Below, piece by piece: positions 1 to 28,626 of a DNA stretch of 28,626 bases (its first letter is position 1; each line of letters begins with the position of its first letter). A model generated the notes under the pieces. That model was not told the origin of the DNA. It did not search any database and worked only from the letters and a program-made list of their open reading frames with translations. Position numbers and translations under genes: made by a program. Origin of the DNA: a virus; the IMG/VR virus record IMGVR_UViG_3300010885_031004, positions 1-28,626 of that record; one strand, 5' to 3'.

Positions 1-1266
1 AAATTAGAAGAATTCTTTCCCTGCCCGAAGCCTCTGTTGTCAACCACCACCAATGGGAGCCTCATTCCCGTGCCGGATTATTGTGAATATGAGGATCAGG
101 CGCTTGAATTAGACAGCATTACCAACAGAATTTCAATGTTGGTCAAAGCCGTAAAGGCTGTTGGTGTATTCAACGCTGAATACAAGGAATTGGGGCGGTT
201 ATTCACAGAGGGCATTGACAATAAGATGTTCCCTGTGGTTAGTTGGGCCGCGCTAAGTGAAAAAGGCGGCTTAAAAGGCGCAATTGACATGATGGACCTG
301 ACAACGGTCCTCACTGCGCTTAATCAGTTGTATCAGGCTCGTGAATCAGTTAAGCAGACGATCTACGAGATTTGCGGCATTAGTGACATTTTGAGGGGCA
401 CAAGCAGCGCCGAGGAGACGCTGGGAGCGCAGCAAATCAAAGCTCAGTTTGGCAGTTTGCGTCTAAAGAGCAGCCAATCAGAGGTTGCGCGATTTGCAAG
501 TGACCTGTTTCGGATTAAGGCGCAGATTATCTGCCAGTTCTACCCGGAACAGCTAATAGTTGAGATGTCCGGCATTATGAACACGCCGGAGGGTCAAGAC
601 CAGCAAAGTGTCATGGCGGCATTGCAATTGTTGAAGAACAGTACAATGCGCGACTTCCATATATCGGTGGAGTCGGACAGTCTGGCGCAGATTGATGAGT
701 TGTCAGAGCGGCAAGGTGCACAGGAGGCGATTGTTGCCATTTCCAGTTTCTTGCAGCAGGCCGTGCCTATGGTAGCGCAGGCACCTGAGACGCTGCCAAT
801 GGTTAGCGAGATGCTGTTATTCCTGGTGCGCCGGTTTAGGGCTGGCCGAGGCTTGGAATCGGCGATTGAACGTGCCATGCAGGCATTGTCGGATAAGGCA
901 GAGCAAGCAAAGCAAAACCCGCAGCCAGAACCCAAGCAGCAAATAGCTCAGATGGAAGCACAGGCGAAACAAGCGGAACTCCAGCTTAAAGGCCAGATTG
1001 AGCAGCAAAAGATCCAGTCGGACATGGAGATTGAGAAGATGCGGCTCCAGCAACAACAAATCGTTGCGGACAACCAGGCAAAGCTGCAAATGGCCATGGC
1101 TGGTCAGGAAGAGCAGCTCGAACGCTGGAAAGCCGATCTGGAGGCAAGAACAAAGATAATGGTGGCTGAGATTGCTGCTAAGGCTCTAATGGATCGCACG
1201 GCGCAGGAAACTGATAGAACCAACATGAAAATGATGCTTGAAAGCCAGAATAAGGTTATCGCGTGA
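1..1266 (+). CDS. Phage portal protein, C-terminal part (cut by the window's left edge)
   Basis: The frame is open from base 1; 421 residues are visible. Portal proteins form the twelve-subunit ring at the capsid vertex through which DNA is packaged and ejected. The visible start carries FFPCPKPL followed by SLIPVPDY, and further on a QQIKAQFGSLRLKSSQSE segment; from memory these match the C-terminal half of podovirus portal proteins. Residues about 300-390 are a long Gln/Glu/Lys-rich stretch likely to be helical or coiled-coil, as in the extended barrel/crown of such portals. A TTG at 37 could be read as a start, but the conserved residues upstream of it in frame show the gene begins outside the window. 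The position directly before scaffold and capsid genes supports the call. Its stop overlaps the next start (GTGA at 1263-1266), suggesting translational coupling. Confidence 0.8.
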   Translation, partial: KLEEFFPCPKPLLSTTTNGSLIPVPDYCEYEDQALELDSITNRISMLVKAVKAVGVFNAEYKELGRLFTEGIDNKMFPVVSWAALSEKGGLKGAIDMMDLTTVLTALNQLYQARESVKQTIYEICGISDILRGTSSAEETLGAQQIKAQFGSLRLKSSQSEVARFASDLFRIKAQIICQFYPEQLIVEMSGIMNTPEGQDQQSVMAALQLLKNSTMRDFHISVESDSLAQIDELSERQGAQEAIVAISSFLQQAVPMVAQAPETLPMVSEMLLFLVRRFRAGRGLESAIERAMQALSDKAEQAKQNPQPEPKQQIAQMEAQAKQAELQLKGQIEQQKIQSDMEIEKMRLQQQQIVADNQAKLQMAMAGQEEQLERWKADLEARTKIMVAEIAAKALMDRTAQETDRTNMKMMLESQNKVIA

Positions 1267-1694
1267 TTCATAGATACATTTGGGACACCAAAGAGAACAA
1301 GATGGTAGAAATTGGTCAAAACCCGATTGAAGAACACCATTATGTTCAACCTGATTTGGAGCCGTTCAAAAACGTTGACAATGCGGTAATCACAAGCAGG
1401 GCCAATTGGCGAGAGCATTTAATTAAGACTGAGTGCGTTGAGATGGGCCACTCCGACATGAAAGTGGCGCAAGAGAAGTGGAACAAGCGGCAAGCTGACC
1501 ATAGAGAACGAGTGGACAAGGGAAAAAGTTTTATTAGTGAACATCATCAGCCGGCTGAAGCGCGAGAGTATAAACGCACAAATCTAAGCGCAGAAATGGC
1601 GAACAAACTAGACAACCGCCCCCAACCTGGGCGCATTGAAATGATTAAATTGACTTTGCAGACGATGAAAGAGATGAAAAACCGTGGAAGATGA
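1263..1694 (+). CDS. Conserved small phage protein between portal and scaffold, function unknown
   Basis: 143 residues with a GTG start that overlaps the portal stop by 4 bases. The N-terminus (IHRYIWDTKENKMVEI) and the following QPDLEPFKNVDNAVITSRANWREHL stretch look like a small protein family I remember next to portal genes in podoviruses, where 'QPD-EP' is followed by a 'V-I-SR---R-H' motif. The rest is very polar and Lys/Arg/Glu-rich. No catalytic motif, signal peptide or membrane segment is visible. The gene overlaps the scaffold gene by 11 bases, so it is part of the head operon and may act in head assembly, but no function can be assigned from sequence alone. Confidence 0.7.
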   Translation: MIHRYIWDTKENKMVEIGQNPIEEHHYVQPDLEPFKNVDNAVITSRANWREHLIKTECVEMGHSDMKVAQEKWNKRQADHRERVDKGKSFISEHHQPAEAREYKRTNLSAEMANKLDNRPQPGRIEMIKLTLQTMKEMKNRGR

Positions 1695-2742
1695 ATTGAA
1701 CCTTTCTCCCGATGCTCCACAAGAGCAACCGGCAGAGCCTGTAGCCTCTGCACCGGAACCGGTTCTTGATAGACGTGAAGTAATTCGGCAGGCAATTCAA
1801 AATCCTGAAAATAATCGTGGAAAGCACGCAGCGTTCCAGCCCCGCAATGGCGGCAAGTTTGCAGGTGCTCCGCAATTTCCCGTACCAAATGCTCCCGTTA
1901 GGCCCAATATGCCTAACTCCTGGAAAGCCGAGTGGAAGACAAATCTACAGCCGCATTGGGAATCAGCGGCGCCTGAGCTGCTAAATGCAATTCACGAGCG
2001 TGAAGCGGATCAAGCCAGAGGTTTTAACCAATTCAGGACACAGGCCCAGGAGGGTATGGAAGTCCTTGATATACTAAAACCGTATCAGGGCATGATGCAG
2101 AGTGAAGGTGCGACTGCTAAAGCTACCATCACAACGCTCATGAATACAGCGGCTGTATTGCGAACAGGAACTCCCTTGCAAAAGGCGCAGGCTGTCGCTC
2201 AAGTTTTGCAGGAGTATCGAATACCCTTGCAGCATGTTTACGAGTTAACGAATGGACAGGCTGCTCCACAAGCGCAACCCAATATTCAGAACTCCCAGTA
2301 CGGAGATTTAGAAAAAAAAGTGCAGCAATTAATGATGCACATGAACGAATCTAAATCACAGCAGCAACAATTTGTAGAAAACCGAGCATTATCGGTAATA
2401 GAAGAATTTTCAGCAGACCAGGCCCATCCGCACTTTGAGGCGGTACAAGATCGGATGCTGATGTTGTTAGAGTCACCTAACATTTTAGGTGACATTAGCA
2501 ACATGAATGAACGCGAGAAACTGCAAGTTGCTTACGATACAGCAATCAAACTTGATACTACAATTTCAAGGCAGATTATGGCACAACAACAAGCCAAGGT
2601 CCAAGCGAAGCAGGGATTAAAAACCGCAAAGTTGGCAGCAGTTCAGGTGAACGGTGCACCGGGATCTTCAGCAGCTCCAATCTTTGATATTAACAACCGT
2701 AGAGCCGTAATCGCTAATGCGTTACGGAGAGCACAACATTAA
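1684..2742 (+). CDS. Probable capsid scaffolding protein
   Basis: 352 residues, GTG start inside the end of the upstream gene. The position immediately before the major capsid gene and the composition (acidic, Pro-rich N-terminus, central helical Gln/Ala-rich region, basic C-terminus with an NNRRAVIANALRRAQ tail) fit a scaffold that co-assembles with coat protein and leaves or is cleaved before DNA packaging. A WKAEWKTNLQPHWESAAPELLNAI region at about residues 80-105 looks structured and recalls phage scaffolds. Basic helical C-termini are the coat-binding part in known scaffolds such as that of P22; that this one works the same way is inference. No enzymatic motif is seen. Confidence 0.65.
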   Translation: MEDELNLSPDAPQEQPAEPVASAPEPVLDRREVIRQAIQNPENNRGKHAAFQPRNGGKFAGAPQFPVPNAPVRPNMPNSWKAEWKTNLQPHWESAAPELLNAIHEREADQARGFNQFRTQAQEGMEVLDILKPYQGMMQSEGATAKATITTLMNTAAVLRTGTPLQKAQAVAQVLQEYRIPLQHVYELTNGQAAPQAQPNIQNSQYGDLEKKVQQLMMHMNESKSQQQQFVENRALSVIEEFSADQAHPHFEAVQDRMLMLLESPNILGDISNMNEREKLQVAYDTAIKLDTTISRQIMAQQQAKVQAKQGLKTAKLAAVQVNGAPGSSAAPIFDINNRRAVIANALRRAQH

Positions 2743-2757
2743 ACAGGAGAATAGAAA

Positions 2758-3738
2758 ATGGCTTTCGCTAATGCAAATTACAGCGATGTTTTAACCACTA
2801 CTATTGAAAGTCGTACAGGTGCAATTGCGGACAACGTCACAAAGAACAACGCTTTGTTGACGCGCCTTCGTGAACGCGGCAAGTATCGGCCTATTAGTGG
2901 TGGTTCGACCATCCTGCAAGAACTTTCGTATCAGGCAAACAACACCGCTATGTACTACTCTGGCGCTGAAGTTCTAAATATCAGCCCCTCGGACGTACTT
3001 TCTTCAGCGCAGTACCCGATTAAACAAGCTGCGGTTGCCGTCACAATTAATGGATTGGAAATGTTGCAGAACTCAGGTGAAGAGCAGATTATTGATCTGT
3101 TTGACGCACGTCTCGACGTTGCTGAGGCTTCCATTGAGAACTTGATTGCAACGGGCGTGTACTCTGACGGTACCGGCTCGAATGGTAAGCAGATCACTGG
3201 CCTTCAGGCTATGGTTGTAGCTTCCCCCTCGACAGGTGTTGTTGGCGGCATTGATCGTGCGACGTGGAGCTTCTGGAGAAACCAGACGTTTGACTTTTCT
3301 AGCGATCTAGGAGTCTCTGCGTCTGCGTCCAACATCCAGACTGGCTTTAATCAGTTGTATGCAAAGACGAGCCGCAGCTCTGACGTGGTAGACCTTATTC
3401 TTTTGGATAACAATTTTTGGGGCTTCTTTATGAGTAGCATCCAGAATATCCAACGGTTTAATGGTTCTAGCAAAATGGCTGACTTAGGTTTTGTGGCTTC
3501 TAAGTACATGAATGCTGATGTAGTTTTGGACGGTGGTATTGGCGGCAACATCCCGACAAATACCGGCTACTTCCTGAACTCTAAGTATCTTTTCTTTCGG
3601 CCTCATACTGATCGTAACTTTGTTCCGATTGGCGACGAGCGCATGAGCACTAACCAGGATGCTATTGTTCGGCTTATTGGATGGGCTGGCAATATGACTG
3701 CCTCTGGTTTGCAATTCCAAGGCATCATGAGCGAATAG
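2758..3738 (+). CDS. Major capsid protein
   Basis: 326 residues, ATG preceded by AGGAG 7 bases upstream. It forms the icosahedral shell; the family is expected to have the HK97 fold. The N-terminal half contains an ISGGSTILQEL-type segment followed by YYSGAEVLNISPSD and a run of 'QYPIKQAAVAVTINGLEML', which I recognise from podovirus coat proteins. The C-terminus ends in a Gly-rich strand region. The gene follows the scaffold by 15 bases and has the strongest ribosome-binding site of the head operon, as expected for the most abundant virion protein. No protease signature or N-terminal delta domain is obvious, so the separate scaffold upstream probably does that job. Confidence 0.85.
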   Translation: MAFANANYSDVLTTTIESRTGAIADNVTKNNALLTRLRERGKYRPISGGSTILQELSYQANNTAMYYSGAEVLNISPSDVLSSAQYPIKQAAVAVTINGLEMLQNSGEEQIIDLFDARLDVAEASIENLIATGVYSDGTGSNGKQITGLQAMVVASPSTGVVGGIDRATWSFWRNQTFDFSSDLGVSASASNIQTGFNQLYAKTSRSSDVVDLILLDNNFWGFFMSSIQNIQRFNGSSKMADLGFVASKYMNADVVLDGGIGGNIPTNTGYFLNSKYLFFRPHTDRNFVPIGDERMSTNQDAIVRLIGWAGNMTASGLQFQGIMSE

Positions 3739-3751
3739 GAGAATATTAGAC

Positions 3752-4306
3752 ATGGCTGACCAAACTACTAATAATTACGTTACCGACGGTAAGATTGGCG
3801 TTGATTTAACGGCTACTTATGCCTCTACCTCAGCGGGATCTACCTCTCTATTCCCTGCTACTCCTAACGAAAATGTATCGTCCAATAACAACGGACGTTT
3901 TATTTTTGCTAAAGCTGCATCGGAAGTTGCTCAATTTGATTGTGTGATTTTTTCGACTTATGAGAATTCGGCTTCTACTACAGCGCCGATTGCTCAGGCC
4001 GTACCTATCACTACAACCAACGCCAATGCTCTAGGTAGTGGCGGAGCCACTATCGGGTTTGCTCAATCTTCTGTGACATCCGGGTATTACGGATGGTTCA
4101 TGTTGAACGGCACTCCTCGTGTTAGCTTGTTGATCGGTTGCCAACCTAAATCCATGCTTTACACGACTGCAACCGCTGGTAAGCTGGACGACACTACCGT
4201 GTCTGGATGCCTGATTGGTGGCTTGGTGGCCAATACTTCGGCTACCAGCGCCTCAGCAGTTTTCTGCATGGCTAACAACGCGCACATTCAAGCTAGTAAC
4301 GGCTAA
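3752..4306 (+). CDS. Probable head decoration or minor head protein
   Basis: 184 residues rich in Ser, Thr, Ala and Gly, with alternating hydrophobic/polar beta-type stretches and no transmembrane segment. It starts 13 bases after the capsid stop with AGGAG 9 bases before the ATG, and is the last gene before a strong terminator, so it should be made at levels like the capsid protein. Genes in this place often encode decoration (capsid-cementing) proteins. No specific motif proves it, so the role is inferred from position and composition; a DUF2190-like protein or a different head component is possible. Confidence 0.55.
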   Translation: MADQTTNNYVTDGKIGVDLTATYASTSAGSTSLFPATPNENVSSNNNGRFIFAKAASEVAQFDCVIFSTYENSASTTAPIAQAVPITTTNANALGSGGATIGFAQSSVTSGYYGWFMLNGTPRVSLLIGCQPKSMLYTTATAGKLDDTTVSGCLIGGLVANTSATSASAVFCMANNAHIQASNG

Positions 4307-4323
4307 TCATTAAGACGTTGCTT

Positions 4324-4363
4324 AAAACCACTCACGGCAGGGAAACCTGCCGTGGGTGGTTTT
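4324..4363 (+). terminator. Strong intrinsic terminator after the head genes
   Basis: An 18-base-pair stem with one G-U pair (arms 4324-4341 and 4346-4363) is closed by a GAAA tetraloop, a stable GNRA loop. The 5' arm starts AAAACCAC and the 3' arm ends GTGGTTTT, so the T-run is part of the stem and the hairpin could act in both directions. It separates the capsid/decoration genes from the modification island and probably lowers expression downstream. Confidence 0.88.
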
Positions 4364-4374
4364 GTTAAGGAAAT

Positions 4375-5988
4375 ATGGATTTTTTACCTTTAAAAGTTAC
4401 AGGAACTTGTGTCGCAGATGATGAAACGCTGTTCGCTAATATGGAAAAGGCTATTCTTTGGGATTATCCTGAAGTTCTTAAACCTGGCCCTATCAGAAGC
4501 ACTCCAATTGCGCTAATTGGATCTGGGCCTAGCATAGCTGGCCAGTTAGGCCTGATTAAGAAGATAAAGGCCGCTGGGACGCCTATTGTAGCTATTAAGG
4601 ATTCACACGACTGGTTGATTGAAAATGGAGTAATCCCTGACTACGCTTTGGCAATTGACCCACAAGCGCATCGTTGGAACTGCTTCAAACTGAAACATCC
4701 AGATGTTAAGTATATGATCGCCAGCCAGTGTCATCCCAACATGTTCGATCATTTGGCAGGGATGGATATCACAATATGGCATCCGTACATTACTAAAGGC
4801 CAAAAGCGGCCTTTAAACAAGATGGTCATTGGTGGCGGCACCACAAGCGGTTTACGGGCAATTTCTTTGTTTTACGTACTGGGATGGCGACACATGGCCC
4901 TTTTTGGGTTTGACTCCTGCATGGATGGAAAGATGCTGCGCGTAAACGGAGATGGGGCTAAAGAATCGGAAATCGTCAGTGAAGTACGGATAGATCCAAA
5001 TGGCGAGACGTTTTACTGCACTTCGGCAATGGCTCTTCAAGCCGAGCATTTCCAGACTTACTATGACTTCCTGCCTGACATCCAGTTTTATGCGTTTGGC
5101 AAAGGTTTGATTCAAGCCATTATCAATCTAAGGGAAGAAAATACAAAACAACTGCTACAGATCCAGTCTATGCCCAAAAATCCTAATAAGCGTGTCTCTT
5201 TTATTCATTCAGGTGACAAGGATTCAGCAAGTTGGCGTTATCGGGCAAACATCCCTTCGCGTGAGATGGGGTTATCTATGAATGACATTGATGCCGACAC
5301 ACTAATATTCAGCAAACCTCAAGCGTATGAGCTAATGGAAATGGCTAAAGCCAAAACTCGCGGAGCAAAAATCATTGTGGAATTCTGCGACGATCACTTC
5401 ACCTGGCCGCACTATATCGAAGCCCTTGCCCTAGCCGATCACGTTACCTGCCCAACGCCGGAGATGGCAAGAATAATCAAAACACATGGCCGGGAGGCTA
5501 CCGTCGTTCCAGACCCCTACGAGTACCCCCAGGAGGCTCCACACTGCGCCGGTACAAACCTGCTGTGGTACGGGCACAAATCTAACCTCAAGAGCCTGGA
5601 GCGCGTTTATGAAGGCTTAATTGAGTATCCAATACGAATTGTCAGCAACTCCTCGCAATCGATCCCCTGGTCATATAAAACAATGCTCCAGGAGTTCAAA
5701 AGGGCTGATATTGTGATTATCCCGGCCACGCAGCCTTATAAAAGCGCAAATAGGGCAGTTGAGGCTATTAGACAAGGGTGTTTTGTTGTGGCGGAGCCGC
5801 ATCCAGCGGTCATGGAAATTCCAGGAATTTGGATTGGTGACATAAAAGAAGGTGTCGAATGGACAAGCAAGAACCTCAAGGAAGCAAGAACCGCAACTTT
5901 CAAGGCTCAGAAATACGTAATGGACAAATATTCGCCGCAAACGTGCACAAGCATGTGGAAGACAGTTATGGAATTGCCTACAACTTAG
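4375..5988 (+). CDS. Two-domain protein: DUF115 (MAF_flag10/MptE-like) domain fused to a glycosyltransferase-like domain
   Basis: 537 residues. Residues about 45-245 form a DUF115-type domain with an IGSGPS loop near residue 50, a DYALAIDPQ segment near residue 92, IASQCHP near residue 115, GGGTTSGLRA near residue 160 and FGFDSC near residue 182. DUF115 proteins include archaeal MptE (6-hydroxymethylpterin diphosphokinase) and flagellin-glycosylation Maf proteins. Residues about 265-520 resemble a GT-B type glycosyltransferase: a VPDPYE motif, then a nucleotide-sugar-site-like stretch ending in SANRAVEAIRQGCFVVAEPHPAV. This suggests transfer of a sugar to a phage or host target; the substrate is unknown. 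An AAGGA site lies before the ATG. Its 3' end overlaps the methyltransferase by 130 bases. The N-terminal domain is a paralogue of the protein at 6449-7198. Confidence 0.75.
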   Translation: MDFLPLKVTGTCVADDETLFANMEKAILWDYPEVLKPGPIRSTPIALIGSGPSIAGQLGLIKKIKAAGTPIVAIKDSHDWLIENGVIPDYALAIDPQAHRWNCFKLKHPDVKYMIASQCHPNMFDHLAGMDITIWHPYITKGQKRPLNKMVIGGGTTSGLRAISLFYVLGWRHMALFGFDSCMDGKMLRVNGDGAKESEIVSEVRIDPNGETFYCTSAMALQAEHFQTYYDFLPDIQFYAFGKGLIQAIINLREENTKQLLQIQSMPKNPNKRVSFIHSGDKDSASWRYRANIPSREMGLSMNDIDADTLIFSKPQAYELMEMAKAKTRGAKIIVEFCDDHFTWPHYIEALALADHVTCPTPEMARIIKTHGREATVVPDPYEYPQEAPHCAGTNLLWYGHKSNLKSLERVYEGLIEYPIRIVSNSSQSIPWSYKTMLQEFKRADIVIIPATQPYKSANRAVEAIRQGCFVVAEPHPAVMEIPGIWIGDIKEGVEWTSKNLKEARTATFKAQKYVMDKYSPQTCTSMWKTVMELPTT

Positions 5989-6461
5989 GTTGCGGCCATA
6001 AGAAATGGGAGAACTGGATCAATGTAGACCTGCATTCTGATATTTCCGACCTCAAATGTGACTTACGGAAGCTCGATGTGGAGTCAGATACAGCAGATGC
6101 TGTGGCTGCGATCCACGTTTTGGAGCACTTCTATCAGTGGGAGGCGCATGCCCTGCTCTCAGAATGGAAGCGCATCCTGAAGCCAGGAGGCAAGATGATT
6201 TTGGAGCTGCCTTGCCTCGACAAGATTTTTTCTTACATTGCGGATGCTGTCGCCAATTCAGTCAAAATTCACCCATTTATGACAACACTTGCAATTTTTG
6301 GCGATCCCAAGCATAACGCCGAGGCCATGTGTCACAAGTGGGGTTATTTTACTGAATCCCTAGTGGATCTGCTGGGAGAGGTCGGAATGAAGGAAATCGA
6401 GGTTTGCGTTCCACGCTACCACTTTCCATTCCGGGATATGCGGATTGAATGCAAGAAATAG
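5859..6461 (+). CDS. SAM-dependent class I methyltransferase
   Basis: 200 residues from the ATG chosen here. SAM-binding motif I is NLGCG (residues 42-46), followed by an acidic residue at the end of strand 2 (NVDLHSD, D57), HVLEH (86-90) and the LKPGG motif (107-111), the standard order of Methyltransf_11-type enzymes. This start has GAAGG 6 bases upstream but makes a 130-base overlap with the preceding gene. A GTG at 5955 would leave 34 bases of overlap, putting motif I directly at the N-terminus; both are possible. Its place between two DUF115 genes suggests it methylates a sugar or a carrier in the same modification pathway, which is inference. Confidence 0.85.
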   Translation: MDKQEPQGSKNRNFQGSEIRNGQIFAANVHKHVEDSYGIAYNLGCGHKKWENWINVDLHSDISDLKCDLRKLDVESDTADAVAAIHVLEHFYQWEAHALLSEWKRILKPGGKMILELPCLDKIFSYIADAVANSVKIHPFMTTLAIFGDPKHNAEAMCHKWGYFTESLVDLLGEVGMKEIEVCVPRYHFPFRDMRIECKK

Positions 6462-7198
6462 CAGGTGTTTTATCAGATGAAAAACGCTATGAGCAGATGG
6501 CTATTGCTATCAAAAAAATACCTCTTATGCCCAAAAGGCTTAATTTTACAGACAATCGCGTAAGCATTGTTTGTTATGGGCCTAGCCTCAAATATACCTG
6601 GCCCCAGATTCGCGGCAAAGTAATTAGCGTGTCTGGAGCGCACGACTTTTTGGTTGACAAAGGCATTTGCCCTACTTGGCATGTGGATTGTGACCCAAGG
6701 CAGCACAAGGTCAGCATGCTGAACAGCCCCACGGTTACCACAAAATACCTGATGGCTTCAGTCTGTCATCCAGACTGGTGGGAAAAGCTCCTGAACCACG
6801 ATGTCCACTTATGGCATTTAATAAACGGGAATGACTTTCAAACGCTGCGATGGCTCCACGCCCACCAGCCTAGAGGCGTTTATCGTGCACTGGGAGGAGG
6901 ATCTACGGTAGGGCAAAGGGCTATGAATGTAGCCTCCATGCTGGGATACCGGAAATTTGACATGTACGGGATGGATTTGTGCCTGGATGGGAAAGATCAT
7001 CACGCCGGGCCGCATCCAAACAATAAGCAAATTAAGGTTAAGGTTAAGGTGGCCGGCAAAGTCTTTGAAACTACACCTCAAATGGTGCAGGCCGCACTTG
7101 AACTAAAGACATTTCTCCGTAAAACCGACGTAGACGTTGTGTTTCATGGGGATGGATTGATTCAGCGTATGGCTGAACTTATAAAGGAGAAAACATGA
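6449..7198 (+). CDS. DUF115-family protein, paralogue of the N-terminal domain at 4375-5988
   Basis: 249 residues covering a single DUF115-type domain: CYGPS near residue 42, HVDCDPRQHK near residue 88, LMASVCHPDWW near residue 110, ALGGGSTVGQRA near residue 148 and MYGMDLCLDGKDHHAG near residue 170. The order and spacing match the fusion protein upstream, so the two probably arose by duplication and have diverged strongly. DUF115 relatives act in flagellin or surface glycosylation or in pterin diphosphate transfer. The gene overlaps the methyltransferase by 13 bases and the next gene by an ATGA, placing the island inside the virion operon. The substrate cannot be read. Confidence 0.75.
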   Translation: MQEIAGVLSDEKRYEQMAIAIKKIPLMPKRLNFTDNRVSIVCYGPSLKYTWPQIRGKVISVSGAHDFLVDKGICPTWHVDCDPRQHKVSMLNSPTVTTKYLMASVCHPDWWEKLLNHDVHLWHLINGNDFQTLRWLHAHQPRGVYRALGGGSTVGQRAMNVASMLGYRKFDMYGMDLCLDGKDHHAGPHPNNKQIKVKVKVAGKVFETTPQMVQAALELKTFLRKTDVDVVFHGDGLIQRMAELIKEKT

Positions 7199-7812
7199 AT
7201 GTAGAAAATGCTAGTTGGACTGATGCTACAGGAAATCCAGTAATAGCGGGAACACTTGTAGTTTTTTTTCGGTCATGCCAGAAGAAAAACAACTTCAAAT
7301 CAAATAAGGAAGGTCGTCCTGTATTTGACGAAAAGATATTTATAACAAAACTCATTCCTGGGGATTCGACGTTTAACGTGGATCGTGAAATGCGGGAGCA
7401 GGATAAGGAAGATTACCCTCTGCAATGGGCGCGTTGGAAGGAAAAGCAGGAAAACATCATTCCAGGCACTCCGGTTGAGTTTTGGCCGGGGATTACTCAA
7501 AATCAAATAGCCGTCATGAAGGCACTTAATATTTCAACTATTGAACAGTTTGCAAACCTTCCTGACTCTAACGCTACAAAGATTATGGGATTTAACGACC
7601 TTCGCAACCAGGCTCTTAAATTGAGCGCGGTTGCAAAAGGTGAGTTGTTTATAGAGAAAATCAATGCTGAAACTGATGCTAAACTGTTAATGCAGGAAGC
7701 AGAAATCGAACGGCTTCGTGTGCAGATCATGGAATTAGGCGAACCTAAAAAACGCGGCAGGCCCAAAAAGGAAGTAGCTGTGGCTGTCCCTACGGAGGAA
7801 ATCGCCACATAA
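7195..7812 (+). CDS. Phage protein with helix-hairpin-helix-like segment and C-terminal AT-hook
   Basis: 205 residues; ATG overlaps the upstream stop (ATGA) and has AAGGAG upstream. Residues about 98-140 (NQIAVMKALNISTIEQFANL, then a KIMGFNDLRNQA stretch) look like a helix-hairpin-helix DNA-binding unit, followed by a coiled-coil segment (about 150-180) and a KKRGRPKK AT-hook near residue 190. Proteins with this order occur in podovirus head-gene clusters, but I know no proven function. Binding packaged or incoming DNA is a reasonable guess. The N-terminal 90 residues show no recognisable domain. Confidence 0.65.
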   Translation: MNVENASWTDATGNPVIAGTLVVFFRSCQKKNNFKSNKEGRPVFDEKIFITKLIPGDSTFNVDREMREQDKEDYPLQWARWKEKQENIIPGTPVEFWPGITQNQIAVMKALNISTIEQFANLPDSNATKIMGFNDLRNQALKLSAVAKGELFIEKINAETDAKLLMQEAEIERLRVQIMELGEPKKRGRPKKEVAVAVPTEEIAT

Positions 7813-7822
7813 TGAGGTAATC

Positions 7823-8740
7823 ATGGGTTATACGCTACTGGAACTAGTAGATCAAGTATCTGGTGAGTTGGGCCTTTCGCAACCACCCATTGTTATTGGC
7901 AGTGCCAATAACCAGACTATTCAGTTCCTCGCGTTGGCCCAAAGGCTGGGCAAGGATCTTGTCCGCGATTTTGAATGGCAGCGCCTTGTCCAAGCGTATG
8001 TATTCAGCACAAGTACTGCGGTGACCACGGAAGGCAACGTGGTTGCCGCCAGTACGGTGTTGTCAAATATCACGAGCACGACTGGAATTGCAGTCGGAAC
8101 TGTCATTACTGGAGACGGCATTGCGCCTTATGCTCAAGTGGCAAGCGTAGACTCTGGTTCGCAGATCACGATGGACACTCCCGCCACAACCAGCGAAACG
8201 GGCGCTACTCTCACCTTTGCAACTCAGGACTATGCGCTGCCTGCTGGGTTTGACCACATGGTTTCGGACACAAACTGGGACCGCACTAACCATTGGAAAA
8301 ATAGCGGCACAATAACCAGTCAAGAGTGGCAGTTTATACAGGGAGGGGTCATTTCCGTTGGCCCTCGTGAGCGATACCGAATCTACAATAACAAGCTTCG
8401 CATCTTCTCTGCAATTACTACTCCCTACAATTTCGCTTATGAGTATGTCAGCAAGTACTGGGTTATTCCGACGGGTTATTCCGTAGGTATGCAGGAAACC
8501 TTCCAAGCTGACACCGACACCTCCATCTTCCCGGATGACCTTATGATGGCTGGGCTTAAGCTATATTTCCTAAAAGCCAAAAAACTGGACTACGCTGTTG
8601 AACTGATGGAATTTACGCGATCACTGTCTTACTGTAAAGCCTCGGATGTGCCCGTTTCTGCTAAATCTTTGTCTCCATTCCCCATGAATCAGCTAGTAGG
8701 ACCATGGAGTATTCAAGATGGCAACTGGCCTACAAGTTAA
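7823..8740 (+). CDS. Head-tail adaptor, P22 gp4-like tail accessory factor family
   Basis: 305 residues with GAGGT just before the ATG. The N-terminus (TLLELVDQVSGELGLSQPP, then QFLALAQRLGKDLVRDFEWQ) is the helical part typical of gp4-type connector proteins, which plug onto the portal ring and join it to the tail hub. After the insertion the core resumes with YALPAGFDHMVSDTNWDRT, SQEWQFIQGG, PRERYRIYNNKLRI and AYEYVSKYWV, all familiar from this family. An extra beta-rich module lies at about residues 55-115, of the type with paired 'TVLSNITSTTGIAVGTVITG' and 'IT-D-PAT-S' strands found in many phage appendage proteins. It sits directly upstream of the tail hub, as in P22-like gene order. Confidence 0.75.
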   Translation: MGYTLLELVDQVSGELGLSQPPIVIGSANNQTIQFLALAQRLGKDLVRDFEWQRLVQAYVFSTSTAVTTEGNVVAASTVLSNITSTTGIAVGTVITGDGIAPYAQVASVDSGSQITMDTPATTSETGATLTFATQDYALPAGFDHMVSDTNWDRTNHWKNSGTITSQEWQFIQGGVISVGPRERYRIYNNKLRIFSAITTPYNFAYEYVSKYWVIPTGYSVGMQETFQADTDTSIFPDDLMMAGLKLYFLKAKKLDYAVELMEFTRSLSYCKASDVPVSAKSLSPFPMNQLVGPWSIQDGNWPTS

Positions 8741-8743
8741 TCT

Positions 8744-10297
8744 ATGCTTAGATCCTTTGCAAGTGCAGCGCAACAACGATCTCAAAAGGTTACAACAGTT
8801 ACCGTAGCAGCCCCTACAGGGGGGTGGAATGCGCGTGATGCACTAGGAGCCATGGACCCGCAGGATGCCGTAACGCTTCAGAACTGGTGGCCCGGAACAA
8901 ATAGCGTGCTGTTGCGTAATGGCTATACAGAGCACGCAACAGGATTACCAGGACAGGTAGACACTTTGATGGTCTACTCTGGCGCAAACACGGAGATGTA
9001 CGCCGTGTCCGGTGGCTCGATTTATGACGTGACCACTGCCGGGGCGGTAGGAGCTGCTGTCGTATCTGGCTTATCCAATTCCCGCTGGCAGTATACAAAC
9101 ATAAGTACCAGTGCAGGCACATACATTGTTGCCGTTAACGGAACAGATCCAGCGCAGTTTTATAACGGGTCAACCTGGGAGGTTGAAGGGAGCGGCGCTC
9201 CCTATGACTGGACAGGGGTTAACAGCGCGGATTGCAACAATATCCTGCTTTTCAAGACACGTATTTGGGTTGTAGTGAATGACAGCCTGGAAGTATTCTA
9301 TGCTCCTGTGAACTCGATTGGCGGTGCTTTCAACAGCTTGCAGATGAAGGGCGTTATGCAGAAGGGCGGTTATATTGTTGCCGCCATGAACTGGACGCTG
9401 GACGCAGGCTATGGAATGGACGATTACATAGCTTTCATATCCAACAAGGGAGAGGTAGCTGTATGGCAGCTTACGGACCCAACAACGGTTTCCGGCATCT
9501 CCCTGATTGGTGTATACACGCTTGGTGCTCCAGTCGGGAAACGCTGCTTCCTTAAGTATGGCGGCGACTTGCTTATCATCACGCAGGACGGCGTAGTGCC
9601 TATGAGTGGCGCATTGCAGTCTTCCCGCCTTGATCCTCGCGTCTCAATAACAAATAAGATCCAGTTTGCTATGAGTCAAGCCACGTCTAATTATTCCGAC
9701 AATTTTGGCTGGCAATTGCTTTATTTCCCCAAAGAAAGCCAACTGTATCTCAATGTCCCGATCAATGAAGGCAGCTCACAACAGCAATACGTTCAAAACA
9801 ACATCACAAAGTCCTGGTGCAATTTCATTGGTTGGAACGCAAACTGCTGGGAGATCCTTAACGATCACCCTTATTTTGGAGCAAACACTACAGTTAACAA
9901 GGCGTGGGAAGGCCAATCAGATAACAACGAATTAATTGAAGCATTTGGTTTGCAGAGCTTTCAGACATACGGAGACATAAGCCAAAAACAATGCAAAATG
10001 ATTCGCTACCACTTCCTAACCGTAGGTTTCCCAAATTCCTATGGAAACGTCAATGTTGATTACAACCTGTCAGATACCACGGCCCAACTTTCCCCAACAG
10101 GCTTTTCTTCCGGCATTTGGGGGACTAGTACGTGGGACGACGCTTTTTGGGGATTTGGACTACAGGCAATAGCTGTGTGGCAAACGGCAAGCTATATCGG
10201 TTATACGTTTGCTCCAATTTTGAAGGTTGCAACAATAGGCTCAGAAATTCAGTGGGTTGCCTCCGATCTTGTATTTGAGGTTGGCGGTGTCTTATAA
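8744..10297 (+). CDS. Tail hub / packaged DNA stabilization protein, P22 gp10-like
   Basis: 517 residues. The opening APTGGWNARDALGAMDPQDA with LQNWWPGTNSVLLRNGY a little later is a hallmark of podovirus DNA-stabilization or tail-hub proteins. The remainder is beta-rich with repeated aromatic strands and no membrane segment, as expected for a propeller-like hub that holds DNA in the filled head and carries the fibres. The ATG lies 3 bases after the adaptor stop without a strong Shine-Dalgarno site, suggesting coupling. The 3' end overlaps the acetyltransferase gene. P22 gp10 is the nearest named relative by order and length; similarity was judged by eye only. Confidence 0.75.
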   Translation: MLRSFASAAQQRSQKVTTVTVAAPTGGWNARDALGAMDPQDAVTLQNWWPGTNSVLLRNGYTEHATGLPGQVDTLMVYSGANTEMYAVSGGSIYDVTTAGAVGAAVVSGLSNSRWQYTNISTSAGTYIVAVNGTDPAQFYNGSTWEVEGSGAPYDWTGVNSADCNNILLFKTRIWVVVNDSLEVFYAPVNSIGGAFNSLQMKGVMQKGGYIVAAMNWTLDAGYGMDDYIAFISNKGEVAVWQLTDPTTVSGISLIGVYTLGAPVGKRCFLKYGGDLLIITQDGVVPMSGALQSSRLDPRVSITNKIQFAMSQATSNYSDNFGWQLLYFPKESQLYLNVPINEGSSQQQYVQNNITKSWCNFIGWNANCWEILNDHPYFGANTTVNKAWEGQSDNNELIEAFGLQSFQTYGDISQKQCKMIRYHFLTVGFPNSYGNVNVDYNLSDTTAQLSPTGFSSGIWGTSTWDDAFWGFGLQAIAVWQTASYIGYTFAPILKVATIGSEIQWVASDLVFEVGGVL

Positions 10298-10709
10298 AAT
10301 CGTTTATAGCCATGACGTTGGGCATTGGGTAGCCAGTAAGACGAATGGTATGTATAGCGAAGACCAGTCTACTGCTATTGGACTGGAGCGGGATGGATCA
10401 GTTGTGGCAGGGGTTATATATGAAAACTGGAATGGCAAAAGTGTAGTTTGCCACATTGCTGTTTCAGCCAGAATTACCAGGCAATATCTGGCTTGTATAT
10501 TTGAATATGCCTTTAATGTGTTAAATGTCTGGAAGATCATAGCTCCTGTTTATAGCGACAACACCCAAGCCAGAAAGTTAGTTGCTAACATGGGCTTTTC
10601 TGATGAATGTGTAATACAGGATGCCAGTCCTAATGGGGACATTGTATGCTGCACTATGACAAAGAAAAACTGTAAGTTCTTAGGAGCAAGATATGGGAAA
10701 ATCCGTTAA
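10287..10709 (+). CDS. GNAT-family N-acetyltransferase-like protein
   Basis: 140 residues from the GTG at 10287, chosen because GAGGT lies 6 bases upstream and the overlap with the tail-hub gene is then only 11 bases; a TTG at 10257 is an alternative. GNAT enzymes transfer acetyl groups from acetyl-CoA. Features are a strand with GLERDGSVVAGVIYENW (32-48), a strand-turn VVCHIAVS (53-60), a helix, and the late NTQARKLVANMGF motif (92-104) that in the family contacts CoA and ends the domain. This short, single-domain type recurs in phages between structural genes. The acceptor is unknown: a virion protein, a host protein or a small molecule are all possible. It overlaps the next gene by 17 bases. 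Confidence 0.75.
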   Translation: MSYKIVYSHDVGHWVASKTNGMYSEDQSTAIGLERDGSVVAGVIYENWNGKSVVCHIAVSARITRQYLACIFEYAFNVLNVWKIIAPVYSDNTQARKLVANMGFSDECVIQDASPNGDIVCCTMTKKNCKFLGARYGKIR

Positions 10710-12321
10710 AGCACCACCAGCGCCCAATTTTCAGCAGGCAGCAATAGATCAAACTCAAGTTAACAAAGATATGGCGTTGTATAACGCCAAACTTGGAAAC
10801 GCTAATTATATTGATCCAACGTATACGCAATCAATATATTTTGGCTCTGTGGATAATCCAACTCCTAGCATAACAACCAAGTATTCAGACACCCCCATTG
10901 GGGTAAATTCTGCGCAAGCTGCCGCTTATCAAGCAGAAACAGAAAAAAAATTAGCTCAAGTAGCCAGTCAAGCCATAACTAGGGGGGATCAAACACTAGA
11001 GAAAAACTTTGTTCCTAAAGATTATGGCGTAGATAAAGTAGGCACTTCCGTAGACCCTCTCGCGTCCTCTGTAAGTGCCGGAACATTCACACCAGGCATT
11101 CAGGAGGGAGGCGCTCCTTACTCAGGCATTGCGATGCCTAGCCCTCCTTCAGCGATTCAAAATTTTGCGAGTAGCTATAAGCCCAACTCTCAATTAACCA
11201 ACTCAATCTCTGATACCACCAGTTCCATCCAGCGAGGCCCTTCTGGCTACGAGTATGGATCGGCGCAAGGTGGGCCGACGTTAGCGAGTTTGCGGAATTC
11301 GCTGGATGAATCCAAAATTGCCAAAATGCCAGTGGATTCAGGAACTACTGGACAGCAAGCCATTATGTCTCGCTTGCAGCCTCAGATTGATAGACAAAGA
11401 AAAAGTCTCGAAACGCAGCTCATCAACCAAGGCTTGCGCCCTGGGGATCAAGCCTATACCGCAGCCATTAATCTCCAAGGGCAGCAGGAAAATGACGCTT
11501 TACAGCAAGCGGCATTGCAGGGCATCTCTTTAGACACGGCTGCTAATCAGCAAGGTTTTGGACAAGCTCAGGCACGGGCAAGCCTTCAGAACGAAGCAGC
11601 CCTGTCCGGGTATGGCGCTGGGGTCACTGGAACAGGACTTGCAAATCAGGCCATTGCTCAAAACTTTTCACAGGGTTCCCAAGCGCAACAGCAACAGAAT
11701 GCTGCACAACAGCAAGCATTCCAGCAGCGCATTCAATCGGGGGAATTCGGCAATCAGGCACAACTGGCTTCATTTGGCATGGGGCTTCAAAGCCAAGATC
11801 AGCAGAATCAAGCAGCAGCAGTAAACCAGCAAATGCTTAACGCACAAACCGAATTGCAGGCGCAGTTACGTTCCCAAGGATTTTCTGAGGCGCAGGCAAG
11901 TCAGGCCGCGAAGAATACAGCCATGCAGCAGAATTACGCTAACCAGCAAACCCAGCAACAAAGTAAAAACCAGGCAGTAGCGCAGCAGTTTAATCAGAAT
12001 TTGCAGGCTAGCCAATTCTGGAATGCCGCTCAACAACAGGCGATGTCTCAAGCAATTCAACAGAGACAACTTCCGTTAAATGAGATAACGGCCTTGATGT
12101 CCGGCCAACAGATCCAGAATCCATCTTACCAGGCATATCAGGGAGCTTCTGCCCAGCCCGGCGACATTCAAGCTGCGACAGGAGCGCAGGCAGGCTGGGA
12201 CCAGAATATTTATAACCAGCAGGTTGCACAGAGGAACGCCATGATTGGAGCCATTGGTGGACTTGCTGGTGCGGCTGCTAGTCCGATAACCGGTGGCTTA
12301 ATGAATAAATTCGTCAAATAA
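10693..12321 (+). CDS. Probable internal/ejection protein, Gln-rich
   Basis: 542 residues with AGGAG upstream of the ATG. After a short N-terminal segment (MGKSVKAPPAPNFQQAA, a common start of phage virion proteins) there is a low-complexity helical region from about residue 215 to 480 very rich in Gln, Ala and Asn, for example LINQGLRPGDQAYTAAI and repeated 'Q-Q-N-A' stretches. The C-terminus has a short Gly/Ala-rich hydrophobic segment (AMIGAIGGLAGAAASPITGG). This make-up resembles podovirus proteins packed in the head and ejected with DNA, such as P22 gp7/gp16/gp20 or T7 core proteins, and the position between tail hub and fibres agrees. No lytic or other enzyme motif is visible. Confidence 0.6.
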   Translation: MGKSVKAPPAPNFQQAAIDQTQVNKDMALYNAKLGNANYIDPTYTQSIYFGSVDNPTPSITTKYSDTPIGVNSAQAAAYQAETEKKLAQVASQAITRGDQTLEKNFVPKDYGVDKVGTSVDPLASSVSAGTFTPGIQEGGAPYSGIAMPSPPSAIQNFASSYKPNSQLTNSISDTTSSIQRGPSGYEYGSAQGGPTLASLRNSLDESKIAKMPVDSGTTGQQAIMSRLQPQIDRQRKSLETQLINQGLRPGDQAYTAAINLQGQQENDALQQAALQGISLDTAANQQGFGQAQARASLQNEAALSGYGAGVTGTGLANQAIAQNFSQGSQAQQQQNAAQQQAFQQRIQSGEFGNQAQLASFGMGLQSQDQQNQAAAVNQQMLNAQTELQAQLRSQGFSEAQASQAAKNTAMQQNYANQQTQQQSKNQAVAQQFNQNLQASQFWNAAQQQAMSQAIQQRQLPLNEITALMSGQQIQNPSYQAYQGASAQPGDIQAATGAQAGWDQNIYNQQVAQRNAMIGAIGGLAGAAASPITGGLMNKFVK

Positions 12322-12352
12322 AAGGCTCCAATCACATAATCTGGCAGCTAAT

Positions 12353-14242
12353 ATGAGCACAAACTTTATCACCCCAAACGAATTAAAGCAGCAGCAAGAA
12401 AAAATAGCTCGGCGCAAACGAATGGCTGAATTGATTCGCGCCTCTGCTGCGACTCCTATTGAATCTCCTGGTGTGGCCGGAGCTAAAACTTCGCCGTGGC
12501 AGGTGTTGATAAAAGCTCTGCAAGGCGGTATTGGCGGCTACGAGGAAAACCGAGCAAACAAAGAAGAAGCAGCGTTGATTGCACGGCAGGATGCGTCTGA
12601 ACAAAACGCCAACGAACAGTTTGCCGCTGACCAGTATCAATATGGCCAGCAAAGAAAACTGCCTGAAAGGCCACCAGATTATATTACGCCAACTGAAACC
12701 TTTGCTGTTCCTGATAGTCTTACGCCGCATCAGGCACCTGAAATGCTTCCAGGGACTGACAAGGCCCAGTATTTGGCATCGAATGCGCCTACGGTTACGT
12801 CTCAAATCCCTGAACAGGTTCCAGGAAGAGAGATGCCACCGCCTCCTCCTCCAATGCAATACGGTCCTCCAAGTGAACAACAAGCTGCGGAGTTCCAGGC
12901 CAAGTATTTGGCTGCGAATGCGCCTACGGTTACGTCTCAAATCCCTGAACAGGTTCCAGGAAGAGAGATGCCACCGCTAGGCAAACGCCCCGCCCCGCGT
13001 CCTTTTGTGGTTCCCGATCCGGCGTCTAGGGCGGCGAGTGAGATGGCTGCGAATGCGCCTACGGTTGAGCCTCAAATCCCTGAACAGGTTCCAGGAAGAG
13101 AGATTCCACCGCCTCCTCCAACTCCTCCAACCTATATCCAATCATTGGTAGCCGCGCTAGGCCAAAACAAAAAAAGCAATGAGTACGTCGATCAACGCAG
13201 GTTAGCACTTGCAAATGTTCTTAATTCCAAAGATCCAAATAAGATTAAATTCGTGCTTGACCAAATGGGAAGTCGAGAACAATTTGAACAACAGCGTCAG
13301 TTGGAGTCTGACAAGGCTGGTTATGGCCTGACAGCCGATGAACTTAAGTTTAACCGGGATGTGCAGATGGCTAAAGATAAGGGTGATGACGAATTAGCCC
13401 GTTATTTGCTTAAAAATAAAGATGACATTTTAGCCGCTAAAACGCAGGTTGAAGCAAACAGAGCAGCCGCTTCAGAGCTGGCTAAAGTACATGAACAAGC
13501 CGCTTCAGAGCTGGCTAAAGTAAATGAAAGAGCCGCAACCGCTTTAGCTAAAGCACAAATGCAGAGAGGTATAACTCAAATTGACGCAAACAAAGCCGCC
13601 GCTAAATTAGTGGCGGACGCGAAAGTAGCCCACGCTAACCTTCTGAAAAAACAAACCAACTCAGAAAAATTACTTAAAGCTCCAGTCGGTACTCAAACAG
13701 CAGCTATAAACAATCAGTTACTTGCAGACCGCATTGAAGAAGCTCAAGTTCTCTTACAAGACCCTGAGTTTGAGGATGCCATGAGTTTACCAAGTTTGAT
13801 GACAAAATCGTTTTCCAACCGCTTGGTTTCAGACAAAGCTACTAGACTTTATTCCGTACTGGAGTACATAAAGTCACAGGAAGTACTGAATATGACAGGT
13901 AAAGCCGGAAGTGCAGAAGAAACTGCTCGGTTTAGAGGCTTTACCCCTAATATTAGTGGCGACGGAGGACTTACCGCAGATACAAAGAGTAGTGCCCTCA
14001 CAAAATTAACACAATACCAGCAAAACCTGAAGCAACACAACGGTATAATTGCGCGCGAGTATGGCTTTACAACTACAGGCGATCGTCCCCCAGAAGTTCC
14101 TCCAGCGATTTGGTGGAACTCCAGTCAAAAGGATAAAGATGACTACGTCCCTGCTCCGCCAGGTATATCTGCGGATGAAATGAAGCAGTGGGGGACGATG
14201 ACTAATGCCGACAGAAAAAACGTTATAAACGGAGGAAATTAA
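12353..14242 (+). CDS. Probable ejection/virion protein with Pro-rich repeats and a hendecad coiled coil
   Basis: 629 residues. Residues about 144-255 hold three copies, spaced exactly 45 residues apart, of a segment reading NAPTVTSQIPEQVPGREMPP (third copy slightly changed), giving a Pro-rich flexible stalk. Residues 372-404 are three 11-residue units (AASELAKVHEQ, AASELAKVNER, AATALAKAQMQ), a hendecad pattern typical of right-handed coiled coils. The C-terminal part is helical without a recognised domain. No good Shine-Dalgarno site precedes the ATG. By position and composition it is likely a second internal protein, but an appendage role is possible. No homologue can be named. Confidence 0.6.
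   Translation: MSTNFITPNELKQQQEKIARRKRMAELIRASAATPIESPGVAGAKTSPWQVLIKALQGGIGGYEENRANKEEAALIARQDASEQNANEQFAADQYQYGQQRKLPERPPDYITPTETFAVPDSLTPHQAPEMLPGTDKAQYLASNAPTVTSQIPEQVPGREMPPPPPPMQYGPPSEQQAAEFQAKYLAANAPTVTSQIPEQVPGREMPPLGKRPAPRPFVVPDPASRAASEMAANAPTVEPQIPEQVPGREIPPPPPTPPTYIQSLVAALGQNKKSNEYVDQRRLALANVLNSKDPNKIKFVLDQMGSREQFEQQRQLESDKAGYGLTADELKFNRDVQMAKDKGDDELARYLLKNKDDILAAKTQVEANRAAASELAKVHEQAASELAKVNERAATALAKAQMQRGITQIDANKAAAKLVADAKVAHANLLKKQTNSEKLLKAPVGTQTAAINNQLLADRIEEAQVLLQDPEFEDAMSLPSLMTKSFSNRLVSDKATRLYSVLEYIKSQEVLNMTGKAGSAEETARFRGFTPNISGDGGLTADTKSSALTKLTQYQQNLKQHNGIIAREYGFTTTGDRPPEVPPAIWWNSSQKDKDDYVPAPPGISADEMKQWGTMTNADRKNVINGGN
12781..13110 (+). repeat. Three direct repeats, period 135 bp, inside the 12353-14242 gene
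   Basis: Copies begin at 12781, 12916 and 13051 with the same GAATGCGCCTACGGTT start; the first two are identical over about 60 bases and the third differs at a few positions. The period of 45 codons is kept exactly, and the intervening 75 bases are diverged. The near identity at DNA level points to recent tandem duplication or ongoing recombination. Confidence 0.85.
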
Positions 14243-14247
14243 AATCG

Positions 14248-16665
14248 ATGCCATTTGATGCGGCCCAGAAAAAACGTATGGAAGCGTTGGCTAAACCACC
14301 GGGTATGCCTAGTGTTCCTCTTCAACAACGTGCCGCTCCTTCAAATTTCTCAGTAGGAGGAGGAACAGCAAATGCCGGGCTTACTTTTGGAACAGTGGCT
14401 CCACCACCAGAAAACACGCCGGAAGGTCGCAAAGAATTGCAGAAAGCCCTGTTGGCTAATCCACCGGGTATGCCTAGTGTTCCTCTGCCGCCGCAACGTG
14501 CCGCTCCTTCAAATTTCTCAGTATTAGAAGGAACAAAAAATGCCTTTAGGCAAGGGCTTACTCTTGGAACATTGGCTCCAATAAACGGCGCAATTGCGGC
14601 TGTTAAACCATTCAGTGGCTACGATTCTCCCGGCCCGAATACAGGCGGCAGCTTCATGGACAGAACCATGAGAGGTATGGCCGACAGATTCCTTAACAGC
14701 CGGAATGAATCATTAACACAAGAAGAACAGTTTACCGAAGAGCATCCCTATTTACAGGGTGCTGGAGAACTGGGTGGCAGTGTCGCACTCGGACTTCTTA
14801 CTGACGGGGTATCGCTGGAAGCTCAAGAAGCCAAAGCTGCACTTCGTGAAGCGGCACGCCAAACTGCAACTAGAACAGCACTGGGGGCAGCACTTAGAGG
14901 AGGGTTGCAGGGAGCGGGATATGGGGCGTTATCTGGCGCAGGCCATTCCAAAGGAGTATCTTTTGGTGAAATTGGAGAAGATGCTTTAACCGGCAGCGTG
15001 CTGGGAGGCGTTACTGGAGCCGGTACTTCAGGGCTTATCCAGGGAGGGGGTAATTTATTGTCCAAGTTTAAAAACGCAAAGACAGTAAAACTTCCTGGTG
15101 AGATCACAAAAGAAGCAGAAGAAATGAGCGAATTCGGTCAAAAAACTTTTGGTGACAGTAAGAGCGCCAGTGACGCAATACTTTCAGGGTTGACCAAATC
15201 CGCTGAAGAAGAATTGACCAGAAAGCGAACAGCCCTTGCTCAAGCAATAACACCGCCGAGCTTGACAGATAGTGCTGAAAAACAAATATTTGATCGCGTT
15301 GTCAGATCGAAAAAAGCAGCTGATGCTCTGGTGCCTGAAGTTAAAGTTACAGATTATAAAGGGAATAAAGAAGATTATCATTTGTTAGATTCTCTTCTTC
15401 GAAAGAACAAGGAAACTTCGGACGAGAGCAAAAAGTTATACGACAAATTAAGCACAGAAGCTACAGGGCTTGGAAAAATAACTTTAGATAACTTCTCTGA
15501 GGTTTTGGCTGAACAAACCCCAGGAGCCGGAAGTTTTATCAATCCAAAAAACAAAAGCTTTTTGGAGTCAATTAAAAACAGGATATTTAATAAAGACACA
15601 GAGTTAGATAACGAATTTAGCTTTGCAGAATTATCTAAGGGTCTTTCGCACCTAAAAGAAATAATTCGTTCTAAATATAGTGCTGAACATGGGGCTATAG
15701 CCGATTCGGACACTCCGGTACTTATTAAATTAAAAGATGCTTTACAAAAAGATTATGACGGTTTTATTGGCAACAATAAGGCGCTAAGAGAAGCCGCGGA
15801 TGTTGCAAGTAATCATTACAAGAATGAGAGAGTTCCGTTCTTGGAATCAGATGTGTCTGACGCATTCAAAGCTACGGACATAGATCAGATATTTGCAAAA
15901 CTGACATCAAACAAAGGCGGAGACCAGGCAAGGCGAATATTTAGCTTACTTGATGATACTGGTAAGGCAGCGATGAAGTCCAAATTGCTTTCTGGCCTAT
16001 TAAAAGACGCCTCTGACCCTCTAACTAACAAGATTGATATCAAAAAGCTAGGTACACAGCTAAAAAACAACGAAAATTTATTAGATGTTTTCTTTAAGGG
16101 AGACCCCGAAGGTCTGGCCGCATTCTCTAAAAGGGTCGTAGGTGAGGAGACTGCTGCGAAGACTGCTGCGGAGGCTTCTGCGGAGGCTGCGAAGACTGCG
16201 GAGAAAAATTTAGTTGCTGAGAAAAATTCAGCGATTGATAAAGCAACTGGCAGAGCAAAGATATTAACTAATGCTGCAAAAAAAAGACTCGAAAAAGACA
16301 ACGAAGCATCACAAGCATTAACAAAAACAGCAGCAGAAGTACAAGAAACTTTGGATAGCAAAGTGAAAAAGGCAAAATTAATGGCCGCGCTTCTATCTGC
16401 TGTTGGCGGTGTGGGTGCGGGTCTTACAAGAGGAAACTTTAGTGGGGGTGTTGCTGGTGGGGGTGTTGCTGCTTATACTGCAAATCAAGCATTAGATTCC
16501 GATCTAGTTAAAAAGTTCCTTCTTTCAAAGTCCACCCAAAAGCCTATTGAAGGTGTGTTGCCAAAAGCATTGACACGGTATATTGGACAAGGGTCGGGAA
16601 AACAGGCAGACTACGTTAATGACTACGTTAATGACTTTTTAAATAGACAGAAAGGAAACAAATAA
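14248..16665 (+). CDS. Large probable ejection protein with duplicated N-terminus and hydrophobic C-terminus
   Basis: 805 residues; ATG 6 bases after the upstream stop, with GGAGG about 11 bases before it. Residues 17-50 and 72-105 are a duplication beginning PPGMPSVPL and continuing RAAPSNFSV. Residues 175-270 are Ala/Gly-rich (LGGSVALGLLTDGVSLEAQ, then ALRGGLQGAGYGALSGAGHS), a pattern of proteins that insert in or cross membranes. The middle is highly charged and helical; the C-terminal part has an Ala/Glu/Lys coiled coil (about 630-700) and a Gly-rich hydrophobic stretch near 711-750. This matches the general form of podovirus proteins that make the ejection channel across the host envelope. 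No lytic transglycosylase motif was found. Confidence 0.6.
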   Translation: MPFDAAQKKRMEALAKPPGMPSVPLQQRAAPSNFSVGGGTANAGLTFGTVAPPPENTPEGRKELQKALLANPPGMPSVPLPPQRAAPSNFSVLEGTKNAFRQGLTLGTLAPINGAIAAVKPFSGYDSPGPNTGGSFMDRTMRGMADRFLNSRNESLTQEEQFTEEHPYLQGAGELGGSVALGLLTDGVSLEAQEAKAALREAARQTATRTALGAALRGGLQGAGYGALSGAGHSKGVSFGEIGEDALTGSVLGGVTGAGTSGLIQGGGNLLSKFKNAKTVKLPGEITKEAEEMSEFGQKTFGDSKSASDAILSGLTKSAEEELTRKRTALAQAITPPSLTDSAEKQIFDRVVRSKKAADALVPEVKVTDYKGNKEDYHLLDSLLRKNKETSDESKKLYDKLSTEATGLGKITLDNFSEVLAEQTPGAGSFINPKNKSFLESIKNRIFNKDTELDNEFSFAELSKGLSHLKEIIRSKYSAEHGAIADSDTPVLIKLKDALQKDYDGFIGNNKALREAADVASNHYKNERVPFLESDVSDAFKATDIDQIFAKLTSNKGGDQARRIFSLLDDTGKAAMKSKLLSGLLKDASDPLTNKIDIKKLGTQLKNNENLLDVFFKGDPEGLAAFSKRVVGEETAAKTAAEASAEAAKTAEKNLVAEKNSAIDKATGRAKILTNAAKKRLEKDNEASQALTKTAAEVQETLDSKVKKAKLMAALLSAVGGVGAGLTRGNFSGGVAGGGVAAYTANQALDSDLVKKFLLSKSTQKPIEGVLPKALTRYIGQGSGKQADYVNDYVNDFLNRQKGNK
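14296..14580 (+). repeat. Direct repeat, period 165 bp, in the start of the 14248-16665 gene
   Basis: CCACCGGGTATGCCTAGTGT begins at 14296 and again at 14461. Identity continues in patches through the segment coding for RAAPSNFSV and for the later GLT-GT-AP motif. The in-frame 55-codon duplication is recent enough that long DNA stretches are unchanged. Confidence 0.85.
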
Positions 16666-18209
16666 TGCCTTATAACGGATCAGGAACCTTCTTAATCAAC
16701 ACGACCGGGCAACCGGTTGTTGGTGGCACAACTATTTCTGCCAGTACGTTTAACACGCTCACAGCGGATCTAGGCACGGGCCTGTCCACGGCAATTACGA
16801 AAGACGGGCAAACGGCTACGACTGCGAGGATTCTGTTTGCTCAAGGCATAAACTCGACTTTGACTACGGATGCGACCTCGAGCACTACGGGTTCGATCAT
16901 CACCGATGGTGGCGTGGGAATAGCCAAGTCCGTATACATTGGTCAAAACGCAAATGTGGCCGGAACGCTGACGACTACAGGAGCCACTGGCACAGGCAAC
17001 CTCACGGTGACGGGCACGCTGGCGGTTAGCGGAGCTACAACCTTGTCCTCACCGCTCACCTATGGTGGCATCACGCTGACAAACAACGTCACAGGCACCG
17101 GCAAGATGGTTCTGGATACGTCGCCGACCTTATTCACTCCTGCGCTTGGAACCCCTACTGCTTTAGTCGGAACCAACATCACGGGGACCGCAGCTGGGCT
17201 AACAGCAGGCACCGTGACTACCAACGCTAACCTGACGGGCATGGTCACGTCGGTTGGCAATGCTGCTACCGTGGTGACTAATGCTAACCTGACGGGCGGA
17301 GTTACGTCGGTTGGCAATGCTGCTACCGTGGTGACCAACGCTAACCTTACTGGCATGGTCACGTCGGTTGGCAATGCTACTACGGTTGTAACCAACGCTA
17401 ACCTGACTGGCGGAGTCACAAGCGTAGGCAATGCTGCTACCGTTGTGACCAACGCTAACCTTACTGGCATGGTCACGTCGGTTGGCAATGCTACTACGGT
17501 TTTGACCAACGCTAATTTGACGGGCGGAGTCACGTCGGTTGGCAATGCTACTACGGTTGTGACCAACGCTAACCTGACGGGCGGAGTCACGTCGGTAGGC
17601 AACGCTGCTACCGTTGTGACTAACGCTAACCTGACGGGCATGGTCACGTCGGTAGGAAACGCTGCTGTACTGGGATCGTTCAGTTCAGCAAACTTGGCAA
17701 CGGCATTAACCGACGAGACAGGCAGTGGTGCCGCAGTGTTTGGTACCGCTCCTACGCTTACTAATACGGTGCTCTCTGGCACGTTAAGCGCAGGCTCAAC
17801 CGTTGGCACGAGCGGCCAGGTTCTCAGTTCTACTGGGACAGGGGTTCAATGGGTAGCGTCTGCCGGTGGCGGCACTGTCACCAGCGTGGCCCAGTCGTTC
17901 ACGGGTGGCCTAATCTCAGTCTCTGGTAGCCCCATTACAAGCTCAGGCACCTTGGCTATGACAGTGGCTGGGACCAGCGGTGGGGTGCCTTACTTCAATT
18001 CGGCTAGCACTTGGGCTACGTCTGCGGCATTGACGGCAAGTGCCCTTGTAGTTGGAGGAGGAGCTGGGGCGGCTCCCACATCTGTAGCTTTGGGCACAAA
18101 CGGCCAGTATTTAAGTTCTACTGGTTCTGGAGTGGCTTGGTCTACACTATCTATACCAGCGCCAGCAGCATCAAATATCTTTTTAGCAAATAATTTTGGA
18201 GGATTTTAG
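16665..18209 (+). CDS. Tail fibre/spike-type protein with eight 19-residue repeats
   Basis: 514 residues; its ATG overlaps the upstream TAA (TAATG) and AAAGGAAA lies upstream. An N-terminal part (1-180) rich in Gly/Thr, with TDGGVGIAKSVYIGQNANV as a typical fibre strand, is followed by eight copies of a 19-residue unit, TNANLTGMVTSVGNAATVV or the same with G for M, at residues 186-337. The C-terminal part has LSSTGTGVQWVASAGGGTV and a similar LSSTGSGVAWSTL motif, both common in phage fibres. Such repeats form trimeric beta-structured shafts. The repeat block suggests adjustable fibre length. Receptor-binding function is inferred from composition and position. Confidence 0.78.
   Translation: MPYNGSGTFLINTTGQPVVGGTTISASTFNTLTADLGTGLSTAITKDGQTATTARILFAQGINSTLTTDATSSTTGSIITDGGVGIAKSVYIGQNANVAGTLTTTGATGTGNLTVTGTLAVSGATTLSSPLTYGGITLTNNVTGTGKMVLDTSPTLFTPALGTPTALVGTNITGTAAGLTAGTVTTNANLTGMVTSVGNAATVVTNANLTGGVTSVGNAATVVTNANLTGMVTSVGNATTVVTNANLTGGVTSVGNAATVVTNANLTGMVTSVGNATTVLTNANLTGGVTSVGNATTVVTNANLTGGVTSVGNAATVVTNANLTGMVTSVGNAAVLGSFSSANLATALTDETGSGAAVFGTAPTLTNTVLSGTLSAGSTVGTSGQVLSSTGTGVQWVASAGGGTVTSVAQSFTGGLISVSGSPITSSGTLAMTVAGTSGGVPYFNSASTWATSAALTASALVVGGGAGAAPTSVALGTNGQYLSSTGSGVAWSTLSIPAPAASNIFLANNFGGF
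17220..17675 (+). repeat. Eight tandem 57-bp repeats in the fibre gene
   Basis: Period is exactly 57 bp. Each unit encodes TNANLTG[M/G]VTSVGNA[A/T]TV[V/L]; the residue after TG alternates M,G,M,G,M,G,G,M. Units share long identical DNA blocks such as GTCACGTCGGTTGGCAATGC. Synonymous differences are mixed between units, which suggests gene conversion among them. Confidence 0.9.
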
Positions 18210-18211
18210 AC

Positions 18212-18658
18212 ATGGCTGTGACTTCTACCCCTATTTTCGCTCAGACTCCATACGTGAAGACTTTATCTATGGCTGCTCAGACGGCCTGCACCACCCGTGC
18301 CCCAACCGCGACGGCATCCACCACTGCGGCTAATATCATCGCATTTGTGCCAGCATCTACGAATGGATTACGGATTGATAGTATTCAGGTAAATGCTTGC
18401 GGCACAGGTATTAGTACAGCCAACGCAGCAAACGTCGTAGGAATCTGGGCAGACGATGCCACCAACGCATATCTGATTACTGAGATTCTGGTGACGGCGG
18501 TAACGCCAAGTACGACAGCCGCTGCATTTACAACTACGTACACATTCCCCATTCCACTCAATCTTCCTGCCGCTTTCACCTTAAAAGCATCGGTGGGAGT
18601 AACTACAACTGCTGGTGGCACGGCCTTGATGGTGACTGCGTTCGGAGGAGCTTACTGA
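18212..18658 (+). CDS. Small virion-type protein, probable fibre/appendage accessory
   Basis: 148 residues, GGAGG 9 bases before the ATG, 2 bases after the fibre gene. Sequence is Ala/Thr-rich and beta-type (TNGLRIDSIQVNACGTG, then NVVGIWADDATNAYLITEIL) ending in a compact strand (TALMVTAFGGAY). I recall such proteins among phage appendage genes but know no function. The N-terminal 'PIFAQTPYVKTLSM' is not a signal peptide. It most likely forms part of the fibre complex, a guess from position. Confidence 0.6.
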   Translation: MAVTSTPIFAQTPYVKTLSMAAQTACTTRAPTATASTTAANIIAFVPASTNGLRIDSIQVNACGTGISTANAANVVGIWADDATNAYLITEILVTAVTPSTTAAAFTTTYTFPIPLNLPAAFTLKASVGVTTTAGGTALMVTAFGGAY

Positions 18659-18661
18659 GAC

Positions 18662-19036
18662 ATGCCTGGAGCATTTGACAATCGTGGTGTAGTCAATCAG
18701 GTAGTCATCAACTACGCCGAGTCTGTGGTTGCTAGTGGAACCGTTGTAGCAACGAAAACATTAGCCTTAAATAACGGAACTGTCCAAACGGCCACACTCA
18801 CGGCATCTACGGCGTGCGTGTTTACGATGCCGGTGGCTAGGGCTGGTAAGAGTTTTATTCTACTCCTTAAACAAGCTGCCACAACTGGGAGCGGTACGGC
18901 TACTTTTACTAATGTTAGGTGGGGTTCTGCGGGTGCCCCGACCATCACGGCGGCAGCTGGCAAAATGGACATTTTAACATTTGTGGCTGATGGTACTAAC
19001 TGGTACGGCAGCATCGCGCAGGGCTATACGCCATAA
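18662..19036 (+). CDS. Small virion-type beta protein, probable fibre/appendage accessory
   Basis: 124 residues with GGAGGAG about 11 bases before the ATG. The pattern (LALNNGTVQTATLTASTACVF, then GKSFILLLKQAATTGSGTATF, then GKMDILTFVADGTNWYGSIA) is a beta-sandwich-like module common in phage appendage proteins, where the last strand typically ends near 'DGTNWYG'. Its stop overlaps the next start (TAATG at 19034-19038). Function is not known beyond likely virion attachment. Confidence 0.65.
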   Translation: MPGAFDNRGVVNQVVINYAESVVASGTVVATKTLALNNGTVQTATLTASTACVFTMPVARAGKSFILLLKQAATTGSGTATFTNVRWGSAGAPTITAAAGKMDILTFVADGTNWYGSIAQGYTP

Positions 19037-19953
19037 TGTTTAGCGCATCATTCAAGCAGTTTTTGACGTTTGTCGCTTCCACCGTGGCTACGGGACAAGC
19101 CATTTTCGGCTTCGGTTATGTGGGAATTTATGTTGCGATTACGAATCTAGTATCAAATACTGGGGTAGTCTCGACAAATACGTATGGAGCCGGGGGGGTC
19201 CGAGCCTATCTAGCTGCTGCAGGTTATGGCACCGACAAGGCCATTTTCGGATACGGCGTCGATGGGGTATCTGTTGTTTCGATGACGAATCTAGTATCAA
19301 ATACTGGGGTAGTCTCGACAGATACAACGGGAGTAGGTACGGCAAGGTCCGGTCTAGCTGCGGCAGGTTATGGAACCGATAAGGCCATTTTCGGCTACGG
19401 TTATGATGGGGTATCTTATGTTTCGATGACGAATCTAGTATCAAATACTGGGGTAGTCTCGACAGATACAACTGGAGTCGGGACGGCAAGAGGCTATCTA
19501 GCTGCGGCAGGTTATGGAACCGATAAGGCCATTTTCGGCTACGGCAACGCATTCGGGTATTATTCTCTTACGAATCTAGTATCAAATACTGGAGTAGTCG
19601 CTACAGATACAACGGGAGTAGGTACGGTAAGGTCCGGTCTAGCGGCGGCAGGTTATGGCACCGACAAGGCCATTTTCGGATACGGCGCCGATGCGACGTT
19701 TGATTATTCTCTTACGAATCTCGTATCAAATACTGGGGTAGTCTCGACAGATACAACGGGAGTAGGTACGGTAAGGTCCGGTCTAGCTGCGGCAGGTTAT
19801 GGAACCGATAAGGCCATTTTCGGCTACGGCGGCGATTATTCTCTTACGAATCTGTATTCTCTTACGAATCTAGTATCAAATACTGGGGTAGTCGCTACAG
19901 ATACAACGGGAGTAGGTCAGGCAAGGTCCGGTCTAGCGGCGGCAGGGTTTTAA
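19036..19953 (+). CDS. Six-blade repeat protein, predicted beta-propeller fibre tip
   Basis: 305 residues. After 21 residues, six units of 47-48 residues follow, each reading AIFGYG, a variable 7-13-residue loop, then TNLVSNTGVVSTDTTGVG and a link ending LAAAGYGTDK. I recognise this AIFGYG/TNLVSNTGVV/GLAAAGYGTDK family from environmental phages; six similar blades suggest a six-bladed beta-propeller, though that is inferred. Frameworks are almost identical while the segment after AIFGYG varies (VDGVSVVSM, YDGVSYVSM, NAFGYYSL, ADATFDYSL, GDYSLTNLYSL), as expected if the loops bind host sugars or proteins. The start overlaps the upstream stop, so translation is coupled. No reverse transcriptase or template repeat is in the window. 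Confidence 0.72.
   Translation: MFSASFKQFLTFVASTVATGQAIFGFGYVGIYVAITNLVSNTGVVSTNTYGAGGVRAYLAAAGYGTDKAIFGYGVDGVSVVSMTNLVSNTGVVSTDTTGVGTARSGLAAAGYGTDKAIFGYGYDGVSYVSMTNLVSNTGVVSTDTTGVGTARGYLAAAGYGTDKAIFGYGNAFGYYSLTNLVSNTGVVATDTTGVGTVRSGLAAAGYGTDKAIFGYGADATFDYSLTNLVSNTGVVSTDTTGVGTVRSGLAAAGYGTDKAIFGYGGDYSLTNLYSLTNLVSNTGVVATDTTGVGQARSGLAAAGF
19099..19953 (+). repeat. Six tandem 141/144-bp repeats with an 18-bp micro-duplication in the last unit
   Basis: Units start at GCCATTTTCGG at 19099, 19240, 19384, 19528, 19669 and 19813, giving spacings of 141, 144, 144, 141 and 144. Long blocks such as TAGTATCAAATACTGG recur almost unchanged. In the last unit TATTCTCTTACGAATCT occurs twice in a row (19837-19854 and 19855-19872), adding six residues to that loop. 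Confidence 0.92.
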
Positions 19954-19962
19954 GGAGAATAT

Positions 19963-20181
19963 ATGACACCAATGATGCCGGTGCTAACACCGGAGCAACT
20001 AGCCGAATACGAGATAGAGACGAGAGCCAATGCGCTGACTGCTCACCATCCCGCGTCGTGGCTGTGGAGCGAAGCCGACTTGACGTGGGCAGCTCCTACG
20101 CCTCCACCTAATGACGGCCTGCCGTACTTGTGGGACGAGCCTAGCGTTGCCTGGGTGCATTTCCCTGATTATCCCTATTGA
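19963..20181 (+). CDS. Small protein, possible fibre accessory or assembly factor
   Basis: 72 residues; AAGGAG lies 5-6 bases before the ATG. Sequence is acidic and Trp/Pro-rich, with WLWSEADLTWAAPTPP and YLWDEPSVAWV, reminiscent of short tail-fibre-assembly-type or fibre-tail proteins that use 'W-E-----W' repeats. Two similar W-[S/D]E-x3-[T/V]-[W/A]-W halves suggest an internal duplication. The role is inferred only from position after the repeat fibre. Confidence 0.55.
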   Translation: MTPMMPVLTPEQLAEYEIETRANALTAHHPASWLWSEADLTWAAPTPPPNDGLPYLWDEPSVAWVHFPDYPY

Positions 20182-20199
20182 TCCGTTTATACTAGCAAG

Positions 20200-20871
20200 A
20201 TGCCGCAAAAACTTAACACCGAATTCAACTATCGCTATCAAACTCTAGGCGATACGCCGTGGGCGAAGATCCAAAACCTCAAGGGCTTTCTCGAAGGTAG
20301 AGTTCGTGCCGTTGCGCTGGAAACAGTTACCCACCTCAAGCATGACGCAAAGGCGGCTGAACTCAAGCACCTCAAGGAAACCAAGGCTCCGCTGCATGAA
20401 ATCCTGCTCAAACAAGCGGAGATGGTAGAAGCTGAATCGCACATGATCGTTGTGGATGAAGCCTACGAACTCAATCGGCAAGAAATCAAGATCCTGAACA
20501 AAGTACTGGCGGAGCTTTATGTGATTGCGGAACCTACGCGGATCGCGGGGTACAGCGATGAGGAGATGTTTGAAGCAAATGCCGCTGCCGAATTTACAGC
20601 CAACACGGTCAGAGAAATGCAATCGGAAATCGTGGCGAATGGGCGTCCGTTTCCTGCCACGGTATTGCACGCGATGAGTAATCCGCACACGCTAACAGTC
20701 GCTGTTAATTTAGGGTTATTCCCTGCCGATGTTGTTAAGCTAATGCTTGCCACACCTCCCGTGTTTTTTACTCCGAACGACAAACAAAGTATTCTTGATG
20801 TTGCGGATCTTAAATATCTGGAAACGGTAAAAGCGATGAACCAAGAACTCACTTTACCTTCTATGAATTAA
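20200..20871 (+). CDS. Helical protein of unknown function in the fibre cluster
   Basis: 223 residues, not recognised. The N-terminal half is helical and charged (LKHDAKAAELKHLKETKAPL, then a coiled-coil-like stretch to about residue 115), and the C-terminal half contains short hydrophobic helices (HTLTVAVNLGLFPADVVKLM). No catalytic, membrane or signal motif is seen. No clear Shine-Dalgarno site precedes the ATG; instead TATACT (20188-20193) lies 6 bases upstream, a possible -10 that would make a leaderless message. It is probably a virion or chaperone-type protein, but this is a guess. Confidence 0.55.
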   Translation: MPQKLNTEFNYRYQTLGDTPWAKIQNLKGFLEGRVRAVALETVTHLKHDAKAAELKHLKETKAPLHEILLKQAEMVEAESHMIVVDEAYELNRQEIKILNKVLAELYVIAEPTRIAGYSDEEMFEANAAAEFTANTVREMQSEIVANGRPFPATVLHAMSNPHTLTVAVNLGLFPADVVKLMLATPPVFFTPNDKQSILDVADLKYLETVKAMNQELTLPSMN

Positions 20872-20879
20872 AGTTAACC

Positions 20880-21527
20880 ATGCGTCATAATGGCATTATG
20901 CAAAAAACACTTAGCCTTATCCTGCTGTTAGTTCCGGTTTCGGTTTTTGCCCAGAAACCCACAGCTGCTCCCGTGACGACTTGCAACGGGGATTATGCTC
21001 TCTGCGCGGCGTCTAACTGTAAAGTGGTACCAGGCAAGACTGTTATCATTACGACCAACGGCGTCATTACCACTTACCCTGCTACTGAATGCGTCTGTCC
21101 GATTCTAAAGGGCAAGGCATTGGCAAGCCCTGGTACGGGCAACATGCCGGCAGGGTTAGGCTGCGCTCCCCCTGTAATCAAGCCCGTTTCCACTCTTCCC
21201 GTGAAGGCCAGTAAAAAAAGCCAAACCGTGTGGTCCTTGTTCTCATCGAGAAACGACATTCCCCAAGCCCCTGACTGGAAGCGCAACACCCCGGCCAAGG
21301 TCCAGGTATGCCCGGCTCTGAAGAACGGGATGGCGAACTGCTATTCCATGGCCTGCTTGCGTACCGGCAAGGCAAGCACTGGAGTGGATCTTGCGACCTG
21401 CATTTGCCCTTTGAATGAAAACGTAAACGGCAAGCCGATTGATATTGCCACTACTCCTGTGGGGACAAAAAGCCCGGATTGCGATAATACGCCAGTGGGT
21501 GCCCCCGTACCAACTCCCTCAAATTAG
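20880..21527 (+). CDS. Secreted Cys-rich protein with duplicated domain, function unknown
   Basis: 215 residues; start chosen at 20880, an ATG at 20898 would give MQKTLSLILLL. The N-terminus is a signal peptide (hydrophobic core LSLILLLVPVSVFA, cleavage likely after VFA). Two Cys-rich halves follow: CNGDYALCAASNCKVVPG with ECVC and a last Cys at about residues 35-97, and VCPALKNGMANCYSMACLRTG with CICP and a last Cys at about 143-200. The spacing of Cys is alike in both, indicating duplication and probable disulfides after export. Such signal-peptide Cys proteins are commoner in bacteria than in phages, so this may be an acquired gene acting in the host periplasm or at its surface. Confidence 0.65.
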   Translation: MRHNGIMQKTLSLILLLVPVSVFAQKPTAAPVTTCNGDYALCAASNCKVVPGKTVIITTNGVITTYPATECVCPILKGKALASPGTGNMPAGLGCAPPVIKPVSTLPVKASKKSQTVWSLFSSRNDIPQAPDWKRNTPAKVQVCPALKNGMANCYSMACLRTGKASTGVDLATCICPLNENVNGKPIDIATTPVGTKSPDCDNTPVGAPVPTPSN

Positions 21528-21532
21528 GCACC

Positions 21533-21703
21533 ATGGGAATAAGCGAAGAAGTATCTTCTCTAGACAAACGATTTTCCATCCATGAGCAAGTTTGCGCGGA
21601 GCGATGGCTGGAAACGCTGACCAGGATTAAGAGGATTGAGACAGTGATTATTGTTGCGGCTGGAGCCATAATCACGTTGATGACCAGCCTATTGTTCAAA
21701 TGA
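21533..21703 (+). CDS. Small membrane protein, holin-type candidate
   Basis: 56 residues, ATG 5 bases after the upstream stop. The N-terminal 36 residues are helical and charged (SLDKRFSIHEQVCAERW, then TLTRIKRIE), and residues 37-55 form a single hydrophobic helix (TVIIVAAGAIITLMTSLLF) ending in Lys. This order resembles small XhlA-type or class III holin-like lysis proteins. Its place next to another small membrane protein supports a lysis role, but no endolysin is nearby, so it is tentative. Confidence 0.55.
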   Translation: MGISEEVSSLDKRFSIHEQVCAERWLETLTRIKRIETVIIVAAGAIITLMTSLLFK

Positions 21704-21714
21704 GGTTTGGATAA

Positions 21715-21912
21715 ATGAAATTCACGATGAACGCTTTTATTCAATCGCTAGGCTTGATCTTGCAGGGTCTGGCTTTTATTTCCCCCGCGCTGACAGGGAA
21801 GGGCAAGTTGGCCGCGGCTGTAGCAATTTCCGCAGCACAGGGACTTGTGTCCGTAGCCTCCCATTTCAGCAATCCCGACGGCACGCCAGCGGAAACTCCC
21901 TACAAGAAGTAA
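21715..21912 (+). CDS. Small two-helix membrane protein, holin candidate
   Basis: 65 residues; GAGG lies about 9 bases before the ATG. Two hydrophobic helices (residues about 8-26, FIQSLGLILQGLAFISPAL, and 31-49, KLAAAVAISAAQGLVSVAS) are separated by a short TGKGK turn, and the tail is polar (HFSNPDGTPAETP). Class II holins have this two-span form and set the time of lysis in the inner membrane. I have seen similar SNPDGTPA tails in small phage proteins but cannot name the family. It is the last rightward late gene before the convergent junction. Confidence 0.6.
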   Translation: MKFTMNAFIQSLGLILQGLAFISPALTGKGKLAAAVAISAAQGLVSVASHFSNPDGTPAETPYKK

Positions 21913-22026
21913 AAGTTTTTTGCTGGCAGCATCTACCGTACCCTCCACCTTGGAAATCAACGAATCGCAAGGAGCGCATTCTTGAGAGGCTCTTGGGCTT
22001 AAGTGATGCTGCCAGTTAATGGGGTG
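21913..22026. other. Noncoding junction containing a perfect 11-bp inverted repeat
   Basis: CTGGCAGCATC (21923-21933) and GATGCTGCCAG (22005-22015) are exact reverse complements 71 bases apart. Inside, CTTGAG (21981-21986) can pair with CTTAAG (21998-22003) with one G-U pair, and CTCC with GGAG, so a three-way folded RNA is possible. There is no T-run after the outer stem on either strand, so it is not a standard terminator. It lies between the rightward late genes and the leftward cassette and may be a transcription-end structure, a small RNA or a site on DNA. Confidence 0.45.
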
Positions 22027-22182
22027 TCATGCGCCATCCGGCTTAGGGGACTTTAGCAACGCCACAACCATCTCCTTCAATTCCTTGTTGTATGCTTTCA
22101 GCGAGTCAATGCAGTTGTGCTGCACGGCAAAGCCTGCCTTGAGGCCGCAAATAGAGCAGATATCAGTATTTGAATCCGGCAA
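22027..22182 (-). CDS. Small protein with CxxC-x9-HxC zinc-binding-type motif
   Basis: 51 residues from a TTG start at 22182; GGTGGAG lies 7 bases before it. The N-terminal part holds C9-x2-C12-x9-H22-x-C24, a likely zinc-binding knuckle, and the rest is an amphipathic helix (SLKAYNKELKEMVVALL) with a SPKPDG end. I recall small phage proteins with a Cys pair, then 'HNC' and then 'I--L', usually next to replication or recombination genes, as here. It follows the exonuclease gene at the end of the leftward operon. Function is unknown; it may bind DNA or a partner. Because the start is TTG, a gene finder may miss it. Confidence 0.62.
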   Translation of the reverse strand: MPDSNTDICSICGLKAGFAVQHNCIDSLKAYNKELKEMVVALLKSPKPDGA

Positions 22183-22251
22183 CTAGTTGCTCCACCCAAA
22201 TCATCATTGTCCATGCCGGTCTGTTCTCTGCTGCTCTTACCGCTAGCACCA

Positions 22252-22279
22252 CCCCCCTGCTGGTGATACAGCAGGGGGG
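22252..22279. repeat. Perfect 11-bp GC-rich hairpin downstream of the exonuclease gene
   Basis: CCCCCCTGCTG (22252-22262) pairs with CAGCAGGGGGG (22269-22279) around a GTGATA loop. There is no U-run on either strand, so intrinsic termination is doubtful. On the leftward message it lies between the exonuclease stop and the small zinc-motif gene, where it may protect the 3' end or hinder read-through. The rest of 22183-22320 shows no gene I can support. Confidence 0.6.
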
Positions 22280-22320
22280 ATGATGGTATTGCGTTTGATA
22301 AATCGACCCGTTGTTTGGTT

Positions 22321-23352
22321 TTACCATGGAATCTCAACGGTAATCAGCTCATCACTAACGTAGTCGTGGCCCAACTTGGACTTGTCCTCGCAGTTGGTAA
22401 TATCATGACTGCTATGAATCGGCTGATTGATTGTGCGGTTAGGGTTAATGTTGTTCTTGTAGATGATATTACCTAACCCCGCTGACTGGACTGTGGCAAA
22501 GTTCTCCAGCAAGTTTGGTATATGCAAGTGCTTCGAGCAGGCGTTGCGTTGCTCGGCTAACGTGAGATCCTTACCATGCTCACGGCAGGACCAGCGTGCG
22601 TTCCCGTCGAGTTCCGGTGTAACGTGAACGCAGGTTCGACATGAAACCTGTGGAGCCGCTGTGCCGTGACACAATTCCACCATCGAGCACCACTTGCAAG
22701 GCATGGAGGTTCTTTCCACCCCCAGCGCAATAGCCGGAATTTCCGCAGAGATGATAGAGGTTGCCTTCTCAATTAGTCCGTCAAAGTATCGTTTATTGAA
22801 CTCAATCCGCTCAGTGTAAATATCGTCGTTGTCCTTGTTGACGGCGATATACATAGCGCGGGTGAGAATCGCCCAGCCCATATAGAGCTGCATTTGAGCA
22901 AAGTGCATGGGCTTGGCAATCTCCACGCCTTTCTTAGCGATGTCAGCAAAGCTGCGCCCATTGGCAGTCTTGATTTCAAGGACATGCCAGGTTTTAGGTG
23001 CCTCGACCAGTCCGAGCGCGGCACCGTCCATACTGCCTCTAAAGTGCCCCCCGGTGGACTGGAAGGAAAACTGCTCCCCGTCTTCGTCCACGGCCTTTAC
23101 CATGACGCCAGCCGCTTGCAGGTTTTCGATGATTCTCTTCTCCTGTAGTGTTCCTGTCTCGAACAAACGCAAGAGACGGCCTTCGTGCCTCTCAATGTGC
23201 GCCCAGCGGAACAGATACCAAAGATACCTCTGGCAATCATGCCCGATGACGGACGCCCCTAAGTGGGGGCGTCCTTCATTCTCGGCGCGATCTTCGTACA
23301 TCTTGAAAATCGCGTTTCGTGTGGTGTTATCAGCCAATGGTAGCGTGGCCAT
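22321..23352 (-). CDS. PD-(D/E)XK exonuclease, Cas4/RecB-like, with predicted Fe-S cluster
   Basis: 343 residues. Nuclease residues are visible: D109 in FRGSMDG, E126 and K128 in VLEIKTA, and Q153/Q155 in FAQMQLYM, the order of the RecB/Cas4 nuclease fold. Cys40 in IGHDCQRYLW together with C219, C222 and C228 (CKWCSMVELC) gives the four-Cys pattern of the Cas4/AddB iron-sulfur cluster. A second Cys set follows (C238, C241, C256, C272), probably a zinc site. The enzyme probably resects double-stranded ends for phage recombination or replication, with the DUF669 and Sak4-like proteins of the same operon. It begins 1 base after the DUF669 stop. The last 60 residues are polar and may be flexible. 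Confidence 0.82.
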   Translation of the reverse strand: MATLPLADNTTRNAIFKMYEDRAENEGRPHLGASVIGHDCQRYLWYLFRWAHIERHEGRLLRLFETGTLQEKRIIENLQAAGVMVKAVDEDGEQFSFQSTGGHFRGSMDGAALGLVEAPKTWHVLEIKTANGRSFADIAKKGVEIAKPMHFAQMQLYMGWAILTRAMYIAVNKDNDDIYTERIEFNKRYFDGLIEKATSIISAEIPAIALGVERTSMPCKWCSMVELCHGTAAPQVSCRTCVHVTPELDGNARWSCREHGKDLTLAEQRNACSKHLHIPNLLENFATVQSAGLGNIIYKNNINPNRTINQPIHSSHDITNCEDKSKLGHDYVSDELITVEIPW

Positions 23353-23353
23353 G

Positions 23354-23818
23354 CTATTGCCACGCCAGTTTTTTGGTTGAAGTTCCGGTGGCTCGGATCG
23401 TCACGCCGGGACTAGACCGCTGAATGGCGGCATAGCCCTTGATGACATTATTTACAGTGCCAGTGGATGGGTTCAGACTGTCGTGGATTATGATAGACAG
23501 AGGCAGATTATGCAACTCTTCCGAGGCCCCCAAATGGGTTTTTCCGACAGCTTGGCAAATGGCCGAAAGATCGCGTGCTGCAATCTCCTCTGCCTTTTTG
23601 TTTGGGTTTTGAAGGTTTAGCCGTGACCAGATTTTCCTTCCGGTGAATGGGGCGGAAATCAGCTCAAACGTCAGTTCCAGGTAACTGCCGTTCCCGGCGT
23701 TGGTTTGCTTAACCGCGCTGCCGATAATCATGGCGTCATAGACCCCCTTGGGGATCGGATCATAGCTATTGGGTGTAGACGGAACAATCTTAGATGCGTC
23801 GAAATTTAGTATTGGCAT
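23354..23818 (-). CDS. DUF669-family protein, probable ssDNA-binding or recombination partner
   Basis: 154 residues. FDASKIVPSTPNSYDPIPKG, then a 'NGSYLELTFELI' and a 'GRKIWSRLNLQNPN' strand pair followed by a helix-rich part, is the layout of DUF669 proteins. Those occur in phage replication/recombination cassettes next to Sak4-like ATPases and are suspected, not in my memory proven, to act with ssDNA. The gene lies 15 bases after the ATPase stop and 1 base before the exonuclease start, so the three should be co-expressed. The C-terminal SSPGVTIRATGTSTKKLAWQ part is flexible. There is only a weak Shine-Dalgarno site (AAAGAAAG). Confidence 0.72.
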   Translation of the reverse strand: MPILNFDASKIVPSTPNSYDPIPKGVYDAMIIGSAVKQTNAGNGSYLELTFELISAPFTGRKIWSRLNLQNPNKKAEEIAARDLSAICQAVGKTHLGASEELHNLPLSIIIHDSLNPSTGTVNNVIKGYAAIQRSSPGVTIRATGTSTKKLAWQ

Positions 23819-23833
23819 TGGTTTCTTTCTTTG

Positions 23834-24559
23834 TTACGAGGATAGTGCGGTTGCAAATGACTCAAAGGTTAAAGGCATGGAGTCTGGCAGGCTGTAGCGG
23901 TTTTTCGCAATGAATGCGGGACGCTCACTGGTATACATGAGCCGTTCGCCAGTCGAAACCCCACGTTTCACTGACTGGTTGAACCCGATTTCTGACGATG
24001 TGACCACCGTTTTGTAGTTTGCAAACAAAACGACATCTGCCCATTCCATGACGATTGCGCTTGACCGTGCCTGAAGTTTAGGCTGGAAGCGATCATACGG
24101 CTCGACCTCAGGGCTGTCGAAGCGTTTAATTTCTGAGTGAGCCAGCAGGATGGTAAGCATCCCCTTGGTACGCAGTTTATTGAGTAAGTTCAGGATCGTT
24201 CGCCAGTAGTCTGCGGCGATAACCGCGCCTTTGCCGTATGCCAGATCCTTGGCGTCGAACTTTTTTTCAATATCTTTCCAGATCAGGGTATCTAACCAAT
24301 CGAGGCTGTCGAGAACACACGTCTGGTAAGAGTGGTCTCCGTCCAATGTTTTGAGTGCTTCCAGTACAGCAGTTAAAGTTTCTGCCACCGGAAAGTGCGG
24401 CACGTCCAGCTGTCCGAGTCCGTCCTCTGTAAGGACAAACACGGGTTTGGGGGCCGAAGCACCGAAAGTCGTCTTTCCCAGGCCGTGAGGACCGTAAAGC
24501 ATAATTCGGGGGGGGAGTATTTTTACTCCTGTTTCAATCGAGGTCAGGTCAATTGCCAT
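23834..24559 (-). CDS. Sak4-like RecA-fold ATPase (AAA_24), recombination annealing protein
   Basis: 241 residues from the ATG at 24559; a further in-frame ATG at 24598 would add 13 residues but lacks a site, while AAGGAG lies about 12 bases before the chosen one. The P-loop is GPHGLGKTT (residues 23-31) and Walker B is CVLDSLDWL (81-89), then a YWRTILNLLNKLR helix and an ILLAHSEIKRFDSPE segment, which match the short ATPases called Sak4 or AAA_24 in phages. Sak4 proteins bind ssDNA and promote annealing with phage ssDNA-binding proteins. First gene of the leftward operon, divergent from the repressor gene. A promoter for it is not obvious. Confidence 0.78.
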   Translation of the reverse strand: MAIDLTSIETGVKILPPRIMLYGPHGLGKTTFGASAPKPVFVLTEDGLGQLDVPHFPVAETLTAVLEALKTLDGDHSYQTCVLDSLDWLDTLIWKDIEKKFDAKDLAYGKGAVIAADYWRTILNLLNKLRTKGMLTILLAHSEIKRFDSPEVEPYDRFQPKLQARSSAIVMEWADVVLFANYKTVVTSSEIGFNQSVKRGVSTGERLMYTSERPAFIAKNRYSLPDSMPLTFESFATALSS

Positions 24560-24636
24560 TGTTTGTTGTTTCTCCTTGTGTCGTGTAACTTCCACCATCG
24601 TAGCTTACCAACATTTCTTGTAATTAGCAATAGGGG
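24560..24636. promoter_or_regulatory. Divergent control region between the leftward cassette and the repressor gene
   Basis: Between 24560 and 24672 no gene fits. The rightward promoter is annotated separately. A TTGA-N13-TCAA dyad (24637-24657) covers its -35 box and could be an operator; a TTGTAATTAGCAA element sits at about 24618-24630. No leftward promoter with good -35 and -10 boxes is visible, so the leftward operon may need an activator or a different sigma factor. Confidence 0.4.
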
Positions 24637-24666
24637 TTGACAGTTTATTTTCATCAATGTTATTCT
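24637..24666 (+). promoter_or_regulatory. Sigma70-type promoter of the repressor gene, predicted leaderless start
   Basis: TTGACA (24637-24642), a perfect -35, is followed after 18 bases by TATTCT (24661-24666), a fair -10. Transcription should begin about 7 bases downstream, at or next to the A of the ATG at 24673. No Shine-Dalgarno sequence lies between. Lambda cI made from PRM is a known leaderless case. Confidence 0.68.
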
Positions 24667-24672
24667 CGGCCT

Positions 24673-24906
24673 ATGAAGAAATCGATTGCGATAGCGTTTT
24701 ACGGTGGCATGGGAAACGTGGCAAAGGCGTTGAACATCAGCAGGCAGGCCGTTGAGCAGTGGAACCAGTTGATACCGGAGGGATCTGCCTACAAATTGCA
24801 GGTTGTTTCCGGCGACAAGTTGCTTGTTGACCCGATGGAGTATAAGGTGGCGGTGGTTTCCGAAAGGCGTAGAAAAGCGAAGCCGTTGGCCGTGGCGGCG
24901 CGCTAG
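24673..24906 (+). CDS. Cro-like helix-turn-helix repressor
   Basis: 77 residues from the ATG at 24673. The helix-turn-helix covers about residues 13-33 (GNVAKALNISRQAVEQWNQ), followed by IPEGSAYKLQVVSGDKLLVD, which matches the Cro/YdaS-type layout 'IPEGRAYQLE--TGG-L--D'. The C-terminus is basic (SERRRKAKPL). Such a protein binds operators in the divergent control region and represses early genes, possibly including its own. A CI partner or an integrase is not in the window, so the phage's temperate state is unproven. The gene runs directly into the primase-helicase gene with no gap (TAG then GTG). Confidence 0.75.
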   Translation: MKKSIAIAFYGGMGNVAKALNISRQAVEQWNQLIPEGSAYKLQVVSGDKLLVDPMEYKVAVVSERRRKAKPLAVAAR

Positions 24907-26865
24907 GTGTTGCTTTTAGAGTCTGCCTTAAAATACGCGGAGCTGGGTTTTGCAGTATTGCCCTTACATACCGTGATTGAGGGCGTGTGCTCGTGCTCGA
25001 ACCAGGCGTGCCGCAGCGCAGGAAAGCACCCGCTCATACCGCACGGCCTGACCGATGCTTCGTCCGACGAGACGCTGATACGCGGCTGGTGGTCGAGATG
25101 GCCGCAGGCCAACATCGGACTAAAGATGGGCATCAACGGTATTGTGGCCATAGACGTAGACACGCGGCACAACGGCGATGAGACGTGGGCAGCGATCAAA
25201 GCGGCGAACGGAGTTATTCCTGAGACTACAACGCAAAAAACGGGCAACGGCTGGCATTACCTGTTTGCCGTAGGACCGGAGGTGCTTGCCGCGATCAAAG
25301 GCAAGTTAGGCGAGGGCATCGACATCAAGGCGAACGGCTATATTGTTGCAGAACCGAGCGTCCATCATACGGGGGCAGTTTATCGCTGGGAAGTGGGGCG
25401 GGATCTGCTCAGAGGATTCACGCCGGCAATTGCTCCCCGCTGGCTCGAAAGGCTAATGTGTGAGCCAATAGCGTTTCCAGTTTCTCAGTTGCCTCCGGCT
25501 TCGGGGAGCGGGTGGAAGGCAGCGATAACATTTCCCCGCCAGCTCGATGATGCGCGATTGGCTCTCAAAGTTTTGGACGCGGAAGATTATCACCAATGGA
25601 TCGAAGCGGGAATGGCTTTGCACGCAACCGGTCTAGGCTCCCCTGCGTATGAGATTTGGTGCGAGTGGTCGCAGAGGTCCACCAAATTTGATGCCCAGCA
25701 CCAAGCCGAGAGGTGGAACAGCTTTACGGTGAAACCGGGGGGCGTATCTATTGCTACCCTGTTTGCCAGGGCGCAACAGGTAGGCTGGGTGAACCCGATG
25801 AGTGGATCTTCCCCGTCTACGCCTCCAGTGATCGCTCATACTCCTGCATTTCGGGTTGAGCCGGGGAGTGAGTTTGCTGCCAACTTTCGCTCACCTGAGT
25901 ATTCGGTGGACGGCATCCTGCTGCGTGGTTATCTACATGGTTTGACAGGACTTAGTAACGCAGGCAAAACTGCGATTGCGCTGGCGCTGGCTGTTTCGGT
26001 GGCAACCGGTACGCCTTTCGGTGGAAGGGCTGTCGAAAAGGGTCGAGTGCTTTTCATGGCTGGCGAGAATCCAGAGGATTTGCGCCTTAGAATCAAGGGG
26101 GTAGAGCAGTTCTACAATCTCCAGGGGCAATTGAACGACATCAGCGTTGCGTTCGCCAGATTTGAGTTGTTATCGAACATCGAAGCGTTGCGGTCATTGG
26201 CGCTGGAAATGGGCGGCTTTGATCTGGTGATCGTGGACTCGAGCGCGGCTTTTTTCTCTGGCACTGACGAAAACTCGAACCCGGAGATGGTGGCGCACTC
26301 GATGAAGCTGCGCTGCCTGACCGAACTGGCTGGCCGTCCGGCGGTGCTGGTGGTGTGTCACCCATCTAAGCATGCCTCCAGTGTCGAATCGTTGCTACCG
26401 AGAGGCGGCAGCGCGTTCCTGAACGAACTGGACGCCAATCTGACAGCACACAAGGAAGGCGAGGTGGTTAGTTTGCACTGGAACAAACTCAGAGGACCGG
26501 CGTTTGAGCCTGTGCAGATTAAGCTCGAAGTATTTGTGTTCGAGCATATCACCACCAATCTGGGGTCAAAAGTCACGAGCGTGGTGGCGGTCCCTGTCGA
26601 TGCTGCCACCAGTGAGATGATGACAGCGAGGGCCGAGGAGGAAGAGAACAGGGTTTTGATGTTACTTGGCTCGATGCCGGGGATTACCGTGCGCGGCATC
26701 TGTGAGCAGGCTGGCTGGATAAACCGACGTGGGGAGCCAATGACGAGCAAAGTACATCGGTTGCTGGCGAGTCTTGAGGCGGACAAACTGATACGCAAAT
26801 ACCGCCGGAAATGGGTGGTAAAACGGAGCGCAAAGAAGCCCGAAGATGGAGCCAAAGATGAGTGA
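24907..26865 (+). CDS. Bifunctional primase-polymerase fused to RepA-like helicase ATPase
   Basis: 652 residues; the GTG directly follows the repressor stop, a TTG at 24910 is the alternative. N-terminal archaeo-eukaryotic-type primase-polymerase: AIDVD with D83 and D85 (metal ligands), GNGWHYLF with H117, and GIDIKANGYIVAEPS with D139. A CSC-x4-C plus AGKHP segment (C28, C30, C35, H41) may bind zinc. Residues about 205-295 resemble a PriCT-2 domain (AGMALHATGLG, WCEWSQRSTKFD). The ATPase has GLTGLSNAGKT (345-355), VLFMAGENPEDL, FDLVIVDS (438-445) and VVCHPSKH, as in RepA/AAA_25 helicases. The last 90 residues look like a winged helix. It probably primes and unwinds at the phage origin. Confidence 0.88.
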   Translation: MLLLESALKYAELGFAVLPLHTVIEGVCSCSNQACRSAGKHPLIPHGLTDASSDETLIRGWWSRWPQANIGLKMGINGIVAIDVDTRHNGDETWAAIKAANGVIPETTTQKTGNGWHYLFAVGPEVLAAIKGKLGEGIDIKANGYIVAEPSVHHTGAVYRWEVGRDLLRGFTPAIAPRWLERLMCEPIAFPVSQLPPASGSGWKAAITFPRQLDDARLALKVLDAEDYHQWIEAGMALHATGLGSPAYEIWCEWSQRSTKFDAQHQAERWNSFTVKPGGVSIATLFARAQQVGWVNPMSGSSPSTPPVIAHTPAFRVEPGSEFAANFRSPEYSVDGILLRGYLHGLTGLSNAGKTAIALALAVSVATGTPFGGRAVEKGRVLFMAGENPEDLRLRIKGVEQFYNLQGQLNDISVAFARFELLSNIEALRSLALEMGGFDLVIVDSSAAFFSGTDENSNPEMVAHSMKLRCLTELAGRPAVLVVCHPSKHASSVESLLPRGGSAFLNELDANLTAHKEGEVVSLHWNKLRGPAFEPVQIKLEVFVFEHITTNLGSKVTSVVAVPVDAATSEMMTARAEEEENRVLMLLGSMPGITVRGICEQAGWINRRGEPMTSKVHRLLASLEADKLIRKYRRKWVVKRSAKKPEDGAKDE

Positions 26866-26890
26866 TTTTTGTTCCACTCCATCTTTGGGC
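26838..26890 (+). repeat. 14-bp inverted repeat across the primase-helicase stop
   Basis: GCCCGAAGATGGAG (26838-26851) and CTCCATCTTTGGGC (26877-26890) are reverse complements apart from one base that still pairs as G-U in RNA. The 5' arm lies in the last codons of the gene. There is no T-run after it. It contains CCGAAGATG, which recurs in the hairpin at 28451-28536. Confidence 0.82.
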
Positions 26891-27064
26891 AAAAAGATTG
26901 GAACAAGATTGGCAAAGATCGAGAATGCGATTTGCCACTAAGCCGATTAGAATAATAGCTTTAAGCATACTTTTTCGTGGAACAAAATAGTAGAGTGTTA
27001 CAGGCAGAGAGATGGGACTCTGTACCACTCAATGTTTACTTTAGTAAAAAAGAACGTGGAACAA
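26869..27064. repeat. GTGGAACAA repeats between the helicase gene and the next gene
   Basis: GTGGAACAA occurs at 26977-26985 and 27056-27064, inverted at 26869-26877, and as TTGGAACAA at 26898-26906. Four copies in about 200 noncoding bases (26866-27112) are far more than expected by chance. They could be binding sites for the replication protein or a regulator. The rest of this gap holds a TTTACT-TT-AGTAAA palindrome and no gene I can support. Confidence 0.6.
27035..27048. promoter_or_regulatory. 14-bp palindrome, operator-like
   Basis: TTTACTTTAGTAAA is a perfect inverted repeat of TTTACT around two central bases. It lies between two GTGGAACAA copies and 65 bases before the next gene. A repressor or replication-protein site is possible; there is no direct proof. 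Confidence 0.35.
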
Positions 27065-27112
27065 GAAGGGCATATGGGGTCGCGAAGCGAGGCCCAGAGA
27101 GGGAGGGGGAAT

Positions 27113-27295
27113 ATGGATACTGAGCAGGTGGATTTGATGAGGTCGATGGTGATTGTGTTGCGGCAGGCGATTAGGCTGCGGGAACAACTGGACGTGACGA
27201 GAGAGCAGATGTCAGAGATGCAGAAATATAACAACGTGGCAGTGGAGAAGCTGATGTCGCAATTGCAAGCGAAGGAGCAAGGTTCAGGTGCGTAG
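27113..27295 (+). CDS. Small coiled-coil protein of unknown function
   Basis: 60 residues from the ATG at 27113, chosen because GGAGGGGG lies just upstream and because an ATG at 27032 would place the DNA repeats inside the gene. The sequence is almost entirely helical: MRSMVIVLRQAIRLREQL, then TREQMSEMQKYNN and VEKLMSQLQAKE, with a heptad-like hydrophobic pattern. Such proteins often oligomerise or bind a replication partner. Lies between helicase and nuclease genes. Confidence 0.6.
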   Translation: MDTEQVDLMRSMVIVLRQAIRLREQLDVTREQMSEMQKYNNVAVEKLMSQLQAKEQGSGA

Positions 27296-27407
27296 GGCGC
27301 TGCTGGTGAGGCCGGAGGGCCGGTGGTCCCCTTGGGTACCGGGAAGGCTGATCGGTAGCGTAGAGGGTCGTCAGGGCTTCAAGGAAGGGGTATTGAATGA
27401 GGATTAG
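27288..27407 (+). CDS. Possible 39-residue protein bridging two genes
   Basis: A GTG at 27288, overlapping the end of the coiled-coil gene, opens a frame that ends 11 bases inside the VRR-NUC gene. The peptide contains LLVRPEGRWSPWVPGR and ends GFKEGVLNED, not a random-looking sequence. AAGGAG lies about 10 bases upstream. Overlaps at both ends are typical of compact phage operons. No homologue is known to me and the coding claim rests on layout alone. Confidence 0.38.
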   Translation: MRRALLVRPEGRWSPWVPGRLIGSVEGRQGFKEGVLNED

Positions 27408-27687
27408 GGCGAGGGTTGATGTTAATCAGGGTAAGATCGTGAAAGCCCTGCGGAATTACGGAGCTACCGTGGCCATTACCTCCCAGCTGGGCGGCGGGTT
27501 CCCGGATATTGTAGTTGGGTACGCTTGCAGGAATTTCATGTTTGAGATCAAAGATCCCAAAAAACCCCTTTCGCAGCGCAAGCTTACGCCGGATGAACAG
27601 CGGTTTTCAGATGCCTGGGAGGGCCAATATGCTGTAGTTGAAACAGCCGAACAGGCGATCACGATATTGGCCGGGGAAGAGGTATGA
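27397..27687 (+). CDS. VRR-NUC domain nuclease
   Basis: 96 residues, AAGGAAGGGG upstream. The core is LGGGFPDIVVGY with D37, then MFEIKD with E50 and K52, followed by SQRKLTPDEQRF, which is the VRR-NUC layout of the PD-(D/E)XK fold. Stand-alone VRR-NUC proteins of phages are thought to cut branched DNA or act as resolvases. The position after the primase-helicase suggests handling of recombination or replication intermediates. Its stop overlaps the next start (ATGA at 27684-27687). Confidence 0.82.
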   Translation: MRIRARVDVNQGKIVKALRNYGATVAITSQLGGGFPDIVVGYACRNFMFEIKDPKKPLSQRKLTPDEQRFSDAWEGQYAVVETAEQAITILAGEEV

Positions 27688-28358
27688 AAAATATGTTGCG
27701 GCTCTTTGTTGGATACGACGCACGCGAAGCTATTGGATATCACGCATTCACCCAGTCTGTGATCGAACACGCTGCCGGCCCCGTCTCCATCACCGCATTG
27801 ACAGGCGAGCAACGCGACGGTACAAACGCATTTACCTACGCCCGTTTCCTAGTGCCATATCTGTGCAACTTCGAGGGCATAGCCTGCTTCGTCGATGGCA
27901 GCGATATGCTCGCCCTCGATGACATCGGACGGCTGTTCGAGCTGTTCGACCCAGGCTACGCTGTCCAGGTTGTCAAGCACGACTACCAGACCAAAAACCC
28001 CCGGAAATACATTGGGACAGAAATGGAAAGCGAAAACCACGACTACCCGCGCAAAAATTGGTCGAGTTTGATACTGTTCGACTGCGGAGCCGAGGAGAAC
28101 AGATGCCTGACGCCAGAATATATAGCGTCTAAACCTGGCTCTTTTCTCCACCGCTTCTCGTGGCTGCAGGATGATGACATCGGTGCATTGCCCCCGGAAT
28201 GGAATTCTCTGATCGACGAGCTGGAGCCGGTCCCCAACACACCCGTCAAGATTGCCCATTTCACCCTTGGAATCCCCGCCATCGAGCACTATTCCAAATC
28301 CACACTGGCCAGCACCTGGAAAGCAACAAGCGCACGCGCAAATCGCAAGCCCGTGTAA
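27684..28358 (+). CDS. Glycosyltransferase, GT-A-type phage family
   Basis: 224 residues; ATG overlaps the upstream stop. The order LRLFVGYDAREAIGYH, FTYARFLVPYLCNFEG, CFVDGSD (metal-binding DxD-like, 71-74), VQVVKHDYQTK and YPRKNWSSLILFDC is that of a phage/bacterial glycosyltransferase family with a GT-A fold related to GT8. Such enzymes transfer a sugar to a host glycan or a modified base or protein. It sits with replication genes, so DNA-base or host-surface modification are both possible. Residues after 200 are basic and variable. A start at 27693 is also possible. Confidence 0.75.
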   Translation: MKNMLRLFVGYDAREAIGYHAFTQSVIEHAAGPVSITALTGEQRDGTNAFTYARFLVPYLCNFEGIACFVDGSDMLALDDIGRLFELFDPGYAVQVVKHDYQTKNPRKYIGTEMESENHDYPRKNWSSLILFDCGAEENRCLTPEYIASKPGSFLHRFSWLQDDDIGALPPEWNSLIDELEPVPNTPVKIAHFTLGIPAIEHYSKSTLASTWKATSARANRKPV

Positions 28359-28406
28359 TCGAGCCACAAATTAACTCTATTGCGGAATTAGGAATCCAAC
28401 GCCAGA

Positions 28407-28450
28407 AGTGTGGAGAAAGTGTGGAGAAAATGTGGAGAAAGTGCGGAGAT
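28407..28450 (+). repeat. Four tandem 11-bp repeats, left iteron block
   Basis: AGTGTGGAGAA at 28407 and 28418, AATGTGGAGAA at 28429 and AGTGCGGAGAT at 28440, with no gap. The complement contains TTCTCCACA, one base from the DnaA box TTATCCACA. An 11-bp period puts each copy on the same face of the helix. Confidence 0.85.
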
Positions 28451-28536
28451 CCGCCCGAAGATGACCAACGCGTCCGAAGATGCCCAACAAAATTACATGG
28501 GCATCTTCGGGGAAGTTGGGCACCTTCGGGAGGCGG
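28451..28536 (+). repeat. 86-nt imperfect hairpin between the two iteron blocks
   Basis: Nested pairs: CCGCC/GGCGG (28451-28455 with 28532-28536), CGAAG/CTTCG (28456-28460 with 28524-28528), CCAAC/GTTGG (28465-28469 with 28515-28519) and a perfect 12-bp tip stem (28474-28485 with 28499-28510) around a 13-base loop. CCGAAGATG occurs twice in the 5' arm. There is no T-run after it. Confidence 0.85.
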
Positions 28537-28547
28537 AGGACGACCCC

Positions 28548-28591
28548 ATCGTGGAGAAAGTGCGGAGACAATGTGGAGAAAGTGCGGAGAT
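28548..28591 (+). repeat. Four tandem 11-bp repeats, right iteron block
   Basis: ATCGTGGAGAA at 28548, AGTGCGGAGAC at 28559, AATGTGGAGAA at 28570 and AGTGCGGAGAT at 28581, in the same direction as the left block. The stretch 28359-28626 has no gene I can support; beyond the repeats it holds only short unremarkable flanks. Confidence 0.82.
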
Positions 28592-28626
28592 GTATTTTAA
28601 GTGCTCCCAACCTCGTATAACCGCCG

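Follow-up and report, generated by a model that had tools for sequence, protein, structure and literature searches.

We tentatively interpret the noncoding repeat patch at positions 28407 to 28591 of this freshwater phage as an accessory cassette of sites bound by the initiators of other replicons, perhaps a decoy or incompatibility element; judged from sequence comparisons, the probability of this reading is about 0.4. The window, i.e., the whole stretch of DNA analyzed, is an entire IMG/VR record (28,626 bp, linear) that starts inside a portal gene. Its right end carries on the minus strand genes for a Cas4-like exonuclease, a DUF669 SSB, and Sak4, followed by a Cro-like gene, the primase-helicase gene, a small ORF, an endonuclease-like gene, a glycosyltransferase-like gene, and the array (Table 1).

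In the proposed mechanism, the eight GTGYGGAGAA units would be copied from origin iterons of one element and the intervening hairpin from inverted origin iterons of another, while replication of the phage itself would start elsewhere, beside its primase-helicase. During multiplication of the phage genome, the cassette would tie up, by titration or handcuffing, the initiators of co-resident satellites, prophages, or plasmids, and replication of these rival elements would be suppressed as a decoy or incompatibility effect. A patch of foreign sites is the simplest account because it covers the second motif, the separate origin of the phage, the positional matches to other elements, and the gain and loss of such patches. 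As a function, a decoy would come most naturally, since extra copies of an origin are known to block replicons and a replicating phage would supply many of them.

Two repeat types at the right end of the record

Eight 11-mers (RTGYGGAGANA) with a period of 11 lie in two blocks around a hairpin, an arrangement far beyond chance: the best period-11 self-identity over four units was 0.91, compared with a maximum of 0.67 among 200 dinucleotide shuffles of the window. Within both blocks the copies follow in exact 11-bp steps, all on the plus strand, and the first copy of the second block is the poorest of the eight. The four-plus-four, same-direction layout described in the initial annotation is thereby confirmed, as is, with small corrections, the long hairpin between the blocks. 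The hairpin arms (28451-28486 and 28498-28533) are 36 nt long and 81% complementary, with an 11-nt loop, and no shuffle folded as well as either the RNA of positions 28440 to 28560 (z = -5.9) or the DNA of positions 28359 to 28626 (z = -3.1). What had been overlooked is that a second repeat, the ~15-mer CCCGAAGRTGCCCAAC, makes up the hairpin in four copies, of which the two direct ones are 19 bp apart. The repeats are iteron-like, as had been proposed, and of a kind known to be bound by initiator helicases.

Table 1. Positions of genes and repeat features in the window and in related loci
Feature	Position	Strand	Description
P22-Cro-like protein gene	24637-24906		
Primase-helicase gene	24907..26865	+	Prim-Pol + PriCT-2 + AAA_25, C-terminal HTH-like domain
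Likely own origin	26866..27070	+	TGGAACAA iterons flanking an AT-rich, weakly paired stretch
TGGAACAA iterons	26869(-), 26899(+), 26978(+), 27057(+)		
Small protein gene	27397..27687	+	Weak similarity to phage endonucleases (phrog_93)
phrog_28018/glycosyltransferase-like gene	27684..28358	+	Directly 5' of the cassette
Iteron block 1	28407..28450	+	Four 11-mers RTGYGGAGANA
Block 1 copies	28407, 28418, 28429, 28440		AGTGTGGAGAA, AGTGTGGAGAA, AATGTGGAGAA, AGTGCGGAGAT
Hairpin	28451..28533	.	Built from second repeat type CCCGAAGRTGCCCAAC, 2 direct + 2 inverted
CCCGAAGRTGCCCAAC copies	28454-28469 (+), 28473-28488 (+), 28498-28511 (-), 28515-28530 (-)		
Iteron block 2	28548..28591	+	Four 11-mers in block 1 direction, first copy degenerate
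Block 2 copies	28548, 28559, 28570, 28581		ATCGTGGAGAA, AGTGCGGAGAC, AATGTGGAGAA, AGTGCGGAGAT
Side-by-side inverted arrays	L191:3078-3366; L190:6090-6316		
TGCCGAATGTC array + GTGTGCA inverted repeats	L019:5969-6120, L026:2719-2870		Between own iterons and endonuclease-like gene

The gap that holds the array is noncoding by gene context, its open frames being short or overlapping the upstream gene. The center of the array is 40% AT with average duplex stability, and in both AT content and duplex weakness the array ranks at about the 50th percentile within the window. Neither a promoter-like site nor a terminator was found in the array region, and the hairpin lacks the form of an intrinsic terminator (a GC-rich hairpin followed by a T run). 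An Rfam search gave no match, and a BLASTN search of phages and plasmids with the 268-bp gap as the query returned chance matches only (E of at least 3). The same array was found in no relative; for the glycosyltransferase-like gene the single match was distant and without an array.

The initial annotation had named the host DnaA as a possible binder of the 11-mers. Their likeness to a DnaA box holds to the extent that the 9-mer TTCTCCACA differs by one base from the consensus TTATCCACA, although only four of the eight copies have it unaltered. A DnaA box needs CCACA; half of the units depart from the box, three of them with CCGCA, and the consensus TTWTNCACA was not matched anywhere within 17 kb of the array. 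With the terminal CACA kept in only half of the units and no consensus box nearby, DnaA is disfavored, and a DnaA-box cluster was rejected on these grounds.

A second contig, L209 (IMGVR_UViG_3300009181_002072), comes from the same virus, overlapping the left end of the window over 1,676 bp with one mismatch (99.94% identity) and carrying terS, terL, and portal genes upstream of the window start. Directly before terS it has a third array of about 20 GCTGCCCR repeats (L209:1-200). Gene order in relatives such as L014 suggests that the gap before terS is the one occupied by the 28407-28591 array. Elsewhere in the window, two structural-region proteins contain coding tandem repeats of 57 bp and 144 bp (17220-17666 and 19130-19946).

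A separate array adjoining the primase-helicase gene

The origin of the phage itself is likely the region from 26866 to 27070, the only noncoding repeat cluster in the window besides 28407-28591. Its first iteron lies 4 bp past the stop codon of the primase-helicase gene, and in both AT content and duplex weakness the region ranks in the 99th percentile (top 1%) within the window. This arrangement resembles that of SaPI Rep, SCCmec Cch2, and the pri-rep of Gram-negative PICIs, in which iterons lie directly 3' of the initiator gene and are linked to the initiator C terminus; P4 alpha and pRN1 are cousins of these systems. In SaPI and SCCmec Cch2 initiator helicases, a C-terminal DNA-binding domain acts on iterons downstream of the gene (PMC7581432), and Gram-negative PICI origins have two iteron sets around an AT-rich region (PMC6092414). 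In contrast to origins of this type, the 28407-28591 array is 1.5 kb from the initiator gene, behind three ORFs, and has another motif and a GC-rich center. The earlier suggestion that it is the phage's own origin therefore found no support, given the separate array adjoining the primase-helicase gene, and GC skew showed no switch at the array in this partial record.

Binding of the 11-mers by the primase-helicase, also suggested initially, is likewise unsupported, as the array is absent from all 32 loci of relatives that keep this gene. Those relatives with 3' flanking sequence carry a different array, composed of 8- to 11-bp repeats in direct and inverted orientation within 0 to 45 bp around the stop codon, and L004 to L011 have the same TGGAACAA iteron as the window. 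Iteron type tracks the C-terminal domain of the initiator, not the near-identical N-terminal half. The N-terminal 330 aa of the L011, L014, L028, and L030 primase-helicases are 90 to 95% identical and the C-terminal 130 aa are 22 to 26% identical, except for L028 versus L030 (68%). The corresponding iterons are TGGAACAA in L011, GCGCCAATG in L014, CTACCGCAT in L028, and AACCGCATG in L030, those of the last two being similar, overlapping motifs. The window N terminus is equally far from all four (56 to 57% identity), and its C terminus is closest to that of L011 (47%), whose iteron it shares. Statistically, this linkage is drawn from four or five independent types of initiator.

The primase-helicase is a candidate initiator for 26866-27070, and its C-terminal domain is modeled with an HTH core at a pLDDT of 80 to 92 (wing region, <50; PDB matches weak, E > 0.5), so that a winged helix is plausible but not proven. 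The L011, L014, L028, and L030 proteins are also an instance of natural module swapping, in which near-identical Prim-Pol halves are joined to helicase/C-terminal halves that are unrelated and have separate iterons downstream. A comparable covariation is found in the RepA/ori system of the Vibrio cholerae PLE satellites, where the DNA-binding domain covaries with the origin and the remainder of the protein is conserved (PMC8263062), although PLE RepA belongs to the RepA_N family and its iterons are semi-palindromic and ~30 bp long.

Similar motifs beside initiator genes of other elements

Arrays matching both repeat types of the cassette lie beside initiator-helicase genes of other elements. 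A GTGCGGAGAA array is located 3' of the DUF3987 helicase gene in an integrative element of Methylovulum psychrotolerans (roughly 8.9 kb, with a tyrosine integrase, tRNA-Leu, and 42-nt flanking repeats), where 10 copies of GCGGAGAA in both directions lie around and after the stop codon within about 300 bp. The tandem 11-mer pattern occurred in only 1 of 369 gammaproteobacterial genomes, that of Methylovulum, and there only at this array. Six of the nine DUF3987 homologues in the family of Methylovulum carry distinct repeats of their own in the corresponding position (AGAAATTAG, AACTTAG types, GCGAATTT, and CGAATAAAC), and three have none or weak ones; element-specific iterons just past the DUF3987 stop codon are possibly a general origin rule. 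DUF3987 is among the primase models used for finding PICMI satellites (PMC10803314). In L202, L203, L204, L205, L207, and L200, from genomes of the Methylovulum family, the iterons are specific to the element and lie no more than about 250 bp from the DUF3987 stop codon. On a viral contig (L153), a ATGTGGAGAAG array similar to GTGCGGAGAA follows an AAA_25 helicase gene; the flanking genes scanned (n = 10) included this one replication helicase, besides L070.

The hairpin motif recurs as inverted arrays (CGAAGRTGCCCAA) that overlap the 3' ends of AAA_25 helicase genes in L312 and L313. Exact 15-mers (TTGGGCACCTTCGGG), 14-mers, and 13-mers are shared with the window hairpin, and the matching sequence is unique within each of the two loci. 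At about 16 kb each, these contigs encode a DnaG-type zinc-ribbon primase or an integrase as well as capsid and tail or lysis functions. They are prophage-like and perhaps not satellites but small prophages; because of their tape-measure or lysis genes, their designation as capsid-forming PICIs was dropped. The L313 C terminus gave no confident fold (pLDDT, 43).

These cognates were picked from about 180 pattern matches, most of them chance or coding, on the basis of position and of 13 to 16 nt of sequence identity, so the argument is carried by position and match length and not by match count. Hairpins of the CGAAGRTGCCC type were found in none of the 369 gammaproteobacterial genomes and three-copy 11-mer patterns in none of the viral contigs. 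The two-copy 11-mer pattern had 40 matches in 85k species genomes, mostly chance or coding; those in Bacteroidales were set aside, as they look like coding linkers (NVEKxVEK) preceding an HTH. On another viral contig, a large helicase/DNA-polymerase-like gene is preceded by four to five TTTTCTCCACA repeats (L152:9185-9230).

Mixed patches of iteron-like repeats also occur in other phages, where close relatives differ by their gain or loss. In an unrelated group (L187, L188, and L190 to L193), two or three different inverted arrays, of the types TCACAGAAA, CCGAAGATG, and ATACTCGCC, lie between scaffold-like and capsid genes. L191 to L193 have the ATACTCGCC cassette, whereas L187, L188, and L190 do not, and members of the group differ in their number of CCGAAGATG units. 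Of the relatives with the primase-helicase, L019 and L026 have a TGCCGAATGTC cassette that L014 lacks.

Alternative explanations and implications

One or more origin fragments acquired by recombination from other mobile elements, and since retained as neutral sequence between genes, would account for the same motif matches. Such a functionless remnant would also agree with the coming and going of cassettes among close relatives, with the lack of an associated gene, and with the absence of the array from all primase-helicase and portal relatives. We nevertheless consider it somewhat unlikely, since two unrelated iteron types with exact 11-bp phasing are packed into one 185-bp patch, a third array precedes terS in L209, and another phage group has multitype patches; together these suggest repeated selection over one accident. 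The L209 gene order (terS-terL-portal after the gap) also invites interpretation as a packaging (pac or cos) site, with phased 11-mers bound by the terminase small subunit just upstream of its gene. The pac site of phage P1 has two blocks of short direct repeats around a center, a layout that the present array resembles. However, about 50 phages with a homologous terL (mostly 63 to 69%) and several hundred base pairs of sequence upstream of terS have no array there. As pac sites can diverge, this is not decisive, but a packaging site would leave unexplained why the same motifs flank initiator-helicase genes elsewhere, and we regard it as improbable.

About as improbable, or slightly more so, is that the phage's own replication proteins bind the array as a second origin or as an auxiliary site of replication, in the manner of P4 crr or of a dual replicon. 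Two iteron sets around a center are the layout of Gram-negative PICI origins (PMC6092414), and the window has a separate array too. A second origin of its own is nonetheless disfavored by motif and composition, the 11-mer being unlike the phage's own iteron TGGAACAA and the center not AT-rich, and the array is not conserved in relatives that keep the primase-helicase. Phage P1 offers a further comparison in incA, a second iteron array that lies away from the origin, as 28407-28591 does, and binds the initiator. The incA iteron is the same as that of the P1 origin; here, GTGYGGAGAA and TGGAACAA differ. Phased repeats in a noncoding gap and the presence of a Cro-like gene could instead point to an array of operators for a phage regulator, the P22-Cro-like protein being one candidate. 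A Cro-type operator would not usually have eight copies in one direction, and with no promoter-like site or terminator in the region, this explanation is very unlikely. An assembly error is possible because the array is at the contig end, 35 bp short of it, and there is no second record spanning the join, which could make the contig a chimera of phage and another element's origin. The two iteron types, the ordered four-hairpin-four layout, and the other repeat array in what is probably the same gap of the independent contig L209 argue against such an artifact, which we rate as the least likely of these explanations.

Sequence computation yielded the array, the separate array at 26866-27070 with its link to the initiator C terminus, and the similar arrays next to helicase genes elsewhere; for the cassette of foreign initiator sites that we favor, initiator binding and a decoy effect are inferred. 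Extra origin copies block a replicon by initiator competition in the cases of PER of phage Sfi21 (PMC6356513) and lambda ori (PMC4488673). These decoys are copies of the targeted phage's origin, with the cell or a plasmid as carrier, whereas here the phage would carry the origins of others. Phage ICP1, in contrast, attacks the PLE origin with a nuclease (Odn) and not with decoy sites. The literature searched, whose partial coverage makes this weak evidence of novelty, did not describe decoys for satellite origins that phages carry naturally. More generally, it is conceivable, though at present doubtful, that phages naturally carry compact, turnover-prone cassettes of rival-origin iterons that titrate the initiators of satellites and prophages, as a gene-free form of counter-defense.

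The link between iterons and the initiator C terminus would enable prediction of origins from sequence for Prim-Pol, DUF3987, and AAA_25 phage replicons, and orphan arrays could be matched to the elements that they may target. Both the decoy and the origin prediction ideas are testable with short DNA fragments. If the proposed reading is true, short noncoding repeat patches in phages would record competing replicons and act without encoding a protein.
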